From positions 124,001 to 188,000 of the forward strand of contig JAQXDZ010000081.1 in NCBI GenBank assembly GCA_029251085.1: 64,000 nucleotides of DNA. Direction: 5' to 3'. The notes under the pieces were generated by a model, which saw nothing but the letters and a program-made list of their open reading frames with translations, searched no databases and had not been told where the DNA came from. Shown in pieces: positions 1 through 64,000 of the stretch; the stretch's first letter is position 1, and each line of letters begins with the position of its first letter. Position numbers and translations under genes: made by a program. The stretch is from Mariniblastus sp. Lineage in GTDB: Bacteria > Planctomycetota > Planctomycetia > Pirellulales > Pirellulaceae.

Positions 1-2
1 TA

Positions 3-818
3 GCGGGCGATTCCGACGGTAAAACCTATGGCGATCTTACCAACAACTACTCTCTGACTGTTGATCCAGATAAATCCGTTTTCAAAGACTACTTCGCCGC
101 GGCTAAACGAACTGGAATCCCATGTGTTTTCTTGATTGGAAAAACAGGGCAAGTCGAGTGGATTGGGCACCCAATGAAGCTGGACAAACCGCTTGAAGAA
201 GTTGTCGCAGGGGACTGGGATCGCAAGGCATTTGCCGTTGAATTTAAGAAAGAAGAAGAAACAAGAAAGCTCAACCAAAAATATATGGTTGCGATGCGAA
301 AAATTAGCGGAGAGATGAGAAGTGGCAACCCGGAAAAAGCACTCCAACTGATGGATGCGCTTATGGATGATGCGCAGTTCAAGCCGATGAAAAAGCAGCT
401 GACGATGTCACGCATGGGAATCCTCATTTCCGGTAATCTACCCGAAGCCCCCCGTGAGCTTGAGAAATTTACGAACCAGAATAAAAAAGATGCGATGGCA
501 CTCAACAGTATCGCCTGGGGCATCTACGAGAAACACGAGAAGAGAAATGATGTAAGTTCAGAAATCCTGGAACAGGCTAAAAAAACCGCGGAAGCAGCGG
601 TCAAAGCAGATCCAAATAACGGAGCGATCCTCGACACGCTCGCGCATTTCATCTACGTCGTCGATGGCAATCTCGACAAAGCGATCGAAGTTCAAGAGAA
701 AGCCATTGAGAATGGCGGTCCACAGAAAAATGAACTCATGGCTTTTCTGAAACAACTCAAGGAAGAGAAAAAGACGGGTAAGAAACCCAAAAAATCAAAG
801 CAGACTTTTGATTTCTAA
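3..818 (+). CDS. Redoxin-like protein with C-terminal TPR region (5' partial)
   Basis: The reading frame is open from the left edge, so the N-terminus, including any CxxC active site, lies outside the window. The visible part begins with the end of a thioredoxin/TlpA-like fold: a GIPCVFLIGKTG stretch (cis-Pro strand) followed by GQVEWIGHP, which is the usual last beta hairpin of such redoxins. After about residue 60 of the visible part the chain becomes Lys/Glu-rich and helical. Near the end, a segment with ADPNNGAILDTLA and GNLDKAIEVQEKAIE resembles one or two TPR motifs. Redoxin plus TPR tails are common in secreted planctomycete proteins, so an envelope thiol-redox role is inferred. An internal TTG at 132 could be mistaken for a start but sits inside the conserved fold. 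A strong terminator follows. Confidence 0.75.
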   Translation, partial: AGDSDGKTYGDLTNNYSLTVDPDKSVFKDYFAAAKRTGIPCVFLIGKTGQVEWIGHPMKLDKPLEEVVAGDWDRKAFAVEFKKEEETRKLNQKYMVAMRKISGEMRSGNPEKALQLMDALMDDAQFKPMKKQLTMSRMGILISGNLPEAPRELEKFTNQNKKDAMALNSIAWGIYEKHEKRNDVSSEILEQAKKTAEAAVKADPNNGAILDTLAHFIYVVDGNLDKAIEVQEKAIENGGPQKNELMAFLKQLKEEKKTGKKPKKSKQTFDF

Positions 819-875
819 ATTAACAACGAAGAGAAATAAATCTCTTTGCAATAAGCTTTAATCGATCCGCCTTTT

Positions 876-903
876 GCCAGTCCGAACCCAGACTGGCTTT
901 TTT
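876..903 (+). terminator. Rho-independent terminator after the redoxin gene
   Basis: A 7-bp perfect stem (GCCAGTC at 876-882 with GACTGGC at 891-897), an 8-nt loop and a run of six T form a classical intrinsic terminator about 60 bp after the stop codon at 818. Confidence 0.85.
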
Positions 904-1078
904 CGTATCAAAACAAATTCCGCCCCGCGCGTAAATTCCTATTCTTCACGAACCACGGCGGATTCCACTCGACTAACTGTATATGATCTTTCAGTTCGAC
1001 TCCCAGTTGGTTGAGATCCAAGGCAGAGCGTGATAAGTTGAAGAGGTCACGATTACATACGCCAGAAAGCACTATTTG

Positions 1079-2947
1079 ATGAATTCTAGACCCCCACACC
1101 GACTGACTCATATCCTGAACGTTTCTTTTCTAGCGTTTCTGCTTTTAACGACCCTCGTGTCGTTAAGTATTGCTCAAGAGAAATCAGTCCCTCAATTTAA
1201 AGACGGTGAGGCTCAGGAAGTCGAAGGATTTAAGAATCCCAAAGACTGGATCACTCATGACCTCTGGGTTCAAACCGACTTTGACTCCGATCAGGATGGT
1301 TCGCCGGACCGCATGCACGTCTCGGTGACTCGCCAAAAGCAAACTGACACGGAAGGACTAAAAGTTCCTGTCGTGTACGTCACGAGTCCTTATTTTGCAG
1401 GTGTCAGTTCAACCTCCAAAGAGTTTATGTGGAACCCCAGTCATGAACTTGGAGAGGTGCCACCTGAGCGTAACAACCCACCGCAGATTACAACTAAAAC
1501 TCAACGTCCGTTTATTAGCCAATCTCATCACAGAGCATGGGTGCCAAGAGGCTTTGCTGTTGTCCACTCCTGCTCTCCCGGCACGGGGCTTTCTCAGGGA
1601 TGTCCAACGGTCGGTGGAATCAATGAATCACTGGCCCCCAAAGCCGTAGTGGATTGGCTATGCGGGCGTGCCAAAGGTTACACCACACCCGATGGTACAG
1701 ATGAAGTACTCGCTGACTGGTGTACTGGTAAAGTCGGAATGACAGGGACCTCATACAACGGCACACTCCCAATTGCCGCAGCGACGACAGGAGTCGACGG
1801 CCTCGAGGCTATCATCCCAATTGCTCCGAACACTTCGTACTACCATTACTACCGGGCCAATGGCCTCGTCCGACACCCCGGGGGTTACATGGGTGAAGAC
1901 ATTGACGTGCTCTACAATTTCATTCATAGCGGCAATCCTGAGAAACGCGAACATTGCGATTGCGAAGTTCGCGACAAAGAGATGGCAAACAATCAAGATC
2001 GTTTGACGGGAGACTACAACGATTTTTGGGCCGGTCGGGACTACGCCAACGCTCTCGACAACTACAAAGCAGCAACGTTGATGGCGCACGGTTTTAATGA
2101 CTGGAATGTGATGCCAAGCCACACCATTCGTATCCATCAGAAACTAAAAGAGAAAGGCGTACCACTACAGACCTATCTCCACCAAGGAGGACATCGCGGC
2201 TACGTCCCGATGAAGTTGATGAATCGATGGTTTACTCGTTACCTTCATGGAATTGAAAATGACGTCGAAAAAGATGCGAAGGCCTGGGTCGTTCGCGAAG
2301 ATGCTCGCCCGCAAAACCCAACGCCCTATGCAGACTACCCCAACCCCGATGCTGCTCCCGTGTTACTTACGTTGGGAAAGGGTGGGAAGACCACTGGTTC
2401 ATTAGAGCTCGCTGGAAACACAAAATCTCAAGGCAAGGAAACGCTTGTTGACGATGTCCAGTTCAGCGGAAAGAAACTGGCACAAACGGCCGACTCAAAC
2501 AACCGCTTGCTCTACGCGACTGCCACCCTGAAAGAACCCATCCATCTTTCGGGAACCTCCACGCTAAAAATTAAGCTCGCTTCAAATAAGCCAGCCGCCA
2601 ATCTGTCAGTATGGCTAGTTTCACTTCCCTATAGTGATTCGTCAAAACTGAACGACAATATCATCACACGGGGATGGGCCGATCCACAAAACAATCTCTC
2701 ACTGACCGAGAGTGCACCGCTGGTTCCAGAAAAATTCTACGAACTTAGTTTTGAACTTGAACCAGACGATCAAATCATTCCTGCGGGGCAGAAGATTGGA
2801 CTGATGATATTCTCAAGCGATCGAGACTTTACCCTCTGGCCTGATGCGGGCACGGAATTGACGATCGACCTTAGCAGCACAACGCTGGAAATCCCCGTCG
2901 TCGGTGGCCCCGCAGCCTTCGGGAAAGCGGTTTCAACCAAAGACTAG
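1079..2947 (+). CDS. Secreted PepX-like X-prolyl dipeptidyl peptidase (S15, CocE/NonD-type hydrolase)
   Basis: This is an alpha/beta hydrolase of the S15/CocE group, predicted to cleave Xaa-Pro dipeptides or esters outside the cytoplasm. The ATG at 1079 is preferred over the adjoining TTG at 1076. The first 33 residues form a signal peptide with a long Leu/Phe/Val core ending near SIAQ. A DSDQDGSPDR loop near residue 70 resembles the calcium-like loop often seen at this position. The nucleophile elbow GTSYNG puts the catalytic Ser near residue 225, the Asp is in HGFNDWNV, and the His is in HQGGHRGY. Following the elbow, TTGVDGLEAI and YYHYYRANGLV are typical of PepX rather than of cocaine-esterase-like members. 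The C-terminal third is the beta-sandwich (X-Pro C) domain. Length (622 residues) is normal. It stands alone between two terminator or intergenic stretches. The substrate is inferred. Confidence 0.85.
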   Translation: MNSRPPHRLTHILNVSFLAFLLLTTLVSLSIAQEKSVPQFKDGEAQEVEGFKNPKDWITHDLWVQTDFDSDQDGSPDRMHVSVTRQKQTDTEGLKVPVVYVTSPYFAGVSSTSKEFMWNPSHELGEVPPERNNPPQITTKTQRPFISQSHHRAWVPRGFAVVHSCSPGTGLSQGCPTVGGINESLAPKAVVDWLCGRAKGYTTPDGTDEVLADWCTGKVGMTGTSYNGTLPIAAATTGVDGLEAIIPIAPNTSYYHYYRANGLVRHPGGYMGEDIDVLYNFIHSGNPEKREHCDCEVRDKEMANNQDRLTGDYNDFWAGRDYANALDNYKAATLMAHGFNDWNVMPSHTIRIHQKLKEKGVPLQTYLHQGGHRGYVPMKLMNRWFTRYLHGIENDVEKDAKAWVVREDARPQNPTPYADYPNPDAAPVLLTLGKGGKTTGSLELAGNTKSQGKETLVDDVQFSGKKLAQTADSNNRLLYATATLKEPIHLSGTSTLKIKLASNKPAANLSVWLVSLPYSDSSKLNDNIITRGWADPQNNLSLTESAPLVPEKFYELSFELEPDDQIIPAGQKIGLMIFSSDRDFTLWPDAGTELTIDLSSTTLEIPVVGGPAAFGKAVSTKD

Positions 2948-3262
2948 TCAAGTATTTCTGTAATACGTGAGTTTACTCACCGTTCCCTTAATTGTTCGGT
3001 TGCTAGCTTAGTTGCGCGCCGGTTTAACCGTAAGGGTGAAAAGCCAGCCAATCGAGGGGGTTTTTCATATCCGCAATCGTAAAGTTTGTAGCGATCAATC
3101 GTAAAATCGTTATTACTCGGATAAGTAAGGTAAAATGCGATAGGTTCCATCTCAGCTTAATTCGAGCCGAAAAGATATTAAGGGCAGAGACGGTCCTTCC
3201 GACTTTCACCCCACCTTAGACGAGTGCGGTACGATTTTCCGAAGTAGTGGATCACAATTTTG
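2948..3262. other. Intergenic region upstream of the secretion operon
   Basis: No convincing gene is present in these 315 bases. A short direct repeat (ATCGTAAA twice, near 3077 and 3099) is visible. The stretch should contain the main promoter of the downstream secretion/pilus operon, but I could not pick a confident -35/-10 pair, and I see no T-tract hairpin for the PepX gene. Confidence 0.4.
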
Positions 3263-4057
3263 ATGTTCAACAACGTTCAACAACAAACTTATCCAGCACG
3301 ACCAACCGTTCGATTCGGGCTGTCGCTGCTAGAGTTGTTGGTGGTTCTCACAATTTTGATTGCGCTCGGCGGGATCGTAGTGTCGACTTTGCCTGGAATG
3401 CTCAAACGCACCCAGGTCGCGACCGCTGCGTCCAACATTCCAGAGATTGACGCAACCATTCGGCGGACATCTTTGCTCTCCCAAGGCAAGATTGGGAATC
3501 GTTTTGACGCTCTGGTCGCCGGATCCGATTCCCTCGATGGCAACATTCCGAGTTACATCGGCGGGGCAGAGATTTTTGAAACGACCAATTTAAGCGTTGC
3601 CGACGTGGGCGCCCTTCGAGAAATTGGCATTACCGAACTCGTCCCGGCAGCTACTGAAACAATCAACGCCACGTACAATTCCCACGACCAAACGCCCGTT
3701 GTAATCGGTTCTGACTCGAACGTTTGCAGTCTCAGCGATGATTCTGCGACAACGCTGCTTCCACAGGACTGGAACCTTGAGCCTGCGGAGAACGCGAAGT
3801 ACATCGTGATTGGATTAGGAGAGCAGTGTTCAATGGTCGGCGCCGGTGCAAAGGCTGCCTTCTCAGAGAGCCCAGTCCACTTTTCAGATAGCCGCGAACA
3901 AAGCCCGGACGACATGTACTCGCGGTACTTACTACTGGTCGAAATTAGATCAGTTGACGAACTTAAGTCGGTTGCCCGTTATGTCGGAGCAGCGATTCCC
4001 GGTCGAGATGGAATTCACAGTGTCTCCAAGGAACTGGAGGACTATTACACGGATTAG
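3263..4057 (+). CDS. Type II secretion / type IV pilus-like pseudopilin 1
   Basis: This is a prepilin-like subunit predicted to assemble into the periplasmic pseudopilus. The ATG at 3263 gives a 19-residue basic leader ending in RFG, the prepilin peptidase cleavage site, followed by LSLLELLVVLTILIAL with Glu at mature position 5. The hydrophobic N-terminal helix is continued by an amphipathic helix (MLKRTQVATAASNIPEIDATIRR). The remaining 190 residues show no family I recognise and contain three scattered Cys. The TTG at 3260 directly before the ATG is unlikely to be used. It is the first gene of a run of same-strand secretion genes (34-bp gap to the next pseudopilin). With no GspG-type DPWG core, it may be a minor pseudopilin. 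Confidence 0.85.
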   Translation: MFNNVQQQTYPARPTVRFGLSLLELLVVLTILIALGGIVVSTLPGMLKRTQVATAASNIPEIDATIRRTSLLSQGKIGNRFDALVAGSDSLDGNIPSYIGGAEIFETTNLSVADVGALREIGITELVPAATETINATYNSHDQTPVVIGSDSNVCSLSDDSATTLLPQDWNLEPAENAKYIVIGLGEQCSMVGAGAKAAFSESPVHFSDSREQSPDDMYSRYLLLVEIRSVDELKSVARYVGAAIPGRDGIHSVSKELEDYYTD

Positions 4058-4090
4058 CTTGCAACAGTTTTTTCGTGTTGGTAACAAATC

Positions 4091-4801
4091 ATGGTCTACA
4101 ACAGCACACACAAAAATCAACAGACTTCGCAAACCACCTCGATCAAGGTTTGCCAAAACCGCGGCTCGCTTCGCTGTTTGAACCAGCGTGGTTTGACGCT
4201 TCTCGAATTATTAGTCGTGTTGGTTATTTTAATCGCGACTGCTTTGATCATTTTCCCCACGTTTAACAACATCGACATAGTTTCCCCCACGGGAGAGGCG
4301 AACAGCCCTGTTGAGATTGCAACCCAAGCAACGCTCAACACGGTTCGAGAGGCAATGGCCGGTGAAGATGGGGTCATTGAGTCACTATCGCACAAAACGA
4401 ACGCGCTCCCTCGGGAAATCAATGACTTGCTCAAAGAGGACGCGCCGGCGCACATGGAAGAAGCCGCGCCCGAACTTAAGACTTACGACCCAGTCAACAA
4501 AATTGGCTGGCGTGGGCCCTACGTTCACGCGACAGGTCGTAACGAAACAGGCGAACCTACGATCGTAGACGGCTGGGGAAATGAACTTGAATTACAAGTT
4601 GACTTTGATCAAGACGGAACCATCAATCAAACGGAATCAAAATTCATCCGTGTCGTTTCAGCGGGTCCCAACGGCGAGATTGAAACGCCCGATGATATTG
4701 CGAACATGAAACCGGGGGAGAACGAGGTCAATGAACTCACCCTTTCAGAGTGTGGTGACGACTTAGTGATGTTCCTCCGCTACCCTGATAATCGCAAGTA
4801 A
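4091..4801 (+). CDS. gspG: GspG-like pseudopilin with an EF-hand-like loop
   Basis: A prepilin with a long basic leader (34 residues ending NQRG) followed by LTLLELLVVLVILIATA, with the conserved Glu at mature position 5. The C-terminal domain has the GspG hallmarks GWRGPY, DGWGNELELQ and VVSAGPNGEIETPDDI, which match the core and calcium-binding segment of the major pseudopilin. Between them, residues 171-182 read DFDQDGTINQTE, a perfect 12-position EF-hand loop (D1, D3, D5, G6, I8, E12). Such a loop is not a usual part of GspG. It is probably the major pseudopilin of the operon. The ATG at 4091 is the first available in frame; the leader is longer than usual. Calcium binding is inferred from the loop pattern. 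Confidence 0.85.
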   Translation: MVYNSTHKNQQTSQTTSIKVCQNRGSLRCLNQRGLTLLELLVVLVILIATALIIFPTFNNIDIVSPTGEANSPVEIATQATLNTVREAMAGEDGVIESLSHKTNALPREINDLLKEDAPAHMEEAAPELKTYDPVNKIGWRGPYVHATGRNETGEPTIVDGWGNELELQVDFDQDGTINQTESKFIRVVSAGPNGEIETPDDIANMKPGENEVNELTLSECGDDLVMFLRYPDNRK

Positions 4802-4820
4802 CAACGGAACTACACCCGGT

Positions 4821-4855
4821 GCTAAGACGCCGGCCTGTTAAACGCCGGCCCTAGC
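4821..4855 (+). other. GC-rich two-step stem-loop before the third pseudopilin
   Basis: GCCGGC at 4829-4834 pairs with GCCGGC at 4844-4849 across a 9-nt loop, and GCTA at 4821-4824 can pair with TAGC at 4852-4855. The same core also forms a direct repeat of ACGCCGGCC. No T-tract follows, so this is not a terminator. It lies 20 nt upstream of the ATG at 4875 and may set the ratio of pseudopilins through mRNA processing or stability. Confidence 0.5.
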
Positions 4856-4874
4856 AATACCGAGGACCAATGAG

Positions 4875-5771
4875 ATGGCACGCATTTGCTCAGCCAAACT
4901 TAGTCGGCTCTTCCCCAATCAGCGATTCCGTTCCGGCTTGACTCTCCTCGAGTTAATGGTCGTCCTCGTAATTTTAGCCATCGTTGCAACCGTCGCTGTT
5001 CAATCACTGCAACCCCAAGTCGACAGCCAGAGATTTGAATCCGCTGCAAGGTTACTGGAAGAAATCAAAGTTGCAACGCTCGGTCCCGCCCAAAAATTCC
5101 AGCTTGATGGCACGCCAATTGTCTCCGGTTTCGTCGCTGATGTTGGACGGTTTCCACGAATCGAAACCAACGACGAAGACCCAGAGGAATATCTATCACT
5201 TAGCGAGCTATGGTCAAACGAAAACCAACTCGCAATTCAATTTCCATTTCAATTTCGTGCCGGCCCAGCGGAACCCGAGGACTACTCTGCCATTCGACTC
5301 CCTTGCGGTTGGAGAGGGCCTTATCTGCAACTTCCAATCGGAACCTCCAAGCTTGTCGATCCGTGGGGACGGCCTCCCGAGACAGTCGTCGACGAAATGG
5401 GGACGCTCGGACGGTTGCAAATTACGATTCCGTTATCTAACAATCAAACCGAACCTCAGGTGCTGGCGGCGAATTTGTCAGGTGGAAAAGTTCAAGTAAC
5501 CGGTAAAGTCCTCCTCGATCGCCCCGAAAGTGCTACCGTTCGGATTGCATTGTTAACTCCCGACCCAAATTCCTCCTTGACGTCGCTCGTCGTATATGAC
5601 GATGAAGACAAACAACCGGGGTCTTTCTTGTTCAGTCGCGTTCCTGTTGGTTTTCGAGCTCTTGTCGCTGATGTCAACGGGAAACGGCAAATTAAATACA
5701 TGCAAATTACTCCCAATGGCCCACCCATCATTTTTGATTTTCAAGCGCGGGCGTCGGCCATCAACGAATAA
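4875..5771 (+). CDS. GspG-type pseudopilin with extra C-terminal beta domain
   Basis: A prepilin with a 21-residue leader ending FRSG, then LTLLELMVVLVILAIVATVAV with Glu at mature position 5 and a long amphipathic helix (SQRFESAARLLEEIKVAT). The middle holds the GspG-like signature CGWRGPYLQLP plus LVDPWGRPP. From about residue 195 the protein carries an additional all-beta segment (GKVQVTGKVLLDRPESATVRIALL ... FSRVPVGFRALVADVNGKRQIKYMQI), resembling a carboxypeptidase-regulatory-like beta sandwich. It is longer (298 residues) than typical pseudopilins (about 150). An additional domain on a pseudopilin could form the tip or bind substrate; this is inference. The ATG is preceded by GAGGACCAATGAG. 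Confidence 0.85.
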   Translation: MARICSAKLSRLFPNQRFRSGLTLLELMVVLVILAIVATVAVQSLQPQVDSQRFESAARLLEEIKVATLGPAQKFQLDGTPIVSGFVADVGRFPRIETNDEDPEEYLSLSELWSNENQLAIQFPFQFRAGPAEPEDYSAIRLPCGWRGPYLQLPIGTSKLVDPWGRPPETVVDEMGTLGRLQITIPLSNNQTEPQVLAANLSGGKVQVTGKVLLDRPESATVRIALLTPDPNSSLTSLVVYDDEDKQPGSFLFSRVPVGFRALVADVNGKRQIKYMQITPNGPPIIFDFQARASAINE

Positions 5772-5884
5772 GACAGTTCCAAGTTAAACCACACTTTGAG
5801 ACCAATCCCGCTTCATTAATTAAATCGCGGCAAACGCAGTCGGCAACCTCGACTAAACCGCAAATCGCTGAAATCTGCACCGCA

Positions 5885-7219
5885 ATGGCCAAACGATCTG
5901 ATATCTCGATTCTGCTTTTTTTTGATCGCCAGATGGTGCGCGCTGATTTTGGCAAAGACATCTCCCAACCCAACTTTTATGTACAGGAAACGGTAGATGT
6001 CGAATCGACTTTATACGAAGCCATCATTCAAATCACCCAAAATCAACCGAGACTTGGCAGTCGGACACTGGTGCTCTCCGCGGATGTTTGGTCTCAGATC
6101 GTTCTCCTCCCTAAACTTAGCGTAAGCGGAATCGAACCCAGCGATTTAGAGGAGGTCCTGAAGTTCGAAGCGGAAACCCTGTCCGGCATCGACATTGACG
6201 AAATCTCACTCGCCTCAACGAATCTTGGTGTCGAAGACGACTATCAAAAATTCTGGGTTAGCGCAATCAGAAACACAGACCTGGACGCGATTAACGAACA
6301 CCTGGAATCCCTTGGTTGCCGCGACATCCTCATTGCTCACCCCTCCGGTTTTGCAGCAAATACTGCAGTTCGAAGCAATCGTCGAACAGTCGAGGTCTGG
6401 GAAGACTTGGTTTTTCACCTCACCGACAATTCAACGCGACTCGAACACGTCAAGCAACGCACGACTGAGCCACTCGTTTCCAATGAACCTATCCTCACGG
6501 GTAGTCAAAATATCGAACTGGCCGAAGAGCATGCAACTTTTGAGCATCTGACCGACGACGCGACCGCTAAACGATGGGCCGGCACTGTTGCGAACAACTA
6601 CCGAAAACGCCTGGACTCAATCCTGGCCCCTCGGCTCAGACATTTTGATCGCACGCCCACACGCCCAATCCGGCATATTTTTTCAGGAATCATCGCTCTA
6701 CTTGTTGTTGGATTTTGTTTTTGGCACGGACAGTATGTCAAACAGTACAATCAAAGCCTACAAGCCAAGATCGCTGAAATAGAACTGCCAGCTGCTGAGA
6801 AAAAGAAAAACGATGGCCAACTGATTCAAATTTTGGAAAAACGCGCTGAGGTCGAAACAGCAGTTACCGCCCTTGGGGATGACCTGAAACGCATCACCTT
6901 TTTCCTTGAGAGTCAAAACAATCGCTTCGCCACGCTGCTGGAACTGCTGATTGAAATGCGAACCGAAGATCTCGTAATTGAGCAAGTCGAGGGAACAGAA
7001 GAGGGCATTCTCATTTCAGGAGTTTCACTCAATGGTGAAGCCGCTCAGGGGCTTGCAAAAAGTCTTCGAGAACGCTCCGTCAAACTCGGCTGGGCGGTGA
7101 ATCCAGCGCGGCAGGAGGGTCAACAAAAACTCACCACAGGCGGCCCCTGGGATTACAACATTCTACTAGCAGAAACAGGGCCATTTGAATCCGCCGTCCA
7201 GCCTCGAAAAAAGAACTGA
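5885..7219 (+). CDS. gspL: GspL-like protein (PilM-PilN fusion), inner-membrane platform
   Basis: The first 200 residues look like the actin/PilM-like cytoplasmic half of GspL: a DIDEISL segment after VLKFEAETLSG, as in PilM proteins, and a following KFWVSAIRNTDLDAINEHLESLG. A single membrane span lies near residues 263-283 (HIFSGIIALLVVGFCFW). It is followed by a coiled coil and a PilN-like ferredoxin-fold end (FATLLELLIEMRTEDLVIEQVEG). It thus combines PilM and PilN in one chain, as GspL does, and should connect the GspE ATPase to the periplasmic parts of the machine. It is divergent from model GspL, so the assignment rests on architecture, position and weak motif similarity. The next gene is the expected GspM/PilO partner. 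Confidence 0.75.
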   Translation: MAKRSDISILLFFDRQMVRADFGKDISQPNFYVQETVDVESTLYEAIIQITQNQPRLGSRTLVLSADVWSQIVLLPKLSVSGIEPSDLEEVLKFEAETLSGIDIDEISLASTNLGVEDDYQKFWVSAIRNTDLDAINEHLESLGCRDILIAHPSGFAANTAVRSNRRTVEVWEDLVFHLTDNSTRLEHVKQRTTEPLVSNEPILTGSQNIELAEEHATFEHLTDDATAKRWAGTVANNYRKRLDSILAPRLRHFDRTPTRPIRHIFSGIIALLVVGFCFWHGQYVKQYNQSLQAKIAEIELPAAEKKKNDGQLIQILEKRAEVETAVTALGDDLKRITFFLESQNNRFATLLELLIEMRTEDLVIEQVEGTEEGILISGVSLNGEAAQGLAKSLRERSVKLGWAVNPARQEGQQKLTTGGPWDYNILLAETGPFESAVQPRKKN

Positions 7220-7309
7220 ATACCAACGAACCATCGTCCTGCCTCGTGGCACTTCCCCCCGCGATTACAAACTACCAAAAAGATAAATCTTCAAACCTGA
7301 CAAACCTTC

Positions 7310-7924
7310 ATGGCGATCACCCCACTCAAAGATAATTCAAAACGAGAACGGTTTCTGTTGATGCTGTTTCCGGCAGCTTTGATATTGGCGGTATACTCCG
7401 TTGTATTCGCTATTCCGTTGCGTCAGGAAAAATCAAAAATTGAGGCCGAGTACGGTACTGCAATGCAGATAGCAGTTTCCGAGGAAGCCGCTCAGCTTTC
7501 AAAACAATATCTCGAAAACGAAAAAGAAAGCCTCGAAAGACTGAGAACGCGAGAATCCAATTCCAAAGAACAAATCCGAGAATTGAGCCAAAGCTGGAGA
7601 AGCCGAAAATCTCGCCTCGACACCTTCGAGAAAATCACCGAATTAATGCGTGACTACAATCTTTCCATCGTCTCACAAGGTGGTACGGAAAGCATGACGG
7701 TCTCCTCCTACATGCGTGATTTATTTGAAATGATGAACGAACAGGCTGTTCAAGAACCGGTGGAGTTCTGGCCGGTGGAAGTCAAAGGGGCTTTTTTCGA
7801 TGTGCTGAAATTCCTCACCGATGTCAACACTGTCGCCACTAGCATCATCCCGGTTTCGATTACAATGAAACCAGACCCTGAAAACAAGACTCAAAAAATG
7901 TGGACGATCGTTTTCGTTATTTAA
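7310..7924 (+). CDS. GspM/PilO-like inner-membrane protein
   Basis: A short cytoplasmic N-terminus is followed by one membrane helix (residues about 15-36, LMLFPAALILAVYSVVFAIP), a long coiled coil (about residues 40-110, rich in E, K, S and R) and a small alpha/beta C-terminal domain of about 90 residues (PVEFWPVEVKGAFFDVLKFLTDV). This is the architecture of PilO and GspM, which pair with PilN/GspL in the inner-membrane platform. Sequence similarity alone is weak; the call depends on order directly after the GspL-like gene and before the ATPases. Confidence 0.7.
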   Translation: MAITPLKDNSKRERFLLMLFPAALILAVYSVVFAIPLRQEKSKIEAEYGTAMQIAVSEEAAQLSKQYLENEKESLERLRTRESNSKEQIRELSQSWRSRKSRLDTFEKITELMRDYNLSIVSQGGTESMTVSSYMRDLFEMMNEQAVQEPVEFWPVEVKGAFFDVLKFLTDVNTVATSIIPVSITMKPDPENKTQKMWTIVFVI

Positions 7925-7978
7925 CGAACGAAACTTCAAATCAGGAGCGGCCAGACTGCCTATCGCTGGAAAAGAAAA

Positions 7979-9112
7979 ATGACCCCCGATAACTCATCCC
8001 CTGAATTCCTAGACGTTCTTTTAAGACGCTCTATTGATTCTAATGCCTCGGACATCCACTGCTCGGTAGGGGAACCGATCCATTTTCGGATCGATGGGAT
8101 GCTTAATAAATTAGATTCCTCAGAGCTTGAGCAAAATAAATTCTCTTCCCAATTGGCAGAGGAGTTCTCAAACTCCATACTCTCAGCGTCACAGCAGAAA
8201 CAGCTTGCCTTACGAGGGTCAGTGGATGGTGCATTCTCCATCGACAGCGATCATCGATTCCGATTTAACATCTACCGTCGGCAAGGGCAGATTTCTTTTT
8301 CCTTCCGCAGACTATCCAACACCATCCCCACCCTTGAGCAACTCGGATTAAACCCACGGCTTTACGACAAATGTTCGCTCCAAGATGGCCTCGTTCTCGT
8401 GGTTGGGCCGACGGGTTCAGGGAAAAGTACGACCATCGCTTCGATGATCGATCGCATTAATGCTCAACGGGCAAGTCACATCATTACGCTTGAAGATCCG
8501 ATCGAGTTTATTCACCCATCGCAAAAGTCATTGGTCAACCAACGACAAATTGGCGTCGATGTTGAAAACTTCCACCAAGCATTAGTCGACGCAGTCCGTC
8601 AAGATCCAGATATAATTTTGGTGGGGGAATTAAGGGACGTTGATACGATCCGAACTGCGATCACGGCTGCTGAAACAGGACACCTCGTGTTTGCGTCCCT
8701 CCACGCAGGAGACTGCAAGACCGCGATCGAACGCCTGATCAGCGCTTACCCTGCCGAAGAACAAGAACTCGCCCAAAGACTGGTCGCCACGGTTCTGAGA
8801 ACAATCGTTGTCCAACATCTGTTGCCTCGCCTTGCCGTCAAAGATCAAACTCCCGATCCGGCAGCAGTTTCCCAACGAGTGCTCGCTAGTGAGGTCATGC
8901 ATGCCAACCAGGCTGTTTCAAATTTAATTGCTAACGCCAACTTGAATCAACTCTCTTCGATTATTCAAAACAGCAACGAAGAAGGGATGTGGACTCTCGA
9001 CGACAGCCTTGCACGATTGTGGCGACAACGCTTGATTTCCGAACAGACTGCTTTTGGTCTCGCACGCAATCCAGAAATCCTGTCACAGATCTCACTTCGC
9101 ACTCGAGCTTGA
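7979..9112 (+). CDS. pilT: PilT-type retraction ATPase
   Basis: A hexameric secretion ATPase of the PilT subfamily, expected to drive pilus disassembly. The N-terminal PAS-like part has ASDIHCSVGEPIHFRIDG. Walker A is GPTGSGKS (residues 143-150), the Asp box is ITLEDPIEF, Walker B is DPDIILVGELRD and the His box is VFASLHAGD. PilT-specific features are clear: YPAEEQELAQRLV, AVSNLIANANLNQL in place of the AIRNLIREGK helix, and SNEEGMWTLDDSLARLW. No tetra-cysteine zinc motif is present, unlike the neighbouring GspE/PilB-type ATPase. Classical type II secretion operons lack a PilT, so its presence here is notable. The substitution in the AIRNLIR box may change its activity. It ends 10 bp before the ATG of the next ATPase gene. 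Confidence 0.9.
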   Translation: MTPDNSSPEFLDVLLRRSIDSNASDIHCSVGEPIHFRIDGMLNKLDSSELEQNKFSSQLAEEFSNSILSASQQKQLALRGSVDGAFSIDSDHRFRFNIYRRQGQISFSFRRLSNTIPTLEQLGLNPRLYDKCSLQDGLVLVVGPTGSGKSTTIASMIDRINAQRASHIITLEDPIEFIHPSQKSLVNQRQIGVDVENFHQALVDAVRQDPDIILVGELRDVDTIRTAITAAETGHLVFASLHAGDCKTAIERLISAYPAEEQELAQRLVATVLRTIVVQHLLPRLAVKDQTPDPAAVSQRVLASEVMHANQAVSNLIANANLNQLSSIIQNSNEEGMWTLDDSLARLWRQRLISEQTAFGLARNPEILSQISLRTRA

Positions 9113-9122
9113 ACGAACACCT

Positions 9123-10628
9123 ATGTCCGACGTCAGTAATAACACTGAACTACTCAATATGGATCAAGTCAAAATTGATCCAGTTTGGGCATTGCGCATC
9201 CCGGCCAACCTTGCGACGCGCCGGCAGGTGCTACCGTTTACATTACAGAATGACCGAGTCCTAATTGCCTGCAAAGACCTAAACGATGAGCAGAGCATCC
9301 AGGCCGTCCGACGTTACATCTCTCATCCAGTCGATGTGGTTGCCGCCGATCCCGAAACACTATTCGAAGCGATTCAACGAATCTTTCAGGATACCGTGAG
9401 GTGGAACGGCAACCAAAGTGAACCGGTGCGAATCCAATTTACCGGCACCCAGGTTGATCCGGAGTCTGAAAACATCGTTGCCGTTGGCGACGAAATTTTC
9501 CACGCTGCGTTGATTCGACAGGCGACCGACATTCATATTGAGCCCTCTTCCATCGACCTTCGAATCCGCCTACGGGTAGACGGATTACTTGATGACTATC
9601 GCCAGTTCCCAATTGCTGTTCACCAACCACTGCTTTCTCGATTAAAAGTGATGTCGGGAATGGACATTGCGGAACGCCGGGCACCACAAGACGGTCGCTT
9701 CACACTTAGCTCTGACCATAACAGCGAAATTGACATCCGTACCGCAACGATCCCAACCAAACACGGGGAACGGATGACGCTACGTTTACTCGCGACGCAA
9801 ACACAAGACTTGACCCTTGGCCGTTTGGGGATGTCTTCACCAGACCTCGCTCAGTTTGAACGGGTAATTGACCGACCCAATGGGCTCATTTTAATGACAG
9901 GGCCGACCGGTTGTGGAAAAAGCACCACACTTTACGGAGCAATCAGATCCCTGATTAATCGAAAGTCGCTCAATGTCATTACCATCGAAGATCCAGTTGA
10001 ATACGTCATTGACGGAATCTCGCAAGTCGAGGTCGACGCGAATGATAAAGTTAGTTTCCACAAGGCGTTGCGAAGTTCTTTACGCCACGACCCCGACGTC
10101 TTGATGATTGGTGAGATTCGAGATGAAGAAACTGCAGAGACTGCCATCCGAGCGGCACTAACTGGCCACCTCGTTTTCACCACACTTCACGCTAACTCTG
10201 CAGTCGGCGCCATCACGCGACTGGCCGATATGGGAATCAAACCGTTCTTAATTGGAGCTGTTTCCCGGATGTTTGCCGCCCAGCGGCTGGTAAGAAAACT
10301 CTGCCAAAAATGCAAATTAGCTTACGCCATGCCGGAGGCCGAAGCTATTTCACTCGCTTGCCCTGAGTTAGCCGGCACCACGGTCTACCGCGCCGGAGGC
10401 TGCCGCTATTGTGCAGGCACTGGATTCATGGGCCGCATCGGATTGTTTGAGTTTATTGTTTACGATCAAGAAATGGCTCGGGTAGTCGCCAGCCGGCCAG
10501 ACGAAACCTACATCCAACAACTCCTGAACGAAAGACAGTTACCTGATTTGATGGACGACAGCATCGCGAAACTTACCAAGGGATTAACATCCGTCCAACA
10601 AATCGCCACCGTCATTAGCCCTTACTAA
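9123..10628 (+). CDS. gspE: GspE/PilB-type assembly ATPase
   Basis: The assembly motor of the machine. The protein has an N-terminal T2SSE N1-like domain (residues about 1-90), then the paired RecA-like core: ADIHIEPSS, Walker A GPTGCGKSTT (about residue 260), Asp box VITIEDPVEY, Walker B HDPDVLMIGEIRD and His box VFTTLHANS. The zinc tetra-cysteine motif characteristic of GspE/PilB is present (CQKC, then CRYC about 33 residues later). An upstream extension of the frame to 9054 lies inside the preceding gene and is not used; the ATG at 9123 starts 10 bp after the previous stop, indicating tight coupling. Length (501 residues) is normal. Confidence 0.93.
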   Translation: MSDVSNNTELLNMDQVKIDPVWALRIPANLATRRQVLPFTLQNDRVLIACKDLNDEQSIQAVRRYISHPVDVVAADPETLFEAIQRIFQDTVRWNGNQSEPVRIQFTGTQVDPESENIVAVGDEIFHAALIRQATDIHIEPSSIDLRIRLRVDGLLDDYRQFPIAVHQPLLSRLKVMSGMDIAERRAPQDGRFTLSSDHNSEIDIRTATIPTKHGERMTLRLLATQTQDLTLGRLGMSSPDLAQFERVIDRPNGLILMTGPTGCGKSTTLYGAIRSLINRKSLNVITIEDPVEYVIDGISQVEVDANDKVSFHKALRSSLRHDPDVLMIGEIRDEETAETAIRAALTGHLVFTTLHANSAVGAITRLADMGIKPFLIGAVSRMFAAQRLVRKLCQKCKLAYAMPEAEAISLACPELAGTTVYRAGGCRYCAGTGFMGRIGLFEFIVYDQEMARVVASRPDETYIQQLLNERQLPDLMDDSIAKLTKGLTSVQQIATVISPY

Positions 10629-10632
10629 CACC

Positions 10633-11838
10633 ATGCCAGAATTTCGTTACAAAGCAAGAGACGCGACTGGCGGACCGCGTGCGGGGCTGGTTGACGCAAC
10701 CAGTCGCTCTGCTGCCGCGTCATTGCTGCGAAGTCGCGGGCTGATTGTGATTGGCGTGGCACCGGTCAATGCACCGGTTGAATCGAACCTTAAATTAGAC
10801 TTTTCTCAGTACCTTCGGCCCCGGGCAGTCGACGTCGAACTTAGCCTCCAACAACTCTCGATGATGCTCAAGGGCGGCATGCCACTCCTCTCCGGACTCA
10901 TCGCCCTCACGGACGAAGCACCTCGCAAGTCTCTCGGCAAGATTTGGAAGGTAATCGTTAACAACATCCAATCGGGCGACAGCCTCTCGCAAGCGATGAG
11001 TAAACATCGCTGTTTCCCTGAATTCACGATTCAACTGATTCGAGTCGGTGAAAGAACCGGTGAACTTCCACCTGTGCTTGAGAGAGCCGTTGCTACCATG
11101 CGTTCGCGAAGACGTGGAATCCAAGAATTCTCATCGGCCTTAGTCTACCCCCTGTTAGTGCTCCTGATTGCTGTGGGCGTAACTGCTTACATGGTTGTCT
11201 ACCTAATCCCACGACTTGAGATTTACCTCCAAAGCCTTGGAAAAGACATGCCGGCGATGACTCAACGACTAGTCGACACCTCTAGTTTCATGAGGCAGTA
11301 TTACCCACTGGTTGGAATCATCCTCATCGGGATCGCAGTTTTTTCAATCACGGCCTATCGCTCAAAAGAAGGCAGAATGTGGATCGACCGAAACGCACTT
11401 CGAATTCCAATTGTCGGAACACTGTTCAAGCTGTGTGAAACTTCAACGTTTGCGAGAAGTTTAAGCGTTATGCTTGAGAGTGGGATCACGCTGATTGATG
11501 GGTTGGGAACGGTTGAAAAACTTTTATACAATCGTTTTACTGCAAAAACCGTCAACAACGCTCGGGCATCAATCATTCAAGGCGGGAATTTCGCCGATGC
11601 AATCGATGTGGGTAATGCATTTGCGCCGATGTTAAAAAAGATGGTTTCGGTCGGACAACAATCAGGAGATCTCAAAGGGGTCCTTGAAGAAGTTGCTGAC
11701 TTCCACGAAGCCCAATTTCATACATCAGTCAAAAGGCTGAACTCTATTTTGACTCCGTTGCTAACGATTGGAATCGGTTTGGTCGTTGGCTATGTCTACA
11801 TTTCATTTTTCGTTGCACTACTCGCAGCCGGCAATTAG
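10633..11838 (+). CDS. gspF: GspF/PilC inner-membrane platform protein
   Basis: A 401-residue polytopic protein with the two repeated T2SSF domains of GspF/PilC. The start MPEFRYKARDATGGPRAG and the motif RVGERTGELPPVLERAV in the first repeat, and VSVGQQSGDLKGVLEEVADFHE in the second, are diagnostic. Membrane spans are visible near residues 169-190, 223-243 and 373-398. It anchors the ATPases to the pseudopilus base. Only 4 bp separate it from the GspE-type gene, so the two are translationally coupled. Confidence 0.93.
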   Translation: MPEFRYKARDATGGPRAGLVDATSRSAAASLLRSRGLIVIGVAPVNAPVESNLKLDFSQYLRPRAVDVELSLQQLSMMLKGGMPLLSGLIALTDEAPRKSLGKIWKVIVNNIQSGDSLSQAMSKHRCFPEFTIQLIRVGERTGELPPVLERAVATMRSRRRGIQEFSSALVYPLLVLLIAVGVTAYMVVYLIPRLEIYLQSLGKDMPAMTQRLVDTSSFMRQYYPLVGIILIGIAVFSITAYRSKEGRMWIDRNALRIPIVGTLFKLCETSTFARSLSVMLESGITLIDGLGTVEKLLYNRFTAKTVNNARASIIQGGNFADAIDVGNAFAPMLKKMVSVGQQSGDLKGVLEEVADFHEAQFHTSVKRLNSILTPLLTIGIGLVVGYVYISFFVALLAAGN

Positions 11839-11902
11839 CCTCAGCACCCTCTAAAAAAATCGCGTCCAATCACTAACCCAGCACTTTACCTGAAAGCACA
11901 TT

Positions 11903-12427
11903 ATGAATAATTCAAAAACGATGTTCGTCGTGCTTTCTACGATTGGCTTAATTGGTCTTTTTGTGCTCGCATCCACCACCGACGCACAAGAGAAACAGGA
12001 CCCGACCGCACCATCCACAGTTATCGAGCAAACACTCTCAAAAATTCGAGACGTCGAAAAGCTTGACACCTTCGTTCAACAGAACGCCGCTCTTGTTCAA
12101 GAAAACAAAAAACTAAAAGCTGACATTGCTAGCATTCAAAAGCAAATCGCTAAGCTAACAAAAGACTTGGAATTACAGACGATTAATTTACGGAAGCAAT
12201 TGCTGCAAATGCCTACGTTTAACGTCCAATCCAAGATTATTAACGGAGACCGCAGCGCCGCAATTCTAAAATCTAAGAACACAATTATTAGAATCCGGAA
12301 CAACACGAAGTTGTCGGTGCCAGTATCCGATGGGGTTTGGGTCTTGATGGAAGTCAAGAATATCTCTAAAGAAATGATCGAGTTGTACTTTCCAGAGCTG
12401 GAACGTACCGTTTATTTGTACGATTAA
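11903..12427 (+). CDS. Short GspC/PilP-like connector protein (candidate)
   Basis: A 174-residue protein with an N-terminal hydrophobic segment (residues 7-27, VVLSTIGLIGLFVLAST) that is either a signal peptide or an anchor. A DPTAPS stretch, a Lys/Gln-rich coiled coil (about residues 55-105) and a small beta domain (about 115-174) follow. The beta domain (ingdrsAAIL, IRNNTKLSVPVSDGVWVLMEV, ELERTVYLYD) has the strand spacing of the HR domain of GspC and of PilP, which link the inner-membrane platform to the secretin. It sits exactly where gspC/pilP belongs, directly upstream of the secretin gene. Primary sequence identity to known GspC is not evident, so the function is inferred. Confidence 0.5.
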   Translation: MNNSKTMFVVLSTIGLIGLFVLASTTDAQEKQDPTAPSTVIEQTLSKIRDVEKLDTFVQQNAALVQENKKLKADIASIQKQIAKLTKDLELQTINLRKQLLQMPTFNVQSKIINGDRSAAILKSKNTIIRIRNNTKLSVPVSDGVWVLMEVKNISKEMIELYFPELERTVYLYD

Positions 12428-12443
12428 CCCTCCCAATCTGCCC

Positions 12444-12478
12444 AATTCACTGCGAGGCATTACTCGCTTTGGTGAATT
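12444..12478 (+). promoter_or_regulatory. Two-step hairpin abutting the secretin ribosome binding site
   Basis: AATTCAC (12444-12450) pairs with GTGAATT (12472-12478), enclosing GCGAG (12452-12456) paired with CTCGC (12463-12467) across a GCATTA loop. The structure ends one base before GGAG (12480-12483), the Shine-Dalgarno of the secretin ATG at 12489. No T-tract is present. It could control translation or protect the downstream mRNA. Confidence 0.5.
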
Positions 12479-12488
12479 TGGAGAAACC

Positions 12489-14555
12489 ATGACACGGATG
12501 TTACTGAACGCCTGGGCGCTCGCATTTCGCTGCTCTCCCTTGCTCATGACTGCATTCTTATTTTTCGCTATCCAGGCGGAAGGTCGTAGTTTGTGTGCGC
12601 AGGTCGTCAATCCGACCCCCAACGCGCCCACGCCTATCATTCAAGAAGCCCCGCCGGTTACTCCAGCGATCGATCCTGACAATCTCGAGCCTTTAATCGA
12701 CACCGACGACCCTCTCTTAATGTCGTTCTCGGATAAATTAGTCATTCCAGACAAATCAATTGAGATGATTGATTTTCGAGATCAAGAGCTCGGCGATGCG
12801 ATGCGGCTTTTCTCTGAACAATCTGGAATCAACATTGTTCCATCGACAGAAGCCACCAAGGTTAAGATCAACCTTTTTCTCCGCGACGTCAAAGCGATGG
12901 ACGTCTTGGAGAACCTAACCAAAACCCATGATCTGTATTACCGCATTGACGAAAACTCTGGGGTAATCCGAATCCATACCACCGAAGAGTATGAAGAGAA
13001 CCTTGCAAGTTTTCGTGATGAACAGACGCGCGTTTTCACTCTACTTTACCCCAATCCAGTAGATGCGGCTGTGGCGATTCGCGACCTGTTTGGTGACCGC
13101 GTCGTCCTCAACTTTGGTGTCGGCGACCAGGACTCCGTACTTGATCTCGTCCACCGACTTAATCGTTTTGATTTAGTTGACAGCCGCAACCTTGGTCTCG
13201 GCTCATTTCAGGGACAGACTTATGGTGGCCGTTCATTTAATTCCCTTAATGGAATGGGGGGCTTCAGTACAAACCCCGCGTACCGCAACAGTCGCAATCG
13301 AGCGATTGATGAAACTGAGCCGTTAAGCAATTTGTCTTCCGATGAAATCCAGCAACTAATTGACGCAATCAATGAACGGTCGACGCGTAACGAGCTTCCA
13401 GAGAATCTCGATGACCCAATTTCAAAACTGCTCAAAGAACGGCAAGCGACGATTTATGTAACGGTGGTTCGCAGAAACAATCAAGTCGTTGTCCGGACCG
13501 GTGACGATGCGACGATGAAACAAATTGAGACGCTAATCCTAAGCCTCGACGTCCCCACGCCCTTAGTTTTACTCGAACTCAAAGTCATGAGGATTCTTCT
13601 CGATGATGAATTCCGAAGTGTATTTGACTACCAATATTCGGACGGCTCGACCACTGCCGGCAGCTTTACAACAGGCGACATTTTACCAACGCCATCTGAT
13701 AAGTTTTCTGGTGAAGCTAAAAAAATTGCTTCGATGATCCCCGGGGGTTCGGTTTTAAATCAAGGTGATTTTACATTCCAGGTCGTCAGCAACAACTTCC
13801 GTGCAAGGATGCAATTACTAGAAGATGACAACCGAGTCACCATCCTCAACTCTCCGCTACTTTTAACCGCCAACAACGAAGTGAGTCGAATTTTCATCGG
13901 TGAAACGATCCCGTTGACCATTGGTTTCAGTCCCACACAGATTGTCGGCACCTCCGCGACTAGCTCCAACACTATCGCTGGCACTCCGATCACAGAACTA
14001 CGCGACATTGGACAATCATTGCTGATCACTCCCAGCATTAACGCCGACCGCACGGTTACCTTGCGGGTCGTTCAAGAAAATGCCCAACGAGTCGTTGATG
14101 GTGGAAAAATCCCCGTCCTCAGCCTCACCAACTCCACACAAGAATTTGTAGTCGACACAGTAACCCGCAGCACAGTCAGCGGCACCTTTGTCGCCAAAGA
14201 CGGTCTGGCAGTAGTGATGGGCGGCCTGATCGAAGACGAGATCTCTGATCAGCGTCAGAAAGTACCCGGCCTGGGAAAACTACCAGTCTTCGGTTTCTTT
14301 TTTCGCAAACAAAACACAAGCCGCATTCGGCGTGAACTGGTTGTCATGATAAGACCTTATGTATTCAACACCCCCTCGGAGTCTGCTGCCATCAGTCAAG
14401 ATTTATTGCAGCAACTAAGTGTGCACCCAACCGCCTTAAGCGGAGAACAAACCCTCTCAACCTTTTCACCTGATGAAGTTCTTCAGACGGAACTGGACGA
14501 CTGTGGACTGCATAAATTTTTCCAATTCCACAACATCGTACCGCGAAACTACTAA
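12489..14555 (+). CDS. gspD: GspD/PilQ-type outer-membrane secretin
   Basis: The outer-membrane channel of the system. After a signal peptide (residues about 15-38) comes a Pro-rich stretch. Next is an N0/STN domain (IEMIDFRDQELGDAMRLFSEQ ... GINIVPSTEATKVKINLFL), then N1- and N3-like ring domains (RVFTLLYPNPVDAAVAIRDLF; QATIYVTVVRRNNQVVVRTG ... LDVPTPLVLLELKV). The secretin core is complete: RMQLLEDDNRVTILNSPLLLTANN, IGETIPLTIGF, LLITPSINAD, then VVMGGLIEDEISDQRQKVPGLGKLPVFG, and RRELVVMIRPYVF. An Asn/Ser-rich linker lies between ring domains. Length (688 residues) is normal. GGAG stands five bases before the ATG. Confidence 0.93.
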   Translation: MTRMLLNAWALAFRCSPLLMTAFLFFAIQAEGRSLCAQVVNPTPNAPTPIIQEAPPVTPAIDPDNLEPLIDTDDPLLMSFSDKLVIPDKSIEMIDFRDQELGDAMRLFSEQSGINIVPSTEATKVKINLFLRDVKAMDVLENLTKTHDLYYRIDENSGVIRIHTTEEYEENLASFRDEQTRVFTLLYPNPVDAAVAIRDLFGDRVVLNFGVGDQDSVLDLVHRLNRFDLVDSRNLGLGSFQGQTYGGRSFNSLNGMGGFSTNPAYRNSRNRAIDETEPLSNLSSDEIQQLIDAINERSTRNELPENLDDPISKLLKERQATIYVTVVRRNNQVVVRTGDDATMKQIETLILSLDVPTPLVLLELKVMRILLDDEFRSVFDYQYSDGSTTAGSFTTGDILPTPSDKFSGEAKKIASMIPGGSVLNQGDFTFQVVSNNFRARMQLLEDDNRVTILNSPLLLTANNEVSRIFIGETIPLTIGFSPTQIVGTSATSSNTIAGTPITELRDIGQSLLITPSINADRTVTLRVVQENAQRVVDGGKIPVLSLTNSTQEFVVDTVTRSTVSGTFVAKDGLAVVMGGLIEDEISDQRQKVPGLGKLPVFGFFFRKQNTSRIRRELVVMIRPYVFNTPSESAAISQDLLQQLSVHPTALSGEQTLSTFSPDEVLQTELDDCGLHKFFQFHNIVPRNY

Positions 14556-14587
14556 GAGTTTTTACTTCGGCAACCGTCCCATTAATT

Positions 14588-16183
14588 TTGATTGCTCGAT
14601 CCTTGAAAAACACCAACCCCACAGACCAACACCAGTCCCTCCGAAAAGCAATCGCCTTTCGATTTGTGGGGGCATTGTGTCTTGTCATGGGGATTGGATT
14701 GAGCGGATGCTCGCTGTTCAACATTGATTCAGAAAATTCAGACACCGATCTTCTTAAAAAGTCAATTATAGACACCGCTTCGGTTCCTTCACCAAACGAG
14801 CACTACGATTCATCGGGCAAACCTATCCCGGAAAAAATCAGACTTGCCGGCGGCCTCACTCTGGGCGATACCGGAAACCTCGCCTTTACTGCGGAATCGC
14901 TCGGCGGCGTCGTCAAAGAAATGATTGAATCTGAGCGATGGAATTCGCTTCGCAACATGGTCGCCCTGTACCCTGACATCACCACAAAAATAATGTGGGG
15001 AGAAGGCTCAAACCAACTTTCTGCCAGCCACCGAGAGGTTCTTGCCCGAGCGTTGGATCTACAATGGACTAGTGGAAAGCAAGACTCCTGGCAGTCGTTT
15101 GTTAAGCAGCAATACAATCAGGGAAAAGCAGGAAGCTTCCTCGAAAACAGAAACCGATTCCTTGCGTTCCTGCAAATCAATGACACGAAGTCAGCATTTT
15201 CAATTCAGTTGTCCAAAAGTGCGGAAAAAAGCAACTCACTAATCGCGAAAGCAGAATCCTTGCGACTGGAAGGAATCGCTCACTTAATGAACGAGGACTA
15301 CGAAAACAGTATCAAGTCCTTAAGTCGAGCTAGAACTCTTCAGGAACAATCCCAACCAATTCAGGCGGCTCATACCGGACTTTTGCTTGGCGAAGCATTT
15401 CGGCATGCAGATCAACTAGAACAATGGCAAAAGAGCTGGCTCACAGCAATTGAACTCCAGAGTCAGTATGCCGTTGAGGGCGAACTCAAAGACCCGGCTT
15501 TCTGGAGCAAAGCGGCTTTCCTAAGACCCGTCTCTACCGAGTGGCCAGCAGAAGTGATTGGACGGTTAGAACACTCTCTTCGAAATGAAAATCTCGAATT
15601 TGGCTTTAGCGAATCCTCTATCGACGAAGCAGTGGTTTGGGCGACCATTGGCATCCAAAGCCTCAAACGCCATGAATCTCAAAACTCCATTCTGGCGTTT
15701 AAGAAATCAGAAGCTCTCGTCAATGGCGTTTCGCTGCGAGAGGAACTGCAAATGCAACAGGCACTCGCGATGATCGACGGAGGTCAGCAGGGGCCTGCAT
15801 CAGCAATTCTTCTAAGACTTGGATCTCAACCATCGCTTTTGGGAGATCGAGCCAAGGCAATCCTGGCGACACTAAAATTGCAAAACGGCAGCCTCGCACA
15901 AGGCATGAACCTACTTCAGTCCGCAATCAAAACCTCAAGCCAGTGGCCAGCTCATGAACGACTACGTGCTCAAGCTGATTATGGATTGGCCTATTTGATG
16001 CGAGGCCGGGAAGAGCAGGGGATTGGCTTGCTAAATTACGTTTACGACGAATTTATTAAACTGCAAAGCTATGAAGACGCCTCGCAATGCCTCGCCAACA
16101 TTGCAACCTACTATGAAAAAACTGATCAAAAAGCCAAGCACCGAATCGCTCTAAAAAAATTACAGTCATTCGAAATCAGGTAA
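14588..16183 (+). CDS. TPR-containing lipoprotein at the end of the secretion operon
   Basis: A 531-residue protein starting with TTG at 14588, the first usable start after an in-frame stop. A basic N-terminus (SLRKAIAFRF) and hydrophobic stretch end in the lipobox LSGC, with Cys near residue 41, so it should be lipidated. The rest is helical with several TPR-like repeats (RLEGIAHLMNEDYENSIKSL; LQMQQALAMIDGGQQGPASAIL; ADYGLAYLMRGREEQGIGLL). A TPR lipoprotein downstream of a secretin gene recalls pilotins (PilF/PilW), which help secretins assemble, but it is much larger, so that role is only a hypothesis. The gap from the secretin stop is 32 bp. Confidence 0.7.
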   Translation: MIARSLKNTNPTDQHQSLRKAIAFRFVGALCLVMGIGLSGCSLFNIDSENSDTDLLKKSIIDTASVPSPNEHYDSSGKPIPEKIRLAGGLTLGDTGNLAFTAESLGGVVKEMIESERWNSLRNMVALYPDITTKIMWGEGSNQLSASHREVLARALDLQWTSGKQDSWQSFVKQQYNQGKAGSFLENRNRFLAFLQINDTKSAFSIQLSKSAEKSNSLIAKAESLRLEGIAHLMNEDYENSIKSLSRARTLQEQSQPIQAAHTGLLLGEAFRHADQLEQWQKSWLTAIELQSQYAVEGELKDPAFWSKAAFLRPVSTEWPAEVIGRLEHSLRNENLEFGFSESSIDEAVVWATIGIQSLKRHESQNSILAFKKSEALVNGVSLREELQMQQALAMIDGGQQGPASAILLRLGSQPSLLGDRAKAILATLKLQNGSLAQGMNLLQSAIKTSSQWPAHERLRAQADYGLAYLMRGREEQGIGLLNYVYDEFIKLQSYEDASQCLANIATYYEKTDQKAKHRIALKKLQSFEIR

Positions 16184-16221
16184 CCGATGGGAGATTCCCT
16201 GAAGGCCGCTTATCAGAGATA

Positions 16222-16770
16222 TCAAGCAACTGTCTTAGCCTTTTGAGACGCCTGCCGTTGTCTCTTCTTCTTCCGTTTCACTCCAATCGGCAACCACCAC
16301 AGGTAGACGCCTGTGAACCACAAGCCCAACAAAACAAGTCCATTGGGAAAGAAAACCCACAGTTTCGCCGCATCGCTGAAGAAAGATCCATCGTGGAGAC
16401 TTTCGATCAAATCAGAACGGCGATAATTAACCGCCTTCACTTCGGATGTCTGCAGGTCTACCTGAACTTCCCAACGGTTCTCGCATTGAACCTTCGCAAT
16501 CCCCTTGCCTGGGCGGATGTCGACTCGGTCAATATCATCCCAACTCAAAACTTCCGATTGCGGTACTGCAACGACAGCCTCAAGCAATCGTTCCCATTCC
16601 AATTCGGGAACTTTACCAACCCCCTTGACCGTTGCTGGCTGCACCCATGTGGATTGTTTTTTGACTTGAAGCAACAAGCCTGAGCCGATGACTAACAGAA
16701 GCGGCAAACAGGTCAGCAAGGCCCCCCATCGATGTAGTTTTCGGGACCAGCGATTCCAAGAAATTGCCAT
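16222..16770 (-). CDS. PepSY-TM domain membrane protein
   Basis: A 182-residue protein of the PepSY-associated membrane family. It begins with WNRWSRKLHRWGALLTCLPLLLVIGSGLLL (first membrane helix, residues 15-35, with the RKLHRW signature). A periplasmic alpha/beta PepSY-like domain (residues 45-130) contains SLHDGSFF, and a second helix follows (LWVFFPNGLVLLGLWFTGVYLWW, residues 138-160). A very basic tail ends the chain. Such proteins occur with siderophore receptors or ferric reductases, but no iron-uptake gene lies nearby. It is the last gene of a minus-strand group behind the two HtrA-like genes, after a 106-bp gap. The precise function is unknown. Confidence 0.75.
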   Translation of the reverse strand: MAISWNRWSRKLHRWGALLTCLPLLLVIGSGLLLQVKKQSTWVQPATVKGVGKVPELEWERLLEAVVAVPQSEVLSWDDIDRVDIRPGKGIAKVQCENRWEVQVDLQTSEVKAVNYRRSDLIESLHDGSFFSDAAKLWVFFPNGLVLLGLWFTGVYLWWLPIGVKRKKKRQRQASQKAKTVA

Positions 16771-16876
16771 AGGGGAAAACGCTCAACAACAAATCACAAG
16801 AAATGTAATTACTTACCAGGCACAATCAAATTGAATTAGGGGCCAGTAACCTTAAAGACATCCGGTGTACCGCCAA

Positions 16877-18490
16877 TTACCGACTTCCAATTCGTAGTTG
16901 TTCAAGATCCGCTTCAAGCCGCTGTCGTGTTTTCTCAATGTTCGTAATTTGGCCTTTCAAACTCTTGAGATCTTTTCCGTAAACGGCTTTCTTCTCTTCA
17001 ATGACTTTCAATCGTTTCTTCAAATCAGACATTGATTTGTTTAATTCTTCGACTCGAGCACGCTCTTGGTTGTACTTCTGCTCAAGTACCGTTTTTTTGT
17101 TTGGCAGGTGTGAATACTTCTCATCCATTTCGCTAAGCTCGCTAGAGATACTCGCGATCTCAGCCTTATTCACTTTCTCAGGTGCCTTATCGCCGGTCTT
17201 GAGCTCTTTGACGATATCTCGAATTTCGCTTACCGGCAGCGCTAAACTTGAAACGCGGCCCGCTCTTGCAATATTAATTCCAACGATCTTTCCTGAGAGA
17301 TCAACAACAGGGCCTCCGCACGTCTTGGAAGTTAACATTGAATCATGCTGAAACGCCATTGGAAACTTCTTCCGCCGACGGCTCAAAACGCTTCCCATAC
17401 TATTCTGCATATTACTACGTTTACTATTTGGTGAAATCTTATCTTGTTCACCGAGGTTTAAACGCAACTCTATTTCCTTGTCTTCTCGGAGAACGCCGAG
17501 CGTAACTCGATCGTTCACTTCGAACTGTCCGATCGCATCACGAACCCCACGAACGTCTTTAATTTCGTAATCGTCAAGCTTAAAAATTACGTCGCCCACT
17601 AATACATCTGCGAAGTCAGCTGGTGAATTGTCAATCACTTGAGTGATTCGAACGCCTTTGTTTTCCTCGGCATCTTCCATCATGATCCCAATAAAGGGTT
17701 TCGACGGCGGAATTTCTCTTGCGTCGACACTTACAACTCCAATCGTCGCTTTCCCGTCTTCACCTGCTTTGGGGGTCGCAAGCCATCGTCCCGTTTGCGG
17801 AGTCGGATCAGCACTCCACTGTCCAACTGGCAAATCAGTGGCATCAATCTTCAAAAGTGCCAGATCAGTCGGCTTATCAATCCCAATGACCTTAGCCAGC
17901 AAAACCTTGCCGTCCGGCATTTCAATACCTAATTTCCCCTTCAATTCACTTGCTTTGGTAAGCACAAAACCGTTTGCGTCCACTACAGTCCCTAGGGCGA
18001 CTTGCCTCGTGCCGGAAACGACCTGCACGGTAGACGCGTCAATTGATCCCAAAATTGGATCGAAAATCGACACAAATTGATCGGATTGTTTCGAGAACTT
18101 GCTGACAGATTGAGATTTTTTCGAGTTGAATCGATTGCGAAAAGATGTCCGTGCCTTTTCGGCAAGACTCTTTGTCTCAGCGTCATCGGATCCTTTGTCT
18201 TTATCCTGATCCTTTTTCGAATCCGATTTTTCTTCGGATTTGCCATCGGACTTGTTCTTCAGCTTGTCCTTGGACGAACCCGAATCTGCATCACCTTTTT
18301 CTTCTTGCTTCGAATCAGCACTATCAGACTTTTTTGATTCTGGCTTGTCCGACGGTTGGACAGATTCCGTGGTTCCCTTTTTGGGTTTCTCCTGGCTTTG
18401 GCCCTCGGTTGCTTCTTGGGCACCTACTGTCGCAACCAAAAATAGAAACAAAAGTGCGACAGTGGAGGTTAATTGGATATATTTTTTCAT
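16877..18490 (-). CDS. HtrA-like pseudoprotease with PDZ inserted inside the protease fold
   Basis: A secreted 537-residue protein (signal peptide residues 1-24). Residues 25-110 are a highly charged Lys/Ser/Asp/Glu linker. A trypsin-like barrel follows (about 150-260). The catalytic triad is degraded: LTKAS181 replaces the usual TxAH, Asp209 (PTDLALLKI) remains, and TC391GGP replaces NSGGP. A PDZ domain (about 266-347, PFIGIMM ... ADVLVGDVIFKLDDYEI) lies between the two halves of the protease domain, and the second half resumes with FQHDSMLTSKTCGGPVVDLSGKIVGINIA. In DegP/HtrA the PDZ follows the protease domain instead. The C-terminus (about 440-537) is a long coiled coil. It follows an intact HtrA gene (83-bp gap), probably in one transcript. 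It is likely a scaffold, sensor or regulator of its partner; catalysis by Cys391 without His is unlikely. Confidence 0.85.
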   Translation of the reverse strand: MKKYIQLTSTVALLFLFLVATVGAQEATEGQSQEKPKKGTTESVQPSDKPESKKSDSADSKQEEKGDADSGSSKDKLKNKSDGKSEEKSDSKKDQDKDKGSDDAETKSLAEKARTSFRNRFNSKKSQSVSKFSKQSDQFVSIFDPILGSIDASTVQVVSGTRQVALGTVVDANGFVLTKASELKGKLGIEMPDGKVLLAKVIGIDKPTDLALLKIDATDLPVGQWSADPTPQTGRWLATPKAGEDGKATIGVVSVDAREIPPSKPFIGIMMEDAEENKGVRITQVIDNSPADFADVLVGDVIFKLDDYEIKDVRGVRDAIGQFEVNDRVTLGVLREDKEIELRLNLGEQDKISPNSKRSNMQNSMGSVLSRRRKKFPMAFQHDSMLTSKTCGGPVVDLSGKIVGINIARAGRVSSLALPVSEIRDIVKELKTGDKAPEKVNKAEIASISSELSEMDEKYSHLPNKKTVLEQKYNQERARVEELNKSMSDLKKRLKVIEEKKAVYGKDLKSLKGQITNIEKTRQRLEADLEQLRIGSR

Positions 18491-18573
18491 GACTGGTTTC
18501 TTTTAGGTATGGGCAACAAGGAGGGAATTGTCACGTGGGGTCGACAACGAGAGTTCAGAACAAGACTCTCGAC

Positions 18574-19632
18574 TCAACTTTTCCCCTTTTCGCCGACTTT
18601 CAGTTCAAGCTCTTTTTCTTTGGCTTCTCTTAAAACGACAATCTCGATTTTCGAATTCGGTTTTAAGTTTAGTTCTTTAATCGCTTTTCCTAATGAAGCT
18701 TTGTCGGTAACGTCAATCGAATCAATTTCCAGAATGATATCTCCAACCTTAAGCCCGGCCTTATCGGCGGCGCGTCCCTCGCTGACTTCTTTAATGACGT
18801 TGGTATCGTCTACGACGTTAATACCCAAACTCGGCGTCCCATCGAGTATCAACGCTTTCGCTAACGAATCCCAATTTTCTGAATAAACATCTGCGGGGAC
18901 ATGTAGGTTGTCGACTAATTCGGAACCAATTCGACTGTGAATTCCGATCAGGTCACCGTTCATATCGATTAAGGGCCCACCGGAATCACCTCCAACGAGA
19001 GTACAATCCGTACGAATTACTCGGCTGCTGGCGGAAAGAATACGTCCAATTCGGGTTACCATTCCTCTCGCTTTATCCAATCCCCCCGGGTGACCAACTG
19101 CCATAACCCACTGACCTTCGTTGAGTTCGGCCGAGATGGCGATGTCGATGTAAGGGAAATCGTTTTCCTCGCCTTTCTTTTCTACGATCTTCAGCATCCC
19201 TGAATCGATACCACGATCAATGCCGAGAGTCTCAGCTCTGGCAAACACGACCTTCGGTTTGCCGTCTTCGTCTAAATCATTCAGGAAAGTAATCTTTGCG
19301 GACTGATTCGGGTCACCAATCACGTGAGCCGCAGTCAAAATGTAGCCGTCACTTGAGACAACGACGCCTGACCCTTGGGACTGACTCATTTGTATGTTGA
19401 CGGTGGCAGCCTTTACTCTTTCGGAGACTTCCGCGAATCGGGTCTCCATCTGCCTAAGTTGCTCAATTGTCTTGGGTGCTTCACCAGAAAACAAAAAATC
19501 AGTGTCTACTTTGTCAGTTTTAGCGTCTGTCTGGACTGTACTCTCCTGACCCAAAGAGACGTCCGCTGGAAGGAACCCCCAGCCGGTGCAACACAATAAG
19601 AAACAGGCTATCAACCGATTAAAATCAAGCAT
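18574..19632 (-). CDS. Secreted HtrA/Deg-type serine protease with one PDZ domain
   Basis: A 352-residue S1C protease with a signal peptide (residues 1-29). The triad is complete: His103 (LTAAHVIG), Asp143 (GIDSGMLKI) and Ser217 (GGDSGGPLI). One C-terminal PDZ domain (about 265-346, SLGINVVDD ... GLKVGDIILEIDSIDV) follows. It should degrade or monitor misfolded envelope proteins. The ATG at 19632 is the first gene of the minus-strand group, reading away from the SDR gene across a 287-bp region that should contain both promoters. The partner downstream is a catalytically dead relative with a different domain order, so the two may form a mixed complex. Confidence 0.9.
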   Translation of the reverse strand: MLDFNRLIACFLLCCTGWGFLPADVSLGQESTVQTDAKTDKVDTDFLFSGEAPKTIEQLRQMETRFAEVSERVKAATVNIQMSQSQGSGVVVSSDGYILTAAHVIGDPNQSAKITFLNDLDEDGKPKVVFARAETLGIDRGIDSGMLKIVEKKGEENDFPYIDIAISAELNEGQWVMAVGHPGGLDKARGMVTRIGRILSASSRVIRTDCTLVGGDSGGPLIDMNGDLIGIHSRIGSELVDNLHVPADVYSENWDSLAKALILDGTPSLGINVVDDTNVIKEVSEGRAADKAGLKVGDIILEIDSIDVTDKASLGKAIKELNLKPNSKIEIVVLREAKEKELELKVGEKGKS

Positions 19633-19919
19633 TTCAAACTCATCCTGAAAAAATTCTTCTTAACTCCGCTTGAGCGGTGTGCGGTTAAATAAACTCCGCG
19701 ACAAGCTTTAGGTTGTGATAAAAAACCGAAACTTGGCGAACTTTTGCAGTGCCGCTCAACAGGAACCGTTTAACATTGTACCATTCAAAACAGGGCGGGG
19801 CGCGATCAAGGAAAAACGTTCCTAGATAAAATACGCAGCTTTAGGGCTTTTAGCCTTCGTAAAACCGTTTTTTTTCGAATGGATCAACCCGACATTCGGA
19901 ATAACTAGAAGGAAAAATC

Positions 19920-20780
19920 GTGAATCGTCTTGTTTTTGGATGCGGCTATTTAGGCTTTCGTGTTGCTCGTTTGTGGAAGTCGCAAGGGGACGACGTGTAC
20001 GCTGTGACACGCTCTCTAACCAACGCCAAAATAATGGAAAAAGAGGGCATAATTCCTGTGATCGCGGACATTACCAAGTCCGACACGGTTCAAGGACTCC
20101 CCCGCGCCGATACAATCTTGTTCTCCGTCGGCATGGACCGAAAAAGATACGACAGTGTTCATGCCGTTTACGTCGACGGGCTAAAAAACGTTCTTTCGGG
20201 AATCTCCCAAGCCCCATCCCAATTCATCTATGTCAGTTCAACAGGTGTTTATGGGAATTTCGATGGAGCCTGGATTGATGAGAATTCGCCGACCGATCCG
20301 GCAAGAGAGGGAGGTAAAGCTTGCCTGGCCGCCGAAAAATTTCTTCAAACCAGCAAGCTCGCAACTCAATCCTGCATCCTTAGATTTGCTGGTATCTACG
20401 GGCCGCAACGCGTTCCTACCAAAGCATTGATTCAATCACAACAATGGAAAAAAATCTCCTCCGACGGATTCCTGAACCTGATTCATGTCGACGATGGCGC
20501 CAAGATCATTCAAAAAGTGGCCGAGCAGGGAATCGTTCAGGAAACGTTTAACGTCAGTGATGGCAATCCTCCCAAACGGAAAGAGTATTATCAATTCATT
20601 GCCCAACAACTTGGGCTTTCAGAAATCCCATGGGAAGAAACCGAAACTGTCAACGAAAACACGCGTTCGGGAAGCAACAAACGAGTTTCCAACAAAAAAT
20701 TGGTTGAAAAACTTGGTGACCTGTTTCAATACGAGAATTTTCGAATCGGACTCCAACAAGCGTTAACATCCGGTCTGTGA
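19920..20780 (+). CDS. YeeZ-like NAD(P)-binding SDR/epimerase family protein
   Basis: A 286-residue extended-SDR-like protein. It opens with LVFGCGYLGFRVARLW, the Gly-rich Rossmann loop typical of the YeeZ group, and continues with YVSSTGVYGNFDG (SxxYG-type segment) and LRFAGIYGPQR. It uses GTG at 19920 with AAGGAAA about 4 bases upstream as Shine-Dalgarno. The substrate is not known; nucleoside-diphosphate-sugar or related epimerisation or reduction is possible by family. Gene order gives no clear hint: it lies between divergent HtrA genes and an MBL-fold gene. Confidence 0.8.
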   Translation: MNRLVFGCGYLGFRVARLWKSQGDDVYAVTRSLTNAKIMEKEGIIPVIADITKSDTVQGLPRADTILFSVGMDRKRYDSVHAVYVDGLKNVLSGISQAPSQFIYVSSTGVYGNFDGAWIDENSPTDPAREGGKACLAAEKFLQTSKLATQSCILRFAGIYGPQRVPTKALIQSQQWKKISSDGFLNLIHVDDGAKIIQKVAEQGIVQETFNVSDGNPPKRKEYYQFIAQQLGLSEIPWEETETVNENTRSGSNKRVSNKKLVEKLGDLFQYENFRIGLQQALTSGL

Positions 20781-20878
20781 GCCCGGCACACCACTCTCCT
20801 TGTTGAACCAAATTTAAAAAACCCATAAAATGAGGTTTCGCAGCAGTCCCGTGCAACGGACTGTTTACTATCCTCGGA

Positions 20879-21679
20879 ATGCTTTTCATGCTCGAACGTA
20901 AACCCGTCTTTCCACACATCATCGAAGTCAACCACCAACTTGGGCAGGTTCTCGGCTGTAACGTTTACGTTGTCTTCGACGGCGGACAATGGGTGATCAT
21001 CGATATCGGCTATGAAGATACGGTCGACGAAATCATTAATATGATACGGGAAATCGACCTCCCGTTTTCGGGCTGTCAAAGTTTGATTGCAACTCACGCG
21101 GATGTCGATCACATTCAAGGACTCTCAAAAGCAAAACAGATTCTGCGCACCTCGGTCTCTGCTCATCCGTTAGCGGCCTCGTCATTGCAGAGCGGTGACC
21201 GGATCAAAACTTTCGCGCTAATTGAGGCACAGGGAATCGACATGACGATGCCTCCGGTCGAAGTGGAACACCTGCTCAACGAGGGTGACACTATCAAAGT
21301 GGGTAGTCTGGAATTAGAAGTCTGGCTGACTCCGGGGCATACTGATAGCCAACTTTCTTTTCGAATGGGCGACTATCTCTTCAGCGGAGATAACATCTAC
21401 CGAGATGGCTGTATTGGAGCGATCGATGCTCACCATGGCAGTGATTTAATCGCATTCCAAAAGTCACTCCAGAGAATTCGTGAGAGCGATGTTAAGTGGC
21501 TACTGCCAAGTCACGGACCAATTTTCGAAAAAGACAACGCGCTCCTCGACGCGGCGATCAAACGTGTTGGTGAATACTGCCATATGGCTGATTTCGGAAC
21601 GTGCGCGGTCGACTGGCCGATGATGGATGAATTTGAAGACGAAATCGCTGCTGGTAAAATGCCTCTACAAGACAACTGA
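20879..21679 (+). CDS. MBL-fold metallo-hydrolase
   Basis: A 266-residue metallo-beta-lactamase-fold protein. The metal motif is THADVDHIQG (His73, Asp75, Asp77, His78), the HxDxDH variant seen in part of the superfamily rather than HxHxDH. Further ligands are in LTPGHTDSQLSF (about residue 153), SGDNIYRDG and LPSHGPIF. It resembles glyoxalase II / lactonase-like hydrolases, but the substrate is not predictable. A second ATG lies three codons inside (20888). The gap to the SDR gene is 98 bp and the spacing to the next gene contains repeats. Confidence 0.85.
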   Translation: MLFMLERKPVFPHIIEVNHQLGQVLGCNVYVVFDGGQWVIIDIGYEDTVDEIINMIREIDLPFSGCQSLIATHADVDHIQGLSKAKQILRTSVSAHPLAASSLQSGDRIKTFALIEAQGIDMTMPPVEVEHLLNEGDTIKVGSLELEVWLTPGHTDSQLSFRMGDYLFSGDNIYRDGCIGAIDAHHGSDLIAFQKSLQRIRESDVKWLLPSHGPIFEKDNALLDAAIKRVGEYCHMADFGTCAVDWPMMDEFEDEIAAGKMPLQDN

Positions 21680-21737
21680 CCCATTCCGCCGTGAAGACGA
21701 AACTTAACTTACACCTGTGCCAGTCGCCTTATTCTGC

Positions 21738-21797
21738 GGTAAGTTTTTCAAAGTTTTGGTGAAAACTCTTGTCTCTTATCGGGTAAGTTTTCGCAAG
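21738..21797 (+). promoter_or_regulatory. Direct-repeat and palindrome cluster, candidate operator
   Basis: GGTAAGTTTT begins at 21738 and again at 21782, each followed a few bases later by CAAG or CAAAG, 44 bp apart (about four helical turns). Between them AGTTTT (21752-21757) pairs with AAAACT (21762-21767) across GGTG. The cluster ends 44 bp before the ATG of the redoxin-haem-copper gene, a plausible place for a regulator to bind. Confidence 0.4.
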
Positions 21798-21841
21798 TCG
21801 GTCGGAACCATTTCTCCTCAATCTCGGCGTACCTTTATCCC

Positions 21842-23821
21842 ATGAATGCTTTCCGTTATTTAGCTTTTATCGCTTTTTTCGCCGCTTTTGCAATTCCGTC
21901 GGCAGTCCAGTGCGATGAACTTGATTTTCGCCTTAAAGATCTAGACGGAAATTCAATCGCTCTGGAAAAAAGTTTGGGCTCACATTTGACGGTAGTTTGC
22001 TTCATCGGAACGGAGTGTCCACTTGCCAAGCTTTATTCCGGACGGTTAGGCAAACTTGCCGAAAAATTCCCCCAAGTCGATTTCATCGCGGTTTCAAGTA
22101 ACCAGCAGGATTCAATCGAAGAACTCAAAGCCTTCCGTGAAAGATTCAATGTTTCGATTCCAATCGTCAAGGACGTCGCCAATCTAGTTGCCGACCAGTT
22201 CGAAGCCGAACGAACGCCCGAAGTTTTCCTAGTCAACGAAAACCTAGAGATTCTTTACCGCGGGCGAATTGATGACCAGTATCAACCGGGGATAGCCAAA
22301 CGCAACCCGACTCGGGATGACCTCATGATCGCGATTTCCGAATGCTTAGCCGACGGTAAACCATCGGTTACGCAGACCGAAGTAGACGGTTGCCTGATCG
22401 GACGGATAACAAAGAAAGATCTTAAATCGAACGTCAATTTTTCAAATCAAATTTCCCGAATACTGCAAAATCACTGCATGGAGTGTCACCGCCAAGGTGA
22501 ACTCGCCCCAATGGAATTGTCGAGCTTTGAAGAAGTCGTCGGCTGGTCAGACATGATAGTGGAAGTGATTGACGATCAGCGAATGCCACCGTGGCACGCC
22601 GACCCCGCACACGGAGAATTCAAAAACGAACGGCGGATGACGAGCGACGAAAAGCAAATGATTCGCGATTGGGTTGCTGCTGGATCTCCAGAAGGTAACC
22701 CTGAAGATCTCCCAAAGGCAAAGGACTACGGTTCCGGAAGCGAGTGGAGACTTCCTCGTGAACCCGACCTGATCGTCGACATGTCCACTGACGCTTCAAA
22801 AATCCCCAGCGACGGAGTTATAGATTATCAATACTTCGTGGCTGATCCGGGATTCAAAAAAGATACTTGGGTCACTGCGGCTGAGATCATTCCGGGCGAT
22901 CGCGGCGTCGTTCATCACTCGATTTGTTTTGTTCGGCCTCCCGATGGCGCCGACATGAGGTTGGGCGGTTGGCTGGCTGCCTATGTGCCGGGACAAAAAC
23001 CGCCAAGCTATGATCCTCGGCAGGGCAGACTAATTCCAGCCGGTTCAACACTGGTTTTCCAGCAACACTACACAACCAACGGCCAAGCTACCGAGGATAT
23101 TACGCGGATTGGCCTGGTCCTTGGGGAAGAGGCCCAAATCGAAAAACAGCTTTTGACCATCATTGCCATGGATCAGAGTTTTGTGATTGAGGCAGGCGAA
23201 GCAAACGCCAACGTTTCTGGGAAGTTCAAGCAACTCCCGAAAGTAGGAGAGTTTCTCGGTATTTCGCCACACATGCACTTTCGTGGTAAGTCGTTCACTC
23301 TCGACGCGGAATTCTCACAATCCGGCAAAACAAAACGAGATCCGACTCTGCTGAAAGTACCCAATTACGATTTTAACTGGCAGCATATCTACGAACTCAA
23401 AGACCCGATCCCCCTCCAAGAAATAAATTCTCTCGATTTCCAAGTTACGTTCGACAACTCTAGTGCGAACCCTGCGAATCCAGACCCGACAAAAGCAGTT
23501 ATGTGGGGCGATCAGACGGACGAAGAGATGGCCGTTGCCTTCGCCTTTGTGGCGATTCCGAGAACCCGAGAGGCAGACGGGAATGCTCAAAAGCGGAGGG
23601 ATTCCCCGCAGTTATTGAGTCAAGCTCAAACCGGCGTTGATGAGTATCTTAGAAAGTATGATGCCGATAAAAATGGGATTGTCTCTCGCGCTGAATTACC
23701 TCGCGTCGTCCGTGAAAATGGGTTTCGAACTCTTGACCTCGACAGAAACGGGGAGCTTTCAACTGAAGAAATTCGGCGACTGGTGCTCAGGCACCTTCGA
23801 AATAAACGAACCGGTAACTAA
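21842..23821 (+). CDS. Redoxin / c-type haem / Cu type II monooxygenase-like / EF-hand fusion protein
   Basis: A 659-residue secreted multidomain protein (signal peptide residues 1-24). The first domain is peroxiredoxin/thioredoxin-like (FIGTECPLAKLYSG, with a single active Cys instead of CxxC). Next comes a planctomycete-type cytochrome with C212MEC215H216 and the downstream MPPWHADP motif that could supply the distal ligand. A copper type II ascorbate-dependent monooxygenase-like region follows (VVHHSICFV, FQQHYTTNG, SPHMHFRGKSF). The C-terminus has two EF-hand loops, DADKNGIVSRAE and DLDRNGELSTEE. The arrangement suggests a periplasmic electron-transfer enzyme coupling thiol, haem and copper chemistry. 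The fusion is known in Planctomycetes but its substrate is not established. The ATG at 21842 has no obvious Shine-Dalgarno. Confidence 0.85.
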   Translation: MNAFRYLAFIAFFAAFAIPSAVQCDELDFRLKDLDGNSIALEKSLGSHLTVVCFIGTECPLAKLYSGRLGKLAEKFPQVDFIAVSSNQQDSIEELKAFRERFNVSIPIVKDVANLVADQFEAERTPEVFLVNENLEILYRGRIDDQYQPGIAKRNPTRDDLMIAISECLADGKPSVTQTEVDGCLIGRITKKDLKSNVNFSNQISRILQNHCMECHRQGELAPMELSSFEEVVGWSDMIVEVIDDQRMPPWHADPAHGEFKNERRMTSDEKQMIRDWVAAGSPEGNPEDLPKAKDYGSGSEWRLPREPDLIVDMSTDASKIPSDGVIDYQYFVADPGFKKDTWVTAAEIIPGDRGVVHHSICFVRPPDGADMRLGGWLAAYVPGQKPPSYDPRQGRLIPAGSTLVFQQHYTTNGQATEDITRIGLVLGEEAQIEKQLLTIIAMDQSFVIEAGEANANVSGKFKQLPKVGEFLGISPHMHFRGKSFTLDAEFSQSGKTKRDPTLLKVPNYDFNWQHIYELKDPIPLQEINSLDFQVTFDNSSANPANPDPTKAVMWGDQTDEEMAVAFAFVAIPRTREADGNAQKRRDSPQLLSQAQTGVDEYLRKYDADKNGIVSRAELPRVVRENGFRTLDLDRNGELSTEEIRRLVLRHLRNKRTGN

Positions 23822-23824
23822 AAA

Positions 23825-23849
23825 ATCGGCAACGCGTTAGACTGCCGAT
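23825..23849 (+). other. Stem-loop between the fusion enzyme and the exporter
   Basis: ATCGGCA (23825-23831) pairs with TGCCGAT (23843-23849) over an 11-nt loop immediately after the stop codon at 23821. No T-tract follows, so read-through into the exporter gene is likely. It may stabilise the upstream mRNA. Confidence 0.45.
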
Positions 23850-23887
23850 CCCCATTCCACTGCCTGCCAACAAAAGAGCGTCTTGTT

Positions 23888-26188
23888 TTGTCTACGAGAT
23901 TTAGTTTAGCAACCTCATGGATTGTCGACCGGCGATGGCTATCTTCGTTACTAGTCGTCGCGCTCAGTTTGATCGCCATCGGCGGTTACGTTGCACCGGA
24001 AAAAATCACCAGGGCACTCGGGATCACGACAGACCGCTCACTTGAAACGCCTACTGACGATTTGGACGACACCAGCGAGGATTCCGATTCCGAAAGACCG
24101 CCGGAGGTCGAGACTATCCCGACGTCCGGGTTTGACGTGGTGATTGTTGTGGAATCCGAGCAATTTTTTACAAGTCAGGGATCGGAAGCCATCCGCTCGA
24201 TCGTCCGGAATCTTGAGGCACAAGATTATGTCGACAACATTCTCTGGATGGATAAGATTCCCAGTCTCAACATTTTTGGACTCAACGAACCGTTGCTTCC
24301 CAATCGAGAGGCTGCCCCCGAGCGATTCGCGAAGTCGAAGCAAAACGCGAGGGAACACCCGCTTATCAACGGGCAGTTTCTCTCAGACGACGGCAACACA
24401 TTACTTCTGATGGTTCGCTTCAATTACTTATTCGTCGATGACGAAAGTATTTTCATCTCCGGAATCCGTGAGACCGCCGAGCAGGAACTGGCGAACCACC
24501 CCAATGTTGATATGGACTTCTTTGTCACTGGGCGGGTTCCCTTCCGCTTAACGGCACAAAGTTCTCAACAAGACAATCAACTGAAATATCAGTCAATTGC
24601 TTACGGGATGATCATCCTCATGAGCATGGTACTTTTCCGGGGGATTGTCGCCGTTGGAATCGTTGCCGCGGCACCATTTCTGGGAGTTTTCTGGACGCTT
24701 GGGTTTGTTCGCTACCTTGGCCTACAGATGAATCCCTTCATCGACGTCGTCTTGCCGATTCTGGTCGCACTTGTTGCATTTACCGATGGCGTTCACCTCA
24801 TGGTTCAAATACGACATGAGCGAGCCACCGGATTAAAAGGCTTGGATGCCGCCCGGGAAGGCGTTCGTAAAGTCGGACTCGCCTGTTTTTTAACTTCTCT
24901 TACGACTGCCGTCGGTTTTGGTTCTCTAGCCTTAGCCAATCATGAACTCGTTCGCGACTTTGGATACTGTTGCGTTTTTGGCGTCGGTTTGGCATTTCTT
25001 TCAGTCGTCTTAGCAATTCCACTAGCTTGCTCCACTTGGCTTGGCCAAAGAATTCACATCGGTTACGGGAAAGGGTATGTCGATCGCAACATCAATCGAA
25101 TCAGTGGCATCGTTGATATAGTCCTGCGTTACCCGCGCCGAATGAGCGCAGTGGGAATTATATTGTCGCTGGTTCTGTTTTCGATTTCTCTTACCTTGCG
25201 ACCAGACGATCGTTTGGGAGATCTCTTACCCACCTATACTGAACCGGCGATCGCCAACCAGAAGATGGACGTCGCCATGGGTGGGCTAAGCCAAGCCTCA
25301 ATTACCATCAAATGGGATTCCAAGGATGATGAACAAGCGAAGAACATTGAACTATTCCAGATCCTTCAAGAAATTGACGAATTGCTGACAGCAGAAAAAT
25401 TGATTGGACACCCCATCTCAATTTACAACCTTCTCGAGGCGTTACCCGGGTCTGGCCCTCCAGCTACGCGGATCTCCATGCTCGACCTTTTGCCGCCGTC
25501 GTTAAAAAGAAGCTACTACACTCCTGAAAATCGAGTCGCTCAGGTCAAATTTCGTGTTCAAGATCTAGGCATTGCTACCTACGGGCCAGTCTTTCAACGA
25601 ATTCAAGATGGTACCAATCGAATCATCTCCAACCACTCCGGTTTTTCAATGAGTCTCGGCGGGGCACCCATTTGGCGGTGGGAGAACATCTATCAAATCG
25701 TCGTCGATTTAGTTACGAGTCTTGGAACCGCAGCGATCATTATTTTCTTCATTCTTGCGTGTGTTTACCGATCACTGAGAATTGGAATCATTTCCATTCT
25801 CCCGAATCTGTTCCCTCTCTGTGTTGCAGGCACCTACTTAGCACTCACGGGGCAAGCACTGGAAATTGTTACTGTTTGCGCGTTTACCTGCTGTTTGGGT
25901 ATTGCCGTGGATGACACCATTCATTTTCTGACACGCTACGTCGAGGAAAAAAAGGAGACCAGTGATGAATCCGAAGCGATCCGGAAAGCCTTCACCTCTG
26001 TTGGTACGGCTTTGATCATGACCACGCTAGTGCTCGTCTGCGGGTTTATGACGGTCATGCTCAGCGAAGCGAGAGAGCACCGTATCTTTGCTTCGATGGG
26101 CGCCATCACTGTTGCTTCGGCACTCTTCGGTGATTTGGTTTTCTTACCGGCGATCCTGAAAACATTTTCCGCTAAAAAGCGTGCCTAG
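23888..26188 (+). CDS. MMPL/RND-family exporter
   Basis: A 766-residue RND-type transporter of the MMPL/HpnN kind. There is one membrane helix at residues 17-35, a periplasmic loop, then a block of five helices with the sterol-sensing-type pattern (VVLPILVALVAFTDGVHLM at about residue 290). A second loop and second block follow, with GIAVDDTIHFLTRYVEE (about residue 670), where the Asp pair matches the proton-relay motif of RND proteins. It probably exports lipids or hopanoid-like molecules to the outer membrane by proton motive force; the substrate is inferred only from family. It begins with TTG at 23888. The stop codon lies inside the first unit of a 17-bp tandem repeat. Confidence 0.85.
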   Translation: MSTRFSLATSWIVDRRWLSSLLVVALSLIAIGGYVAPEKITRALGITTDRSLETPTDDLDDTSEDSDSERPPEVETIPTSGFDVVIVVESEQFFTSQGSEAIRSIVRNLEAQDYVDNILWMDKIPSLNIFGLNEPLLPNREAAPERFAKSKQNAREHPLINGQFLSDDGNTLLLMVRFNYLFVDDESIFISGIRETAEQELANHPNVDMDFFVTGRVPFRLTAQSSQQDNQLKYQSIAYGMIILMSMVLFRGIVAVGIVAAAPFLGVFWTLGFVRYLGLQMNPFIDVVLPILVALVAFTDGVHLMVQIRHERATGLKGLDAAREGVRKVGLACFLTSLTTAVGFGSLALANHELVRDFGYCCVFGVGLAFLSVVLAIPLACSTWLGQRIHIGYGKGYVDRNINRISGIVDIVLRYPRRMSAVGIILSLVLFSISLTLRPDDRLGDLLPTYTEPAIANQKMDVAMGGLSQASITIKWDSKDDEQAKNIELFQILQEIDELLTAEKLIGHPISIYNLLEALPGSGPPATRISMLDLLPPSLKRSYYTPENRVAQVKFRVQDLGIATYGPVFQRIQDGTNRIISNHSGFSMSLGGAPIWRWENIYQIVVDLVTSLGTAAIIIFFILACVYRSLRIGIISILPNLFPLCVAGTYLALTGQALEIVTVCAFTCCLGIAVDDTIHFLTRYVEEKKETSDESEAIRKAFTSVGTALIMTTLVLVCGFMTVMLSEAREHRIFASMGAITVASALFGDLVFLPAILKTFSAKKRA

Positions 26189-26246
26189 CGCGTTTGCGTG
26201 CCCAGAGTGTTTGCGTGCCCAGGGTGTTCGCGTACCTAGGGTGTTT
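26179..26246 (+). repeat. Four imperfect 17-bp tandem repeats spanning the exporter stop codon
   Basis: Units GCGTGCCTAGCGCGTTT (26179-26195), GCGTGCCCAGAGTGTTT (26196-26212), GCGTGCCCAGGGTGTTC (26213-26229) and GCGTACCTAGGGTGTTT (26230-26246) follow head to tail. The TAG stop of the exporter gene lies in unit 1. The period is not a multiple of three and most copies are non-coding. Confidence 0.85.
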
Positions 26247-26284
26247 AAAAATCTGGCGATTGCCTCTTCTCACCATGACATTTG

Positions 26285-26325
26285 GCCAGTCGAACATTTG
26301 CCCAGTCGAATATATAGCCAGTCGA
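26285..26325 (+). repeat. Three 16-bp spaced repeats containing CCAGTCGA
   Basis: CCAGTCGA occurs at 26286, 26302 and 26318, exactly 16 bp apart, with partly conserved AT-rich spacers. The 26189-26651 gap holds this array and the preceding 17-bp array. The remaining 325 bases show no gene; they should contain the promoter of the small secreted protein. Confidence 0.75.
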
Positions 26326-26651
26326 TTAACCGCGAGTGCAGACTGTAAGGGCCAATTTCCCCGCCAAAGGGAGGACTTTTAAAAATGGCAGCATCAACCT
26401 AGGTAAACTTTACGGGCTAATCATTTCTTGCTGACATTTATGTATTGATAATGTCGAACATACGGTTAATGCAGCTTTTTTAGCTGGTATCAGTTTCACA
26501 GCCGGTTTACCCCGTGGGAAACAGATTCTTGATTCGCAAGACTAGCCGCTTTCGATTCAACAAGACAACACATTTACCGTAAAACCTCAGTCAGCCAAAA
26601 CCCGTCCATTTGCACTGTTCGTTGACAGTGCCATTGAGGAGGAAGAACTCC

Positions 26652-26975
26652 ATGATCCGTCGTCTATTCGCCGTTGCAATTTGCGTATGTGCTTTCGCAG
26701 TAATCGGTCAGTCAACTGCACAAGCTCAACAACCCGCCTACGGTGCCAGTTGGGGCCAGCAAGGTTCACGTAACATGGACCGGTTTTATCACTACCCGTA
26801 TGTTACTTACCCACAGAACTACTGGGGAAATGAGTACTTCCGAAGTGCTGACAGCCTGTACCATCGCTATCCCGCTGAAATGCGAGTACCGGTTTACAAC
26901 AAGCAGTGGCACAACTACTACCCGTCACCTCGACGTTACCACTTCGGTCACCACTTCTTGACGGATGTATTTTAA
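26652..26975 (+). CDS. Small Tyr-rich secreted protein
   Basis: A 107-residue protein with a clear signal peptide (IRRLFAVAICVCAFAVIGQSTAQAQ, residues 2-26). The mature part is rich in Tyr, His, Trp and Asn (FYHYPYVTYPQNYWG; WHNYYPSPRRYHFGHHF) with no Cys. The start is fixed by a strong Shine-Dalgarno, GAGGAGGAAG, about 8 bases before the ATG at 26652; an upstream in-frame ATG at 26610 would skip the signal peptide. A strong terminator follows, so it is a single-gene transcript, likely well expressed. I recognise no domain; proteins of this look recur in planctomycetes, where a surface or matrix role is possible. Confidence 0.75.
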   Translation: MIRRLFAVAICVCAFAVIGQSTAQAQQPAYGASWGQQGSRNMDRFYHYPYVTYPQNYWGNEYFRSADSLYHRYPAEMRVPVYNKQWHNYYPSPRRYHFGHHFLTDVF

Positions 26976-26978
26976 GCC

Positions 26979-27011
26979 AAACGCTTAGCAATCGCTTAGC
27001 AAACGCTTAAA
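26979..27011 (+). repeat. Three 11-bp tandem repeats downstream of the small secreted gene
   Basis: AAACGCTTAGC (26979-26989), AATCGCTTAGC (26990-27000) and AAACGCTTAAA (27001-27011) follow directly after the stop codon. Confidence 0.75.
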
Positions 27012-27039
27012 TGACGTTCTACCGAACAAAACTTCAAAA

Positions 27040-27067
27040 GCCATCGAATTTCTTCGATGGCTTTTTT
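27040..27067 (+). terminator. Rho-independent terminator of the small secreted gene
   Basis: GCCATCGAA (27040-27048) pairs perfectly with TTCGATGGC (27053-27061) across a 4-nt loop, followed by six T. Confidence 0.9.
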
Positions 27068-27175
27068 GATGTTTTAAACACTGGCAAAGACCAGCAGGTT
27101 TGCGAAGCCCCGCATTGAATTGACAAATCCAAACGCTGTTCTACTCAATCACGAGTCATTACCGGCAAACCTTAA

Positions 27176-27805
27176 TCACCGATTCGCTTGCTCGTAGACT
27201 GCCTGCAGCAATGCTTCGACATCTTTGAAATTTTGCTTTCCGGCAAGTGGCTCTTCGAGCAGTTTTCGCGCGTCCGACTCACCGTGCCCTAGCGCCAACA
27301 ATACCTGGAAGGTCTCGTCCACGATACTCCGTTCAACCTCACTCGCTTGCTGCGTCGGATCCTGCTGCACCAGCAACGCGAACTTAGCCATTTTTCGCCG
27401 CAATTGAGCCACTATTTTTTCAGCCATCGCTGGACCGATCCCCGGCAGCGTCGTCAGTGACTTAACATCCTGTTCTTCGATCGACTTCGCAATATCCTGG
27501 ACGGGTCGAACCATGGCCTTCAATGCTTTTTTCACTCCGAGCCCGGGCACTGAGCAAAACAACTCAAAAAACTGACGCTCGATTTGGCTATTGAATCCAA
27601 TCAATCGAGGCGTCATCCGCCCACCTTTTTGCGGATTGCCGTCAATGTATTGAATCGTATAGAGGTTTACCTTTTCACCGACACTTAATTGAAGATGCCT
27701 GCGGGTAAAATCGGGAACGGCGACTTCGTATTCAAAGGGCTCGATGCCGATCGAAACCGTTGTTTCCTGCAACGCCAGAAGTTGGCCAGTTAGTTTGGTA
27801 ATCAA
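27176..27805 (-). CDS. ruvA: Holliday junction branch-migration protein RuvA
   Basis: RuvA forms the tetramer that holds the Holliday junction for the RuvB motor. The 209-residue protein has the N-terminal OB domain ([25 protein letters not shown]) and the two helix-hairpin-helix motifs ([16 protein letters not shown] and [19 protein letters not shown]). A C-terminal domain III follows ([27 protein letters not shown]), which contacts RuvB. It is last in an ispF-ruvC-ruvA group; the ruvC stop precedes its ATG by 24 bp. No ruvB is seen here. Confidence 0.93.
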
Positions 27806-27829
27806 GAGGTCGCTTTCATAACTTAGATT

Positions 27830-28339
27830 TTAAGTAAGAGTGGCTGTGCGTAATGTTAAAAAGTAATGACAAAGCGCAATCGCTAACGCATCAGCAACGT
27901 CAGCCGGTTCGGGAATTTCCCTTAGATTTAATTGTCGTGCAACCGCATGTTGAACCTGCACTTTGGGAGCACGACCGTTCCCCGTAAGCACTTTTTTTAT
28001 TTGCGTCGCAGCATAACCATGCAAAGGCAACTCGTTTTGCCCGACAGCCAAACTGATCACTCCCCGTGCATGCCCCATAATGATAGCCGTTTGGGGGCGT
28101 TCGTAATGACTGTACAAGTCCTCTAGTCCAACACAGTCCGGCTTGAGTTGTTCAATCACATCAGTGATACCCTGGTGGATACTATTTAATCGAGTCGGAA
28201 AGCTATCAGTGCGTTTGCTGCGAACCACGCCGGCCTCCACAACGGATATTTCTCTATCACAAATTGAGATCACGCCGTAACCGGTGATGTTCAATCCTGG
28301 ATCAATTCCGAGAACGCGTGTTTCTTGAGAGCCCGTCAT
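27830..28339 (-). CDS. ruvC: Crossover junction endodeoxyribonuclease RuvC
   Basis: RuvC resolves Holliday junctions. The 169-residue protein shows VLGIDPGLNITGYGV with the first catalytic Asp, VGLEDLYSHYERPQTA with the Glu, GHARGVISLAV, NGRAPKVQVQHAVARQL, and EPADVADALAIALCH with the C-terminal catalytic Asp pair. Length and motif order are normal. Its ATG at 28339 begins 3 bp after the ispF stop codon, showing tight coupling. Confidence 0.93.
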   Translation of the reverse strand: MTGSQETRVLGIDPGLNITGYGVISICDREISVVEAGVVRSKRTDSFPTRLNSIHQGITDVIEQLKPDCVGLEDLYSHYERPQTAIIMGHARGVISLAVGQNELPLHGYAATQIKKVLTGNGRAPKVQVQHAVARQLNLREIPEPADVADALAIALCHYFLTLRTATLT

Positions 28340-28342
28340 TGG

Positions 28343-28834
28343 TTACTCCGTCTTTCGCAAAAGCACAATACACTCCGCCATGATCACTTCATGTTGTCCA
28401 ACGGTTCCCACCCCTTCGCCAGTTTTTGCTTTGACTCCGACTTGATCGGCATTGATCTCCAAAAGCTCCGCGATTCGATTTGCGATTTGCCTTTTGACGG
28501 GAGACATCTTTGGTTTCTGAGCAAAGATAATGCAATCAAGATTATTGATTTGAAAACCAGCACTGACCACTTTTGCAAATGCGGCTTTCAACATTTCCCC
28601 CGAATCCTTCATCCTATTCTGAGGATCAGTGTCGGGAAACAACTCGCCAATGTCACCCAACGCCGCTGCACCGAGAATCGCATCAGTGACCGCATGGAGG
28701 AGCACATCGGCGTCGCTGTGCCCCTCAAGAGAGTGACTGTGTTCAACATCGATTCCACCAATTCGCAATGGCCCGCCCGGTTTCAAGCGGTGCGTATCGT
28801 GACCGATTCCGATTCGAAGGGTGTCTTGATTCAC
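28343..28834 (-). CDS. ispF: 2-C-methyl-D-erythritol 2,4-cyclodiphosphate synthase
   Basis: IspF converts CDP-ME-2P to MEcPP in the MEP pathway to isoprenoids. Motifs are the metal-binding IGIGHDTHRL, LEGHSDADVLLHAVTDAILGAAALGDIGELFPDTD, and the C-terminal KAKTGEGVGTVGQHEVI. The frame is open upstream to 28927, but the family starts just before IGIGHD; I choose GTG at 28834 because GGAAAG lies 9 bases upstream and this gives 163 residues, the usual family length. It leads the ispF-ruvC-ruvA group, an association of unrelated pathways that is probably operon convenience. Confidence 0.92.
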   Translation of the reverse strand: MNQDTLRIGIGHDTHRLKPGGPLRIGGIDVEHSHSLEGHSDADVLLHAVTDAILGAAALGDIGELFPDTDPQNRMKDSGEMLKAAFAKVVSAGFQINNLDCIIFAQKPKMSPVKRQIANRIAELLEINADQVGVKAKTGEGVGTVGQHEVIMAECIVLLRKTE

Positions 28835-29074
28835 GCTGGCTATCTTTCCGTAAAGTGTCGTCACTAAAAATGTAACCCGCCGAAGAATAAACGAAAACCT
28901 CAATCCAATTCCACGCACCTCAAGCAAGTCGCAGGATTATCTCAAAGACAGAAAACAAAAGATGCCTTAATACAAGCGAATATTGCCTCTAGACAAGCCT
29001 GGCATGCCATCCGTCAACGCCAGAGGGGCCGATCGTTGCTAAATGCAAAACATCCATACCAGATTTTAGTCGCC

Positions 29075-29103
29075 TTTTGGTTGTCGACAAACCGTTTTAT
29101 AAT
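29075..29103 (+). promoter_or_regulatory. Promoter with a perfect TATAAT and internal palindrome; suggests leaderless mRNA
   Basis: A consensus -10 TATAAT lies at 29098-29103, with a weak T-rich -35 about 15-17 bp upstream (29075-29082). Transcription would begin near 29110, which is the A of the ATG of the ABC ATPase gene, and no Shine-Dalgarno exists. The spacer contains the perfect palindrome TTGTCGACAA (29081-29090), a possible operator. Confidence 0.55.
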
Positions 29104-29109
29104 CCCTGC

Positions 29110-30126
29110 ATGCCAACCATCGAAATAAAAAACTTATCAAAAACCTACCGGGTCTATCAAAAACAAGAAGGCTTGCTCGCCTCGATCCGCGGTCTTTTTC
29201 ACCGTGAATACCGTGAGGTCCACGCGGTCAACGATATCAACCTCACGGTAGAAGAAGGGGAATTCGTCGCTTTTCTCGGGCCCAATGGAGCGGGCAAAAC
29301 GACAACACTTAAATTACTGTCCGGAGTCATCAATCCCGATCAGGGCTCAGTCAAGGTATTAGGGCACGTCCCCTGGGAGCGAGAAAACGAATATCGACGC
29401 AAATTTGCTTTGGTGATGGGTCAAAAAAATCAGTTGTGGTGGGACTTGCCAGCGATGGAATCCTTCCGTCTCAACCAACATATCTACTGCGTTCCCAAAG
29501 ATGAATTCGAGCGAACACGTGACGAACTGTGCGAAATGCTCAACGTGACAAGCTTACTAGGGCGTCCCGTTCGTGAGTTGTCCCTCGGCGAACGAATGAA
29601 AATGGAATTGATCGCTGCACTGATTCACAAACCAGATGTTCTTTTTTTAGATGAACCAACCATTGGATTAGACGTCGTAGCGCAACACAAAATTCAAGAA
29701 TTTTTGAAAGCGTATCAACAGGAACAAAATAATACGATTTTGCTTACCAGTCACTACATGAAAGACATTGAAGCACTGTGCAAGCGAGTTGTCATCATTG
29801 CACACGGCTCGATTTATCATGACGGCTCACTCGAAGATATTGTGGATCAGTTCAGTGGAGACAAAATAGTCACGCTGCAACTTCACGATGACCGTTCACT
29901 CGAAGCAATTTCAAAAATCCCTAACCTAATTGAAATCGACGCACCTAAGATTAAATTTCGGGTGGACCGAGACGGGGTAGGGCGGGTGCTCAGCCAGATC
30001 CTGTCCGAACACGCCGTTGATGACATCGTTGTCGAAGACCCGCCTCTCGAAGAAGTGATTTCAAATGTATTTTCACAAGCGGAAGAAAAAAACCGGCGCG
30101 AGGTAGAAACACTTCCTAACTCATAG
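29110..30126 (+). CDS. ABC-2 type exporter ATP-binding subunit
   Basis: A 338-residue ABC ATPase of the ABC-2/NatA-like class that pairs with DUF990-type permeases. Walker A is GPNGAGKTTT, the Q-loop region is VMGQKNQLWWDLP, the signature is the variant LSLGERMKME, Walker B is DVLFLDEPTIGLD, and the switch His is TSHYMKD. The QLWWDLP stretch is typical of the COG4586 group. The C-terminal 90 residues form an accessory domain. The frame is open to a TTG at 29077, but the ATG at 29110 matches the family start and a promoter that would make the mRNA leaderless. It heads an operon with two permeases; the substrate is unknown. Confidence 0.88.
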   Translation: MPTIEIKNLSKTYRVYQKQEGLLASIRGLFHREYREVHAVNDINLTVEEGEFVAFLGPNGAGKTTTLKLLSGVINPDQGSVKVLGHVPWERENEYRRKFALVMGQKNQLWWDLPAMESFRLNQHIYCVPKDEFERTRDELCEMLNVTSLLGRPVRELSLGERMKMELIAALIHKPDVLFLDEPTIGLDVVAQHKIQEFLKAYQQEQNNTILLTSHYMKDIEALCKRVVIIAHGSIYHDGSLEDIVDQFSGDKIVTLQLHDDRSLEAISKIPNLIEIDAPKIKFRVDRDGVGRVLSQILSEHAVDDIVVEDPPLEEVISNVFSQAEEKNRREVETLPNS

Positions 30127-30263
30127 CAAACCCGACTGGACTTGGCCGACGCATGCTCCACGGCGATAGAGTCGTCGCTGAACGGCAGTTTTAATGCCAG
30201 TCATTCCCTGTTGTTTTTTCCCTTTTTGTTAAATTCCATCCTCTTAAATTGAACTCAGCACGA

Positions 30264-31124
30264 ATGCTCGAATCTGCAGTAATCTGGTGGACGTTTTTCA
30301 AAATCTCGATTAACGAGCGTTTGATTTACCGCGCAGATTTTATGCTCGGAACCCTGATGCGGTTCCTCCCGACCCTCACGCAAATCTTCCTGTGGTGGGC
30401 AATTTACGACGTCATCTCCAGCAATGAACCTAACAACACCGGGGCTGAACCGGATGGAAATATCGCCGGCTATAAATACGGAGATATGGTTGCTTATTAC
30501 CTGCTGGTCATTATCAGCCGTGCTTTTTCAAGTATGCCGGGGCTTACCGGTGGAATTGCTAATCAAATCCGCAATGGCGAAGTCAAAAAGTTTTTAATTC
30601 AGCCAGTCGATATGCAGGGCTGTTTATTAATGCAGCGAATCGCCCACAAACTGGTTTATTACCTAATTGCAACCTTGCCGTTCGCATTGGTCTTTTTCCT
30701 CTGCCGTGATTTTTTCATCGAAGGGTGGCCGCCGCCAGATGCACTGGCCGTGTTTTTCGCCTCGCTGATTCTCTCCTTTCTTCTTGGTTTTTACCTCGAG
30801 TGCTGCATTGGACTGATCGGTTTTTGGTTTTTAGAAGTTACCTCCCTGACTTTCATCTATATGCTGATGAACTTTTTACTCTCCGGTCACATGTTTCCTT
30901 TGGAATTGTTACCGGCCGAACCGTATAACATTCGGCAACTGGTAGAGTACCTTCCCTTCAAGTATCTAGCCTATTTTCCGGCGGCTGTATTTCTTGGAAA
31001 AATAGAAGGCCCCGAAATGTATCGTGGTCTGTTGGCAGAGATTGGCTGGGTCGTTTTCTTTATTGTGCTCTCCCGGATTTTGTGGCACCGCGGTATCAAG
31101 CGTTACAGTGGCTACGGTGGTTAA
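30264..31124 (+). CDS. ABC-2 exporter permease subunit 1
   Basis: A polytopic protein with about six membrane helices (for example FMLGTLMRFLPTLTQIFLWWAIY, YYLLVIISRAFSSMPG, LAVFFASLILSFLLGFYLECCIGLIGFWF, VVFFIVLSRILW). The motif IANQIRNGEVKKFLIQPVD is the conserved cytoplasmic coupling segment of these permeases. The ATG at 30264 is preferred; a TTG at 30249 would add five residues. It follows the ATPase gene by 137 bp and precedes the second permease by 94 bp. Confidence 0.85.
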   Translation: MLESAVIWWTFFKISINERLIYRADFMLGTLMRFLPTLTQIFLWWAIYDVISSNEPNNTGAEPDGNIAGYKYGDMVAYYLLVIISRAFSSMPGLTGGIANQIRNGEVKKFLIQPVDMQGCLLMQRIAHKLVYYLIATLPFALVFFLCRDFFIEGWPPPDALAVFFASLILSFLLGFYLECCIGLIGFWFLEVTSLTFIYMLMNFLLSGHMFPLELLPAEPYNIRQLVEYLPFKYLAYFPAAVFLGKIEGPEMYRGLLAEIGWVVFFIVLSRILWHRGIKRYSGYGG

Positions 31125-31166
31125 ATCACAAACTAAACCAAACGGTTTCCAATGAATTCGCAAACT

Positions 31167-31196
31167 TATCCAATCATCAATTATCCGATCATCAAT
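31167..31196 (+). repeat. Two 15-bp tandem repeats between the permease genes
   Basis: TATCCAATCATCAAT (31167-31181) is directly followed by TATCCGATCATCAAT (31182-31196), with a degenerate AATCAAT-rich continuation towards the GTG start at 31219. Confidence 0.65.
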
Positions 31197-31218
31197 TTCA
31201 ATTAATCAATAATCAACA

Positions 31219-32067
31219 GTGCACCCCTCTTACCTAAAAGTATTTTTGACCTTCGCAAGAAATTCGCTGGTGCGAGACATGTCGTTTCGCCTGAATTTTA
31301 TCTTGCAGTGTCTCTCATCAATGGCGTGGGCTGGCATGAACTGGGGTTTATTTAAGATCATTTACCGGCATACCGGTGAAATTGGTTTAGACTCCGGTTG
31401 GCATGAGCATGAATTCTTTATATTCCTTGGCACCATCTGGATCATCAATAGTCTGATTCAGACTCTATTCATGGCGAATGCGGCTGAGTTCAGCGAGTTG
31501 ATTCGCACTGGCAATCTCGATTTCGCCTTACTCAAACCGATTGACACCCAGTTCTTGATTTCTTTTCCGAGGATCAACTGGTCCCAATTGCCCAACGGCA
31601 TCCTGGGAGTCATGTTAATCGCACATTCACTAAGCGAACTGATGCAAGAAAGAGAGATCTATTTCTCAGTCTTCAGTCTCCCCGCATTCCTGTTTTTCAT
31701 TGGTTGCGGTGCAGTCGTGATGTACAGCGTGATGATCTGTCTCGCTTCAACCAGCATCTGGTTTGGCAGAAACCAAAACCTATATAACTTTTGGTTTTAC
31801 ATCACCAATTTCTATCGCTACCCGATGGAAATTTATCAGCGAAGCGGCGTCGGCATGGCACTGTGGGGGACATTCACTTTCGTCGTTCCCATTCTGGTTG
31901 TTTCCAACATTCCAGCACGCATTTTAGCCCAACCCTTGGGGACTCCCTGGAAACCATGGGAATGGGGATTGGCAGCCTACGCAATTATCGGTTCCATCTG
32001 GAGCCTGATGGCAAGTCGCTGGGTATTTAAACGAGCGTTAAAGAGTTATCGAAGCGCCAGTAGCTAA
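31219..32067 (+). CDS. ABC-2 exporter permease subunit 2
   Basis: A 282-residue polytopic partner of the preceding permease, matching the DUF990/ABC2_membrane_6 look: FRLNFILQCLSSMAWAGMNWGLF, GTIWIINSLIQTLFMANAAEFSELIRTGNLDFALLKPIDTQFLI, then four further helices. The ELIRTGNLDFALLKPID segment is the equivalent of the coupling motif in subunit 1. The start is GTG at 31219. Together with the two upstream genes it makes a complete ABC-2 heterodimeric exporter of unknown substrate. Confidence 0.87.
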   Translation: MHPSYLKVFLTFARNSLVRDMSFRLNFILQCLSSMAWAGMNWGLFKIIYRHTGEIGLDSGWHEHEFFIFLGTIWIINSLIQTLFMANAAEFSELIRTGNLDFALLKPIDTQFLISFPRINWSQLPNGILGVMLIAHSLSELMQEREIYFSVFSLPAFLFFIGCGAVVMYSVMICLASTSIWFGRNQNLYNFWFYITNFYRYPMEIYQRSGVGMALWGTFTFVVPILVVSNIPARILAQPLGTPWKPWEWGLAAYAIIGSIWSLMASRWVFKRALKSYRSASS

Positions 32068-32540
32068 ACGCCCCTTTCCAATTCCTCCCCGCCGCAACCG
32101 GTTGATGGGCGGGCAAAGGTCAGCTTGCAGCGATTAAGATCAGTCTGCTAAATCCACAAAGCCTTCGGATTATATCGACTGCCACAATGATTCAGTTCTT
32201 ATGAGTAAATCAATCCGCCGTCTGTGCCGAATAGCGCGGCAGTCTATCATTTCTCAATCTTATTTATCCGCAATGCCGAAGAACAAAGGGATTCATGTTC
32301 GGATTTGCATGAATCTACTTTTAAAAGGTAGTGCCGTTTCCCAATTCCACCACTGACCGGTGGATTCACCCAAAAATATGGAAATTTATGGGTTTCGGTT
32401 GATGAGATTCGACCGCCGACCGTTTACCAAGTTATACTTGGGACAATAAATCAACCCGGTTAAGAAGACTGGGCAAGATACAACCTAGAGATAGACCCCA
32501 AAAATTGATTGGCATTGCCAACTAATGGAGCTGTAACCAC
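32068..32540. other. 473-bp intergenic region with a 15-bp palindrome
   Basis: No gene is supported here. A stem-loop without T-tract (TCCACC 32346-32351 with GGTGGA 32359-32364) and a perfect inverted repeat at 32427-32441 (described separately) are the only structures seen. The region should hold the promoter for the acidic HTH protein. Confidence 0.5.
32427..32441 (+). promoter_or_regulatory. Palindrome CCAAGT-TAT-ACTTGG, candidate operator
   Basis: A perfect 6-3-6 inverted repeat 100 bp upstream of the acidic HTH gene. It contains the -10-like TATACT, so binding there would block RNA polymerase. The nearest gene encodes a protein with a DNA-binding domain, making autoregulation possible. 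Confidence 0.4.
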
Positions 32541-33680
32541 ATGTCAAATCTTATTCCGATGGACGAAGCCGCAAGCATGCTCGGTATGACTGTTGAGCAG
32601 CTGACTGAACTTCGTTCAAACAACGAAATTTTCGGATATAAAGACGGTGCGAACTGGAAGTTCAAGCAGGCAGAACTCGAGCGAGTTGCAGGTGAGTTAA
32701 ATATCACCCTCAAGCCAGGCGGTACTCCCTACGAAGAGGATTCTTCCGTCGAGCTCGATTTGCCAGCAAGCGAGCTAAGTGGCTCGATCAAGCTTGAGGA
32801 AAGTGGTGAGGTTTTGGATGACGAACTGTCTTTCGGCAGCAGCAGTCTCAGCCTTGCATCGGAAAGCAGTAAGAGCGCAGGTGATTCAGCCAACCTTCTT
32901 GATGATGACCCCGAAAAAGCAGACAGTCCGTCGGACACGGGAAAGATGCTGGGAGCCGAAAAAGAAGAAGATCTACTCCTATCCGAAGACGACCTGTTTT
33001 CCGATGAGCTTTCGCTTGCCGACAGTACGTCGTTCGAAGAGAGTGCCGAGTTAGATAGCGACTTCGAAGAAAGTGATCTGATTCTGGACGACAGTGATTC
33101 AAATTCTGAAATCATGCTCGATTCCAGCGCCAGTGGAATTGGCTTAGGTGACGAACCTTTGGAACTGGGCGGGTCCGACATTGACTCTCTCGAACTTCCT
33201 GAAGACGATGACATGATCGTCCTCGATAGTGCTGCCGACTCAGAAGCAGCGACCATGATGCAGGAAGACGATTTCAACTTGACGCCTCTCGAAGCGTCGA
33301 TGGATGAAGATGACTCAAGTGGATCGCAAGTCATTGCTCTTGAAGATTCCGAAATTTACGCCGAAGAATCGGCTTCGACTGGTCTCGGCGACAGCGATGC
33401 ATTCCCTGCTCAACCAATGATGGTGGATGACGGTGGGTTTGATAACGGAATGCAGTACCCTGACGGCGGCATGATGCCGGCAGCGGTTGGTCCTGCAGCC
33501 CTCCCTGAAGCTCCATACACAATCTGGCAGGTTCTTAGTCTTGGCCTCGTTGCCTTTCTGCTAATAACGGGCGGAATGATCGCTTATGGCCTGATTCAAA
33601 ACCTCGGACTTCCCAATGACGAAGTCGTTAACGGAAGCGTCATGAACTTCTTCCTCGGATTAGTTGGCCAAAACGGCTAA
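32541..33680 (+). CDS. Acidic protein with N-terminal excisionase-like HTH and C-terminal membrane helix
   Basis: A 379-residue protein in three parts. Residues 1-55 (IPMDEAASMLGMTVEQLTELRSNN ... GYKDGANWKFKQAELERVA) look like a MerR/excisionase-type winged HTH. Residues 65-300 are extremely rich in Asp, Glu and Ser (repeated EDDLFSDEL-, DSDFEESDL-, EDDDMIVLD-like segments) and probably unstructured. Residues about 333-355 form a single membrane span (VLSLGLVAFLLITGGMIAYGLI) with a short tail. The HTH side would face the cytoplasm and tether DNA or a partner to the membrane. It stands alone with its own terminator. The target and role are unknown; the HTH could also bind protein. Confidence 0.7.
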   Translation: MSNLIPMDEAASMLGMTVEQLTELRSNNEIFGYKDGANWKFKQAELERVAGELNITLKPGGTPYEEDSSVELDLPASELSGSIKLEESGEVLDDELSFGSSSLSLASESSKSAGDSANLLDDDPEKADSPSDTGKMLGAEKEEDLLLSEDDLFSDELSLADSTSFEESAELDSDFEESDLILDDSDSNSEIMLDSSASGIGLGDEPLELGGSDIDSLELPEDDDMIVLDSAADSEAATMMQEDDFNLTPLEASMDEDDSSGSQVIALEDSEIYAEESASTGLGDSDAFPAQPMMVDDGGFDNGMQYPDGGMMPAAVGPAALPEAPYTIWQVLSLGLVAFLLITGGMIAYGLIQNLGLPNDEVVNGSVMNFFLGLVGQNG

Positions 33681-33726
33681 ACAACTTGAGTCCATATCGT
33701 GGGCTCTTGCGAACCATCCCAAATGA

Positions 33727-33752
33727 CCCCCGGCTAATTCCGGGGGTTTTTT
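33727..33752 (+). terminator. Rho-independent terminator after the acidic HTH gene
   Basis: CCCCCGG (33727-33733) pairs with CCGGGGG (33740-33746) across a 6-nt loop, followed by six T. Confidence 0.9.
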
Positions 33753-33904
33753 CATGCGGTATTCGAAAAACGCCCCCCTTCGTTTTCGACAACCGCTATT
33801 AGCCTTTGTTTTGTCGCGACAAAGGGCTGTCGGTCGTTGTCCAACAGCATCATCAATAGTACGATTTCGGCTAACAAATTCCCTTTCGAAGCGAGTAGCT
33901 CCCC

Positions 33905-34879
33905 ATGAGTCAAATGTCTGAATTGATGCGCGAATCGGTTGACTATGCTGGGCTATTTCCACCCGCATCTCTGGCTCTGGACGTTGTGGTTACCAACTAT
34001 CATCAGTACGTCAATTCTCCGGAACATTCGATGTTAGGCCGGTTAATTATTCCCGCCTCACGACTCGGCGAATTCAGCGAAATCAGACAGTCCAAATTGA
34101 GCAATAACTCGTCGCCCGCTCAACCGTGGCGAATCAGTGCACTCGTGCCACCAATTGAAAGCTCCGATGCAAAAGATAGATTTCAAAAATTTGAATCGGC
34201 GATAGATCTCATTCAAAATTTCAACGCTCCCGACAACCAGAAAAATGTCGGCAACGATCGAGTCGATGCAATTGAGGTTAAAACACCTGACCTAACAATC
34301 ATGGAAGCCACCATCGACCGGCTCCCCTTGGGCATTCATTCCTTTCTGGAACTCCCACACGGCGAAGATCCCGGCGACTTAATTCAGCGAATTAAAAGCG
34401 ACACTTCGAAAAAAAATCTCTATGCAAAAATCCGCACCGGTGGCACAGCCCCTAATTTAATTCCTACCCCCGACGAAGTGGCCAGATTCATCTGGAATTG
34501 TGGCAAAGCAGGAGTGGCGTTTAAAGCGACCGCGGGGCTTCATCATCCCATTCGCAACGACTATCGGTTAACCTATGAACCAGAGTCACAAACCGCAACG
34601 ATGTTCGGCTTCCTAAATGTCTTTTACGCCACCATGATGAGTTGGGAACACGCCCTTGGTATCGACGAGCTAACAAAGATTTTGTCAGCAACAGAACCAA
34701 CTCTATTTGGAACAAGCGAGAATGAAATTTTTTGGGGCGACTTTAAGGTTCAAGCCGATCGCATCAAAACGCTACGCAGTCAATCAATAATCTCTTTCGG
34801 GTCATGTTCGTTCCTTGAACCTACAACCGAACTTCAAGATATTCCCGGGCAGAGTCACCAGTCTCTCTTCCCAGCTTAA
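33905..34879 (+). CDS. Conserved hypothetical paired with fumarylacetoacetase
   Basis: A 324-residue cytoplasmic protein without signal peptide. The opening MRESVDYAGLFPPASLALDVVVTNYHQYV and the segment LYAKIRTGGTAPNLIPTPDEVARFIWNCGKAGVAFKATAGLHHPI look like conserved blocks of an enzyme. Alternating helices and strands (AIEVKT, GIHSFLEL, AKIRTGG, FKATAGLHH) suggest a TIM-barrel-like fold. Lys, Arg and His in KIRTGG and KATAGLHHP are candidates for an active site. It ends 42 bp before the fumarylacetoacetase gene, so they probably share an mRNA and this protein may act in aromatic amino acid breakdown. I do not recognise a named family and give no function. Confidence 0.7.
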   Translation: MSQMSELMRESVDYAGLFPPASLALDVVVTNYHQYVNSPEHSMLGRLIIPASRLGEFSEIRQSKLSNNSSPAQPWRISALVPPIESSDAKDRFQKFESAIDLIQNFNAPDNQKNVGNDRVDAIEVKTPDLTIMEATIDRLPLGIHSFLELPHGEDPGDLIQRIKSDTSKKNLYAKIRTGGTAPNLIPTPDEVARFIWNCGKAGVAFKATAGLHHPIRNDYRLTYEPESQTATMFGFLNVFYATMMSWEHALGIDELTKILSATEPTLFGTSENEIFWGDFKVQADRIKTLRSQSIISFGSCSFLEPTTELQDIPGQSHQSLFPA

Positions 34880-34921
34880 AACCAACCGATTTGCCTCACT
34901 AACAAGAAAGAGCAACATCTT

Positions 34922-36268
34922 ATGTACGCCCTTAATGCAACCCACTCCCGTGATTTGGTTTCCTGGGTTGAAAGCGCCAATCAACCTGACACTGATTTTC
35001 CAATTCAAAATTTACCGTATTGCGTATTCCAGACTCCCGACAACCCTGCGTCGATTGGAATTGGGATTGGCGACCAAATCCTCAACCTGCGAGCGTGCGG
35101 CGAAGCGGGGTTGTTGAGTCCCGACTTTGCGTCAGCCAGCCAACAATCGACACTCAATCAACTGATGGCTTTGCCCCCCGCGCAACAAAGTCAATTGCGG
35201 GCGAGAATTGTTGAATTACTCAGCGAAGGCTCCCCTGAAGCAGATAAAATTGCGAGCGTTGCCTTGGTCTCGCAGACTAACGTTGATTTCTTGATGCCTT
35301 GTAACATCGGCGACTATTCAGACTTTTACGCTTCGGTTTATCACGCCACCAACGTTGGCAGTATGTTCCGACCTGACAATCCTCTGCTCCCCAATTACAA
35401 GCATATTCCAATCGGTTACCACGGAAGAGCCTCAAGTATTGTTGTCAGCGGCACACCTGTTCGCCGCCCTGTTGGCCAACTTACTCCCGCGGAACCCGGC
35501 GCTGCCCCGACTCGCGACGCCTGTAAATTGTTCGACTACGAACTGGAGGTTGGGTGTCTCGTGGGACAAGGGAACCAACTTGGCGAATCTGTTTCCATCG
35601 ATGATGCCGAATCTCATATGTTCGGACTAACGTTACTCAACGACTGGTCAGCTCGAGACATTCAAAAATGGGAATACCAACCCCTCGGGCCTTTCCTCGC
35701 GAAATCATTCGCGAGCACGATCTCTCCGTGGGTTGTAACCATGGAAGCACTCGCACCTTTCCGTTGCCCCGAATTCCAGAGAGACGCTGAAGACCCACGT
35801 CCGCTGGACTACCTCGCGAGCGACTCCAATTCGCAATTCGGAGGCATTGATCTACAACTTGAGGTCTTTCTTTTAACCGAGCAAATGCAGCAACAGGGAC
35901 TTGAACCCCAACTCCTCACTCGTGGTAGTTTCACAAATCTATACTGGACGTTCGCTCAAATGCTGACGCACCACAGCAGTAACGGTTGCAATCTGCGACC
36001 GGGAGACATGCTGGGAAGCGGAACTGTCAGTGGATTGACCCGCGACTCGAGAGGATGCATGCTTGAACTTACCTGGGACGGCGATCAACAAAATGCACTA
36101 CCGGGAAGCCAAAGAACCCCGATCGAGCTTCCGACGGGTGAGAAACGAAAATTCCTAGCCGACGGTGACAGTGTGATTTTCCGTGGATTCTGTGAAACTA
36201 GTGACCATCGACGTATTGGATTTGGAATTTGCATGGGACAGGTTCTACCTGCGACTCAATCAACGTAA
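34922..36268 (+). CDS. fahA: Fumarylacetoacetase
   Basis: This enzyme performs the last step of tyrosine and homogentisate breakdown, splitting fumarylacetoacetate to fumarate and acetoacetate. The 448-residue protein has the N-terminal domain start DFPIQNLPYCVFQTPDN, then DFYASVYHATNVGSMFRPDN, PIGYHGRASSIVVSGTPVRRP, FDYELEVGCLVGQGN, LLNDWSARDIQKWEYQPLGPFLAKSFA and GDMLGSGTVSG, carrying the catalytic His and metal-ligating acidic residues. Length is normal with a slightly longer N-terminus. Neither homogentisate dioxygenase nor an isomerase gene is in the window; the preceding hypothetical is the only apparent partner. Confidence 0.93.
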   Translation: MYALNATHSRDLVSWVESANQPDTDFPIQNLPYCVFQTPDNPASIGIGIGDQILNLRACGEAGLLSPDFASASQQSTLNQLMALPPAQQSQLRARIVELLSEGSPEADKIASVALVSQTNVDFLMPCNIGDYSDFYASVYHATNVGSMFRPDNPLLPNYKHIPIGYHGRASSIVVSGTPVRRPVGQLTPAEPGAAPTRDACKLFDYELEVGCLVGQGNQLGESVSIDDAESHMFGLTLLNDWSARDIQKWEYQPLGPFLAKSFASTISPWVVTMEALAPFRCPEFQRDAEDPRPLDYLASDSNSQFGGIDLQLEVFLLTEQMQQQGLEPQLLTRGSFTNLYWTFAQMLTHHSSNGCNLRPGDMLGSGTVSGLTRDSRGCMLELTWDGDQQNALPGSQRTPIELPTGEKRKFLADGDSVIFRGFCETSDHRRIGFGICMGQVLPATQST

Positions 36269-36557
36269 CCCATCCCACAACTTGCACCTGAAAATCGTTC
36301 AAAGCTAGTTCAAACGCCTCGCCAAACTCCCTTTTATGAAATGCGATAAAACAGATCGACACATACCAAAACCATCGATCCTGCCCGCTTTTGAACGAGG
36401 CAAATAGACCGGGATGAGACCACTGATACGGAGGGGCAATTTGAAGCTTCACAAGCGACTCTCCGAGGCCTCGTTGGCGGCGAAGCAGAAACTTAGAACA
36501 CCTGAACAGACTAGGCAGCCACGGCCGGCCGGTGTGACAAATTGACCACAACCGCAT
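36198..36557 (-). CDS. Possible small hypothetical protein overlapping the fahA 3' end
   Basis: A 119-residue minus-strand frame in an otherwise empty 478-bp gap. Its sequence looks protein-like rather than random: basic N-terminus, then LGESLVKLQIAPPYQWSHPG and QDRWFWYVSICFIAFHKREFGEAFELALNDF, which reads as amphipathic helices. Against it, it lacks a Shine-Dalgarno, overlaps fahA by 71 bp in a convergent arrangement, and is Trp-rich, which can arise by chance. No function can be given. The rest of the gap (36558-36746) shows no gene; it contains TATAAT at 36597 and an AACCGGTT palindrome near 36609. Confidence 0.4.
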   Translation of the reverse strand: MRLWSICHTGRPWLPSLFRCSKFLLRRQRGLGESLVKLQIAPPYQWSHPGLFASFKSGQDRWFWYVSICFIAFHKREFGEAFELALNDFQVQVVGWVTLIESQVEPVPCKFQIQYVDGH

Positions 36558-36746
36558 TTTACAAAACTCGTGATATAGAGGGTCGTTTACTCGGTTATAA
36601 TAATGAATTAACCGGTTTTTTAAGCAATTAGACTTTGGTTTGACACATCTTACTTAGAATCATCAGCAGTAATTCCGTTGGACATAAAATGCCTTTCGTC
36701 GGGCAGTGAACAACTCGCAAATACTGAAGGAACAATCGGTTATCAC

Positions 36747-37835
36747 GTGAATAAATTGAATAGATTAATTATCCTTGGATTCTCAACTGTCTTCCTACTT
36801 TCGCTCACCGTGGGGTGCTCCCAGGACGACGAAATTAGCGTGAGCTCGATTCCCAAAGGACGATCGGGGCTGACAAAGCTTCGACAAGACTCAACGACGA
36901 CTCTCAACTCAGACTCTGCAAGCGTCAGTCAATCGACTCGAATGGTTGTCGCAATTTTCCAGAACCCTGAGGCAACGTGGTTCTTCAAAGTTTCCGGACC
37001 GACAGAGCAAGTTGCCGCCACCGAAAAGTCATGGAAATCCTTCTTTGAAACAGTCTCATTTGACGGCAATACTCCCTCTTGGGAAATGCCCAGCGACTGG
37101 GCTTCTGGTGCTGAGAAACCCATGCGTTACGCGACGCTCAAGCTTGGTTCCTTTTCGCCCCCGCTGGAAATGTCGATCTCAAGTCTAGGCCCCAATCAGG
37201 ATCTACTTCTCAACGCCAACCGCTGGCTTGGCCAAATTGGACTTCCGCCAACCAACTCTGAGAGTTTGGATGCGACAATCGAGCCTATTAAAAATGAAAA
37301 ATCCAATTTTCTCTTGTTCGATAGAACGGGACGCGGTTCGGGAAAAATGACTCCTCCGTTTGCTGGAGGTGCACGACCACCGCGGCAGCCTTCGCCGCCT
37401 ACAGCACAACCTCCCGCTCAAAACGTTAAATTTGAAACTCCCGCAGGTTGGGACGCTGGACCGACTAATTCAATGGTAAAGGTCAGGCTTCTCAAAGAGG
37501 CCGATGGCAAAAAGGCGCAAATCTCCGTTATCGAAATGCCGGCATCGGCTAACACATGGGAACCCAATGTACTGCGTTGGCAGCAACAAGTTGGCCTCGG
37601 CGCACTCTCCGAATCCGAACTCAGTGACCGAGTCGCAGACATCAGCGTGGACGGCGTCGCAGGAAAGATTGTTGACCTTATCGACATGAACTCTGATTCG
37701 GACGATGGCACCATCGCTGCGATGGTCAAACTCGGAGACTCGGCGTGGTTCCTTAAATTATCCGGCGACAAAAACTTAGTTGATGCAAACCGCGACTCAT
37801 TTAAGTCGTTTCTCAAAACCTTAAAGTTAAAGTAA
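36747..37835 (+). CDS. Lipoprotein with a duplicated domain
   Basis: A 362-residue protein. I choose GTG at 36747, which places the signal sequence (NKLNRLIILGFSTVFLLSLTVGC) at the N-terminus with lipobox TVGC; a start at 36678 would bury it. The mature protein has two related halves. The first has PSWEMPSDW ... ATLKLGSF and WFFKVSGPTEQVAATEKSWKSFFETV. The second has VKFETPAGWDA ... QISVIEMP and WFLKLSGDKNLVDANRDSFKSFLKTLKL. A Pro-rich linker (residues about 232-250) joins them. It precedes ccsBA by 47 bp and may be co-transcribed with it. Similar repeats occur next to cytochrome c maturation genes in planctomycetes only by my impression; no function is established. Confidence 0.7.
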   Translation: MNKLNRLIILGFSTVFLLSLTVGCSQDDEISVSSIPKGRSGLTKLRQDSTTTLNSDSASVSQSTRMVVAIFQNPEATWFFKVSGPTEQVAATEKSWKSFFETVSFDGNTPSWEMPSDWASGAEKPMRYATLKLGSFSPPLEMSISSLGPNQDLLLNANRWLGQIGLPPTNSESLDATIEPIKNEKSNFLLFDRTGRGSGKMTPPFAGGARPPRQPSPPTAQPPAQNVKFETPAGWDAGPTNSMVKVRLLKEADGKKAQISVIEMPASANTWEPNVLRWQQQVGLGALSESELSDRVADISVDGVAGKIVDLIDMNSDSDDGTIAAMVKLGDSAWFLKLSGDKNLVDANRDSFKSFLKTLKLK

Positions 37836-37882
37836 TTTTTTAAATTCAGCTTTCAAACCTGAATCAGAAATAGAGCGTCCCC

Positions 37883-40800
37883 ATGGCTACGAATTCCGTC
37901 AGCAGTAAGGCATCCGCCACCAACAAATCGATCTCTTTCATTGACATCGCCAAGGCTGTCATTATGCCGCTGGCATCATTGAAGCTGACCGTGTTTCTGT
38001 TGGTTCTCGCTGTCTTTATCACGTTTGTGGCAACTTTGGATCAGACGCGGAGTGACGTTTACATCGTTAAGATGAAACACTTCAACAACCTTTTCGTCGA
38101 TGTCCCCTTCCAAACATTCTTCGTGCCTCGCTGGTTCCCAGATCATCAAAACATCCCCGGCAGCTTTTACCTTCCCAGTGGACTGACCGTGCTTGTCCTG
38201 ATGCTGATGAATCTCTCCGCAGCACACATTCTTCGATTCCGCCTTCAGGCCAAAGGGAAGCAATTGCTGATTGGAATCCTGGCGACGGCTTTCGCAATAT
38301 TCTTGACCTGGGCTATTATTTTCAGCGGGCAGGGTGGCAATGGCCTGCAAAACAGTCCGCCGCTTTCTTGGCAACAACTTTGGATCACGATGCAAATGGG
38401 AGTGCTGCTGCTCGGACTTGGGTGCGTTTACGCCTGCGTCACGATGGGAAAAGGTCGCAAGCTTGAGCGGATTTTATTGGGCATTTCTGCCGCCACGTTA
38501 ATCGCCGTTTTTGGGGGTACGATGTTACTGGGTGAGGATGCGTTCATCGGCGATTCTGCCATGCGTATTTTATGGCAACTCATCCAAGCCACTGTCGCTT
38601 CCTTGGTAGCTTACGCCGCTTGTGTCATCCTATTTCGCCGCAAGGCCGGGATTGTCCTTCTTCACCTTGGCGTTGCCGGCTTGATGCTCAATGAAATCTA
38701 CGTCACGACAACGAATGAAGAACAGCGAATGTCGATCACCGAGGGACAGACGATGAGCCATGCGTTGGACATCCGGGCAACCGAGATGGCCATTATTGAT
38801 GTCTCAGATCCCGAGTTCGATAGTATCGTCGCCATTCCTGGAAAGTTACTGGAGAAGCAGAATTTAATCGTTTCCGAAGAACTCCCGTTTGACGTGAAGT
38901 GCCTTCAATACATTCCAAACTCCGACATCACCAGAATCAATACCGCCGATCCAGTCAGTAATGCGGGGATCGGCTTGGAATGGGCAGCAACACCAATCCC
39001 CATTTCAACAGGAACCGATACCGACCAGTCGGTCGATTTCGCCTCCGCTTACATTGAGTTATTGAAAGATGGCAAATCACTCGGCACCTATTTGATTACC
39101 CAACTTCTAGAGCCGAGTCGGGACAACTCAGTGACCGTAGGCGACAAAACTTATCAAATAGCGTTGCGTTTCAAAACTGAGTACAAGCCGTACGCGATCA
39201 CCCTCGACGACGCTCAACGTGAGAACTATATCGGGACAAATACGCCTCGATTTTTCGGATCGGAGATCCAACTGGAAGATTTCGAATCAGGAGTTACGAG
39301 TGAGCAACTCATCTGGATGAACAACCCGCTCCGTTACTCCGGCGAAACTTTTTACCAAAGTTCAATGAGTGCACTTCCTAACGGCGACCAAATCTCCGTC
39401 CTGCAGATTGTGAAAAACAAAGGCTGGATGATCCCCTACGTTTGCTGCATGTTCTCAGTCGTTGGGTTGATGGCTCAGTTCGGTAGTTCGCTCCTTGGGT
39501 TTCTAGAAAAAAGTCGAAAATCACCGAGGTCGACCAAATCCCCGGAGCTCACAAACGGCATGGCTTCCACCGAAAGCGGTGCTGGTCGCTTCGCAGCCTA
39601 TAACACAGGGAAACGAAAATGGGTGATCCCCATTGCGTTTTGCCTATTGATGGCTGGCTGGACCCTCAAGGAGGGAGCTTCCGACTCTAAAAAGGCTGTT
39701 GTGGAAGAGATGAAACTCGACCGGTTCGGCGAAATTCCAATCACGATTAACGGCCGGGTTCAACCTCTCGATTCTTTCGCTCGAAACACGGCAAGACAAT
39801 TGAGTAAACGGGAAACGGTCTCCGACGGTAAAAATGAAAACCAACCGGCAATTCGCTGGCTGGCAGACAACCTGTTTGAGGCAGATGGATTCGAGCAGTA
39901 TCGGGTTTTTCGAATCGAGGATTTAAGCATCATCAACGCCCTCAGTCTTCCATCAACTTTAGCCGAATCAAGAGCAAGAAAGTTCAAATACACGCTTGAA
40001 GAAATACTGGCTGCAGAAAGCGAACTCAGGAAACTTTTGCCCAATCGTGAAGCGAGAGATGAAGATTGGACTGTCTTCCAAAAACGACTCTTGAGTGTCC
40101 GGGATGCCTTGCAACAAGTTTACGGCCTGAAACTGATGCTTGGACCAGTGGGCACCCGCGATCTAAATGAACTCACCATCCTTGAAGGGCTTGAATTAGC
40201 AGACCGGAACATTGAGTCACCCTTGATACCTCTTCTGATCCCCACATCCGATCCCGATCTTCCGTGGACGTCCTTCTATTCCAGTCGAACGAGGGCATGG
40301 TTAGCTGACCTCGCCGTGAAACTTGATTGCAAGACCACGACGGAACTGGGCAAAGCCATTGTGGCACTAGAGATCGTTCCCATCATTAAGCCTCGCGTCA
40401 TTCGTGCCGCTAATATCGGTTTCTTACTGGAAGATCCCATCATTCGCCAGCAACTGGGAGCAGCTTTTGGAACGACCGATAAAGAGCAAATTGCAAAGTC
40501 GCTTATGGACAATTGGGATCAGATCCCCGAGGCTATTCGAAAGTCGATTGAAAACAATGACAATCCATTAATCGACTCGATCCTTGCCCAAAACGTCGCC
40601 TTCGCAGAGAAAGATCTGGCCGGTAAGATTTTGGCACTTAACAACGGCAATGCAGAGATCGAACCAGACGAAAACAAGTTCTTCGAACTTTTGTCGAAAC
40701 TTCGCCCAGCCTATCTCGCTCAGGACTCAGCAACGTTCAACACGGTGGTGGAAGACTATTTGGCGGAAATTGAAGCAACGCAGCCAACCGGTTTTAGCAG

Positions 40801-41776
40801 TCGGAAATTTAGCGTTGAGAAGATTTACAATAGTTATTCACCGTTTTACTTTGCCACAGCAATCTACCTGCTCGCATTTATCACTGCTTGCTTTGGCTGG
40901 ATTGGTCTGCACCAACTCTGGAATCGCGTATCGAGTTCGTTAATTATCTTAGGACTGGGATGGCAAATAACGGGCTTAGTTTTCCGTGTAATCATCTCCG
41001 GTCGCCCTCCGGTTACCAACCTCTATTCATCGGCTCTATTTGTTTCGATGGGATTGGTCGTACTCATGTTGATCGTTGAACGGATCACGAAACTGGGAAT
41101 CGGAAATGTCGTCGCCTCACTCGGTGCATTACTCGCTTTAATTTGGGCTTGGACAATGACCATTGTGGATGGTGATACGTTTACTGTGATGGTCGCAGTT
41201 CTGGATACTCAATTCTGGCTTTCCACTCATGTGATCTGCATTTCACTTGGATACAGCGCGACGTTTGCGGCGGGCTTGCTCGGATTCGCCTACTTGATTG
41301 GATTACTGGTAACGCCCGCATTCGCAACGGTTCAGAGACGTCGTTCCTTCGTCAATTTGATTTACGGGATTGTTTGTTTTGGCCTGTTTTGCAGCTTTTT
41401 TGGCACCGTTTTAGGTGGCCTCTGGGGTGACGATTCGTGGGGAAGATTCTGGGGCTGGGACCCGAAAGAAAATGGCGCACTGATGATCGTGCTGTGGAAT
41501 GCCGTTGTTCTTCATGCTCGCTGGGGCGGCCTCGTAAAGGATCGTGGGATCGCTGCGCTGGCGGTACTTGGCAATGTGATTGTTCTTTGGTCCTGGAAAG
41601 GCGTCAATTCGATGGGAGTCGGATTACACGCGTATGCGGGGACGGAAGATAACACCATTCAGAAAATCATCATGGTTGCGATCGCACACGTCGTCGTTGC
41701 GGCCTTCGTTTTCATTCCAGTAAAATTCTGGATGAGTTACGCCCGGGAAGCTGCCGACAAGAAAATCCTTGGCTAA
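37883..41776 (+). CDS. ccsBA: CcsBA cytochrome c biogenesis fusion (ResB + CcsA)
   Basis: This system II haem lyase exports haem and attaches it to apocytochromes c. The 1297-residue protein starts with a ResB-like part (SLKLTVFLLVLAVFITFVATLDQT, helices near residues 30-50, 105-125, 133-150), a periplasmic loop and a helix at about 515-535. The C-terminal CcsA part (about residues 985-1285) carries the tryptophan-rich WWD segment WGDDSWGRFWGWDPKENG and conserved haem-ligand His residues in STHVICISLGY and HAYAG. Between them lies an extra soluble block of about 380 residues starting FGEIPITINGRVQPLDSFA. That motif resembles the insert found in Bacteroidetes CcsBA (GRxxPLDTxA). The CMEC-type haem protein at 21842 is a plausible client. 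Confidence 0.9.
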   Translation: MATNSVSSKASATNKSISFIDIAKAVIMPLASLKLTVFLLVLAVFITFVATLDQTRSDVYIVKMKHFNNLFVDVPFQTFFVPRWFPDHQNIPGSFYLPSGLTVLVLMLMNLSAAHILRFRLQAKGKQLLIGILATAFAIFLTWAIIFSGQGGNGLQNSPPLSWQQLWITMQMGVLLLGLGCVYACVTMGKGRKLERILLGISAATLIAVFGGTMLLGEDAFIGDSAMRILWQLIQATVASLVAYAACVILFRRKAGIVLLHLGVAGLMLNEIYVTTTNEEQRMSITEGQTMSHALDIRATEMAIIDVSDPEFDSIVAIPGKLLEKQNLIVSEELPFDVKCLQYIPNSDITRINTADPVSNAGIGLEWAATPIPISTGTDTDQSVDFASAYIELLKDGKSLGTYLITQLLEPSRDNSVTVGDKTYQIALRFKTEYKPYAITLDDAQRENYIGTNTPRFFGSEIQLEDFESGVTSEQLIWMNNPLRYSGETFYQSSMSALPNGDQISVLQIVKNKGWMIPYVCCMFSVVGLMAQFGSSLLGFLEKSRKSPRSTKSPELTNGMASTESGAGRFAAYNTGKRKWVIPIAFCLLMAGWTLKEGASDSKKAVVEEMKLDRFGEIPITINGRVQPLDSFARNTARQLSKRETVSDGKNENQPAIRWLADNLFEADGFEQYRVFRIEDLSIINALSLPSTLAESRARKFKYTLEEILAAESELRKLLPNREARDEDWTVFQKRLLSVRDALQQVYGLKLMLGPVGTRDLNELTILEGLELADRNIESPLIPLLIPTSDPDLPWTSFYSSRTRAWLADLAVKLDCKTTTELGKAIVALEIVPIIKPRVIRAANIGFLLEDPIIRQQLGAAFGTTDKEQIAKSLMDNWDQIPEAIRKSIENNDNPLIDSILAQNVAFAEKDLAGKILALNNGNAEIEPDENKFFELLSKLRPAYLAQDSATFNTVVEDYLAEIEATQPTGFSSRKFSVEKIYNSYSPFYFATAIYLLAFITACFGWIGLHQLWNRVSSSLIILGLGWQITGLVFRVIISGRPPVTNLYSSALFVSMGLVVLMLIVERITKLGIGNVVASLGALLALIWAWTMTIVDGDTFTVMVAVLDTQFWLSTHVICISLGYSATFAAGLLGFAYLIGLLVTPAFATVQRRRSFVNLIYGIVCFGLFCSFFGTVLGGLWGDDSWGRFWGWDPKENGALMIVLWNAVVLHARWGGLVKDRGIAALAVLGNVIVLWSWKGVNSMGVGLHAYAGTEDNTIQKIIMVAIAHVVVAAFVFIPVKFWMSYAREAADKKILG

Positions 41777-41807
41777 GCACCCATCCTAACCCTTTGAAGT
41801 TTCGCGC

Positions 41808-42878
41808 TCACTGCTCAAGGTCAGTAGAGTAATCGCTCCATGCCTTATTGATCGCGCCCGCAATATCCAGATTGCGGGTGTAGGTGAACAAGTACTCACC
41901 GTCGATCGGACGTGGAGCAGATTCAGAGTTGGGGTAAAGATTAGCTTGCCAGCGAGACAAAAGGCCTCCTTCGAATTCACACTCGACCAACTGAACCATA
42001 GCCGACTCAACGCTCCCCTGCGACACCGATGCCGCCAAACTAACTTGCTCAAACCATCCTCGCAGCGACACATTTGAAATGCTCGCCTGGGGTTGAGAAA
42101 GAACTTCACCTTTAAATAGAGCGTCGGGACCAAGGGTCGCCGGAAGATCGACAAAACTATTTTTCAACAACCAGCAGGGAATAGCCAAGCCGTTGGTATT
42201 CAAATTAAAGCCAAGGCCGTCCGCATCTTTTCGATTGATTTCCAACTCGACGAACTTGCCGTTCCCGCGGACTTCCCCTTCATTTCCAATCTTAAAAGTT
42301 GCTGCCGCGAAAGCTTCAGGACTGGTCGTATCTGACTTACCAAATTCAATCCGAAAATCCGATAGCACGATTTGCTCTCCCAATCGGACGGAGGGATTCA
42401 GTTGAAATGAGCTTGTTCTCGCAAACAACCGATCCGCCTCGACCGCTAATTGTTTCTTGATCACAAGGTCCTGTTCAAATTCAATTAACAACCGTTTCTC
42501 AATTGAGCGTTTTCGGACGATATTCTGACGAACATTTTCAATGAACAATGCGATTCCCTTGTCAGAAACTCCCGTCACTTTATTCGGAATCACCACACGA
42601 TCAAATTGTTTGCCGAATTCGACCCTCGCTTCAACGGTTTCCAAAATCGGCTCACCGTCAACATTCAGAAACTCTACGCCTCTCAAAATGACCGTGTACG
42701 GACCGGGCGTTTCGACAGAATCAATCCGTGTCGTCAAGCCTAAATTGGCTTGTATCTCACGCTCCCACGTCACTGCAGTTTGCGGGTGAAAAATCCAATA
42801 GCCGACGGAGGCAGTGGGGAACGCGCATAGAATCAGGAACAGAATTCGGCACGCAGCTCTTCGCTGATTGTCGCTCAT
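41808..42878 (-). CDS. Hypothetical secreted or membrane-anchored protein, AsmA-like in style
   Basis: A 356-residue protein with an N-terminal hydrophobic helix (residues 10-29, CRILFLILCAFPTASVGYWIF) and no further span. The rest is mostly beta: TRIDSVETPGPYTVILRGVEFLNVDGEPILETVEARVEFGK recalls the opening of AsmA/YhdP-like proteins that describe a layered beta structure at the inner membrane. No Cys motifs are conserved. It is convergent with ccsBA (31-bp gap) and reads away from aroC, so operon context gives no help. The AsmA comparison is only by appearance. Confidence 0.55.
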   Translation of the reverse strand: MSDNQRRAACRILFLILCAFPTASVGYWIFHPQTAVTWEREIQANLGLTTRIDSVETPGPYTVILRGVEFLNVDGEPILETVEARVEFGKQFDRVVIPNKVTGVSDKGIALFIENVRQNIVRKRSIEKRLLIEFEQDLVIKKQLAVEADRLFARTSSFQLNPSVRLGEQIVLSDFRIEFGKSDTTSPEAFAAATFKIGNEGEVRGNGKFVELEINRKDADGLGFNLNTNGLAIPCWLLKNSFVDLPATLGPDALFKGEVLSQPQASISNVSLRGWFEQVSLAASVSQGSVESAMVQLVECEFEGGLLSRWQANLYPNSESAPRPIDGEYLFTYTRNLDIAGAINKAWSDYSTDLEQ

Positions 42879-43045
42879 TTTCCTGACTTCCTTGCCAGCT
42901 AATTGATAGTTGATTGATGACGGCCTACGTGAAAAACGATCCGATCGACCGCGACCGTAAAACAGGAACCGGCCCCCACCGAAAGTCGGCCGCCTCTGTC
43001 TTCATAATCTTGATGTTTTTCACTGAAAACACCAATAACGATTTG

Positions 43046-44185
43046 TCACTTTTCCCCAGCCATTTCATGAAAAAGGTCCCATCTCGCCTTCATTTCCTGA
43101 ATGCTATCACCTCCGAACTTGTCCACCATTGCCGCCGCGATCTCAAATGCAACCACGCTCTCAATAATGATACTGGCTGCAGACAAAGCACAGACGTCGC
43201 TTCGCTCATAGCTCGCCTTGCTCGGTTCCTTGGTTTCCATATTGATGGACTCAAGTGGCGTTTGCAGCGTGCTAATCGGTTTTTTAGCAGCCCGAATGAC
43301 CAACGGTTGACCATTGGTCATTCCCGCCTCCAGTCCTCCAGCATTATTAGTCGGCCTAACATACCCCAAATTTGCACTCGATTTCTCACTCGACTCGTAT
43401 TGAATTCCATCATGGACTTGGCTGCCGGGTAACCCAGCCGCCTCAAATCCCATCCCAATTTCAACGCCTTTGATTGCCTGAACGGCCATCACTGCCTGGG
43501 CCAGTTTCCCATCGAGTTTTCGATCCCACTGGGCATGGGTACCAAGCCCAAACGGTAATCCCTCAACCACGACTTCGATGATCCCCCCAAGGGTGTCACC
43601 CGCTTTTTTTGTTTCATCAACCAAAGACTTGGCCTCACCATCGAGATCGGGATTGAGCGAATAAATCTCACTCTCATTCCGCCAGGCTTTTCTCTGAGCA
43701 AGGGTTCCTTCTTTCGCTGGAATTTTCAGCCCGCCAAGCTGCACGACATAGCCGAGTGTTTGAATTCCAAAAGACTCCAATAGCTGCTGACACAGGGCTC
43801 CCGCAGCAACACGAACGCAGGTTTCCCTCGCACTCGCCCGCTCCAAAATCCCCCTCATCGAACTCAAGTACTTTAGCGAACCACTCAAATCACCATGCCC
43901 GGGACGGGGGCGGGGTAATTCCTTGAGCCGCTCCAGCTTGTAATCATTGTTAGGCACCTTAAGCGTGATCGGCGCCCCAAGGGTTACGTTATTCCAGACA
44001 CCGGTAAGAACATCGACATGATCCTGCTCAAGAGTCTGACGTTTACCACGTCCATAGCCGCCCTGTCTCATGACCAGCAATTCATCGATTTTGTCGGTGT
44101 CTATCTCAAATCCAGCAGGAAATCCATCAATTAACGCCAAAAGGCACTTTCCGTGGGATTCGCCGGCAGTCCAGTATCGAAGCAT
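43046..44185 (-). CDS. aroC: Chorismate synthase
   Basis: AroC makes chorismate from EPSP with reduced FMN, the last step of the shikimate route. The 379-residue protein opens with LRYWTAGESHGKCLLALIDGFPAGFEID, followed by RQGGYGRGKRQTLEQD, RPRPGHGDLSGSLKY, ERASARETCVRVAAGA and GIQYESSEKSSANLGYVRPTNNAGGLEAGMTNGQPLVIR. All expected FMN and substrate segments are visible. The ATG at 44185 is the natural start. The gene stands alone and is divergent from the BASS-type transporter. Confidence 0.95.
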   Translation of the reverse strand: MLRYWTAGESHGKCLLALIDGFPAGFEIDTDKIDELLVMRQGGYGRGKRQTLEQDHVDVLTGVWNNVTLGAPITLKVPNNDYKLERLKELPRPRPGHGDLSGSLKYLSSMRGILERASARETCVRVAAGALCQQLLESFGIQTLGYVVQLGGLKIPAKEGTLAQRKAWRNESEIYSLNPDLDGEAKSLVDETKKAGDTLGGIIEVVVEGLPFGLGTHAQWDRKLDGKLAQAVMAVQAIKGVEIGMGFEAAGLPGSQVHDGIQYESSEKSSANLGYVRPTNNAGGLEAGMTNGQPLVIRAAKKPISTLQTPLESINMETKEPSKASYERSDVCALSAASIIIESVVAFEIAAAMVDKFGGDSIQEMKARWDLFHEMAGEK

Positions 44186-44339
44186 GATCTTGTTTGCGTT
44201 TCTGAGGAGGGAGAAAATATCGCTCGAATCTCACGATTCCCGAGCCGCTTCTATTCTAAACCAATCAAGTGTGGTTGGCAGCAGGGATTACAATCGTTCG
44301 AATAGAACCGCTGTCACCAACATCTACACCGACCTATCC

Positions 44340-45293
44340 ATGCAGTTTATTCAAAAACATTGGTTTTTAGCTTCCCTTCTTCTACTAATGGCGATGGGGT
44401 TTCAGTTTGCCCCCCCTTTTGAAACGCTTGCAGAGATCGAATGGCTAAAGTGGTCAGTTGTCTCAGCAACCATGTTTTTGATGGCCTGGCCCTTGGAATT
44501 TGGAAAACTGCAGCAGTCGTTAGTGCGTCCCGCCGCACCGTTACTGGGAGCTGCATTCAATTTGATTCTAATTCCGTTACTGGTCTGGCCCCTGGCGGCA
44601 CTGGCTGGAACCGAACTGGGCCCCGGTATCATCATTACCGCTGCCACTCCAAGCACGCTCGCGTCGGCAGCCGTTCTCACGCGTGCGGCCGGCGGAGACG
44701 ACAGCGTTGCCGTGATGGTTACCATCTTCACCAATGCAACCTGTTTCTTCGTGATGCCATTCTGGATCTTCTTGCAGACCGGCGATCAAATTGATTCGAC
44801 TCAACTCGTAGGCACCATTTATAAATTGTTTTTTTACGTTGTGGTTCCAATCGCTCTGGCACAGGTTGCCCGCCGCCATCGCTCATCAGCCGCCTGGGCC
44901 ACCCAGGCAAAACCCTTACTGAGCAGACTTGCACTCATTGGCGTTCTCGCAATGGTTTTTCTCGGAGCGGTAAAAATGGGGCTTCGATTTGAAAATCAAA
45001 CCGATTCGCCAATTTCGATTTATAACCTTTTGACAACTGCGGTCATCCTGGTTTCCGTCCACGTAACCGTTTTCTGGCTGGGTATTTTCACGGCCAAAAC
45101 AATCGGACTTCCCCGCCCAAAACAAATTGCGATAGGCTTCTCAGGTAGCCAAAAGACACTCATGATCGGGCTCTCCACGGCGGTCAATCTAGGATTCAAC
45201 ATCATCCCCATTGTGATGTACCACTCCTTACAATTGATCGTAGATGCCGTATTTGCAGAAAGACTTAGGAAAAACGAAACACCGGAGCTGTGA
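44340..45293 (+). CDS. Bile acid:sodium symporter-family (BASS/SBF-like) transporter
   Basis: A 317-residue membrane protein with nine or ten helices. I use ATG at 44340, because the frame upstream runs into the aroC promoter region and the 5' end of aroC on the other strand. ITAATPSTLASAAVLTRAAGGDDSVAVMVTIFTNATCFFVMP is the SBF core with the sodium-site Thr/Asn residues, and GFSGSQKTLMIGLSTAV is the second crossover motif (helix 9). The most similar subgroup is the SBF-like CPA type. The substrate is not known; organic anions such as keto acids are typical for the family. Confidence 0.85.
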   Translation: MQFIQKHWFLASLLLLMAMGFQFAPPFETLAEIEWLKWSVVSATMFLMAWPLEFGKLQQSLVRPAAPLLGAAFNLILIPLLVWPLAALAGTELGPGIIITAATPSTLASAAVLTRAAGGDDSVAVMVTIFTNATCFFVMPFWIFLQTGDQIDSTQLVGTIYKLFFYVVVPIALAQVARRHRSSAAWATQAKPLLSRLALIGVLAMVFLGAVKMGLRFENQTDSPISIYNLLTTAVILVSVHVTVFWLGIFTAKTIGLPRPKQIAIGFSGSQKTLMIGLSTAVNLGFNIIPIVMYHSLQLIVDAVFAERLRKNETPEL

Positions 45294-45548
45294 TTTTCTA
45301 CGACAGGACCAATCTCCCCCCCTCGGCTTGTTCTTATTTTTCCCGATTGATATATTTTTACTGTCTTAAACGGTCAGAAATATGCCACGCAACAAATCCA
45401 AATCCATTCGTCGTTCATCCGCCACTGCTGTTGAATCGCTGTTCGAGTCTTAGCCAGCGAGCAAGTTGCACCGTCGTTGACCCAACCCCCTTGCACTGCG
45501 AACCGACCACCTCGATTTCGCAATGCACCTTCTAACAAGGCAAACAAA

Positions 45549-46622
45549 ATGCGCGAAATGCTCGATGAGAAACTAAAGCGATTTGAAGAACTCGAACAAC
45601 AACTGAGCGATCCGGAAGTCCAATCCAATTCCTCCAGGATGGCTGCCGTGGCCCGCGAACATGGATCACTCGCGAAACTCGCAACGAGATATCGCCGCTT
45701 CACAGATCTCCTTAACGAGATTGAAGAACTCCGGGAGATGGCAAATTCTAGCGACCTCGAAGAACGAGAAATGGCTGAAGAAGAACTCAAGACCACACTA
45801 GCGACTCGCGAAACCTACTGGGATGAATTGTTAGAAATGACAATTGGCGGTGAGGATGCCAACCGCTCTCGTTGCGTGATGGAAATCCGAGCCGGAACTG
45901 GCGGAGACGAGGCTGCCTTATTCGCTCGCAATCTTTACGAGATGTACAGCAAGCATTGCGAAGTGAAGGGCTGGAAATTTTCCGCCCTTGAATCGAGTAC
46001 CACCGAATTGGGAGGCTTCAAAGAAGTTACCATCTCCATTGAAGGGGAGGGGTGTTATCGAGAACTTCAGTATGAGAGTGGTGGCCATCGTGTTCAACGC
46101 GTACCTGACACAGAAACAAAAGGACGTGTTCACACCTCAGCTGCTACCGTCGCTGTGCTTCCCGAACCCGAAGATGTTGAAATCGAATTAAAGCCAGAAG
46201 ATTACACGGTAGAAAGATACGCTGCGAGTAGCGGACCTGGCGGCCAGCACGTCAACAAAACCGCCTCCGCGGTCAGAATCACGCACCACGAGACTGGTGT
46301 CGTCGTCAAGTGTTTTGAAGAACGTTCTCAACACAAAAACCTTGCCAAGGGAATGCGAATTTTAAAGTCGAAGCTATACGACCATCTCCAGCAACAGGAA
46401 AACCAACAACGAGCCGATCAACGTAAAAGTCTTGTCGGTTCTGGAGATCGTAGCCAGCGGATTCGCACTTACAACTTCCCCGAAAACAGAGTCAGCGACC
46501 ATCGGATCAATTTAACACTCTACAAACTTGATCAGATCATCTCAGGTTCCGTCCAATACTTGACGGATGCGTTGATCGATCACGATCGACAAACCCTACG
46601 ATCGTCGATGTCCTTGGAATAA
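45549..46622 (+). CDS. prfA: Peptide chain release factor 1
   Basis: RF1 recognises UAA and UAG and triggers peptide release. The 357-residue protein has the coiled N-terminal domain, domain 2 with [29 protein letters not shown], the GGQ catalytic loop [18 protein letters not shown] and the end [22 protein letters not shown]. The anticodon-like PxT-type segment lies in [20 protein letters not shown]. The frame is open 24 codons upstream to 45477, but the ATG at 45549 fits the family. prmC, encoding the enzyme that methylates the GGQ Gln, follows 52 bp later. Confidence 0.95.
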
Positions 46623-46674
46623 TTGCGGACGCCGAACTGTCGCAACGGCAATTAGATTTTTAAATGAAATACGC

Positions 46675-47565
46675 ATGCCCGAAACACCTGAACAAACGTG
46701 GAACATTAAACAGTTATTAGACTGGACGACCGATTTTTTCTCAAAATCGACGATTGGAAATGCACGCCTAGAAGCTGAAGTTCTACTGGCCGAAGCCTTG
46801 GACTGCCAGCGAATTGAGCTCTATACCAGGTTCGACGAACAACCTCCTGCTGAACAATTGACTGAATTTCGCGCCTGGGTTAAACGACGGGCAGCCGGAG
46901 AACCGGTTGCTTATCTTGCCGGGCACCGCGAGTTCTACTCCCTTCGCTTTCAAGTCGACTCCAATGTCCTTATTCCGAGACCGGAAACCGAACATCTGGT
47001 TGTCGCCGCTGTGGAATTCACAAAGAACTTAGAGAGCGATCCCATTCGCATCATCGACGTAGGAACCGGCAGTGGGTGCATCGCCGTTACGTTGGCAACT
47101 CTAATCGAGAATTGCAAAATTGCTGCAACTGATATCTCCGAACCCGCACTCGAAATTGCGAAATCCAACGCGGCCCTTCACGCTGTCGATTCCAAAATAC
47201 ACTTCTTCACAGGCGATCTCCTAGATGCGTTGCCGCAGGGCAGCAGCCCAGTCCACTTGATTGTCAGCAACCCGCCCTATATCGGCCAACTCGAATTATC
47301 CACAGTGGACGATCAAGTCAAAAACCATGAACCGGACATTGCACTATTTTCTGGAGACCATGGAACCGAGATCATCCAAAGGCTAGTCAACGACGCCGCA
47401 CAGTTCTTGCTCCCCGATGGCGCATTGATGTTTGAGACCAGCCCGATCATCATGGATCGCTGTGTTGATTTCGTACGAAACAACCCAGCCTATTCAGACG
47501 TGCGAGTGATAAAAGATTACAGCGGCCATGACCGAATTGTCGTAGCCACTCGAAGCAGCAATTAA
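46675..47565 (+). CDS. prmC: Release factor glutamine methyltransferase PrmC
   Basis: PrmC methylates the Gln of the GGQ loop in RF1 and RF2. The 296-residue protein has the N-terminal helical substrate-binding domain (ARLEAEVLLAEALDCQRIELYTRFD, RRAAGEPVAYLAGHREFYSLRFQV), the SAM motif VDVGTGSGCIAVTLA and the catalytic NPPY (IVSNPPYIGQLEL). Its placement right after prfA is the classical arrangement, and co-transcription is likely. Confidence 0.95.
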   Translation: MPETPEQTWNIKQLLDWTTDFFSKSTIGNARLEAEVLLAEALDCQRIELYTRFDEQPPAEQLTEFRAWVKRRAAGEPVAYLAGHREFYSLRFQVDSNVLIPRPETEHLVVAAVEFTKNLESDPIRIIDVGTGSGCIAVTLATLIENCKIAATDISEPALEIAKSNAALHAVDSKIHFFTGDLLDALPQGSSPVHLIVSNPPYIGQLELSTVDDQVKNHEPDIALFSGDHGTEIIQRLVNDAAQFLLPDGALMFETSPIIMDRCVDFVRNNPAYSDVRVIKDYSGHDRIVVATRSSN

Positions 47566-47637
47566 CCCGAATGCTGAATCACGTCGCCAACTCAACGACT
47601 CTCAGACGCCTTCGTTAGCCCCCAGCACCGAACACAC

Positions 47638-48588
47638 TCAGGCGCGTGGATGGTACTGCTGATGCACTTTTTTCAGTCGCGACTGATCGACGTGCGTGTA
47701 AATCTGCGTTGTCGCAATACTCGCATGCCCCAGCATTTCTTGAACCTGTCGCAAATCTGCGCCCCCCGCGAGGAGGTGTGTCGCGAAACTATGCCTCAAC
47801 GTGTGGGGGCTAATGGAAACAGAAACGTCCGCGATCAACGCGTATTTCTTGACCAATTCCCAGATAGCCTCCCGCCTCAAGCGACGGCCCCCTCGCGAAA
47901 GAAACAACCAATCCACTTCATTAGACCGAACAGCTTCCAAACGTGGCCGTTGCCTCTCAAGATAATCGGTTACCGCCTCGATTGCAGCATCTCCGAGGGG
48001 CACCATCCGCTGCTTGTTGCCCTTTCCCTCACACTTACAGTACCGCTCCTCAAGATGTAAATCACGGAGTCGCAAATTGGAAACTTCCGAAGCTCGGCAA
48101 CCTGTGGCATACAACATTTCCAACAACGCACGATCACGGAAATAATAAATTTCGATTCGTCGTGGCCCATTCAGAAATCGCTCAACTTCCCTCGGTGCTA
48201 AAACAGACGGAACCCGGTGCCATAATTTCTGACTGCCCAATAACTCGACTTTGTTATCAATCAACAAGCCTTCGAGTTGGAGGTAACGAAAGAACATCTT
48301 GACCGTTACGATGTGTCTCGCAATCGAAGCCGGTGCCAATTGCTGGCTATTCAAGAAACCCACAAAATCAGATAGCTCCGTGATCGTCAAATCAGCTACC
48401 TTGCGGTCTTCAAGCCATCCAATGAATCGCCGCATATCCCTTGAATACGCCGCTACTGTATTTTCCGCCAAATGGCATTCGGTTCTCAGGTAAACCGTAA
48501 ACGCTTCCGCGTGACGGACCGTGGCATTGACATCCGGGTCTGTCGCCTTGATCAATCGTCGAAGTTTACCCTTTTTTAGTTTTTTCAT
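47638..48588 (-). CDS. XerC/XerD-type tyrosine recombinase
   Basis: A 316-residue site-specific recombinase expected to resolve chromosome dimers at dif. The N-terminal SAM-like domain is FTVYLRTECHLAENTVAAYSRDMRRFIGWLED. Catalytic residues are visible: Arg in GCRASEVSNLRLRDL, SPHTLRHSFATHLL (HxxR), and the last block GHASIATTQIYTHVDQ with His and the nucleophile Tyr. The ATG at 48588 is preferred because the upstream frame extension to 48648 translates a terminator hairpin. XerC and XerD cannot be told apart here, and the single-gene context does not suggest a mobile element. Confidence 0.9.
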   Translation of the reverse strand: MKKLKKGKLRRLIKATDPDVNATVRHAEAFTVYLRTECHLAENTVAAYSRDMRRFIGWLEDRKVADLTITELSDFVGFLNSQQLAPASIARHIVTVKMFFRYLQLEGLLIDNKVELLGSQKLWHRVPSVLAPREVERFLNGPRRIEIYYFRDRALLEMLYATGCRASEVSNLRLRDLHLEERYCKCEGKGNKQRMVPLGDAAIEAVTDYLERQRPRLEAVRSNEVDWLFLSRGGRRLRREAIWELVKKYALIADVSVSISPHTLRHSFATHLLAGGADLRQVQEMLGHASIATTQIYTHVDQSRLKKVHQQYHPRA

Positions 48589-48603
48589 TTCACAAACAAA
48601 AAC

Positions 48604-48637
48604 AAAGCCGAAAACACCTAATGGTATTTTCGGCTTT
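48604..48637 (-). terminator. Terminator of the TPR-ExbB-ExbD operon (minus strand)
   Basis: An 11-bp perfect stem (AAAGCCGAAAA at 48604-48614 and TTTTCGGCTTT at 48627-48637) with a 12-nt loop. Read on the minus strand it is followed by a T-rich run (48594-48603). It ends the operon before the recombinase start at 48588. Confidence 0.8.
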
Positions 48638-48760
48638 GCTTCTGACAAACATCGGAATGGAATAAAAAAGAGCGATTTTGCGGTGGTATAGGCTACCCAA
48701 ACGACATAATCGCGAAACCAGCCGAGACAGCAGAGGGAATCGGCCGACTCAGGCTCAAAA

Positions 48761-49249
48761 TCAATTCCCGACGTCTTTGAATTTGACTTTCTTGATCAAT
48801 GTTTTCATCTTACCGTCTGGCAATGCTCTACCAGAAACCGCTCCGATCGCCTTAACCGTATACAAATACTTCAAATTGTAATCGATATCGAACTCAACTT
48901 CTGTTTCCGAGTCCTGTTCGGGATTCCCTTCAGCTGCCAACCGTTCTTCAACGATGTTCGTCAGATCTGGAAACATCGTTGCTTCGCGGAGCGTTTCGCT
49001 GTCATCCACAATGATGCTCGAAATGTTTCCATTTTCCCCGGCTTCAAGTCGAACCGTAATTAGATCGGGCAACTCTTCGTCGAGCGAATCAGCGGATTCA
49101 GAGGCGAGTGGCATCTTGATGTTAAAGTCGCCTTCCATCGCCACGACTTTGAATGTCATGATAAAGAAAACAAGCAACTGGAACACGATATCAATCATCG
49201 CGGTCATGTTGATTTTGATTTCTTCCGGTTCCGAAATTGACATCTGCAT
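48761..49249 (-). CDS. ExbD/TolR-family protein, second copy
   Basis: A 162-residue protein with one N-terminal membrane helix carrying the proton-path Asp (MTAMIDIVFQLLVFFIMTFKV) and a periplasmic domain. The Asp is in the same place as in ExbD Asp25. The C-terminal 110 residues (DLITVRLEAGENGNISSIIV ... TEVEFDIDYNLKYLYTVKAIGAVSG) have an expanded insertion relative to ordinary ExbD. It is the last gene before the operon terminator, 17 bp from the first ExbD. Two ExbD copies may form a heterodimer in the ExbB pore. Confidence 0.88.
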   Translation of the reverse strand: MQMSISEPEEIKINMTAMIDIVFQLLVFFIMTFKVVAMEGDFNIKMPLASESADSLDEELPDLITVRLEAGENGNISSIIVDDSETLREATMFPDLTNIVEERLAAEGNPEQDSETEVEFDIDYNLKYLYTVKAIGAVSGRALPDGKMKTLIKKVKFKDVGN

Positions 49250-49266
49250 GGACGTACTCTATAGGT

Positions 49267-49707
49267 TTACTTTTGATTTTTGACGCGGAGACTAAAGCTC
49301 TGCAGCTCAGATTCCTGACACTTTGCCATCAACTCTTGGACGACTCCTGTCGGAGTATCTTCATGCGAACGAATGATCACGGCAATGTCAGCAGGGTCGC
49401 GAATGCCTTCTCGTGCAGCCGCGTCAACCTGGCGTGACAACAACGGGTTCAGCAAATCAATCCCGTTCTTTTGCCCCTCGAAAACCACTACGCCATTTGG
49501 CTCCAAATTCAAAATAATTTGGTAGTCCGGGCGAACGACTGGCGGAACAGCAAGGACACTGCTCGGCAGTAGGATCTCTTCAGCTCGATCCACTTCCGAA
49601 AAGTTAATCAGAAGCATGAAAAATGCGATCAACTGAAAAGTCATATCGATCATGGGCGTTAAATCGCCTTCAAGAATCTCAGTACTTTTTTTCTTAAATA
49701 ATCTCAT
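49267..49707 (-). CDS. ExbD/TolR-family protein, first copy
   Basis: A 146-residue ExbD-like protein: a basic N-terminus, then a helix with Asp in LTPMIDMTFQLIAFFMLLINF, and a periplasmic domain with VVFEGQKNGIDLLNPLL and DIAVIIRSHEDTPTGVVQELMAKCQESELQSFSLRVK. This last part matches the ExbD/TolR fold more closely than the second copy. It begins 32 bp after the ExbB gene. Confidence 0.9.
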   Translation of the reverse strand: MRLFKKKSTEILEGDLTPMIDMTFQLIAFFMLLINFSEVDRAEEILLPSSVLAVPPVVRPDYQIILNLEPNGVVVFEGQKNGIDLLNPLLSRQVDAAAREGIRDPADIAVIIRSHEDTPTGVVQELMAKCQESELQSFSLRVKNQK

Positions 49708-49739
49708 GGCACCACCAAAAAAACAGAAAAGGAATCAGA

Positions 49740-50573
49740 CTAGTCTTTTTTCTTTCCAACTTTTTCGAATCGACCCATCAAATTTTCACTTGTGATCCCA
49801 ACTTCGAGCACAAGTCGCTGAACTCTGTTTCGCAGAATATTGTAGGCAGCAATCGCCGGAATCGCGATCGCCAATCCAATCAAGGTCGTCAACAAAGCAG
49901 TTGAGATACCTTCGGCCAGCTTGTTCGGATCGGGTGTGCCGCCACCATTGGCAATCACATAAAACGAGTTAATCATTCCATGAACCGTTCCGAAAAGACC
50001 AATCATGGGGCTAATCGTTCCGATCAAGGCTAGATAACTCAAACGGTGATCCAGTTTCATGTTTTCATCGGCCCCAACTTCTTGCATTGCTGCAACCGAA
50101 GCCGAGTAACTACTTGAAAGCTTTGCCAGTCCAGCCGAGAGAACGTTCCCAAGAAACGATTCGTCCGTTTTGGCTAACTCATAGGCTTCTTGATATTGCT
50201 TCTCTTCGAGATGTGCTTCAAACCCGTCAATTAAATGTTGAGGACAAACATACTCTCGTCTTGCCGACAGCAAGTTCATAATGAACAAGGCGACCAAAAT
50301 GAACGATAATGAAAGGAAGACAAGAATGTAGGTCCAACCTAACGAATCCGTTAACCAACCTAGGAGCGATTCCTCTGTTGGTGCCGGTTTGGCAGCAGCC
50401 GCTTCAGGAGCGTCAGCGGCTGGTTGAGCTACGTCCTGAGCAAACACCTGTGACGACGAAACGGACAATAGCGGTTGAAACGCGAATACCGAAAATACGA
50501 TCGAAAAAAGTAGTACCTGAGGCATCCAAGCTAGGACACCACGACTGGCTTTCGACCCCTTAATAAACTGCAT
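49740..50573 (-). CDS. ExbB/TolQ/MotA-family proton channel protein
   Basis: A 277-residue protein with a signal-like N-terminal segment and a Pro/Ala linker (VAQPAADAPEAAAAKPAPTEE). Then come the three ExbB helices: YILVFLSLSFILVALFIMNLL, YLALIGTISPMIGLFGTVHGM (with the conserved GLFGTV) and ISTALLTTLIGLAIAIPAIAAYNIL. It forms the pentameric proton channel around ExbD. The Shine-Dalgarno GGAGATAGG stands shortly before the ATG at 50573. The gene follows the TPR genes by 104 bp, with a stem-loop and a TATACT in the gap, so it may have an additional promoter. Confidence 0.9.
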   Translation of the reverse strand: MQFIKGSKASRGVLAWMPQVLLFSIVFSVFAFQPLLSVSSSQVFAQDVAQPAADAPEAAAAKPAPTEESLLGWLTDSLGWTYILVFLSLSFILVALFIMNLLSARREYVCPQHLIDGFEAHLEEKQYQEAYELAKTDESFLGNVLSAGLAKLSSSYSASVAAMQEVGADENMKLDHRLSYLALIGTISPMIGLFGTVHGMINSFYVIANGGGTPDPNKLAEGISTALLTTLIGLAIAIPAIAAYNILRNRVQRLVLEVGITSENLMGRFEKVGKKKD

Positions 50574-50656
50574 AGCGTCCTATCTCCAAAAATCATGTCA
50601 ATGAAAGGTCTGATGTGGTAACTCAGTTGTGCTAAGTATATCACACAAAATGAGCC

Positions 50657-50678
50657 AAGCCCTCGCCAATTAGGGCTT
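50657..50678 (-). other. Stem-loop between the TPR gene and exbB
   Basis: AAGCCCT (50657-50663) pairs with AGGGCTT (50672-50678) over an 8-nt loop. It begins at the stop codon of the TPR gene as read on the minus strand and is only weakly followed by T, so it may act as an attenuator or as a processing site rather than a full terminator. Confidence 0.4.
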
Positions 50679-51742
50679 TATAATTTTCCCGCCCAATAAG
50701 AGTTTCGATATCGAGACTTAAGTGTGTCTCGCGCCGTTGCCGCTCGATCGGTTTCATCCAATTGAGCCCAAATCTTAGACAAATGAAACAAAGCCTCTGC
50801 ATGTAGCTCGGACTCGGTTGCAAACAGTAGATCCGTGTGAAGATAGGCTGTCCTCGCCTCTTTCCAATTCGAATTCTTTTGATGGACAGCACCTAAAGCA
50901 TTGTAAAGATGGGCAAACAAGAGTTTGTTATCTGAGTTCTCCGTCGCAATCATTTTGTTAAGTTCAGAAAGACTGCCGGCGGGATCCCCCCCCATTCCTG
51001 CAACACGCGCCTTCTCGCACTTGGCAAGCAATTTGTAAAGTTGCGTCACGTCGTCATTGGAGTTGTTATTGAGAATCGTATCGAACGCCCTGTTTGCATC
51101 GGCGGCGTTGTCGATTGTTAACATTCCCAACTGAAGCGTGCCATTCAGCTGATACTTCGGCCACGAGGATTGACTTAGTTTGGCAAACTGTCCCATCGCT
51201 AAATCAGTTCGATCAATTGCAAAATACAATTTCCCCAGTTGCTCGATTGCCGGGTAAAGATGCCAACTCGTCGGATGCTCGCTGATAAACGTAGCCACCA
51301 CTCCCCCCGCTTCTTGAGGCGTAGTGCCGCCGCCGCGAAGTGAGTTTTGGGCCATTGAAAAAGCTCGGATAAAGTCGACCTCAGCCTTCATTTGCGGCGT
51401 CACCTTCGTCGCATCAATTTTCCCCAGCGACTCAATTGCATCGGAAAATCGTCCGGTTTCCATTTGATCTCTGGCTCGATTAATATCGCTAGGTTCCCTT
51501 GAAAACGAAACCCGATCGATTTTGCTCGCCGGCACGAGTTTACCGGCAATGGTCACACCATCGGGCGATATCCCTTCAATCTTCCCACTAGTTTTTGAAT
51601 TGCCACCAGACGCTTTAAATTGATAAACGCCATCTTGAGCTGATAGTCGTTGACTATCAGCAATGTTTACGGCCCCCACAAACAGGAAGACCACAAGGAT
51701 CAATTTAATTCGACCAACGATCGTCTTTTTAATTTGCTTCAT
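50678..51742 (-). CDS. TPR-like secreted protein of the ExbBD operon
   Basis: A 354-residue protein with an N-terminal signal peptide or anchor (IKLILVVFLFVGAVNIADSQRLSAQ). A small beta domain follows (VYQFKASGGNSKTSGKIEGISPDGVTIAGKLVPASKIDRVSF), then helical repeats with a TPR-like pattern (ARDQMETGRFSDAIESLGKID, LFAHLYNALGAVHQKNSNWKEARTAYLHTDLLF, ALFHLSKIWAQLDETDRAATARDTLKSRY). It lies between the giant TPR protein and exbB and should act in the periplasm. The family is not one I can name. Confidence 0.75.
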   Translation of the reverse strand: MKQIKKTIVGRIKLILVVFLFVGAVNIADSQRLSAQDGVYQFKASGGNSKTSGKIEGISPDGVTIAGKLVPASKIDRVSFSREPSDINRARDQMETGRFSDAIESLGKIDATKVTPQMKAEVDFIRAFSMAQNSLRGGGTTPQEAGGVVATFISEHPTSWHLYPAIEQLGKLYFAIDRTDLAMGQFAKLSQSSWPKYQLNGTLQLGMLTIDNAADANRAFDTILNNNSNDDVTQLYKLLAKCEKARVAGMGGDPAGSLSELNKMIATENSDNKLLFAHLYNALGAVHQKNSNWKEARTAYLHTDLLFATESELHAEALFHLSKIWAQLDETDRAATARDTLKSRYRNSYWAGKL

Positions 51743-51814
51743 TGAAAAACTCTGACCTCGAATTTCTTATCGTTCTTTTCACCCACGGAAACCGCAGGGC
51801 ACTCTTCAAAAACA

Positions 51815-54800
51815 TTAGTTGATGTTCTGCTGTACTCTTGCTTCCAGTTCAGAAAACTTTTGCTTCCACATCTCGTTACCGCTAAAGGTAGGATCTCGTT
51901 TTTTTTCCTTGGCAATCTCGCTGCCCGCAGCCTTAATAGCGGATTGATTTCCGGCAAGGATCCCGTACTCAAGTCGACATTCGACAACATGATAAAGGGC
52001 GTTGTAAAAAGTGCTGCGGAACTTCTCGTTACTACGCGTCGCCAAAGCAAGCTTCTCCCATCCCCAAATACGCTTTTGAGTCCGCTTTGTCTTGGGGTTC
52101 TTGTAAGGATCTCGCCCTTTGACTGCCTCAATGTATCGCTTTTGATTCTTCCCAACCTTGGCCCACATTTGCAACGTCTCAGCCGAATCAATTTGGACAT
52201 TCAACGAGTTCGGAGACGCTTTTAGTATTTCTAAAAACTCATTCATTGCGGATTCAAAGTTACCACTTCGCCGAGAGGCAAGTGCTCGCTGACGCTTCAA
52301 CTCAGCGACCATGACTGCTTCCTTTGGATCGCCGGCAAAACCCATTTCCTGAGCCCGGGTCAGCGCGACCTGCGCCTCTTTGGCCATCGCTTTCGACGAA
52401 TCATCTAATCCTGATTGTGCCAATGAATCTGCAACCGAAAGCAGGGTAGAACCGGCCCACAAGATAGTTTTAGAATCATTCGATTCGGATTGAATGCCGC
52501 TCAAGAAACCTGACAGTGAATTAGCGAATTTCAGCTTCTTTTCAGGTTCTTTCAGTAACTGAAACTGTTCTTTGAGCTGGATCGCTATTAGCTGGTAAAT
52601 CGCCGCAACTCGTGCCGCATCTTTCGGATCATTACTCCCCTTGATGTCAGCTTTCATTGCATCAATTATACCACGGGATTTGTCAATCCACTGTTGCTGA
52701 TCGTCCGCCTCTTTCATCGCCGCAAGATATGCCTTAATCGCTGTTTTATAAACCTCACGGCGATAAATCTCACCAGTCTCCGTTCCAGTAATCGAAGGGT
52801 GCTGCTGCTTTAAAAGATCCAACGGTGCAATCTCTTTAGACTCAAGACGATCAATCGCTTTATCAACCTCTCCTGACTTCAATCTCGCATCGACCAGCAA
52901 CAAAGCTCCCAAGGCAACTTCATAATTAAGCTCATCGAACAACGTTTGATTAACCCCGTCCGCCATCAATAGCGTGGCTTCGTCCATGAGCAATTTAAGC
53001 TGCTGTGGATCTGCCCCTGCCACTCTTGCCCTGGCTTTATAGTCAAACCAGAGCCGTTGCCCTAATTTGATGCTCATGATCGGTTGGTACACCGCATCCT
53101 TAGGAATCTGACTGAAATATTTCCGCGCGATGTCGAAATTCTTATCGTTCAGCGCTAACCGAGTCATGGTACTGGCAGCGACCCCGGCTTCGGTTGTCCC
53201 TGGCCAACGTCGCAAAACAGCATCACACGCGGCGTTTAGCCTTGATCGCTCAAACTCCTTGTCGCTTTCAGCAGCTCGATCCAGCAAGATCGAATAGCTT
53301 TGAATCAACAATGTCATCGCCGATCGCGTACCATCGACATTCGGATACTTCTTGAGCAGGAACTCGCCAATCAACGCGGATTCGATGTACCGCTCAGTCG
53401 CAAAGTAACAATAGCACTGGAGATAACGCACATTATTGATGTCAGCTCGCAACGTGGATTTGTCAGACAACTGCAACGCCAGATCAAACATCCCAAGCGC
53501 CTCAGCGCTTTGCTGCAACGCAGCCTCAGCAGCCTCCTTGTATTTCGCCTCCAGCTCGACCTTTGCGATTCCCTCAGCAGCAGCTGCTTTCTTGCGAGCT
53601 GAACTCGCTTCGCCCACGAAGGACTCAAGGTCTGTCACAAAGTCTTTTCCCTTTTGCCGAGCGTCATCAAATGAGCCGGGAGGGCCTGCCTCTCCTTCAG
53701 CAACTTCGGAGAAATTGACATTCCATTCCGCAAGTAACTCTTTCGCACGGTCACGATAGGGGCTTGCGACACGGGCTACATTGCGAAGTACTTTAGCCGC
53801 CGCCCGGTCGATTCGGTTTGAATCACTCGTTGCCCGCGGACCACCAGCAGCCTTAACTTCTTCGGCCTTTTTGTGCTTCGCAATCGAGTACTCCAACTGG
53901 ACTCTCAACCAATCCTGCTGGCGCACTTCGACTTTATTCAACGAATTGACTGCAGGCTCGAGAATTTCAATGACCTGCTTATAAGGATATTTCTTGGAAG
54001 CCGCCCAACAATCCGATGCCAACAAAAACGATTCTAATTTGATCGGTTTAAGAACACTGTTGTCGCCAAGAATAAACACTTCACTTAGCAACTCTAAGGC
54101 TTTTTTGTTTTCCCCAAGCTTGTGACTGCAACGTGCCGCATAAACGCAAGATTTGAGGCCGGCGATAAATTTGGGATATGCCTCCCACACCTTTTCATAT
54201 TCATCTCGTGCTTCTGCCAAAAGCTTCTTCTGTTCATCGTCACTTTCGAGATAGGTGTCGGCAAGTTGCTCGGTTACCTTGGGAATACTCACACGCACCT
54301 GAGTGTAGGTCGCCTGAAACTGATCTCGACGGCGAAGCGTTGTCGGATCCTCCGGGTCAATTTGAATTGCATCTTCACTCTGAGGATCGATCAAACGGCG
54401 AACTTGCTTTCTCGCTTTTTGGTAACTCGCCAGTGCTCCTTTTAAATTCTCTCTTGCTTTGCCAAACAACACTTCGCGTTCGGCAGATGTTAAGCGATCC
54501 GATTCCGATTGTTTCAAATAGATATTGGAGCGACGATAGAGAAGATTACCTTGGTAATGCAGCGTCTTTGCGGAGACTTCGAGTGATTGGTTGTTAGCGG
54601 CATAATTGGTCAACAATTGCTGTGCTTGATCTAGCCGCGACTCGACCGAAGCAAGATCTCGCATCCGAGCAGTGCTGCCAATCAATGTTTGAGCCATCTC
54701 AAACGGCAACGCATCTTTGAACTCTTTGGAGATCGCATTGCTATTTTTCAACCCCTCAAGGTAGTCGATCGCAACATCGTAATAATTATTATCACGAAGG

Positions 54801-54913
54801 GCATTCAGAAACGCTTGGGCAGGCTCATCCGCACGCCCCGCCGAACTAAAGAATCCCGTCACAATTACGACAATTAACGCAATGCTCTTCACAGGTAACG
54901 CAATTCTCTTCAC
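51815..54913 (-). CDS. Large TPR-rich secreted protein, first gene of the ExbBD operon
   Basis: A 1032-residue protein with a signal peptide (SIALIVVIVTGFFSSAGRADE, ending about residue 29) and an almost entirely helical body of TPR-like repeats (for example ALNDKNFDIARKYFSQI, RQRALASRRSGNFESAMNEFLEILKASPNSLN). The region about 430-480 is Ala/Lys/Glu-rich coiled coil. GTG at 54913 is chosen because AAGGA lies 9 bases upstream. The first 14 residues come from a 21-bp tandem duplication that copies the start codon. It leads the operon with a second TPR protein, ExbB and two ExbD, suggesting that proton force drives a periplasmic process on a TPR scaffold; no substrate can be stated. Confidence 0.8.
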   Translation of the reverse strand: MKRIALPVKSIALIVVIVTGFFSSAGRADEPAQAFLNALRDNNYYDVAIDYLEGLKNSNAISKEFKDALPFEMAQTLIGSTARMRDLASVESRLDQAQQLLTNYAANNQSLEVSAKTLHYQGNLLYRRSNIYLKQSESDRLTSAEREVLFGKARENLKGALASYQKARKQVRRLIDPQSEDAIQIDPEDPTTLRRRDQFQATYTQVRVSIPKVTEQLADTYLESDDEQKKLLAEARDEYEKVWEAYPKFIAGLKSCVYAARCSHKLGENKKALELLSEVFILGDNSVLKPIKLESFLLASDCWAASKKYPYKQVIEILEPAVNSLNKVEVRQQDWLRVQLEYSIAKHKKAEEVKAAGGPRATSDSNRIDRAAAKVLRNVARVASPYRDRAKELLAEWNVNFSEVAEGEAGPPGSFDDARQKGKDFVTDLESFVGEASSARKKAAAAEGIAKVELEAKYKEAAEAALQQSAEALGMFDLALQLSDKSTLRADINNVRYLQCYCYFATERYIESALIGEFLLKKYPNVDGTRSAMTLLIQSYSILLDRAAESDKEFERSRLNAACDAVLRRWPGTTEAGVAASTMTRLALNDKNFDIARKYFSQIPKDAVYQPIMSIKLGQRLWFDYKARARVAGADPQQLKLLMDEATLLMADGVNQTLFDELNYEVALGALLLVDARLKSGEVDKAIDRLESKEIAPLDLLKQQHPSITGTETGEIYRREVYKTAIKAYLAAMKEADDQQQWIDKSRGIIDAMKADIKGSNDPKDAARVAAIYQLIAIQLKEQFQLLKEPEKKLKFANSLSGFLSGIQSESNDSKTILWAGSTLLSVADSLAQSGLDDSSKAMAKEAQVALTRAQEMGFAGDPKEAVMVAELKRQRALASRRSGNFESAMNEFLEILKASPNSLNVQIDSAETLQMWAKVGKNQKRYIEAVKGRDPYKNPKTKRTQKRIWGWEKLALATRSNEKFRSTFYNALYHVVECRLEYGILAGNQSAIKAAGSEIAKEKKRDPTFSGNEMWKQKFSELEARVQQNIN

Positions 54914-54916
54914 AGC
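54875..54916 (-). repeat. 21-bp tandem duplication copying the start codon of the large TPR gene
   Basis: Two adjacent 21-bp units (54875-54895 and 54896-54916) differ at only two positions. Read on the minus strand each contains GTGAAGAG-ATTGCGTTA, so two in-frame GTG codons lie 21 bases apart (54913 and 54892). Only the first has a Shine-Dalgarno at a suitable distance. Confidence 0.8.
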
Positions 54917-55404
54917 CCGAAATCCTTAAATAAGTTGGCTATAATTTAACCAGTTACAAATCGAAACACCCGATGAATCCCCAATACCACCAAACGGGAA
55001 CTCTAGTCTCTACTACTTAACGTCACGAAGCAATCATACGAAGTTGCCATTCTGCAAACAACAATGAATGTACCTCATCACAAACGGAGTCGTTCTCAGG
55101 CACCGCTACGCTCGCTTCCAACCCTAATCGTCGACAATTCACGCGCAAAATCAAACAATTCAGTCGTCAGATTTGAAATTTTTGGACAATGCTGATCTAA
55201 AGAATGGGGTCGCTACGGGTTTATCGTTCTTAATCGTTGTCGATTCGAAGCACCAATCCGTTTACCAAAAACAACATCTGCTCGATGTCCACCTTCTCGG
55301 ACCATGAATTTTTGCAATAATTTAAATCACTGGCATCACTAAGCTGCTGCTTTCCTGCCCGAATCATTAAATATTGTAAAACTCTCAACTAACAAGGCAA
55401 ATCG
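54917..55404. other. Divergent intergenic region
   Basis: These 488 bases separate two divergent operons and hold no convincing gene or strong hairpin. AAGGA at 54923-54927 is the minus-strand Shine-Dalgarno of the TPR gene. Both operon promoters must lie here, but none is clear enough to place. Confidence 0.4.
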
Positions 55405-56922
55405 ATGAGATTCGACCAATCCTCTGGAGAGGACAAACAAGTGACTCGCCCTGATTCGATTGTGCCGCCAATTGACAAAACCTCAAAAGCGATTCGGACC
55501 AGGCTTTTGATGCTTTTCTCTATGCTGATCTTGATCATCGTTGCAATGAACGAAGCGGGAAAGCCTGAACGTTGGGAATGGATGGGGTTTGATCAACCGC
55601 CTACCTCCGTCAAAACAATCGAATTAGACAACAATGCGGATGCACCCTCAGCCAAAGTCGAATTCGAAAATAGCGCTGGAGTTGGGGGTCCGCCCCCAAA
55701 TCGAACTGCCTCTCCCAACAACTCTAACCTGAAAAAATCGAACTCATCATTTTCAGTCAGTCCGACGGCGGGCCAACCCAATTCTGTCGTCGTCGGAACC
55801 TACCAGGGCGATTACCCGACCGCTGCCGTTCAGTTCTGGGAAGAAATATTCCGCAAATTTTCTCCAGATTCACAAACTTGCTTTCTTCAACTAATTTCTC
55901 GAATTCGAAATGGGATCACGACTCCCAAAGACCAACAGGCCGAAACCAAACGCATTGTTGAATTAATCAAACAAAAACACGATTCCTTTGAGCAGTCCTT
56001 ATTTGATGAACTCGCTGTTGCAACCGATGGAACACCCGAAAAAATAGTTCTCCTCAATCAGCTTAATGAGTCGCAGACTATCTGGGCCGACAAGATCTTC
56101 CCCGCATTGTCAGAGTCGTCCTCCGGTAGAGACACGACACTGAGCCAGCAAAATGCGATCATTCGATTACAAGCGGTGATTGACGACCTTTTACTTCTAC
56201 AAGTACAAGACCACACCTCGCTTGGCTGGACGGGCGATTCGGGCAGTTGGATTCGCACCTGGGAGAAGGTCATTTCGCCCACAGCTACCGATGCTGACTT
56301 AGAAAACGCGACTTCCGTCAATCGAATCGAACTCATGGGACAACCCGATATATACCGCGGAAAACCGATTGCCATCGAAGGCTGGGTTCGGTCAGCGCGA
56401 AAAAAGAAACTACCCGCAGACACTGCTCTGGGGATCGAACATTACTACATTCTGTGGGTCCGTCCCCGAGAATCCAAACTTGGCCCGTATTGTGTTTACT
56501 GCCAAAAAATACCGGCGAGCTTTCCTAAACTTGGCAATGAATTCATTGACGTAAACCAACTGGTGCAAGTCGATGGCTACTTTTTCAAAATCCGAAACTA
56601 CATCGCTGCAGATTCTTCGGTTCAAGAATGCCCGGTTGTGATTGCCCCCAATCTGAACATCATCGCCTCGGCACCAATGCCGCTGCTTGATAAGTGGCAA
56701 CCGTCGCCAACAACTTTAATAACTGCCTTTGTTGTGATTCCAATCGGAGCAACATTTATCGCCTGGTTTGCATTTCAAACCTCGCGAACCAAGCGACAGT
56801 CGCCAGGGGCATCGACTAAGAAACGCATTGATGACTCGCTGGACGCCTTAGTGAAAAGCCCCGAAGTTCAAACCGATCGGGAAAAAATCATGGCACTTTA
56901 CGAAACGAATCCCGATGACTGA
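55405..56922 (+). CDS. Membrane-anchored hypothetical, first of a paralogous pair
   Basis: A 505-residue protein with two membrane segments, residues about 34-50 (LLMLFSMLILIIVAM) and about 435-460 (TTLITAFVVIPIGATFIAWFAF), enclosing a large periplasmic part. The middle region (about 140-290) is helical. Residues about 300-420 form a beta domain (GKPIAIEGWVRSARKKKLPADTALGIEHYYILWVRPRES; PYCVYCQKIP; VQVDGYFFKIRNYIA) that recurs in the next protein as CIIDGYFFRFWKYQSA. This resembles a nucleic-acid-like OB barrel only in strand layout. A CVYC pair may bind metal or form a disulfide. The stop overlaps the next ATG by 8 bp. I cannot name a family. Confidence 0.7.
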   Translation: MRFDQSSGEDKQVTRPDSIVPPIDKTSKAIRTRLLMLFSMLILIIVAMNEAGKPERWEWMGFDQPPTSVKTIELDNNADAPSAKVEFENSAGVGGPPPNRTASPNNSNLKKSNSSFSVSPTAGQPNSVVVGTYQGDYPTAAVQFWEEIFRKFSPDSQTCFLQLISRIRNGITTPKDQQAETKRIVELIKQKHDSFEQSLFDELAVATDGTPEKIVLLNQLNESQTIWADKIFPALSESSSGRDTTLSQQNAIIRLQAVIDDLLLLQVQDHTSLGWTGDSGSWIRTWEKVISPTATDADLENATSVNRIELMGQPDIYRGKPIAIEGWVRSARKKKLPADTALGIEHYYILWVRPRESKLGPYCVYCQKIPASFPKLGNEFIDVNQLVQVDGYFFKIRNYIAADSSVQECPVVIAPNLNIIASAPMPLLDKWQPSPTTLITAFVVIPIGATFIAWFAFQTSRTKRQSPGASTKKRIDDSLDALVKSPEVQTDREKIMALYETNPDD

Positions 56923-58327
56923 AGCCAATTTCCTGAAATTCACGAACAAAGCCGGTTGGTCGTTTTCATGGACCACCGTTTACTTTTTATTTGCCATGCC
57001 GCTGATCGCCGGTGCAAAACAGGATCACAATGAGACCCCACTCGAACTTTCTGGCTATTCGCTAAGCGAGTCCTACCAAGTCGACGACGACCAACCCGTT
57101 AACTTTGAATCGCCCATCCTCAAGCAACTCTTATACCGCGTGAGAAACACATCTCCGAAGAGTCGCGCTCGATACAGCCAATTCTCTCAAGAGACAACTT
57201 GGCGTGACATGACTTCGCAAACAGAGGATTTTCGTTTTTGGACATTTAATCGTCCGGCACGATTAACAAAAATTGAAAAACACGCTTTTAAACAAGACAC
57301 GTCTGATGACGAAATCAAAGGCGTCTATGTTTGCCATTGTGAATCAGTCCCACACTCAACGGAGGACAGCACAACGCCTCCGCAAAAACTAATTGTCTTG
57401 TCACGAACCGTTCCCAAGGCACTCCCTGTAAACACAGAAATCAATCAACCGATCCGCATCTCTGGATTTCTCTACTCCAGAGCTCTTGCAGCCGAGGGTT
57501 CCCGGCTAGTGTTTATCACGGACCGGATACAATGGTATCCACAGGAAAAAACAGACAGGATTTCAGCCAATCAAGTCGAACTCTCCAAACTCGGCTTCGA
57601 CCTGGGGCTGATCGATTCAGTGCGGGAAAACAATGCCCGACCACTGATGGGTCAAGACGCTGAAGCGTTTTTTCAAATGCTTGCCGCAATGAATCGCTTC
57701 GCTGGCACTCCGGAAACCCTGTTTAAAGAATCAGCGGAGGCCCTAAGTTTCAGCGACATTTTTTCTGGCTCACCTGAATACTTTGGCGACGCTGTCCACC
57801 TCCAAGGAGTCATCCGGTCCTGCTCATCCGTTAGTATTCCCCATCAGGACATTCAGGAGCGTTTGGAAATATCACAATACTACCAACTTATGATCTTTCC
57901 AGATTTAGGTGGAGCAAAAATCATCATACGAGGAAAAGACGGTAGCGAACTCGACTACCAGCGATTTCCTATTACCGTCTGTTGTACTGAGCTTCCCGAT
58001 GGGATGACGGCTCAAGAAGTTGAAAGGAAGCAATGCATCATCGATGGTTACTTCTTTCGGTTTTGGAAATACCAATCCGCTCGGACTGATTTAGTCGAAT
58101 CCGCAGGGCAGCTAAGCCCTTTAGTCATTGCCAAGCAACCTGTTTTGGTCGAAACAGGAATCGACGTACTCGACCGAGGCTTGCTTTTTTTCGTTCTTGG
58201 CACGATGGCGCTGGTCATTTTTCTAATTAGCTATTTTCGCTTTGTTGATCGGAATCAAAAACCACCACTAGAGAACATCCTCGAAAACCTGCCTGAAAAG
58301 ATTGACATCTCTGGTATCGATGGCTGA
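56915..58327 (+). CDS. Membrane-anchored hypothetical, second of a paralogous pair
   Basis: A 470-residue protein with an N-terminal hydrophobic segment (WSFSWTTVYFLFAMPLIAGA, signal peptide or anchor) and a C-terminal span (LLFFVLGTMALVIFLISYF, about residues 426-446). It appears to hold two copies of the beta domain seen in the preceding protein: residues about 85-210 (IKGVYVCHCESVP; INQPIRISGFLYSR; RLVFITDRIQWYP) and about 285-410 (VHLQGVIRSCSSVS; QYYQLMIFPDLGG; CIIDGYFFRFWKYQSA; PLVIAKQPVL). The ATG overlaps the previous stop (TGA) by 8 bp, so translation is coupled and the products likely interact. The function is unknown. No recognisable enzyme motif is present. Confidence 0.7.
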   Translation: MTEANFLKFTNKAGWSFSWTTVYFLFAMPLIAGAKQDHNETPLELSGYSLSESYQVDDDQPVNFESPILKQLLYRVRNTSPKSRARYSQFSQETTWRDMTSQTEDFRFWTFNRPARLTKIEKHAFKQDTSDDEIKGVYVCHCESVPHSTEDSTTPPQKLIVLSRTVPKALPVNTEINQPIRISGFLYSRALAAEGSRLVFITDRIQWYPQEKTDRISANQVELSKLGFDLGLIDSVRENNARPLMGQDAEAFFQMLAAMNRFAGTPETLFKESAEALSFSDIFSGSPEYFGDAVHLQGVIRSCSSVSIPHQDIQERLEISQYYQLMIFPDLGGAKIIIRGKDGSELDYQRFPITVCCTELPDGMTAQEVERKQCIIDGYFFRFWKYQSARTDLVESAGQLSPLVIAKQPVLVETGIDVLDRGLLFFVLGTMALVIFLISYFRFVDRNQKPPLENILENLPEKIDISGIDG

Positions 58328-58617
58328 TTGCTGCTTCCACTGAATTTAATCCACGAAATTCAACGATCCAGAGGGGCAAACCGCGGCTCTCCCCTTGAAA
58401 GAGACGTTGCCAACAATCAAAATTCAGTTCTTATCGTTGGCCGTAAAAACGTGCCGACACCCACACATTGGACCACCCAAGTTTTTGGGGATTTCGAGAC
58501 TAGCGATTTCTAAAAATTGAAAACTTTCGCCTCCCGAGTGATTTGCCCGTTATCAAATCAACGCGACTAGCCCCGATCTAACTCAAAACATTCGCTACTT
58601 AATTCAAGGAAAATTTA

Positions 58618-59595
58618 ATGAAAAGTCCGGTTCGAGTTACGGTCACAGGCGCTGCAGGCCAAATTAGTTACGGCTTGCTGTTCCGCATTGCTGCCGGTGA
58701 AATGCTAGGCCCTGACCAACCCGTCATTCTGCAGTTACTTGAAATTACACCTGCGATGAACGCGCTCAACGGTGTCGTCATGGAACTTGATGACTGCGCG
58801 TTCCCACTCCTCCACGGAATCGTCGCTACCGATGATCCCAACGTCGGCTTTGCCGACTCCGACTACGCTCTTCTTGTCGGTGCGATGCCTCGACGAAAGG
58901 GAATGGAAAGAAAAGATCTTCTGACAGCAAACTCAAAGATTTTCTCGGTCCAGGGGAAAGCGATTAACGACCACGCCAAAAAGGACATTAAAGTCCTAGT
59001 CGTAGGGAACCCGGCTAACACCAATGCCTTGATCACGATGGCAAACGCTCCTTCGATCAAGCATGGTAACATCACGGCGATGACCCGCCTCGACCACAAT
59101 CGCGCTCTAAGCCAACTAGCCTCAAAAACTGGAAAGCACTCCACCGATGTCAAGAAACTGACTATCTGGGGGAACCACTCTTCCACCCAGTATCCAGATA
59201 TTAGCCAAGCCACCATTTCCGGCGAATCAGCTGCCCAACAAATCGAACAAGAATGGTATCGAGATACGTTTATCCCCACCGTACAAAAACGAGGAGCTGC
59301 GATCATCGAAGCCCGCGGCGCATCCAGCGCAGCGTCCGCCGCTAACGCAGCGATCGATCATATTCGAACCTGGGAAGCCGGCACCGACGAGGGGGACTGG
59401 GTAAGCATGGCCATTCCAAGCGACGGAAGCTACGGAATCGATGAGGGACTAATTTATTCTTTCCCTTGTACCTGCAGCAATGGCGAATACAAAATCGTAC
59501 AAGGTCTAGAGATTGACGAGTTTAGCCGTGAAAAAATGGACGCCACCCTGGCAGAACTCAAAGAAGAACGTGACGAAGTTAAAGATTTGCTGTAA
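58618..59595 (+). CDS. mdh: Malate dehydrogenase (NAD-dependent)
   Basis: The enzyme interconverts malate and oxaloacetate in the TCA cycle. The 325-residue protein starts [27 protein letters not shown] (Rossmann glycine loop), with the acceptor-loop [18 protein letters not shown] (Arg residues), [26 protein letters not shown] (catalytic Asp) and [13 protein letters not shown] (catalytic His). It belongs to the MDH2/cytosolic-type group rather than to LDH-like MDH. The Shine-Dalgarno AAGGA is near 58606. The 290-bp gap before it contains no gene. A perfect terminator follows. Confidence 0.95.
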
Positions 59596-59645
59596 AGCAA
59601 GATCCTTTCCAACTCATTGAATCCCGTTCATAAAATTCAATTAGG

Positions 59646-59683
59646 GCCAGCCATGATCAATCAAGATCATGGCTGGCTTTTTT
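59646..59683 (+). terminator. Rho-independent terminator after mdh
   Basis: GCCAGCCATGATC (59646-59658) pairs perfectly with GATCATGGCTGGC (59665-59677), a 13-bp stem with a 6-nt loop, followed by six T. Confidence 0.95.
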
Positions 59684-59798
59684 CATTCAACAGATCACTT
59701 AATTTGCTAGCTAAAAAAATTAGCAATCAATCTTTCAATGGGGTGTGCACATTTCCTTAGTCGAAAGAACTCTCAACCCTTCTTTGCGGCGTATGCAG

Positions 59799-59827
59799 TT
59801 GACTTTCATTTCTAAGTTATTTACAAA
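59799..59827 (+). promoter_or_regulatory. Candidate sigma-70-type promoter ahead of the flagellar-type cluster
   Basis: TTGACT (59799-59804) and TACAAA (59822-59827) are separated by 17 bp, and the Shine-Dalgarno AAGGAAA follows near 59862, ahead of the ATG at 59881. The -10 is only a partial match, so this is tentative. Confidence 0.4.
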
Positions 59828-59880
59828 CTGACACCTTGGAAAGCACGAACACTCGTCAGTCAAGGAAATACGACAGACGC

Positions 59881-60618
59881 ATGAATAGAATCAAAATCAG
59901 CCCGCTGGCCTCCGTCAGTGCGGACGACATCTCGACTAAAGATTCAATCCCAAACTCGCTCGATCAGTTCGATAAAATAACGAACCGTTCCGATCAGTAT
60001 TCTTTGTTTGTGCCTCTTCACTACGAAAAAAATTACGCTTACCCACTCATCGTCTGGCTCCACTCTGACGGGTCGCAGTCTGCGGAAATTCAGCGGATCA
60101 TGCCGCATGCCAGCGTCCGGAATTTTGTTGGTATTGCACCGCAATCTCCGATCGGTAATTTTGAAGCTGGATATTTCTGGGAACAAGAAGTCGACACAAT
60201 TGATTTAGCCCACGATTCGATCCTTGCCGCCATCGATGCCGCTTCCATGCGATACAATATCGCATCTAATCGGATTTTCATTGGAGGAGCAGGCACCGGT
60301 GGAACAATGGCATTTCGCATTGCCTTTGAGCGGCCGGAACTTTTCGCTGGAGTAATTTCCATGAACGGGCCACTACCCGAACGCGAAAAACCGCTTGGCT
60401 GTTGGGCGGAAAGTCGACAATTACCAGTTTTTTGGGCACACGGTCGAAACAACAAAGCTTTCGAGCAAAGTCAATTGTGCCAACAACTTCGTCTGCTTCA
60501 TATTGCTGGTTTTTCCGTCACGCTGCGACAGTACCCCACGGAAACCTGTACCAACGAAAAGACGTTATCGGATATGAATCGCTGGATCATGGAAACGATC
60601 GACTCGACCGTGACTTAA
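59881..60618 (+). CDS. Alpha/beta-hydrolase pseudo-esterase
   Basis: A 245-residue protein of the esterase/phospholipase-like alpha/beta hydrolase fold, with the oxyanion region YPLIVWLHSDGS and the nucleophile elbow IFIGGAGTGGTMAFRIAFERPELFAGVISMNG. The elbow normally has GxSxG, but here it reads GAG138TG, so the nucleophile Ser is Gly138. The acid is also changed: HGRNN has Asn191 where HGxxD is expected. No His lies in the last 34 residues, where the catalytic His should be. All three triad positions are therefore lost, while the fold motifs stay intact, pointing to a maintained non-catalytic role. ATG at 59881 (with AAGGAAA upstream) is preferred over TTG at 59836. It opens a cluster with FliF and FliO. 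Confidence 0.8.
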   Translation: MNRIKISPLASVSADDISTKDSIPNSLDQFDKITNRSDQYSLFVPLHYEKNYAYPLIVWLHSDGSQSAEIQRIMPHASVRNFVGIAPQSPIGNFEAGYFWEQEVDTIDLAHDSILAAIDAASMRYNIASNRIFIGGAGTGGTMAFRIAFERPELFAGVISMNGPLPEREKPLGCWAESRQLPVFWAHGRNNKAFEQSQLCQQLRLLHIAGFSVTLRQYPTETCTNEKTLSDMNRWIMETIDSTVT

Positions 60619-60639
60619 ATCAACCCTTCTGTTTTTCTA

Positions 60640-60915
60640 TTGCACCGATGCTCCGTCGACACGTTGAGCTCACTTCGCGCCGACCTTTCGCGCCAATCAT
60701 GCGTTAAAAACCGCGGCCTTCACCAACAGTTTGATCTATTGAAACTAGTGGCGTCTAGTAAAACATGCCTTGACTCTCTCGCTGCGTTTCAGCTAAAAGT
60801 CGGACCTGATGTTGCCGATGAATTGCGTTCCTATCGACGCAGTTTCGCACACTTAATCATCAACCGATCGAACGTCCATGCAATTGAACCGCAGACGAGT
60901 ATTACCAGAGATTGA
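60640..60915 (+). CDS. Small hypothetical overlapping the next gene (possibly the N-terminal part of one frameshifted gene)
   Basis: A 91-residue frame in +1 relative to its neighbour. The central stretch LHQQFDLLKLVASSKTCLDSLAAFQLKVGPDVADELRSYRRSFAHLIINRSN looks like a helical protein and not a shadow, and its codon usage matches the window. The start is uncertain (TTG at 60640 or TTG near 60664). It overlaps the ATPase-domain gene by 38 bp. Either the two are coupled separate proteins, or this is the dimerisation/sensory part of one kinase-like protein split by a frameshift, real or from sequencing. Confidence 0.5.
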   Translation: MHRCSVDTLSSLRADLSRQSCVKNRGLHQQFDLLKLVASSKTCLDSLAAFQLKVGPDVADELRSYRRSFAHLIINRSNVHAIEPQTSITRD

Positions 60916-61402
60916 TAACAGCCAGGCTCAAAATATCGGGCAGTTGGTCCACGATATCCTCGAACCTTATCGCCCTCAAATGGCAGATAAAAATATTCTA
61001 CTCGAAACGGACTTCGACACGGTGGAAGCATTCGTAGCCACTTCCAAAATTCAATCCATCGTAACCTGTCTAATCGAAAATGCACTCGAACCGATGACTC
61101 GGGGTGGCGAAATTTCGGTAACGCTAATCGACGGTAAGTACCAATGGGAACTTGAAGTCGCCGATTCGTTTGGCATGGCGTTTGGCAACGTCGATTCAAC
61201 CACCCACAATGCCGATGAAATGCTTCCCCTCATCATTCCATTCCCCGAATCACAACAACTGAGAGACGCTCACCGCACCGCCATTTCGCAAGGTGCTCAA
61301 ATCGAGGCGTGGAATTGCCCGCAAGGTGGCACCGCACACGTCCTCACGGTCCCGCGTCGACACAAAAACCAAAACTCAGAAATGCAATTTTCAAAATTCT
61401 AA
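60878..61402 (+). CDS. Histidine-kinase-type ATPase domain protein lacking DHp
   Basis: A 174-residue protein. IQSIVTCLIENALEPMTRGGEISVTL matches the N box of the HATPase_c domain, WELEVADSFGMAF fits the G1 box (DxxG-like), and GAQIEAWNCPQGGTAHVLTVP matches the final G2/F part. No HisKA dimerisation domain with a phospho-accepting His is present; the region before the N box is only about 70 residues. It resembles an isolated ATPase module (anti-sigma or CheA-like regulator), or the back half of a FlrB-like kinase. It is followed 51 bp later by fliF, so a regulatory link to flagellar genes is plausible. Confidence 0.65.
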   Translation: MQLNRRRVLPEIDNSQAQNIGQLVHDILEPYRPQMADKNILLETDFDTVEAFVATSKIQSIVTCLIENALEPMTRGGEISVTLIDGKYQWELEVADSFGMAFGNVDSTTHNADEMLPLIIPFPESQQLRDAHRTAISQGAQIEAWNCPQGGTAHVLTVPRRHKNQNSEMQFSKF

Positions 61403-61453
61403 ACCAACACGTCACTGTCGCACTTAAGTCTCCTCCAACACACTGACAATTTG

Positions 61454-62968
61454 ATGGACAGCAAGCCAATCACATTCGAAACCGTAATCAGATTTTCCCA
61501 GCAGCGCCGCATCCGCGCACTTTTTGTTGGCGTTATCATGCTTGCTGTGCTCGCCGCGGTTCAGGTCCAACAGCACACCAGCGAGTCGCGCCTGTGCGAA
61601 CTTTACCCCAACGCAAAATTGAGCGAAGGTGAACTATATCGACTCGAAGTAGCCTTAATCCAAGAAGGCCTCGAAGAATTTAAAACGAACGCCGAAGGCA
61701 AATTACTCGTTCCAACCAGCAAACGGCTTGAATACATAAAAGCGATTGCAAGACAAAATGAGGAACCGGTTGACTACCGAAAGCCCGAGGACAGTGGCGA
61801 CACTCCACCTAGCATTTTCCTTCCTAAGTCTGCACGAGATGCAATGACGCTGGAAGCCAAGAAGAAGAAAATCGAAAAGAACATTCTAAGATTGCCCTAT
61901 ATCGTTGAAGCAAGCTTTGAAATGGACCAACCCTCTGGATTTACGACATTTCAAAAACAACAAAACCGAGCTGCCATTTCACTTGCCACTAAAGACAACC
62001 TTCCTCTCACAGAGGAACGTGTAAAAACAATCAAGGCAATCATCCAAGTCGCAGCGGGCGTCGCGTCAAAAGACATTGTCATGATCGACCTCAAAACAGG
62101 ACTGATCCACGACGAACCTCACTCGCCAACTAACAACAATCTCATCAACATCGCCACCGACATTTCCGAAACGCGACGTGATTGTGAGGCTCGAATCGAG
62201 GAAGCGCTTGCAATGTATCCTGAGATCAAAGCAACCGTAGCCATTGCCGTGGAACAGGCCCCTTCCATTATTGACCAGAAACAACAAGCATTAGCAGCCA
62301 AGCCGCAAGGATTGAAATCGCGCACGCCCTCGATCCTTCAGGCCGGAGCTAACGACGCGGTCAAACTCGAAACTGCAGCCTACCCGGGAACAGTCGCCAA
62401 GGTACAAGAGGTTTCGTCACAGCCGATGATGACCAAGGTCGTTTCAATCTGCGTCGATATTCCGGAAAAACTAGTGAGCGAACGCACCCCAACGTCGCAA
62501 TCCTCTTCAGCTCAGAGTAATCTAAAATCTCGCGATTTGGATCAAGACGCATTCAACGCTCAGTTTCAGAAACTCAAATCCGAAATATCCAAAAAAGTTG
62601 AATTAACTCTTTTGTCAACGCCAGACCTCAAATGCGATGACACGATCGCATTTAATTTAATCCCAGCGACCACGACGACCGCAGAACCCTTCGAAATGCG
62701 GCTTAAAAAAATTGCCGCTGAAAACTGGCCTTCGGGCATTGTTTTACTCGTGGGTCTAATCCTTTTGGTCTCTATTTCGCGGGGATCTGATCCGCTTCCG
62801 AGCAACTCTAACCTCCAGTTCTCAGCAAGCAACCGACATCCCGGGGTGCTCCCTGCAGGCGATGCTGAGTCTTCATCTGACTCTGAAACACGATTGACTC
62901 AACTGATCGAAAAAGACCCAGATGCGGCCGCGAGAGTTATTGAATCGTGGATTCGTGACGCTGCCTAA
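61454..62968 (+). CDS. fliF: Divergent FliF-like flagellar MS-ring protein
   Basis: A 504-residue protein with two membrane helices, residues about 24-39 (ALFVGVIMLAVLAAVQV) and about 430-446 (GIVLLVGLILLVSIS). The periplasmic part contains a YscJ/FliF ring-building block: LPYIVEASFEMDQPSGFTTFQKQQNRAAISLATKDNLPLTEERVKTIKAIIQVAAGVASKDIVMIDLKTG. The end DPDAAARVIESWIRDAA matches the FliG-binding helix at the FliF C-terminus. The N-terminal ring part is shorter and more divergent than in enterobacterial FliF. ATG at 61454 follows a TTG at 61451. It is followed by a fliO-like gene, while fliG, which normally follows fliF, is absent in this interval. Confidence 0.8.
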   Translation: MDSKPITFETVIRFSQQRRIRALFVGVIMLAVLAAVQVQQHTSESRLCELYPNAKLSEGELYRLEVALIQEGLEEFKTNAEGKLLVPTSKRLEYIKAIARQNEEPVDYRKPEDSGDTPPSIFLPKSARDAMTLEAKKKKIEKNILRLPYIVEASFEMDQPSGFTTFQKQQNRAAISLATKDNLPLTEERVKTIKAIIQVAAGVASKDIVMIDLKTGLIHDEPHSPTNNNLINIATDISETRRDCEARIEEALAMYPEIKATVAIAVEQAPSIIDQKQQALAAKPQGLKSRTPSILQAGANDAVKLETAAYPGTVAKVQEVSSQPMMTKVVSICVDIPEKLVSERTPTSQSSSAQSNLKSRDLDQDAFNAQFQKLKSEISKKVELTLLSTPDLKCDDTIAFNLIPATTTTAEPFEMRLKKIAAENWPSGIVLLVGLILLVSISRGSDPLPSNSNLQFSASNRHPGVLPAGDAESSSDSETRLTQLIEKDPDAAARVIESWIRDAA

Positions 62969-63216
62969 TAAGTCGGTCTAAGAAAACACTTTCTAACTCA
63001 TTCAATCACTTGCGAAGCGAAGCGAGCTTTCCCAAGCTTGGTCAATGCTAGCGTCAATTGACCTTGCGAGCTGCGACAGATTCCGCGAAAAGTCCTGCCC
63101 GTGGTTCTCTTGGAAATCAAACCAATCCCAATTGATCACGTTTGTTTTTTGCGTGCAAAGTAAAAAGATTATTTCACAACGCCCCATAATCGTTATCGTC
63201 AGACAAGGCGCCTGAG

Positions 63217-64000
63217 ATGAGACAAATTTTCAATTTCAATAAGACAATTTTGTCCCTCGGCAGATTCGCTAAACAATGTAGTCTGTTTGCCTGCCTACTG
63301 CTCTCGTTATCTACATGCCTGCTGCCCAACACCCAAGTTTTTGCCCAAACCAATTTTCAAGATGGAGTGGCCAAGATTCCTGTTGAGGTTCCCCCTTTAA
63401 AAGCAGACATCGGATTTCCAGATTTCGATCCCGAGTGGGATGGAGCAACAAGAAGCTACACGCCTCCCCTTATCCCTGAAACTCCCGCCCCCAGTCCCTC
63501 ACAACAATCCATCAAGACCGTTGAAGATTCGCCGCCAACGAGATTGTCGAGCTTCGGTGCCGCATTCGCAGACGCAGCACCCTGGATCGAAAAACTAAAA
63601 AATCTCACAGCCTCTTCTGACATCGGGAGAATGATCGGCAGCCTTGCTCTGGTTCTAGGTCTTTACTTCGGGTTCGTCTGGATCATGCGAAAACTAAGTC
63701 CATCCGGCAATCAGAACCTTCCGCGAGAAGTCCTTGAGCTAATTGGGCAAATCCCCTTCGGACCAAAGCGAAACCTACAGTTGATTCGCCTAGGTAGCAA
63801 ACTCTTATTAATTATCAACAGCGCAGAAGGCTCTCAAGCAATTGGGGAAATCACAGACCCGAATGAGGTTGAGCACTTGGTTTCGTTGTGCAGCGGTCGC
63901 AGACATCCGTTCCAACCAAAAATGAGATCGGCCCCCACGCCCGCTCCCGTCCCACCCACGCCTCAAACGCCACCAACCCAGTCACAGGCTCAGCAACAAC
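63217..64000 (+). CDS. fliO: FliO-like flagellar export protein (3' partial)
   Basis: An ATG at 63217 opens a frame that stays open to the right edge (261 codons visible). It has a signal-like hydrophobic segment (FACLLLSLSTCLLPNTQVFAQ), a Pro-rich periplasmic stretch (residues about 60-110), and a membrane helix (SLALVLGLYFGFVWIMRKLS, about residues 148-167). The cytoplasmic FliO domain is REVLELIGQIPFGPKRNLQLIRLGSKLLLIINSAEGSQAIGEITDPNEVEHLVSLC, matching the conserved FliO layout. A Pro/Gln-rich tail begins before the window ends. The 248-bp gap after fliF contains no supported gene on the plus strand. The gene is recognised from position and this domain. Confidence 0.75.
   Translation, partial: MRQIFNFNKTILSLGRFAKQCSLFACLLLSLSTCLLPNTQVFAQTNFQDGVAKIPVEVPPLKADIGFPDFDPEWDGATRSYTPPLIPETPAPSPSQQSIKTVEDSPPTRLSSFGAAFADAAPWIEKLKNLTASSDIGRMIGSLALVLGLYFGFVWIMRKLSPSGNQNLPREVLELIGQIPFGPKRNLQLIRLGSKLLLIINSAEGSQAIGEITDPNEVEHLVSLCSGRRHPFQPKMRSAPTPAPVPPTPQTPPTQSQAQQQ

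Follow-up and report, generated by a model that had tools for sequence, protein, structure and literature searches.

The window analyzed here, a 64,000-nucleotide stretch of a Mariniblastus sp. genome, contains eleven open reading frames (ORFs) between positions 3263 and 16183, all on the + strand and separated by intergenic gaps of 4 to 113 bases. These genes form a single compact operon. A chance origin of the arrangement is very unlikely because it recurs in other genomes, as described below. The first, prepilin-like ORF begins with an ATG at 3263; the PilT coding sequence runs to 9112, and GspE probably starts with the ATG at 9123. Promoter and terminator scans of the locus gave scores no better than those of shuffled sequences. 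The genes are as follows, with the basis of each assignment in parentheses.

3263..4057, +, p1, large prepilin-like protein of 264 aa, first of three (N-terminus, sequences of relatives)
4091..4801, +, p2, GspG-type pseudopilin, candidate major subunit (N_methyl, hhalign)
4875..5771, +, p3, larger pseudopilin related to p2 (N_methyl, hhalign)
5885..7219, +, GspL-like protein (predicted fold)
7310..7924, +, GspM/PilO-like small membrane protein (position, weak matches)
7979..9112, +, PilT-family ATPase, inferred retraction motor (TIGR01420, tree, motifs, PDB profiles)
9123..10628, +, GspE/PilB-type assembly ATPase (T2SSE, MshEN, clade, motifs)
10633..11838, +, GspF/PilC-type inner-membrane platform (T2SSF, clade)
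11903..12427, +, GspC/PilP-like protein (predicted fold)
12489..14555, +, secretin, outer-membrane channel (Secretin, Secretin_N, clade)
14588..16183, +, putative TPR lipoprotein (lipobox and TPR-like character by eye)

The secretin, the GspE-, GspF-, GspL- and GspM-like genes and the three pseudopilins listed in a preliminary description of this DNA are all found, the GspM-like gene by position and weak matches; that list had overlooked the GspC/PilP-like gene at 11903-12427. No prepilin peptidase is recognized in the operon, and two A24 peptidase matches are present elsewhere in the genome.

Prepilins, scaffold and connector

Three ORFs encode prepilin-type N-termini, that of p1 being recognized by eye. 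On the Pfam N_methyl profile (cutoff 21.2 bits), p2 (23.3 bits) and p3 (29.5 bits) pass and p1 (11.9 bits) falls below. The p1 profile, which includes the window sequence itself, matches p1 at 264 bits; hhalign gives 66% over 36 columns between p1 and GspG, and the globular part of p1 is not clearly related to GspG by these sequence comparisons. In p2, the motifs GWRGPY, DGWG, SAGPNG and GDD can be read by eye, and the globular part of the p2 group aligns with the GspG profile by hhalign at 97.3% (E 1.8e-11, 101 columns); p2 is a GspG-type pseudopilin and a candidate for the major subunit. Its score on TIGR01710 is 17.1 bits, against a cutoff of 88.85. By the same method, p3 is 97% to p2 and 68% to GspG. 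The NCBI GspG-K cutoffs are passed by none of the three. A small-pilin profile built from nine sequences gives 0.4-1.6% against p1-p3 (p2, 1.6%), such that no PilA-type prepilin is seen in the locus, and the profile of GspH, the only minor pseudopilin compared in this way, gives 0.1-0.2%.

Neither the GspL-like nor the GspM-like gene has a Pfam match above cutoff. The AlphaFold model of the GspL-like protein (nine sequences; pLDDT 77.6, pTM 0.56) is predicted to combine in one chain an actin-like domain, a long helix with a probable membrane span, and a ferredoxin-like C-terminal domain. With Foldseek, the best match is PulL (5tkw, E 2.0e-8), followed by EpsL (1yf5, 5.9e-8). By VIA, PilM (Z 11.9) and EpsL (11.4) are tied, and the C-terminal domain alone is matched by PilO (9.3) and by EpsL and PulL (8.5). 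The GspL-like assignment is supported by the predicted fold, and fusion into one chain is a GspL trait. The neighboring GspM-like gene keeps its place across the lineage loci described below; its T2SSM match is weak (14.9 bits against a cutoff of 27.8), as is the PilO match of its relative in locus L192 (E 0.003). Position and weak matches together tentatively suggest the GspM-like identity.

The product of 11903-12427 comprises an N-terminal hydrophobic segment, a coiled coil, and a C-terminal HR-type β domain spanning residues 103-174, over which the AlphaFold model (seven sequences) has block pLDDT values of 87-96. By VIA, this domain is most similar to the GspC HR domain (3oss_C, Z 9.4, 1.8 Å over 62 residues), with PulC (Z 7.7) and PilP (7.3) close behind; ranks 2-9 are occupied by PulC, PilP, GspB and pilus-machine entries (Z 7.7-6.4), and the best other entry reaches 6.1. 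Foldseek alone returns no significant match for the model (E 0.37), so that the assignment draws on the VIA list. As modeled, the protein is GspC/PilP-like with an HR-type fold. The last gene product, 14588..16183, has no Pfam match at E 0.01; an LSGC lipobox and TPR-like character are apparent by eye. Relatives in loci L038 and L040, and weaker ones in L164, L165, L265 and L266, indicate that this putative lipoprotein is kept in part of the lineage, and a pilotin role is possible.

Two ATPases, a platform and a secretin

At 376.1 bits, the first ATPase clears the 319.1-bit cutoff of the NCBI PilT/PilU profile TIGR01420, and the nine best matches in a PDB profile search are all PilT or PilU. 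In a tree rooted on five GspE/PilB rows, a single clade (SH-aLRT 100) lying among the PilT rows holds 27 of the 28 rows labeled as belonging to this system. One locus, L093 from Acidimicrobiaceae, was removed afterwards and is rejected as a lineage member: it has the PilT-E-F order, but both of its ATPases fall among type IV pilus (T4P) sequences. By sequence the operon's first ATPase is a genuine PilT, as the preliminary description had proposed for the gene directly before GspE, and the outcome which that description had named as contradicting it, a position inside GspE/PilB in a PilT/PilB/GspE phylogeny, is not what the tree shows. The score, tree and profile matches likewise rule out a mislabeled GspE/PilB. 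The Walker A and B motifs, Asp box and His box are all intact. The C-terminal AIRNLIRE motif is important for PilT retraction; this position reads AVSNLIAN in the window PilT, and the exact motif is carried by 11 of the 37 other PilT rows (motifs were tallied over these and 27 system rows, with the nine commonest variants listed for each).

The second ATPase is best described by the NCBI GspE profile (456 bits), closely followed by PilB (436), and reaches neither equivalog cutoff (630 and 676, respectively). It matches Pfam T2SSE at 384 bits, has an MshEN-like N-terminal domain (MshEN, E 1e-12), and carries two CxxC motifs. The 28 assembly ATPases of the lineage constitute one clade (support 100/100) in a tree from which the L199 HofB, L207 and the second Colwellia ATPase in L193 were left out (score <400) and in which L191 was relabeled from other to system. 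That tree places the clade as sister to five proteobacterial GspE sequences (support 95/91). In a cleaner AU test, however, joining the lineage to the larger group containing type IVa pilus (T4aP) sequences fits 7.6 log units better (p 0.64), and a firm sisterhood to proteobacterial GspE is withdrawn; an earlier AU rejection (p 1.6e-59) is disregarded, as its constraint also split interleaved type II secretion system (T2SS) rows.

The platform matches Pfam T2SSF (E 4.1e-48), and the lineage GspF proteins form a clade (SH-aLRT 96). The secretin matches Secretin (E 3.5e-33) and Secretin_N (8.5e-8) and falls below the NCBI GspD equivalog cutoff; lineage secretins form a clade (SH-aLRT 99) in a tree from which 4 of 15 system secretins (L038, L040, L168, L192) and some references were dropped for having no motif or being duplicates. 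Besides this operon, the genome carries a T2SS-like locus on contig C140 and, on C154, a T4aP-like locus that has a PilT of its own; this rules out the operon as the genome's only locus of either kind. By these sequence comparisons the operon is a separate lineage in its ATPases, platform and secretin. The earlier view of a hybrid holds insofar as a T2SS-like set is found with a genuine PilT, and is refined in that the operon is not a patchwork of the genome's own two loci.

Recurrence of the operon

A profile scan of 288 genomes from the window's phylum finds lineage GspE-type ATPases in 21, and a scan of 274 genomes of a gammaproteobacterial class sample finds them in 6; a locus was counted only if the lineage profile was the best-scoring one for its ATPase. 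By this rule, matches of 554-558 bits in G064, G297 and G325, all best as T4P PilB and two with a pilB-pilT-pilB order, are excluded; G124, in which PilT is present and GspE is cut by the contig end (L162), is also outside the 21. The cultured planctomycete Rhodopirellula solitaria reaches a best score of 514 bits in the lineage search. The named carriers are MAGs, gammaproteobacterial ones among them, and a verrucomicrobial MAG has PilT-E-F only.

Gene order is mostly the same as in the window, with two rearranged loci in G053. The PilT-GspE order that the preliminary description had suggested comparing recurs in relatives but is not universal: PilT immediately precedes GspE at 15 of the 22 phylum-scan loci and is absent from six (one of these, G249:C452, judged on just 917 bases upstream of GspE), the remaining locus not being callable; the gammaproteobacterial scan gives four of six, with two absences. 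Loci without PilT are scattered over the tree and keep the rest of the machine. PilT was probably inherited along with the machine and then lost repeatedly, because its tree is congruent with that of GspE: the Mantel correlation is r 0.87, a value reached in 0 of 2000 permutations, and over 30 loci the two trees have 12 of 27 splits in common (L268 and L257, too short, were left out). PilT-PilB adjacency alone is not diagnostic, since T4aP-like planctomycete loci also place PilT before a PilB-type gene (pilB-pilT-pilB-pilC). As for cargo, no non-system gene family is found in more than 5 of 40 lineage-locus flanks; ABC transporters of differing kinds lie beside L040, L044, L164 and L265. The lineage is probably old and seems to form its own, scarcely studied branch of the pilus/secretion family; the open-access literature searched yielded no paper on it.

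Comparison with known systems and possible function

In the usual account, type II secretion runs on a single assembly ATPase without a retraction motor. Like the E. coli K-12 gsp operon, used here as the yardstick, the window operon unites GspC-HR-, D-, E-, F-, G- and L-type parts. It differs in including PilT, in having three prepilins rather than five and no recognized peptidase, in GspE and GspD proteins that fall short of NCBI equivalog cutoffs, and in an assembly ATPase, platform and secretin each in its own clade. With the type IVa pilus (PilB/PilT/PilC/PilMNOPQ), it shares PilT, an assembly ATPase, platform, secretin and PilP-type connector; it lacks a PilA-type prepilin, joins PilM- and PilN-type domains in one chain, has both ATPases in clades of their own, and, unlike pilB-pilT-pilC and pilB-pilT-pilB-pilC loci, has no assembly ATPase upstream of PilT. 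The MSHA pilus (L197 and L202, so named from gene order) is likewise a GspE/PilB, PilC and secretin filament machine, with a different gene order and assembly-ATPase clade. The type IVb locus of an IncI plasmid (L206) has an assembly ATPase, platform, secretin and prepilin, but its ATPase is very distant (branch 5.9). An operon-borne retraction ATPase is known in the type IVb group: BfpF of the bundle-forming pilus.

We put at about even chances the reading, drawn from gene content and sequence, that the operon encodes a distinct type IV filament lineage in which GspE assembles a GspG-type pseudopilus and the machine's own PilT withdraws it. GspE and GspF would polymerize a short p2/p3 pseudopilus toward the machine's own secretin, and PilT, acting on the same platform, would then depolymerize it, so that the machine would work as a piston both extended and withdrawn under power. 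Capping of the fiber and cargo binding are possible roles for the large prepilin heads, and the prepilin peptidase is probably encoded at another place in the genome. The likeliest use, by analogy with type II secretion, would be outward movement of a folded protein with a powered reset; at loci without PilT, the pseudopilus may reset passively or borrow another PilT.

Alternatively, p2/p3 may form an exposed surface pilus that PilT retracts for attachment or motility, with no secretion and with a T2SS look due to shared ancestry. We consider this unlikely, while giving it appreciable weight: PilT is a typical T4aP component, the assembly ATPase scores nearly equally as GspE and PilB, the scaffold resembles PilM and PilO as much as GspL, and the AU test does not reject joining the ATPase to the T4aP-containing group. 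On the other hand, the absence of a PilA-type prepilin from the locus, the GspG-like p2, the fused L protein, and the T4aP-like locus with its own PilT already in the genome speak against it. It is improbable that PilT has become a regulator or assembly factor of an ordinary T2SS, a role that would fit the altered AIRNLIRE motif and the scattered PilT-less loci with the remainder kept, but not the intact Walker, Asp and His boxes or the long co-inheritance with GspE. An uptake device, in which the filament would bind polymer or DNA and PilT would pull the cargo through the secretin, seems about as improbable. The prepilin heads are large, and planctomycetes bind dextran on pili-like fibers (PMC5394234); however, none of the flanking families examined suggests polymer or DNA uptake, and no result here supports the DNA or polysaccharide uptake raised earlier. 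The argument from planctomycete uptake is weak because, in the accessible part of that report, no genes are assigned to the dextran-binding fibers of Planctopirus and Gemmata (PMC5394234), and because the lineage was found in few genomes of the phylum sample and also occurs outside planctomycetes, in Gammaproteobacteria.

Counting against the piston reading are the PilT absences (6 of 22 and 2 of 6 loci) and AVSNLIAN in place of AIRNLIRE; the GspG-K cutoffs, none passed, and flanks with no conserved cargo gene; the T2SS sisterhood lost in the AU test and the two rearranged G053 loci; and a scaffold that fits PilM/PilO about equally to GspL, with PilP near GspC. A lineage in which PilT is inherited together with a GspG-type pseudopilin and a GspL-type protein would offer a direct test of motor-driven retraction of a secretion endopilus, for which the loci with and without PilT provide a natural comparison.

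The operon and its products

The window spans positions 124001-188000 of contig 10 in an assembly of 5.49 Mb and 171 contigs. The preliminary description placed a secretin, GspE-, GspF-, GspL- and GspM-like genes and three pseudopilins in one operon, and the eleven ORFs match this account.

3263-16183, + strand: whole operon, eleven ORFs, in the order three prepilin-like proteins (p1, p2 and p3), GspL-like protein, GspM-like protein, PilT, GspE-type ATPase, GspF, 174-aa protein, secretin, putative lipoprotein
9112, + strand: end of PilT
9123, + strand: likely ATG of GspE

By its sequence, the operon's PilT is a genuine PilT, as had been proposed. The NCBI PilT/PilU model gives it 376.1 bits (cutoff 319.1) and the GspE model 138, and the nine best PDB matches of a profile of its relatives are PilT and PilU chains. 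The suggested ATPase phylogeny bears this out: a 69-row tree, with five GspE/PilB rows as the root, gathers 27 of the 28 rows labelled as the system into a single clade among the PilT rows (SH-aLRT 100). The remaining row, from locus L093, was placed among T4P, and L093 was dropped as a member. Walker A, Asp box, Walker B and His box are all intact in the operon's PilT. The C-terminal AIRNLIRE motif of PilT is important for retraction; the operon's protein has AVSNLIAN at this position, and the exact motif is present in 11 of 37 other PilT rows.

The GspL-like protein is predicted to contain an actin-like domain, a long helix and a ferredoxin-like domain. Its model best matches PulL (2.0e-8) and the EpsL cytoplasmic domain (5.9e-8) in Foldseek; in VIA, a structural comparison list giving Z scores, PilM (11.9) and EpsL (11.4) are tied, and the C-domain matches PilO (9.3) and EpsL/PulL (8.5). 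The 174-aa protein contains a coiled coil and a β domain, for which the best VIA match is the GspC HR domain (Z 9.4, 1.8 Å, 62 residues), followed by PulC, PilP and GspB; Foldseek alone gave no significant match to this model. The globular part of p2, the GspG-type candidate major subunit, matches a GspG profile built from seven sequences (97.3%, E 1.8e-11) and not a small-pilin profile built from nine (1.6%), the sequences of both having been picked by gene neighbourhood and size. In profile comparison p3 is related to p2 (97%), and p1 shows no clear relation to p2/p3 or GspG. Matches to the prepilin peptidase family A24 lie on contigs 98 and 62 of the same genome.

Distribution and descent

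All 60 genomes of a same-family sample have some PilT match, and the neighbourhoods of 14 listed loci were examined. An ATPase of the operon's lineage follows PilT at nine loci, which belong to eight genomes (G027, G001, G053 twice, G038, G039, G031, G002 and G005); the two G053 loci have an altered arrangement, F or the secretin lying on the opposite strand. The order pilB-pilT-pilB-pilC is observed in G004, G006 and G055, G044 has no GspE beside PilT, and the G016 locus ends just past PilT, so its neighbour was not judged. Among 294 genomes of the phylum, 14 score at least 419 bits on a PilT profile (next, 409.5); two of these were themselves in the profile, and the other 12 all have PilT followed by a lineage-type ATPase. 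The prepilin-L-M-PilT-E-F-D order was found at none of eight lower-scoring PilT loci taken alongside. In one family of the phylum sample (f25), the PilT-family ORFs of L174, L175 and L179 are 553-571 aa long; a GspF-like gene lies on the other strand, and no GspE was recognised nearby in the stretch.

With A5, the GspE profile of the lineage, 24 of 288 phylum genomes match at E up to 1e-165. Of these, 21 genomes (22 loci) reach 590 bits or more; the other three (554-558 bits) are T4P PilB by score and were rejected. Seven of the 22 loci match by construction, because their rows are in the profile (the window, G115, G122, G276 and G177 directly) or its near relatives. The proposed comparison of gene order places PilT directly upstream of GspE at 15 of the 22, cut by a contig end in three (G238, G293 and G249:C144). 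PilT is absent at six (G096, G077, G168, G183, G256 and, on the basis of 917 bases, G249:C452), and G222, with only 40 bases upstream, was not judged. The Rhodopirellula solitaria assembly has no match above 514 bits.

Outside planctomycetes, the lineage is found in 6 of 274 genomes of the class to which the Neptuniibacter genome G356 belongs (Gammaproteobacteria), a count that includes G356, itself part of the profile. Four of the six loci have PilT, and two lack it (G521 and G610). Of two loci in the Colwellia MAG G358, one contains PilT (L193, contig 15) and the other does not (L191, contig 21). In a verrucomicrobial MAG (L052), PilT-E-F is the only part recognised. Additional features are an extra divergent PilB-like ATPase downstream of GspF in L193, a match to DUF3438 and TraK_C in the C-terminal part of the Thiohalocapsa secretin (L194:12383-14665), and a 176-203 aa gene adjoining the system in three gammaproteobacterial loci (L193:16662-17273, L283:16227-16835 and L284:15387-15917), the L283 copy having no Pfam match at E 0.01.

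In a 79-row tree, all 28 assembly ATPases fall into one clade (100/100), 11 lineage secretins group at SH-aLRT 99, and lineage GspF proteins group at SH-aLRT 96 with a very long T4bP branch included. For 30 loci the tree of PilT is correlated with that of GspE (r 0.87, a value reached by 0 of 2000 permutations). The two trees have 12 of 27 splits in common, among them one of 16/14 and one that groups six gammaproteobacterial members. At the level of sequence, these clades and this co-inheritance mark a single machine with a history of its own. In a 48-row tree the nine loci that lack PilT are scattered (8 changes needed versus a shuffled-label mean of 8.4). The tree agreement and this scatter suggest that PilT was present early and then lost repeatedly; repeated gain is less likely. 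The 79-row tree places the lineage ATPase as sister to five proteobacterial T2SS GspE (95/91), but an alternative that joins it to a larger T4aP-containing group is 7.6 log units better and is not rejected (p 0.64).

Classification and proposed working

Within the type IV filament superfamily, the operon is a real, conserved variant; the description that suits it best is a T2SS-like endopilus machine that has a PilT of its own, and it is not yet to be filed as T2SS or T4aP. It shares the GspG-type prepilin and fused L protein with T2SS but adds PilT, whereas T4aP-like planctomycete loci have pilB-pilT-pilB-pilC in place of prepilins-L-M-PilT-E-F-174-aa protein-secretin. Beyond the parts list, gene order, homology and co-inheritance shown above, the proposed working is that GspE and GspF would assemble a p2/p3 pseudopilus, which the L and M scaffold and a GspC/PilP-type connector would steer into the secretin and PilT would pull back.

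The GspG-type prepilin and the fusion in the L protein favour secretion as the likely use, but no non-system gene family in the flanks is common to more than 5 of 40 loci. The idea of polymer uptake by this machine, raised in the preliminary description, rests on analogy. In Planctopirus limnophila and Gemmata obscuriglobus, pili-like fibres of 12 nm bind dextran labelled with gold (PMC5394234); the main text of that paper lacks the words "secretin", "type II secretion" and "type IV". Other papers report expanded prepilin-motif proteins in planctomycetes (PMC8567305) and mention pilT and pilB of Rhodopirellula baltica (PMC2754498). Searches of mainly open-access literature found no description of the arrangement.

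That the operon is simply the genome's own T2SS or T4P is ruled out by separate loci on contigs 140 and 154, among 13 T2SSE-domain matches in total. Contig 140 appears to carry consecutive GspE-, F-, G-, H-, I-, J-, K- and L-like ORFs, with no PilT seen in the 17 kb stretch. All five ORFs scanned there score below the NCBI cutoff (in parentheses), two narrowly: GspE 618.5 (630), GspG 84.9 (88.85), GspK 80.2 (130), GspH 30.1 (80) and GspI 19.2 (44). Contig 154 has pilB-pilT-pilB-pilC. This genome's T4aP-like PilT is 75% identical to that of Rhodopirellula solitaria, and the one of the same-family genome G055 (L051) is 90% identical; the GspE proteins of G002 (L045), also of the same family, and an uncultured Pirellulaceae MAG (L054) share 79% identity. 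These identities point to a planctomycete of Pirellulaceae type, and the phylum and class labels of the samples have the same basis.

On contig 76 (L003:8264-12668), another PilT-family ATPase adjoins proteins that resemble GspE/PilB and keep the CxxC motifs, but neither a Walker A nor a Walker B pattern was found in them. Two such pseudo-ATPases are present in the genome. Eight further genomes have a PilT 72-77% identical to this one, and except in L288 a pseudo-ATPase stands beside it (7 of 8; L286, L287 and L289-L293).
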